10,383 nt of DNA from Actinomycetales bacterium (lineage in GTDB: Bacteria > Actinomycetota > Actinomycetes > Actinomycetales > Cellulomonadaceae), in contig JAATES010000085.1 of the NCBI GenBank assembly GCA_015655615.1, positions 1 through 10,383 of the forward strand, given 5' to 3'. The position numbers and the translations under genes are program-made. How positions within the stretch are numbered: the first letter of the stretch is position 1; each line of letters begins with the position of its first letter. The notes beneath the pieces are model-generated. The model was not told the origin of the DNA and searched no databases. It saw only the letters and a list, made by a program, of their open reading frames with translations. This document shows, one piece after another, positions 1-10,383 of this stretch.

Positions 1-1549
1 CGAGCTTGGAGATGTCGAGCACCCCTGTGATGACCGGGTTGAAGCTCTTGTCGACCCCGCTGATGTTCTTCTGGAAGACCGCAGTTCCCTTGGCGGCCGC
101 TACCGAGTACCAGTACCCGGAACTGGAGACCTTCTCCGCGATCTCGCCGTACAGAGCGTCGTCTCCGGTGCTCAGAGCCTTGTTCAGCAAATCCTCCACC
201 CCCTCGACCTCGGCTCCGAAGAGGTCGAGTCCGCCCGACGGGGTGTAGAACACCCTTGCCCATGCATCGGGCGCAGCCGTGTCGGGGAACCCGGTGAAGA
301 AGGTGATGTCCGGGGCACCGTCCTCTTCCAGAGCCGAGTAGTACGTGCCCTGGGCGTAGCCGACGCTCGTGGCCTTGATGCCTGCTGAGTTGAGGACTGC
401 GGCGAGGTTGTCCGACAGCGCCTGGGCAGCCGGGCTCACCGAGGCATAGCCGATTGTGAGGCTCTTGCCCCTGAGTTCCCCGGAGGCCAGCGTTGCCAGG
501 GCACCGACCTGATAGGTGATCGCCTGCTGGTTGAGATCCTCGGGGATCAGACTGTGCGGAAAGAGCTCGGTGGTCGGCGACGCGGTGTCGCCCAGGGCCT
601 TGGTCGCCAGGTCGGTGAAGTCGATCCCGGACACGAACGAGACCCGGGTCTTATCGCCGCCAAGGGTCGCGCTCTTGGGGTTGATGAACATCGTCGGAGT
701 CTGCATGGAATCGAAGGCATAGGTGGCCAGGGTGTCCGAGGTCTTGTAGCTTTCGAAGCTCGTCTTGTCGGTGTACCCGATAAGACCGTCGGTCTGACCC
801 GACTCCAACTGCAGTTGTACCGTGGCCAGATTCGAGACGACTTCGAACTTGACGGTGGAGTAGGCGGGCTTGTCGCCCCAATACTCACCGTAGGCGGTGA
901 GCTCATAGGAGGTCCCGGGCGTGAACGCTCCGTAGCTGTACGGGCCCGTTCCTGCGTCATGGTCGGCGAAGTACGTCGTCCCATTGTCAGCGGAGTTCGC
1001 CTCAAGTGCCTTCGGACTGATGATCTTGGGACCGAACGGCGAGGCCAGCAGATCCAGGAAGTCGGCATTGGGAGAACCCAGGGTGATGACCACCTGGGTG
1101 TCTGTAGGCGTCTCCACCGACGCGACGTCGGCCACCATATACGCCGGGCCGCTGTCGACGGCGGTCCGGCGTGCGAACGATGGTTCGATGGCCGCCGAGG
1201 TGAACGCCGTCCCATCGTGGAACTTCACGCCCGAACGCAGAGTGAAGGTGAAGACCGTATTGTCGTCGCTGACGGTCCAATCCGTCGCGAGTGCGGGAGC
1301 GAGCGTCGGCTCCGCGTTGCCCGGTTCGTAGGTGACCAGACCCTCGTATGCGGCGTTGACCAGGTTGAGTTCGGTCCCGTCATATGCGGTGTCTGGGTCC
1401 GGAGTCGCGATGTCGCCGAGGAGCGCCAACTCGAGCGTGGAATCGACAGTACGGGAGAGTGACGTGCTCGAGCCGCCGCATGCGGACAGGGCCAGGGCGA
1501 CTCCAGCGGCGAGTGCTCCAGCACTCATTGCGCGTCGTGAGAGTGACAT
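1..1549 (-). CDS. ABC transporter substrate-binding lipoprotein, peptide/nickel (SBP_bac_5) type, 3' end cut by window edge
   Basis: Partial gene: 516 codons are readable from the ATG at 1549 without a stop, and the frame runs off the left edge. The length is close to a full family member, so only a few residues are probably missing. It would capture a solute outside the membrane and deliver it to an ABC permease. The N-terminus is a lipoprotein signal: basic MSLSRR, a hydrophobic stretch, then the lipobox LSAC with the lipidated Cys at 24. The segment around residues 100-120 reads FTFTLRSGVKFHDGTAFT, a hallmark of the DppA/OppA/NikA family. GGAAGG lies 8 nt before the start. Permease and ATPase genes would be expected just beyond the left edge. 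It has its own promoter region, with an operator-like repeat shared with the DUF1989 operon, which suggests a substrate linked to guanidine or urea-type nitrogen. The substrate cannot be read from sequence. Family assignment is firm; substrate is inference. Confidence 0.93.
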   Translation of the reverse strand, partial: MSLSRRAMSAGALAAGVALALSACGGSSTSLSRTVDSTLELALLGDIATPDPDTAYDGTELNLVNAAYEGLVTYEPGNAEPTLAPALATDWTVSDDNTVFTFTLRSGVKFHDGTAFTSAAIEPSFARRTAVDSGPAYMVADVASVETPTDTQVVITLGSPNADFLDLLASPFGPKIISPKALEANSADNGTTYFADHDAGTGPYSYGAFTPGTSYELTAYGEYWGDKPAYSTVKFEVVSNLATVQLQLESGQTDGLIGYTDKTSFESYKTSDTLATYAFDSMQTPTMFINPKSATLGGDKTRVSFVSGIDFTDLATKALGDTASPTTELFPHSLIPEDLNQQAITYQVGALATLASGELRGKSLTIGYASVSPAAQALSDNLAAVLNSAGIKATSVGYAQGTYYSALEEDGAPDITFFTGFPDTAAPDAWARVFYTPSGGLDLFGAEVEGVEDLLNKALSTGDDALYGEIAEKVSSSGYWYSVAAAKGTAVFQKNISGVDKSFNPVITGVLDISKL

Positions 1550-1587
1550 GAGGGTGGCCTTCCAGGCTTGGATCGGGTGACATCGTC

Positions 1588-1614
1588 AACCTATCGCTCG
1601 ATAGTTACAGTCAA
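1588..1614 (-). promoter_or_regulatory. candidate promoter of the binding-protein gene
   Basis: On the minus strand TTGACT (1614-1609) resembles a -35 box and TAGGTT (1593-1588) fits the TAnnnT -10 pattern. The spacer is only 15 nt, shorter than ideal, so the call is tentative. The predicted transcript would begin near 1581, leaving a leader of about 30 nt that includes the GGAAGG ribosome site. The -10 overlaps the 18-bp inverted repeat at 1589-1606, as expected for repression. Confidence 0.4.
1589..1606. promoter_or_regulatory. operator-like inverted repeat (copy A), probable TetR site
   Basis: The plus strand reads ACCTATCG-CT-CGATAGTT, with seven of eight positions complementary between the arms. 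It lies 39 bp upstream of the binding-protein start codon, between the candidate -35 and the transcription start. A second copy (5080-5097) lies at nearly the same distance from the DUF1989 operon. Over the surrounding 22 bp the two sites share 16 identical positions. The likely binder is the TetR-family protein encoded at 5264-5872, by neighbourhood inference. Confidence 0.65.
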
Positions 1615-1639
1615 AGGCCTCGGATGTTTCGTTCCGATT

Positions 1640-1654
1640 TCAGGTGAAACCTGA
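1640..1654. repeat. short hairpin after the allophanate hydrolase stop
   Basis: TCAGGT-GAA-ACCTGA is a perfect 6-bp inverted repeat with a 3-nt loop, 9 nt beyond the allophanate hydrolase stop codon on the minus strand. It could be a weak transcript end or processing hairpin. There is no uridine tract after it, so a classical intrinsic terminator is not supported. Confidence 0.3.
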
Positions 1655-1663
1655 TATGGGCCG

Positions 1664-3346
1664 TCACTGCCCGCGGGATGCGAGCCATGCCAGCCAGCTT
1701 CCGTAGCCCGTGATGTCCTGGACCCCCTCAGTGGCGACCGACTCACAGACGAAGCCCTCGACCTGCTGCCCTCCTGCCAGTTCCACCTTTCCCATGCACA
1801 TGGGTTGCGGAAGCCCCCCGACAAAGGTTCCGAACCTAGCCTCAGGCACCCGCCACACCTCTCCGCGGATCGACTCGCCCGCGTCCGCAGCCACCCGGAG
1901 CAGGCCTGGCTTGGAAGGCCTGGCATCCAGCACGTACAGCCGATAGCAGGACGCGGTGCTCGCCTGACCCACCAGAGTGCCTCCGGCTTGCCGAAGTTCA
2001 TGGTTGAGGGGCTGGCCGCTGAGATGCGCGCCGACCACGAACACGTCGAGCGCGGTCTGAGGCACGAGTTGTGCCAGCACCATCAAGAGGTCGTCGCTGC
2101 CTGCCGGGCCGGTGAGCATCGCACCGAAGGGCAGCCCGTGGACGGTCCCGGCGGGAAAGGCGAGCGCAGCCATGTCAAGGAGATTCGCATAGTTGGTGAA
2201 CCGACCCAACTGGGAATTGACCCCCACCGGGTCTGCATCGACCTCGGCGAGAGTCGGATGCCGGGTCGTCGTCGGGGTGAGCACCGCATCGGCGTCCGCG
2301 ATGATCGGCAGCGCTGCGAGCTTGAGCAGTTCCAGCCTGTCCAGGTCGGCAAAGAGCTCGGCGGCGGTAGGCGTGCTTCCTCCCAGAACAATCGCGGCGA
2401 CGGTCGGATCGAGGTCGTCACCGATCTGATCCTGATGGGCGCGGATATGCTCTCCCACTGCGGCATACCGTTCCGCCACGAAGGCTCCGCCGTAGAGCAG
2501 TGCGGCTGCATCGAGGAGCGGCCTGATGCTGCGCTCCACCACCTCGACACCCGCTGAGGCGAACGCCGCGATCGTGTCCTGGAAAGCCTCCGCCCACCCG
2601 GCGGCGAGGTCACCGAGTTCCGCTGGTGGCGGCACCACGACGCGATATCGCGCGGCAGGCGCCACAGGAATACCCCGCGACGCGAGCGGATCCACTCCGT
2701 CGGGCCCGAACATGGTGCGCACCGCCTGGTTCGCGAGAATCGGATCCACACTGAACACCGTGACGCAATCGAGTGACCGGCAGGCCGGCACGACGCCCGA
2801 GGCCGGGATCCTGCCGCGCGTGGGCTTGACGCCCCAGATTCCATTGAGTGCCGCTGGCACCCTTCCGGAACCCGCGGTGTCGGTCCCGAGGGCGAAGTCC
2901 ACCAAGCCCAGGGCCACGGCGACCGATGAACCTGAGCTGGATCCTCCCGAGATCCGACCACGGTCCCAGGCGTTGCGCACTGCCCCGAACGGGCTCCGGG
3001 TGCCGACAAGGCCGGTCGCGAACTGGTCGAGGTTGGTCTTGCCCACCACGAGTGCGCCCTGTGCCCGCAGTCGAGCGACCGCGGTCGAGTCCTTCTCCGG
3101 CAGGTAGGCGTAACTCCGGGAACCCGCCGTGGTGACAAGTCCGCCGACGTCGATATTGTCCTTGACCGCGACCAGCCGCCCAGCCAACGGCAACCTCGCT
3201 CCTTGCGCCACCGCCCGGTCGATCTCCTGGGCCTCCCGGAGCAGGTCGGCCTCGTCGCGAAGGCTCGTCCAGATCTCCGGCCGGCCCGATTCCCTGGCTA
3301 GGCGGCAGAAGACAACCGCTCGTTCCTCAGCACTACGACTCCGCAT
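1664..3346 (-). CDS. atzF: allophanate hydrolase (amidase-signature family, with C-terminal decarboxylase domain)
   Basis: 560 aa, cytosolic. It hydrolyses allophanate to ammonia and CO2, the last step of carboxylase-dependent urea or guanidine breakdown. The N-terminal amidase domain (about 1-430) has the full Lys-cisSer-Ser triad: K62 in AVKDNID, S136 in SGGSSSGSS, and nucleophile S160 in DTAGSGR. The spacings match the AtzF triad as I recall it (K91/S165/S189). The last 130 residues (VVGAHLSGQPLNHE, YRLYVLD, KPGLLRV, GEVWRVP, FGTFVGGLPQP, DITGYGSWLAWL) are the C-terminal domain typical of true allophanate hydrolases; it processes the N-carboxycarbamate product and is absent from ordinary amidases. 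The frame opens further upstream to 3451, but the ATG at 3346 is chosen because AGGAGG lies 7 nt before it. It follows the DUF1989 genes by 117 bp, probably in one transcript. The symbol is by family resemblance; 'ah' or a DUR1-type name would serve equally well. Confidence 0.93.
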   Translation of the reverse strand: MRSRSAEERAVVFCRLARESGRPEIWTSLRDEADLLREAQEIDRAVAQGARLPLAGRLVAVKDNIDVGGLVTTAGSRSYAYLPEKDSTAVARLRAQGALVVGKTNLDQFATGLVGTRSPFGAVRNAWDRGRISGGSSSGSSVAVALGLVDFALGTDTAGSGRVPAALNGIWGVKPTRGRIPASGVVPACRSLDCVTVFSVDPILANQAVRTMFGPDGVDPLASRGIPVAPAARYRVVVPPPAELGDLAAGWAEAFQDTIAAFASAGVEVVERSIRPLLDAAALLYGGAFVAERYAAVGEHIRAHQDQIGDDLDPTVAAIVLGGSTPTAAELFADLDRLELLKLAALPIIADADAVLTPTTTRHPTLAEVDADPVGVNSQLGRFTNYANLLDMAALAFPAGTVHGLPFGAMLTGPAGSDDLLMVLAQLVPQTALDVFVVGAHLSGQPLNHELRQAGGTLVGQASTASCYRLYVLDARPSKPGLLRVAADAGESIRGEVWRVPEARFGTFVGGLPQPMCMGKVELAGGQQVEGFVCESVATEGVQDITGYGSWLAWLASRGQ

Positions 3347-3428
3347 GGTGGGTCCTCCTACGTCGTGATCGTCATCAGCACGCGCCCCGACGGCACTCGC
3401 TGGGATTCCGTGGCCTCCGCAGGGCGGA

Positions 3429-3444
3429 CGGTTCCGGCGAACCG
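3429..3444. repeat. intercistronic hairpin between DUF1989 gene and allophanate hydrolase
   Basis: CGGTTC-CGGC-GAACCG is a perfect 6-bp inverted repeat with a 4-nt loop in the 117-nt gap between the second DUF1989 gene and the allophanate hydrolase start. The rest of the gap holds only the AGGAGG ribosome site near 3353-3359; no promoter was recognised. With no T-run it may stabilise or process the message rather than end it. Confidence 0.3.
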
Positions 3445-3463
3445 ACCCCACCGGGTGCGTGGC

Positions 3464-4189
3464 TCAGCCGGCGATCGCCGGTGCAGTAGGAACCGGGTGA
3501 CCGAGGGACGCCGGGTCGTCCGGGGTGACCACAATCACCCTTAACGGAGTCGGATTGAAGTCGTTGCACGGGTTGTTGATCTGCGGGCAGTTCGACACGA
3601 GCACCAGCACGTCCATCTCAGCGCGCAACGCCACCCGCTTGCCAGGGCCGGAGATGCCGTCCACGATGCCAAGCGTTCCATCGTCCTCGACGGGGACGTT
3701 CATAAACCAGTTGAGATTGGAGACCAGGTCCCGAGCGCCCATGCCGTATTTGGAAGCCTCGTAGAGGAAGTTCTCGCGGCACGCATGGTGGAAGTAGGTG
3801 TGATACCCGTAACGCAGTGTATTCGACTCCTTCGAGCACGCCCCGCCGATGGTGTCCTGGCGGGCGACCTCGTTGCCGACCACCGTCATCAGGGCCCGGG
3901 CCTCGTTGGAGCGCAGCACGGTGCCAGTGTGGACGTAGGCGTTGCCCTGCCAGGCGAGGGTGTCCGGAACGCTGTAGCGCTCGCGGGTGTCCGCTGCATT
4001 GAAGACCAGGCAATCACCAGACTGGTTGCCGCCCACATCCACCAAGGTGAGCACTTGGCCAGCGCGCACTATCCCGGACCACGGCGCGCGCGCGGGCACG
4101 ACCTCGTCCAGGACCGTGGCACCCTCGACCAGGGTGCGCGCATAGTCGAAATAGTCGGCCTCATTGGTGGCCCAGGTCGCGGTGGTCAT
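3464..4189 (-). CDS. DUF1989 protein, UAAP2-type (putative carboxyguanidine deiminase subunit)
   Basis: 241 aa, soluble. It belongs to the 'urea amidolyase associated protein' family (DUF1989). Such pairs were re-assigned as carboxyguanidine deiminases (CgdA/CgdB), which release ammonia from carboxyguanidine to give allophanate. Diagnostic stretches are PARAPWSGIVRAGQVL (32-47), the IGGACSKESN block (114-123), NLNWFMNVPVE (158-168), IVDGISGPG, LRAEMDVLVLVSNCPQ (188-203) and NNPCN (205-209), typical of the second member of the pair. The segment 110-112 reads RQD where the upstream paralogue has RHD. The start is set by the TGATG junction: its A is the last base of the upstream TGA and the first base of this ATG. 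GAAGGG precedes it, implying translational coupling and probably a heteromer. The frame opens further upstream to 4261, but that is rejected because it would overlap the neighbour by 73 bases. Which of CgdA or CgdB it is, I cannot say. Confidence 0.88.
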   Translation of the reverse strand: MTTATWATNEADYFDYARTLVEGATVLDEVVPARAPWSGIVRAGQVLTLVDVGGNQSGDCLVFNAADTRERYSVPDTLAWQGNAYVHTGTVLRSNEARALMTVVGNEVARQDTIGGACSKESNTLRYGYHTYFHHACRENFLYEASKYGMGARDLVSNLNWFMNVPVEDDGTLGIVDGISGPGKRVALRAEMDVLVLVSNCPQINNPCNDFNPTPLRVIVVTPDDPASLGHPVPTAPAIAG

Positions 4190-5043
4190 CAGTATCCCTT
4201 CGATGCGAGGTAGTCGGCAGTATTGAGATAGGCGCGATGGCATTCCGGAGTGGTGTTCCACCAGGGGTCCGACTCAGAGGTCGGCGACGACTGCCAGGCG
4301 TGAACCCGCAATGGGCCCACGGTGTAACGCTCGCGCGGATCCAGCGGGTGCGGGACGTTGGCGATCAGCAGGATCAGGTCCATCTCGGCGACCAGTTCCA
4401 CATAGGTGTCGGAGCCGGCCGATCCAGTGAACTCCAGTGCTCCGTCGTGCGCCACCCGTACCCCCTGGAAGAACGAGATGCTGGGAGGCAGGTCACGCCG
4501 TTCGAGTCCGTGCTTGGTCGCTGCCAAGGCGAACAGCTCGCGTCCCGCCGGTGTCGGGTTCTGCGGGTCGTGACCGCCGTAACGGGCGTCGTTCGACAGC
4601 GCAGTGGAGGTCCCGCAGAAGGCGTCGTGACGCATCGACGTGTCCGAGACGATGGTGGCCAGCACCCGACCGTCACCGGAGAGCAGGGGGTGACCCTCCC
4701 CCAGGTATGCCTGCCAGGGGATCTTCTGGGTGTCGGCCACGTTGAGGCGCTCGTGTGGCTCCGCCGCATTGAAAACCAGCAGATGCGCACAGGCGTCACC
4801 AGTCGGGTCCGTCAGCCTGACTCTAGTGCCCCGGGCCAGCCTGCGATGGGTGTACGAGCCACCCGAGACCGCCTCCGCCCACACCGCCGAGCGGGGGTCC
4901 ACTGAATCCGGAGGAAGAGGAGCGGACGATGCCGGCACGTAGGGCATCGCCTCCGCGGTCAGGCCCTCACGGGCACGCGCGTCTTCCCTTGCTGCCACGA
5001 CGGTCGCTGTGTCGCGCGTTCCTTCGGTCACCTCGAACACCAT
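4189..5043 (-). CDS. DUF1989 protein, UAAP1-type (putative carboxyguanidine deiminase subunit)
   Basis: 284 aa, soluble; first gene of the operon and a diverged paralogue of the gene downstream. The shared core runs from LARGTRVRLTDPTGDAC (69-85) through LLVFNAAEPHERLNVADT, SDTSMRHDAFCGTST (133-147), RRDLPPSISFFQGV (182-195) and LVAEMDLILLIANVPHPLD (217-235). The PHPLD ending and the C-terminal PECHRAYLNTADY tail are characteristic of the first member of the pair. RHD (138-140) and C143 are candidate metal or active-site residues by family conservation; I have not verified this structurally. The first 50 residues are poorly conserved. The ATG at 5043 is favoured over upstream starts (frame open to 5301) because GGAGA lies 9 nt before it and upstream starts would run through the operator and into the divergent TetR gene. 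Family is sure; the guanidine role rests on published work on homologues, and the partner carboxylase is not in view. Confidence 0.88.
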   Translation of the reverse strand: MVFEVTEGTRDTATVVAAREDARAREGLTAEAMPYVPASSAPLPPDSVDPRSAVWAEAVSGGSYTHRRLARGTRVRLTDPTGDACAHLLVFNAAEPHERLNVADTQKIPWQAYLGEGHPLLSGDGRVLATIVSDTSMRHDAFCGTSTALSNDARYGGHDPQNPTPAGRELFALAATKHGLERRDLPPSISFFQGVRVAHDGALEFTGSAGSDTYVELVAEMDLILLIANVPHPLDPRERYTVGPLRVHAWQSSPTSESDPWWNTTPECHRAYLNTADYLASKGY

Positions 5044-5079
5044 CCTCAACGTTCTCCGACGAGTGGTACGCCTCTGGAT

Positions 5080-5097
5080 ACCTTTCAAGCGATAGGT
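5080..5097. promoter_or_regulatory. operator-like inverted repeat (copy B), probable TetR site
   Basis: The plus strand reads ACCTTTCA-AG-CGATAGGT. The right half is the ideal half-site CGATAGGT; the left half departs from its complement at two positions. It lies 36 bp upstream of the first DUF1989 start codon, in the region shared with the divergent TetR gene, so one site could control both directions. No convincing -35/-10 pair was found beside it; TAGACT (minus strand, 5112-5107) is a weak -35 candidate. It matches copy A at 1589-1606. Confidence 0.65.
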
Positions 5098-5263
5098 ACA
5101 ATGGAAGTCTAGGGAGACGCTGATTTCCGCCGTGTTACAGCCAGGGAAACTGTGAGGAGACCGCCGCCCAACGGCCTCCGAGACGGCCTGTCCGCTCCTG
5201 TATCGTCGGAGATTGCCCGTCACGACGGAAGATCTCCATTGCCGCATCACTGAAGGAGCGCCC

Positions 5264-5872
5264 ATGTCGACGACCCCTCGCGCCGCACGTCCTCGCGGCA
5301 AGGAGGCTGTCGGTCGTGAGCGGATCCTCGAGGCCGCAGCCGAGCTCTTCGTTCAGAGTGGTTACGCAGCGACCTCGACCAGGGAGATCGCGAAGAAGGT
5401 CAACATCCAGCAGCCGTCGCTCTATTACCACTTCAAGGTCAAGTCCGACATGCTTGCCGAACTCCTGCTGCGAACCGCCACTCCCTCCGTTGAGCATGCC
5501 GAGCGCCTCGCTGCGCAGGGCAGCCGCCTGGACCCCCTGGAACGCCTCACTGCATTGATCGGGTTCGACGTCCGGCTGCTCTGCGCCGGACGCTGGAATC
5601 TCGGCTCGCTCTATCTCCTACCCGAGGTGGGCGGCGACGAGTTCGCCGAATTCCGGACAGCTCGCCAGAGCCTGAAGGACTTCTATGCGCGCTTCGTCGC
5701 GGAAGCCGATGACGCGCATATGGTCCGGGTGACCGATTCGGCCCGCATGGCCGCCATGGTGTTCAGCCTCGTCGAAGGCGTGATCCTGCGACGCGCCGAC
5801 CACCCCGATCTCGATCCTGAGACCACAGCCGACGAGACCTGCCGAGCGGCGTTAAGGGTGCTCGGGGCCTGA
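5264..5872 (+). CDS. TetR/AcrR-family transcriptional regulator
   Basis: 202 aa. The N-terminal DNA-binding domain (about 16-64) is textbook TetR: RERILEAAAELFVQSGYAATS, helix-turn-helix TREIAKKVNIQQPSLYYHF (39-57), then KVKSDMLAELL. The remaining helical region (about 70-200) is the variable ligand-binding and dimerisation domain; it gives no clue to the ligand. The ATG at 5264 is preferred over one at 5213 because GAAGGAG sits 6 nt upstream and the TetR fold starts normally. TATCGT at 5201-5206 could be its -10 box, but no good -35 was found. It is divergent from the DUF1989/allophanate hydrolase operon, with inverted repeats upstream of that operon and of the transporter gene. Inference: a local repressor relieved by guanidine, a guanidine-containing nutrient or a related metabolite. 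Confidence 0.92.
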   Translation: MSTTPRAARPRGKEAVGRERILEAAAELFVQSGYAATSTREIAKKVNIQQPSLYYHFKVKSDMLAELLLRTATPSVEHAERLAAQGSRLDPLERLTALIGFDVRLLCAGRWNLGSLYLLPEVGGDEFAEFRTARQSLKDFYARFVAEADDAHMVRVTDSARMAAMVFSLVEGVILRRADHPDLDPETTADETCRAALRVLGA

Positions 5873-5893
5873 CCGGTGGTCCCGAAGTGAGGA

Positions 5894-5922
5894 TGGACGC
5901 GGGCCGGCATCCGCCTTAGTAT
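5894..5922 (+). promoter_or_regulatory. promoter of the arsR-ATPase operon, predicting a leaderless mRNA
   Basis: TGGACG (5894-5899) matches four of six bases of the -35 consensus. TAGTAT (5917-5922) fits TAnnnT. The spacer is exactly 17 nt. Six nt separate the -10 from the A of the regulator's ATG at 5929, so transcription should begin at or next to the start codon. No Shine-Dalgarno is placed correctly before that ATG, which agrees with a leaderless transcript, common in Actinomycetota. Confidence 0.65.
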
Positions 5923-5948
5923 CTTCGCATGCGCGAAGATACTAAGGC
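5913..5948. promoter_or_regulatory. perfect 16-bp inverted repeat over the arsR start codon, probable operator
   Basis: The left arm GCCTTAGTATCTTCGC (5913-5928) and right arm GCGAAGATACTAAGGC (5933-5948) are exact reverse complements around the 4-nt centre ATGC. It covers the -10 box, the predicted transcription start, the ATG and the first six codons or so. The length and AT-rich core resemble ArsR/SmtB operators. A bound dimer would block polymerase, so autorepression relieved by metal is the simplest reading. Confidence 0.75.
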
Positions 5949-6323
5949 TCCGGTCGTATCCGTCACGAGCGACTACATCGAGCTCGCGGCCGAGGTGTTC
6001 TCCCTGCTGTCCGACGCCACCCGGATCAGGCTGATCCTGGCGCTCCGGCAAGGGGAATCGGCCGTCGGCGACTTGGCCGAACTCGTGGGCAAGCCCCCCG
6101 CGGTGGTGTCCCAGCATCTCGCCAAGCTGCGCTGGGCCAAGGTCGTCCAGGCCCGCCAGGAAGGCAACCGCGTCTACTACAGCCTCATCGACGAGCATGC
6201 GCGCGAGCTTGTCGACCAGGCAGTCTTCCAGGCCGAACACGTCGTGGACGCCGTCCCCCGCCACCATCGCCTGTCGGAACGCCCCCTGCCAGGCGAGCCT
6301 GCCAGATCCGCCGAGGCCAGGGC

Positions 6324-6327
<4 letters not shown>
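5929..6327 (+). CDS. ArsR/SmtB-family metal-responsive repressor (NmtR/KmtR-like)
   Basis: 132 aa winged-helix repressor, presumably sensing a divalent metal and controlling the ATPase gene. Visible features are LLSDATRIRLILAL (26-39), AVGDLAELVGKPPAVVSQHLAKLRWAKVV split by the recognition helix (about 56-68), and the wing RQEGNRVYYSL (76-86). Helix alpha5 carries D88-E-H90 and H104, matching three of four ligands of the SmtB/NmtR alpha5 site (Asp-x-His, then His/Glu 13 and 16 residues after the Asp). Position 101 is Gln where His is usual. There are no Cys, so thiol-based arsenic, cadmium or lead sensing is unlikely. H112-H113 in the tail could add ligands, as C-terminal His do in NmtR. The ATG at 5929 lacks an SD but lies six nt after a -10 box, so it is read as leaderless. 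The gene ends in an ATGA overlap with the ATPase. Metal identity (Zn, Ni, Co) is not resolvable. Confidence 0.9.
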
Positions 6328-8330
<2,003 letters not shown>

Positions 8331-8369
8331 GACCACGGTGGGCACCTGCAGTGATGCGGAGATCCTAAA

Positions 8370-9800
8370 GTGGAAGCTGTGACCAACCCACGTGAAACGC
8401 TGCCCGGAGCCCCGCTCACCCCCCTGCACGACCCGCTGATCGAGGATCTGATCGAGATCCTCGGCGCCTCGCAGGTCCACGCCGATCCCGCCGTGCTGAC
8501 TGCTGCCGCGACCGACCGCAGCGACGCCGGGCGGGGCGCACTGGCACGCGTGCTCGTACGCCCCACCTCCACCGAGCAGGTCTCCGCCGTGCTGAGGCTC
8601 GCCTATGACGGCGCCGTCCCCGTAGTGGTCCAGGGCAGTCGCAGCGGTGTCGCCGGTGGTGCCGACGCGGTTCCCGGCGCGATACTGCTGGACACCACGT
8701 CGATGAACAGAATCCTCGCCATCCGGTCCACCGATCAGCTCGCGGTCGTCCAGCCTGGAGTGATCACCCATGATCTGGCCCAGGCAGTCGTCGCCCAGGG
8801 CCTGTTCTACCCGGTCGATCCGGGCTCGGTGTTCATCTCGACCATCGGCGGGAACATCGCCACCAATGCCGGAGGCATGCGCTGCGTGAAGTACGGGGTC
8901 ACCCGCGACCGGGTGCGATCACTGACCGTGGTGCTGGCCGACGGCACGATCGTGCGGACCGGGCACGACTCGGTCAAGGGGGTGGCGGGCTATGACCTGA
9001 CCTCGTTGCTGGTCGGATCCGAGGGGACGCTGGGGGTCGTCACCGAGGCGACGCTGTCGCTGCTGCCGCTTCCCGGCCAGTCGGCCGGTGCTGCAGGCAT
9101 GTTCTCGTCCCTGCACGATGCGCTGGCCGCAGCCGAGGCGATCATGGCGGGCCCCCGCCGTCCCAGTGCCCTCGAACTGCTCGATCACACATCGATGCAG
9201 GCCATCAACGCGTACTCCCCCGCTGCAGACCTTCCGGACGACGCCACCGCGATGCTCATCGTCGAGTCCGACGAGCTCGACCGATGCGTGGCCGATGTCG
9301 AGCACTTCGTGGACGCCTTCAAGCAGCATGGGGCGACGGATGTCCGCGTGGCCCGCACGGCCGCAGAGGTCGACGCCCTGCTGGACATCCGCCGCAACCT
9401 GCATCCGGGCCTGGTCGCCCGGTACGGCTCGATCCTCACCGAGGACATCGCCGTCCCCCGTGGCCAGTTGCTGAGCCTGGTCCAGGTGATCGAGCAGACC
9501 CAGCGGAGCTCCGGAGTGGTCATCGCCACTGGCGGACACGTCGGTGACGGCAACCTGCACCCCCTCATCGGATTCGATGCGTCCGATCCCGCCTCGCGGG
9601 CCGCCGCCGAAGCGGCCTTCCAGCAGATCGTCGAGCACACGCTGCGGGTCGGCGGCACGGCGACCGGCGAGCACGGTGTGGGCACGGTCAAGCGGGCCGT
9701 CGTCGCCACCGAGTTGTCCAGCGCCGTGCGCGAGCTGCAGGTCCGCATCAAGGCCTCATTCGACCCCAAGGGGATCCTCAACCCCGGCAAGAAGATCTGA
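8370..9800 (+). CDS. FAD-linked 2-hydroxyacid oxidase/dehydrogenase, GlcD / D-lactate dehydrogenase type
   Basis: 476 aa, the normal length for GlcD-like enzymes, which oxidise glycolate, D-lactate or another D-2-hydroxyacid to the 2-oxoacid using FAD. The N-terminal PCMH FAD-binding domain (about 55-235) shows PVVVQGSRSGVAGGA (84-98), VDPGSVFISTIGGNIATNAGG (149-169, split here by residue 160), KYGVTRD (174-180), VKGVAGYDL (202-210) and GSEGTLGVVTEATL (216-229). The C-terminal oxidase domain has EDIAVP (358-363), GGHVGDGNLH (388-397), GEHGVG (433-438) and a C-terminal DPKGILNPGK (465-474). H390, H397, E434 and H435 are the conserved metal/substrate cluster. GTG at 8370 is supported by GGAGA 7 nt upstream; a GTG at 8379 is an alternative. 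It is 39 nt after the ATPase stop and probably not functionally linked. No GlcE/GlcF partner follows, so a single-subunit enzyme is likely. Exact substrate unknown. Confidence 0.93.
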   Translation: MEAVTNPRETLPGAPLTPLHDPLIEDLIEILGASQVHADPAVLTAAATDRSDAGRGALARVLVRPTSTEQVSAVLRLAYDGAVPVVVQGSRSGVAGGADAVPGAILLDTTSMNRILAIRSTDQLAVVQPGVITHDLAQAVVAQGLFYPVDPGSVFISTIGGNIATNAGGMRCVKYGVTRDRVRSLTVVLADGTIVRTGHDSVKGVAGYDLTSLLVGSEGTLGVVTEATLSLLPLPGQSAGAAGMFSSLHDALAAAEAIMAGPRRPSALELLDHTSMQAINAYSPAADLPDDATAMLIVESDELDRCVADVEHFVDAFKQHGATDVRVARTAAEVDALLDIRRNLHPGLVARYGSILTEDIAVPRGQLLSLVQVIEQTQRSSGVVIATGGHVGDGNLHPLIGFDASDPASRAAAEAAFQQIVEHTLRVGGTATGEHGVGTVKRAVVATELSSAVRELQVRIKASFDPKGILNPGKKI

Positions 9801-9853
9801 CCGGTTCAGCCCGGCCTGCATAACCTCGGGCCCACGACGAAGGCGAGCGACCG

Positions 9854-10383
9854 ATGCCCACTCTGCGGATCAATGGTGCGGACCTGTATGCGGAGGTCGT
9901 CGGCGCCGGGGCGCCCGTCCTGCTGCTGCACGGCGGCTTCTGCTCCCTGGAGTCGTTGCGCGCCCAATCCGCCGTCCTCGCGGCGGACCACCAGGTGTTC
10001 GCCTTCGAACGCCCGGGCAACGGCAGATCGGCCGACCTCGACGAGGAGTTCAGCTATGCGCGGGGCGTCACGGACGCCCTCGCCTACCTCGATGCGCAGG
10101 GCCTCGACACCGTGGACGTGGTCGGCTACAGCGACGGCGCCATCATCGGGCTGTTGCTCGCGCTGGACCACCCGGAGCGCATCGGCTCGCTGGTCGCGAT
10201 CAGCGCGAACCTCGACCCCTCGGCGTTCACGCACTCGACCGAGGGCCTGGCTCCGGCACCCGACGTGCCCGACGCACGCGACGCCAGCAAGCCCGACGCC
10301 GAGCGGATGCACTACGACCGCCTGTCGCCCGACGGCCCCGGGCACGCCCAGGTCGTGCTCGACAAGCTGCTGCGCCTGTGGAC
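9854..10383 (+). CDS. alpha/beta-hydrolase, 3' end cut by window edge
   Basis: Partial: 176 codons from ATG 9854 are open to the right edge. The fold signature is clear: strand PVLLLHGGF (21-29) with the oxyanion HGG (26-28), FERPGNGRS (51-59), and the nucleophile elbow GYSDG with S93. The hydrophobic helix AIIGLLLAL follows, then HPERIGSLVAISAN (106-119), and the cap region begins near 121 with an Asp/Pro-rich stretch. The catalytic Asp and His would lie beyond the edge, so activity cannot be confirmed. GAAGG lies 11 nt upstream, an acceptable ribosome site. It follows the FAD oxidase by 53 bp in the same direction with no hairpin seen between, so co-transcription is plausible. The family covers esterases, haloalkane dehalogenases, C-C hydrolases and lactonases; no subfamily can be chosen from this fragment. 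Confidence 0.88.
   Translation, partial: MPTLRINGADLYAEVVGAGAPVLLLHGGFCSLESLRAQSAVLAADHQVFAFERPGNGRSADLDEEFSYARGVTDALAYLDAQGLDTVDVVGYSDGAIIGLLLALDHPERIGSLVAISANLDPSAFTHSTEGLAPAPDVPDARDASKPDAERMHYDRLSPDGPGHAQVVLDKLLRLW

Follow-up and report, generated by a model that had tools for sequence, protein, structure and literature searches.

Predicted AmtR-type operators upstream of an ABC importer and of a DUF1989/allophanate hydrolase operon on an actinobacterial contig

Two copies of one operator-like palindrome were identified in the window, by which the whole analyzed stretch of DNA is meant (one entire contig, C179, of 10,383 bases). Probably both are bound by the AmtR-type regulator encoded in the window, which would in this way control an ABC importer as well as the UAAP1-UAAP2-allophanate hydrolase operon; the binding is predicted from sequence.

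In the proposed mechanism, the AmtR-type TetR repressor (5264-5872) would bind both operators and hold down the divergent UAAP1-UAAP2-allophanate hydrolase operon as well as the adjacent ABC-importer unit, whose first gene encodes the family-5 binding protein. Probably it would also repress the gene by which it is encoded itself. Upon nitrogen shortage, or upon build-up of the imported compound or its product, the repressor would leave. The importer would take up a guanidino or ureido compound rich in nitrogen, with the hydrolysis of allophanate to ammonia as the last step of the pathway. Binding and repression, the effector and the transported compound are what we infer from the features described below.

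Genes and operator-like sites of the window

The sites, the genes, the family of the regulator and the conservation of the sites and of their spacing were read from the sequences themselves. The following features were found in the window:

2..1549, minus strand: family-5 solute-binding protein of an ABC transporter (PF00496), truncated at the contig end and below the NikA cut-off
1589..1606, no strand assigned: operator 1, predicted AmtR-type box 39 bp upstream of the start codon of the binding protein, in the interval that separates this gene from that of allophanate hydrolase
1664..3346, minus strand: allophanate hydrolase (TIGR02713, 618 bits, cut-off 511) with C-terminal AH_C domain (PF21986)
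3464..4189, minus strand: UAAP2 (DUF1989; TIGR03424, 317 bits, cut-off 285; PF09347)
4189..5043, minus strand: UAAP1 (DUF1989; TIGR03425, 303 bits, cut-off 206; PF09347), first gene of the operon
5075..5102, plus strand: TGGATA-N16-TACAAT, resembling a promoter of the regulator gene at 9/12 positions and spanning operator 2 (1 found, 0.1 expected; weak)
5080..5097, no strand assigned: operator 2, predicted AmtR-type box 36 bp upstream of UAAP1, with the divergent regulator gene (start 5264) at a distance of 166 bp
5264..5872, plus strand: AmtR-type TetR-family regulator of 202 aa (PF00440), divergent from UAAP1; nearest solved protein AmtR 5e57 (E 2.4e-34)
5929-8330: genes for an ArsR-family regulator and, after it, a heavy-metal P-type ATPase, located where Demequina has the carboxylase

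The order of transcription on the minus strand is UAAP1, UAAP2, allophanate hydrolase and family-5 binding protein. The UAAP1/UAAP2 pair is presumably formed by the subunits of carboxyguanidine deiminase, CgdAB; a search of solved structures gave no relative of UAAP1. UAAP1, UAAP2 (both DUF1989) and allophanate hydrolase are all encoded near amtR, as expected for a cluster of the AmtR/urea-carboxylase system. A nickel importer of the NikA type was rejected for the binding protein, which reached 123 bits with TIGR02294 (cut-off 393).

The ideal palindrome ACCTATCG-NN-CGATAGGT is matched at 1589-1606 and 5080-5097 with 1 and 2 mismatches, respectively (of 16 positions). When up to 3 mismatches were allowed, these were the only matches in the whole window (chance mean 0.04), and two sites were obtained in 0 of 200 shuffles; the two copies claimed in the preliminary description of this DNA were borne out in this way. 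Since the pattern was derived from the two sites themselves, the published AmtR core was used as an independent pattern. The AmtR box of C. glutamicum is given as tttCTATN6AtAGat/aA, with the spacing of the half-sites being crucial, in the available text of the study (PMC2723105). With at most 1 mismatch, the core CTAT-N6-ATAG was found at the same two places and at no others in the window (chance mean 0.34), being exact at 1591-1604 and having one change at 5082-5095. Two or more matches occurred in 5 of 200 shuffles. The statistics within the window are modest, that is, suggestive and not decisive, and the conservation in relatives appears to be the stronger support for the sites.

Measured from the start codons at positions 1549 and 5043, operators 1 and 2 lie 39 and 36 bp away, as had been described before. 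The two copies agree at the claimed 16 of 22 positions only when one of them is taken as its reverse complement; read in the same direction, they agree at 15 of 22. Promoter scans gave one match per operator region, both on the plus strand and both weak.

The assembly to which the window belongs is 81.35% complete, with 406 contigs and 3.38% contamination. In this genome the core CTATCGNNCGATAG was found once exactly (the site at 1591) and once with one mismatch (C349:4141). The second site, which an ORF for a luciferase-like monooxygenase follows at a distance of 136 bp, was taken as chance. With up to 2 mismatches, CTATCGNNCGATAG was found at 20 places of the own genome, which is fewer than the 36 places of the reversed control, and a wide regulon in this genome was rejected because the site count was not above the control. 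Random occurrence across the genome, which had been named as speaking against the motif, was not seen for near-perfect copies, either in the own genome or in Demequina, where the control gave 0.

No TIGR02712 match above the cut-off, and with it no carboxylase, was found in the 81.35%-complete own assembly or in the window. For the isochorismatase-like hydrolases described below, a search of the own genome with one relative's protein gave a single distant match (E 1e-5). Neither UAAP1 (E ≤1e-20) nor the binding protein (E ≤1e-100) was found in three genomes of the same genus, and the neighbouring FAD-linked oxidase is at most 47% identical within the genus, while a different genus of the family has one of 65% identity. 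Due to these absences and identities, the contig may be laterally transferred or mis-binned, which would leave the reading of the locus itself unchanged.

The regulator and the conservation of its predicted box

The TetR gene said to be divergent to one copy is present on the plus strand, and its product is AmtR-like. The best six matches of the protein among solved chains had E values of 2.4e-34 to 1.3e-28, and three of them are named AmtR. The remaining three, named only 'TetR family transcriptional regulator', we take to be AmtR of C. glutamicum. The next solved protein after these six was Mce3R (E 4.4e-11). The 5e57 sequence is that of M. smegmatis AmtR listed as P0110, over the visible parts of both.

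Nine DNA-contact residues were compared with C. glutamicum AmtR. Thr42 and the five residues of strong effect (Gln53, Ser55, Tyr57, Tyr58 and His59) are kept in the regulator of the window and correspond to T39, Q50, S52, Y54, Y55 and H56. His43, Arg52 and Ala54 are changed, at positions with no or moderate effect in AmtR. By these comparisons the regulator belongs with the AmtR group. The sites had also been considered as a TetR palindrome outside any known family, which was abandoned after the regulator was grouped with AmtR.

In an alignment of 43 relatives, Asp102 and Glu171 of the regulator were invariant and Glu121 was nearly so. The chains taken to be C. glutamicum AmtR have a Glu at position 102 and an Ile at position 121. 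As a guess, Asp102, Glu171 and Glu121 might be contacts for a ligand of the guanidinium type.

For the analysis of the regulator side, loci were fetched with an AmtR alignment, and the best 80 of at least 580 relatives, all of them named loci, were kept. The 69 loci with UAAP1 divergent within 3.5 kb were counted and the other 11 were left out. Within 450 bp upstream of the regulator, the motif CTRTC-N4-GAYAG was identified with at least 9 of 10 positions in 60 of these 69 loci and perfectly (10/10) in 47 of them (from the best 80 of at least 580), compared to 1.0 and 0.0, respectively, in dinucleotide shuffles. A motif not conserved at orthologous operons, which the preliminary description had listed as counting against the reading, was accordingly not what these loci showed on the DUF1989 side. 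Other spacings between N0 and N10 were found in 0 to 2 of 69 loci, except for N8 (17) as well as N0 and N10 (8 each); most of the N8 matches listed are the N4 site read with its flanks.

The nine loci without the motif comprise seven of Amycolatopsis, one of Mycobacterium and one of Nocardioides. At the expected place, the Amycolatopsis loci (L044, L046, L050, L052, L053, L056 and L074) have a variant palindrome, CGATCG-NN-YGACCG. A Pro in the recognition helix goes along with a CTTTC half-site in 4 of 4 proteins with this Pro; nothing was drawn from this link, as three of the four are Demequina proteins and the fourth is that of the window.

It could be argued that the operators are real and are read by another DNA-binding protein, since binding by the regulator is deduced from its sequence and a search of the own genome gave four further TetR-like matches. 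These matches are weak: the best has an E value of 9.4e-9 and 28% identity, the identity is at most 39% throughout, and three of them cover the DNA-binding part only. Moreover, the box recurs beside an AmtR-type regulator in the 60 of 69 loci (from the best 80 of at least 580), which were fetched through the regulator. Another reader of the sites is improbable on these grounds, and the AmtR-type regulator is retained as the predicted one.

On the transporter side, a search for the binding protein (E ≤1e-100) in 221 genomes of the family and 396 of the order gave 24 relatives besides the window. One of them ends at a contig edge upstream and was left out, resulting in 23 testable relatives. Sites were scored over 12 core positions, with A or G accepted at the third. 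A site with 11 or 12 of 12 positions was found upstream of the binding protein in 13 of the 23, namely a member of the family with 81% completeness (G222), all 4 relatives of the Kineosporia type and all 8 of the Demequina type. The other 10 (7 Cellulomonas-type and 3 Kineococcus-type) were at shuffle level.

Among the named loci, two Microbacteriaceae MAGs have sites of 10/12 and 11/12 upstream of the binding protein, and a Frankiales homologue of the binding protein with 34% identity has only 7/12. In the Cellulomonas-type loci L151, L153 and L156, which are at shuffle level by score, CCGGTC or CCGATC followed by ACCGACAGG lies upstream of the binding-protein gene; this is possibly a diverged box.

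The likeness of the two sites could in principle be due to chance, or the DUF1989-side site could be the only functional one. The shuffles with two or more core matches and the own-genome count below the reversed control at up to 2 mismatches are consistent with this, yet position, spacing and sequence are conserved in relatives on both sides, which makes such a reading very improbable. Points that run against the AmtR model are the 10 of 23 transporter relatives and the 9 of 69 regulator loci (from the best 80 of at least 580) in which no good site was found. The two mismatches of the second site, the low score of the Frankiales homologue, the one-mismatch counts of two Kineosporia-type genomes, the carboxylase not found in the incomplete own assembly and the nitrogen control of M. 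smegmatis, which persists in the absence of AmtR and depends on GlnR, also count against it.

Taken as one TetR operator whose two copies join the importer and the DUF1989/allophanate hydrolase operon, the preliminary reading is supported by the AmtR-like regulator, the published box and its presence in 60 of 69 loci (from the best 80 of at least 580). As to the local regulon of import and catabolism proposed with it, Demequina, Kineosporia and a further genome retain the transporter copy, though the Cellulomonas- and Kineococcus-type loci do not. Beyond this, the regulator could be placed with AmtR, and relatives add a carboxylase, a permease or an amidohydrolase under the box.

Further genes predicted to be under the box in relatives

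Gene names in relatives are backed by a family scan or are otherwise marked as resemblance. At three Demequina loci, a 12/12 site directly precedes the carboxylase, at distances of 9, 9 and 39 bp from its called start. The three carboxylase genes are convergent with the regulator, and all are above the TIGR02712 cut-off. A further carboxylase match, in a Frankiales MAG (L144), contains one internal TGA.

Genome-wide, the three Demequina genomes have 6, 5 and 4 sites with at most one mismatch, and the reversed control gave 0. Of these sites, 4 of 6, 4 of 5 and 3 of 4 fall within one stretch of about 18, 18 and 8 kb, respectively. In two Kineosporia-type genomes, 1 and 2 one-mismatch sites were found versus 3 and 2 in the reversed control; since these counts are not above the control, the transporter site alone is noteworthy in these two genomes.

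An 11/12 site precedes an amidohydrolase gene (PF01979, scanned in one) in two of the three Demequina genomes (L197:5399 and L198:4108); no such site was among the one-mismatch sites of the third. The solved relatives of this amidohydrolase include arginine carboxypeptidases. Both Microbacteriaceae MAGs have a 10/12 site before a permease-like ORF, which in L042 scored 683 with the model of the urea-carboxylase-system permease, below the cut-off of 740.

Downstream of the binding protein, G222 encodes two isochorismatase-like hydrolases in addition to an ABC ATPase and a pair of permeases. An isochorismatase-like hydrolase also follows in the Kineosporia-type L177 and in Demequina L197, and similar hydrolase N-termini were seen in L051, L173 and L178. 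In L174 (7545-8790) and its relatives, two isochorismatase-like hydrolases stand after the ABC importer genes, and the nearest solved relatives include N-carbamoylsarcosine amidase-related proteins and biuret hydrolase. Guanylurea hydrolase is a member of the isochorismatase-like hydrolase family according to the available text of PMC9800807, so a larger guanidino or ureido compound is a natural guess for the substrate of the importer.

The signal and the comparison with known systems

The same operators and the same regulator could respond to the general nitrogen status, by PII release or by action under GlnR, instead of a guanidino metabolite; this is a serious possibility, although we do not consider it the probable case. 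The own genome encodes one PII, and a competitive AmtR/GlnR mechanism is reportedly named in the title of a 2016 paper. AmtR of C. glutamicum is released by PII (PMC4617892). For M. smegmatis, the available part of the study describes AmtR targets that need GlnR for their nitrogen response, with nitrogen control intact without AmtR and lost without GlnR, and a binding of AmtR that was unaffected by urea or amino acids at 0.5-5 mM (PMC4222082). On the other hand, PII of M. smegmatis reportedly does not regulate the response to nitrogen, and the effectors named as assayed in that part of the study (PMC4222082) include neither guanidine nor carboxyguanidine. Moreover, the box described here would govern a small local gene set and not ammonium assimilation.

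For the reading in which the imported compound or its product releases the repressor, the type of the linked carboxylases is of interest. An Asp was found in 66 of 67 motif-bearing loci (80 scanned, the best 80 of at least 580), the exception being one Kitasatospora, in the column aligned to Asn1330 of the K. lactis urea amidolyase. Presumably, this column is the substrate-distinguishing position meant by a review of these enzymes; on that assignment, the carboxylases linked to the AmtR loci of relatives are of the guanidine type. At the substrate-distinguishing position, guanidine carboxylases have an Asp and urea carboxylases an Asn, as stated in the available text of the review (PMC12186494).

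Control by a guanidine riboswitch was rejected, since no Rfam family matched in the window at the gathering score and the one match in the 22 of the 80 named AmtR loci that were scanned against Rfam was RNase P. Guanidine-type carboxylases in relatives together with the lack of a riboswitch in the 22 loci make the AmtR-type repressors concrete candidates for guanidine sensors. Tentatively, we suggest that the cluster-linked repressors might be protein sensors of guanidine, carboxyguanidine or allophanate, which in this clade would command an ABC importer and in relatives also accessory hydrolases for a larger guanidino or ureido compound.

Such a sensor would be the transcription-factor counterpart to the guanidine riboswitches. 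If this is true, the mycobacterial 'urea' regulon would serve guanidine assimilation and this group of ABC importers would gain a likely substrate class. The layout of the locus makes sensing of guanidine or its product by the repressor testable. In the open-licence literature, AmtR and guanidine were found together only in insect papers, by title. An ABC importer under an AmtR box, the split units of Demequina and a reading as guanidine rather than urea were not met in that literature.

The locus shares the regulator group and the CTAT-N6-ATAG core with the global nitrogen regulon of AmtR in C. glutamicum (PMC2723105). This regulon comprises at least 35 genes compared to the small local set found here, and AmtR of C. 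glutamicum is not autoregulated (PMC2723105, in the parts available), whereas the box in the window lies within the promoter region of the divergent regulator gene.

In the guanidine carboxylase operons of proteobacteria, an ABC importer is likewise controlled together with guanidine carboxylase, carboxyguanidine deaminase and allophanate hydrolase. There, the control is exerted by guanidine riboswitches (PMC12186494), which were found neither in the window nor in the 22 AmtR loci scanned.

The closest system is the actinobacterial AmtR/urea-carboxylase regulon, which combines AmtR and an amino acid permease with urf1, urf2, a carboxylase and an amidase and was described for ten genomes (Jessberger et al., 2013; PMC4222082). 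In M. smegmatis, AmtR binds upstream of msmeg_2184 and represses the homologous cluster, amtR is autoregulated, and loss of amtR raised the transcript levels of msmeg_2184, msmeg_2187 and msmeg_2189, of which the study displays data for the first alone (PMC4222082). Judging from loci of the same genera, we infer that urf1 and urf2 are DUF1989 proteins; on this assignment, the window shares an AmtR-type regulator, the DUF1989 pair and allophanate hydrolase with this regulon. The carboxylase, which is part of that cluster, is absent from the window and was not found in the 81%-complete assembly. The first importer gene under the box encodes an Opp/Nik-like ABC binding protein in the window compared to a permease in the known regulon (PMC4222082, as far as available), and in Demequina, unlike in the known cluster, the regulon is divided into units with separate operators. 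Regulator group, box and enzyme cluster are already known together as the AmtR/"urea carboxylase" regulon (PMC4222082), of which the locus represents an expanded version.
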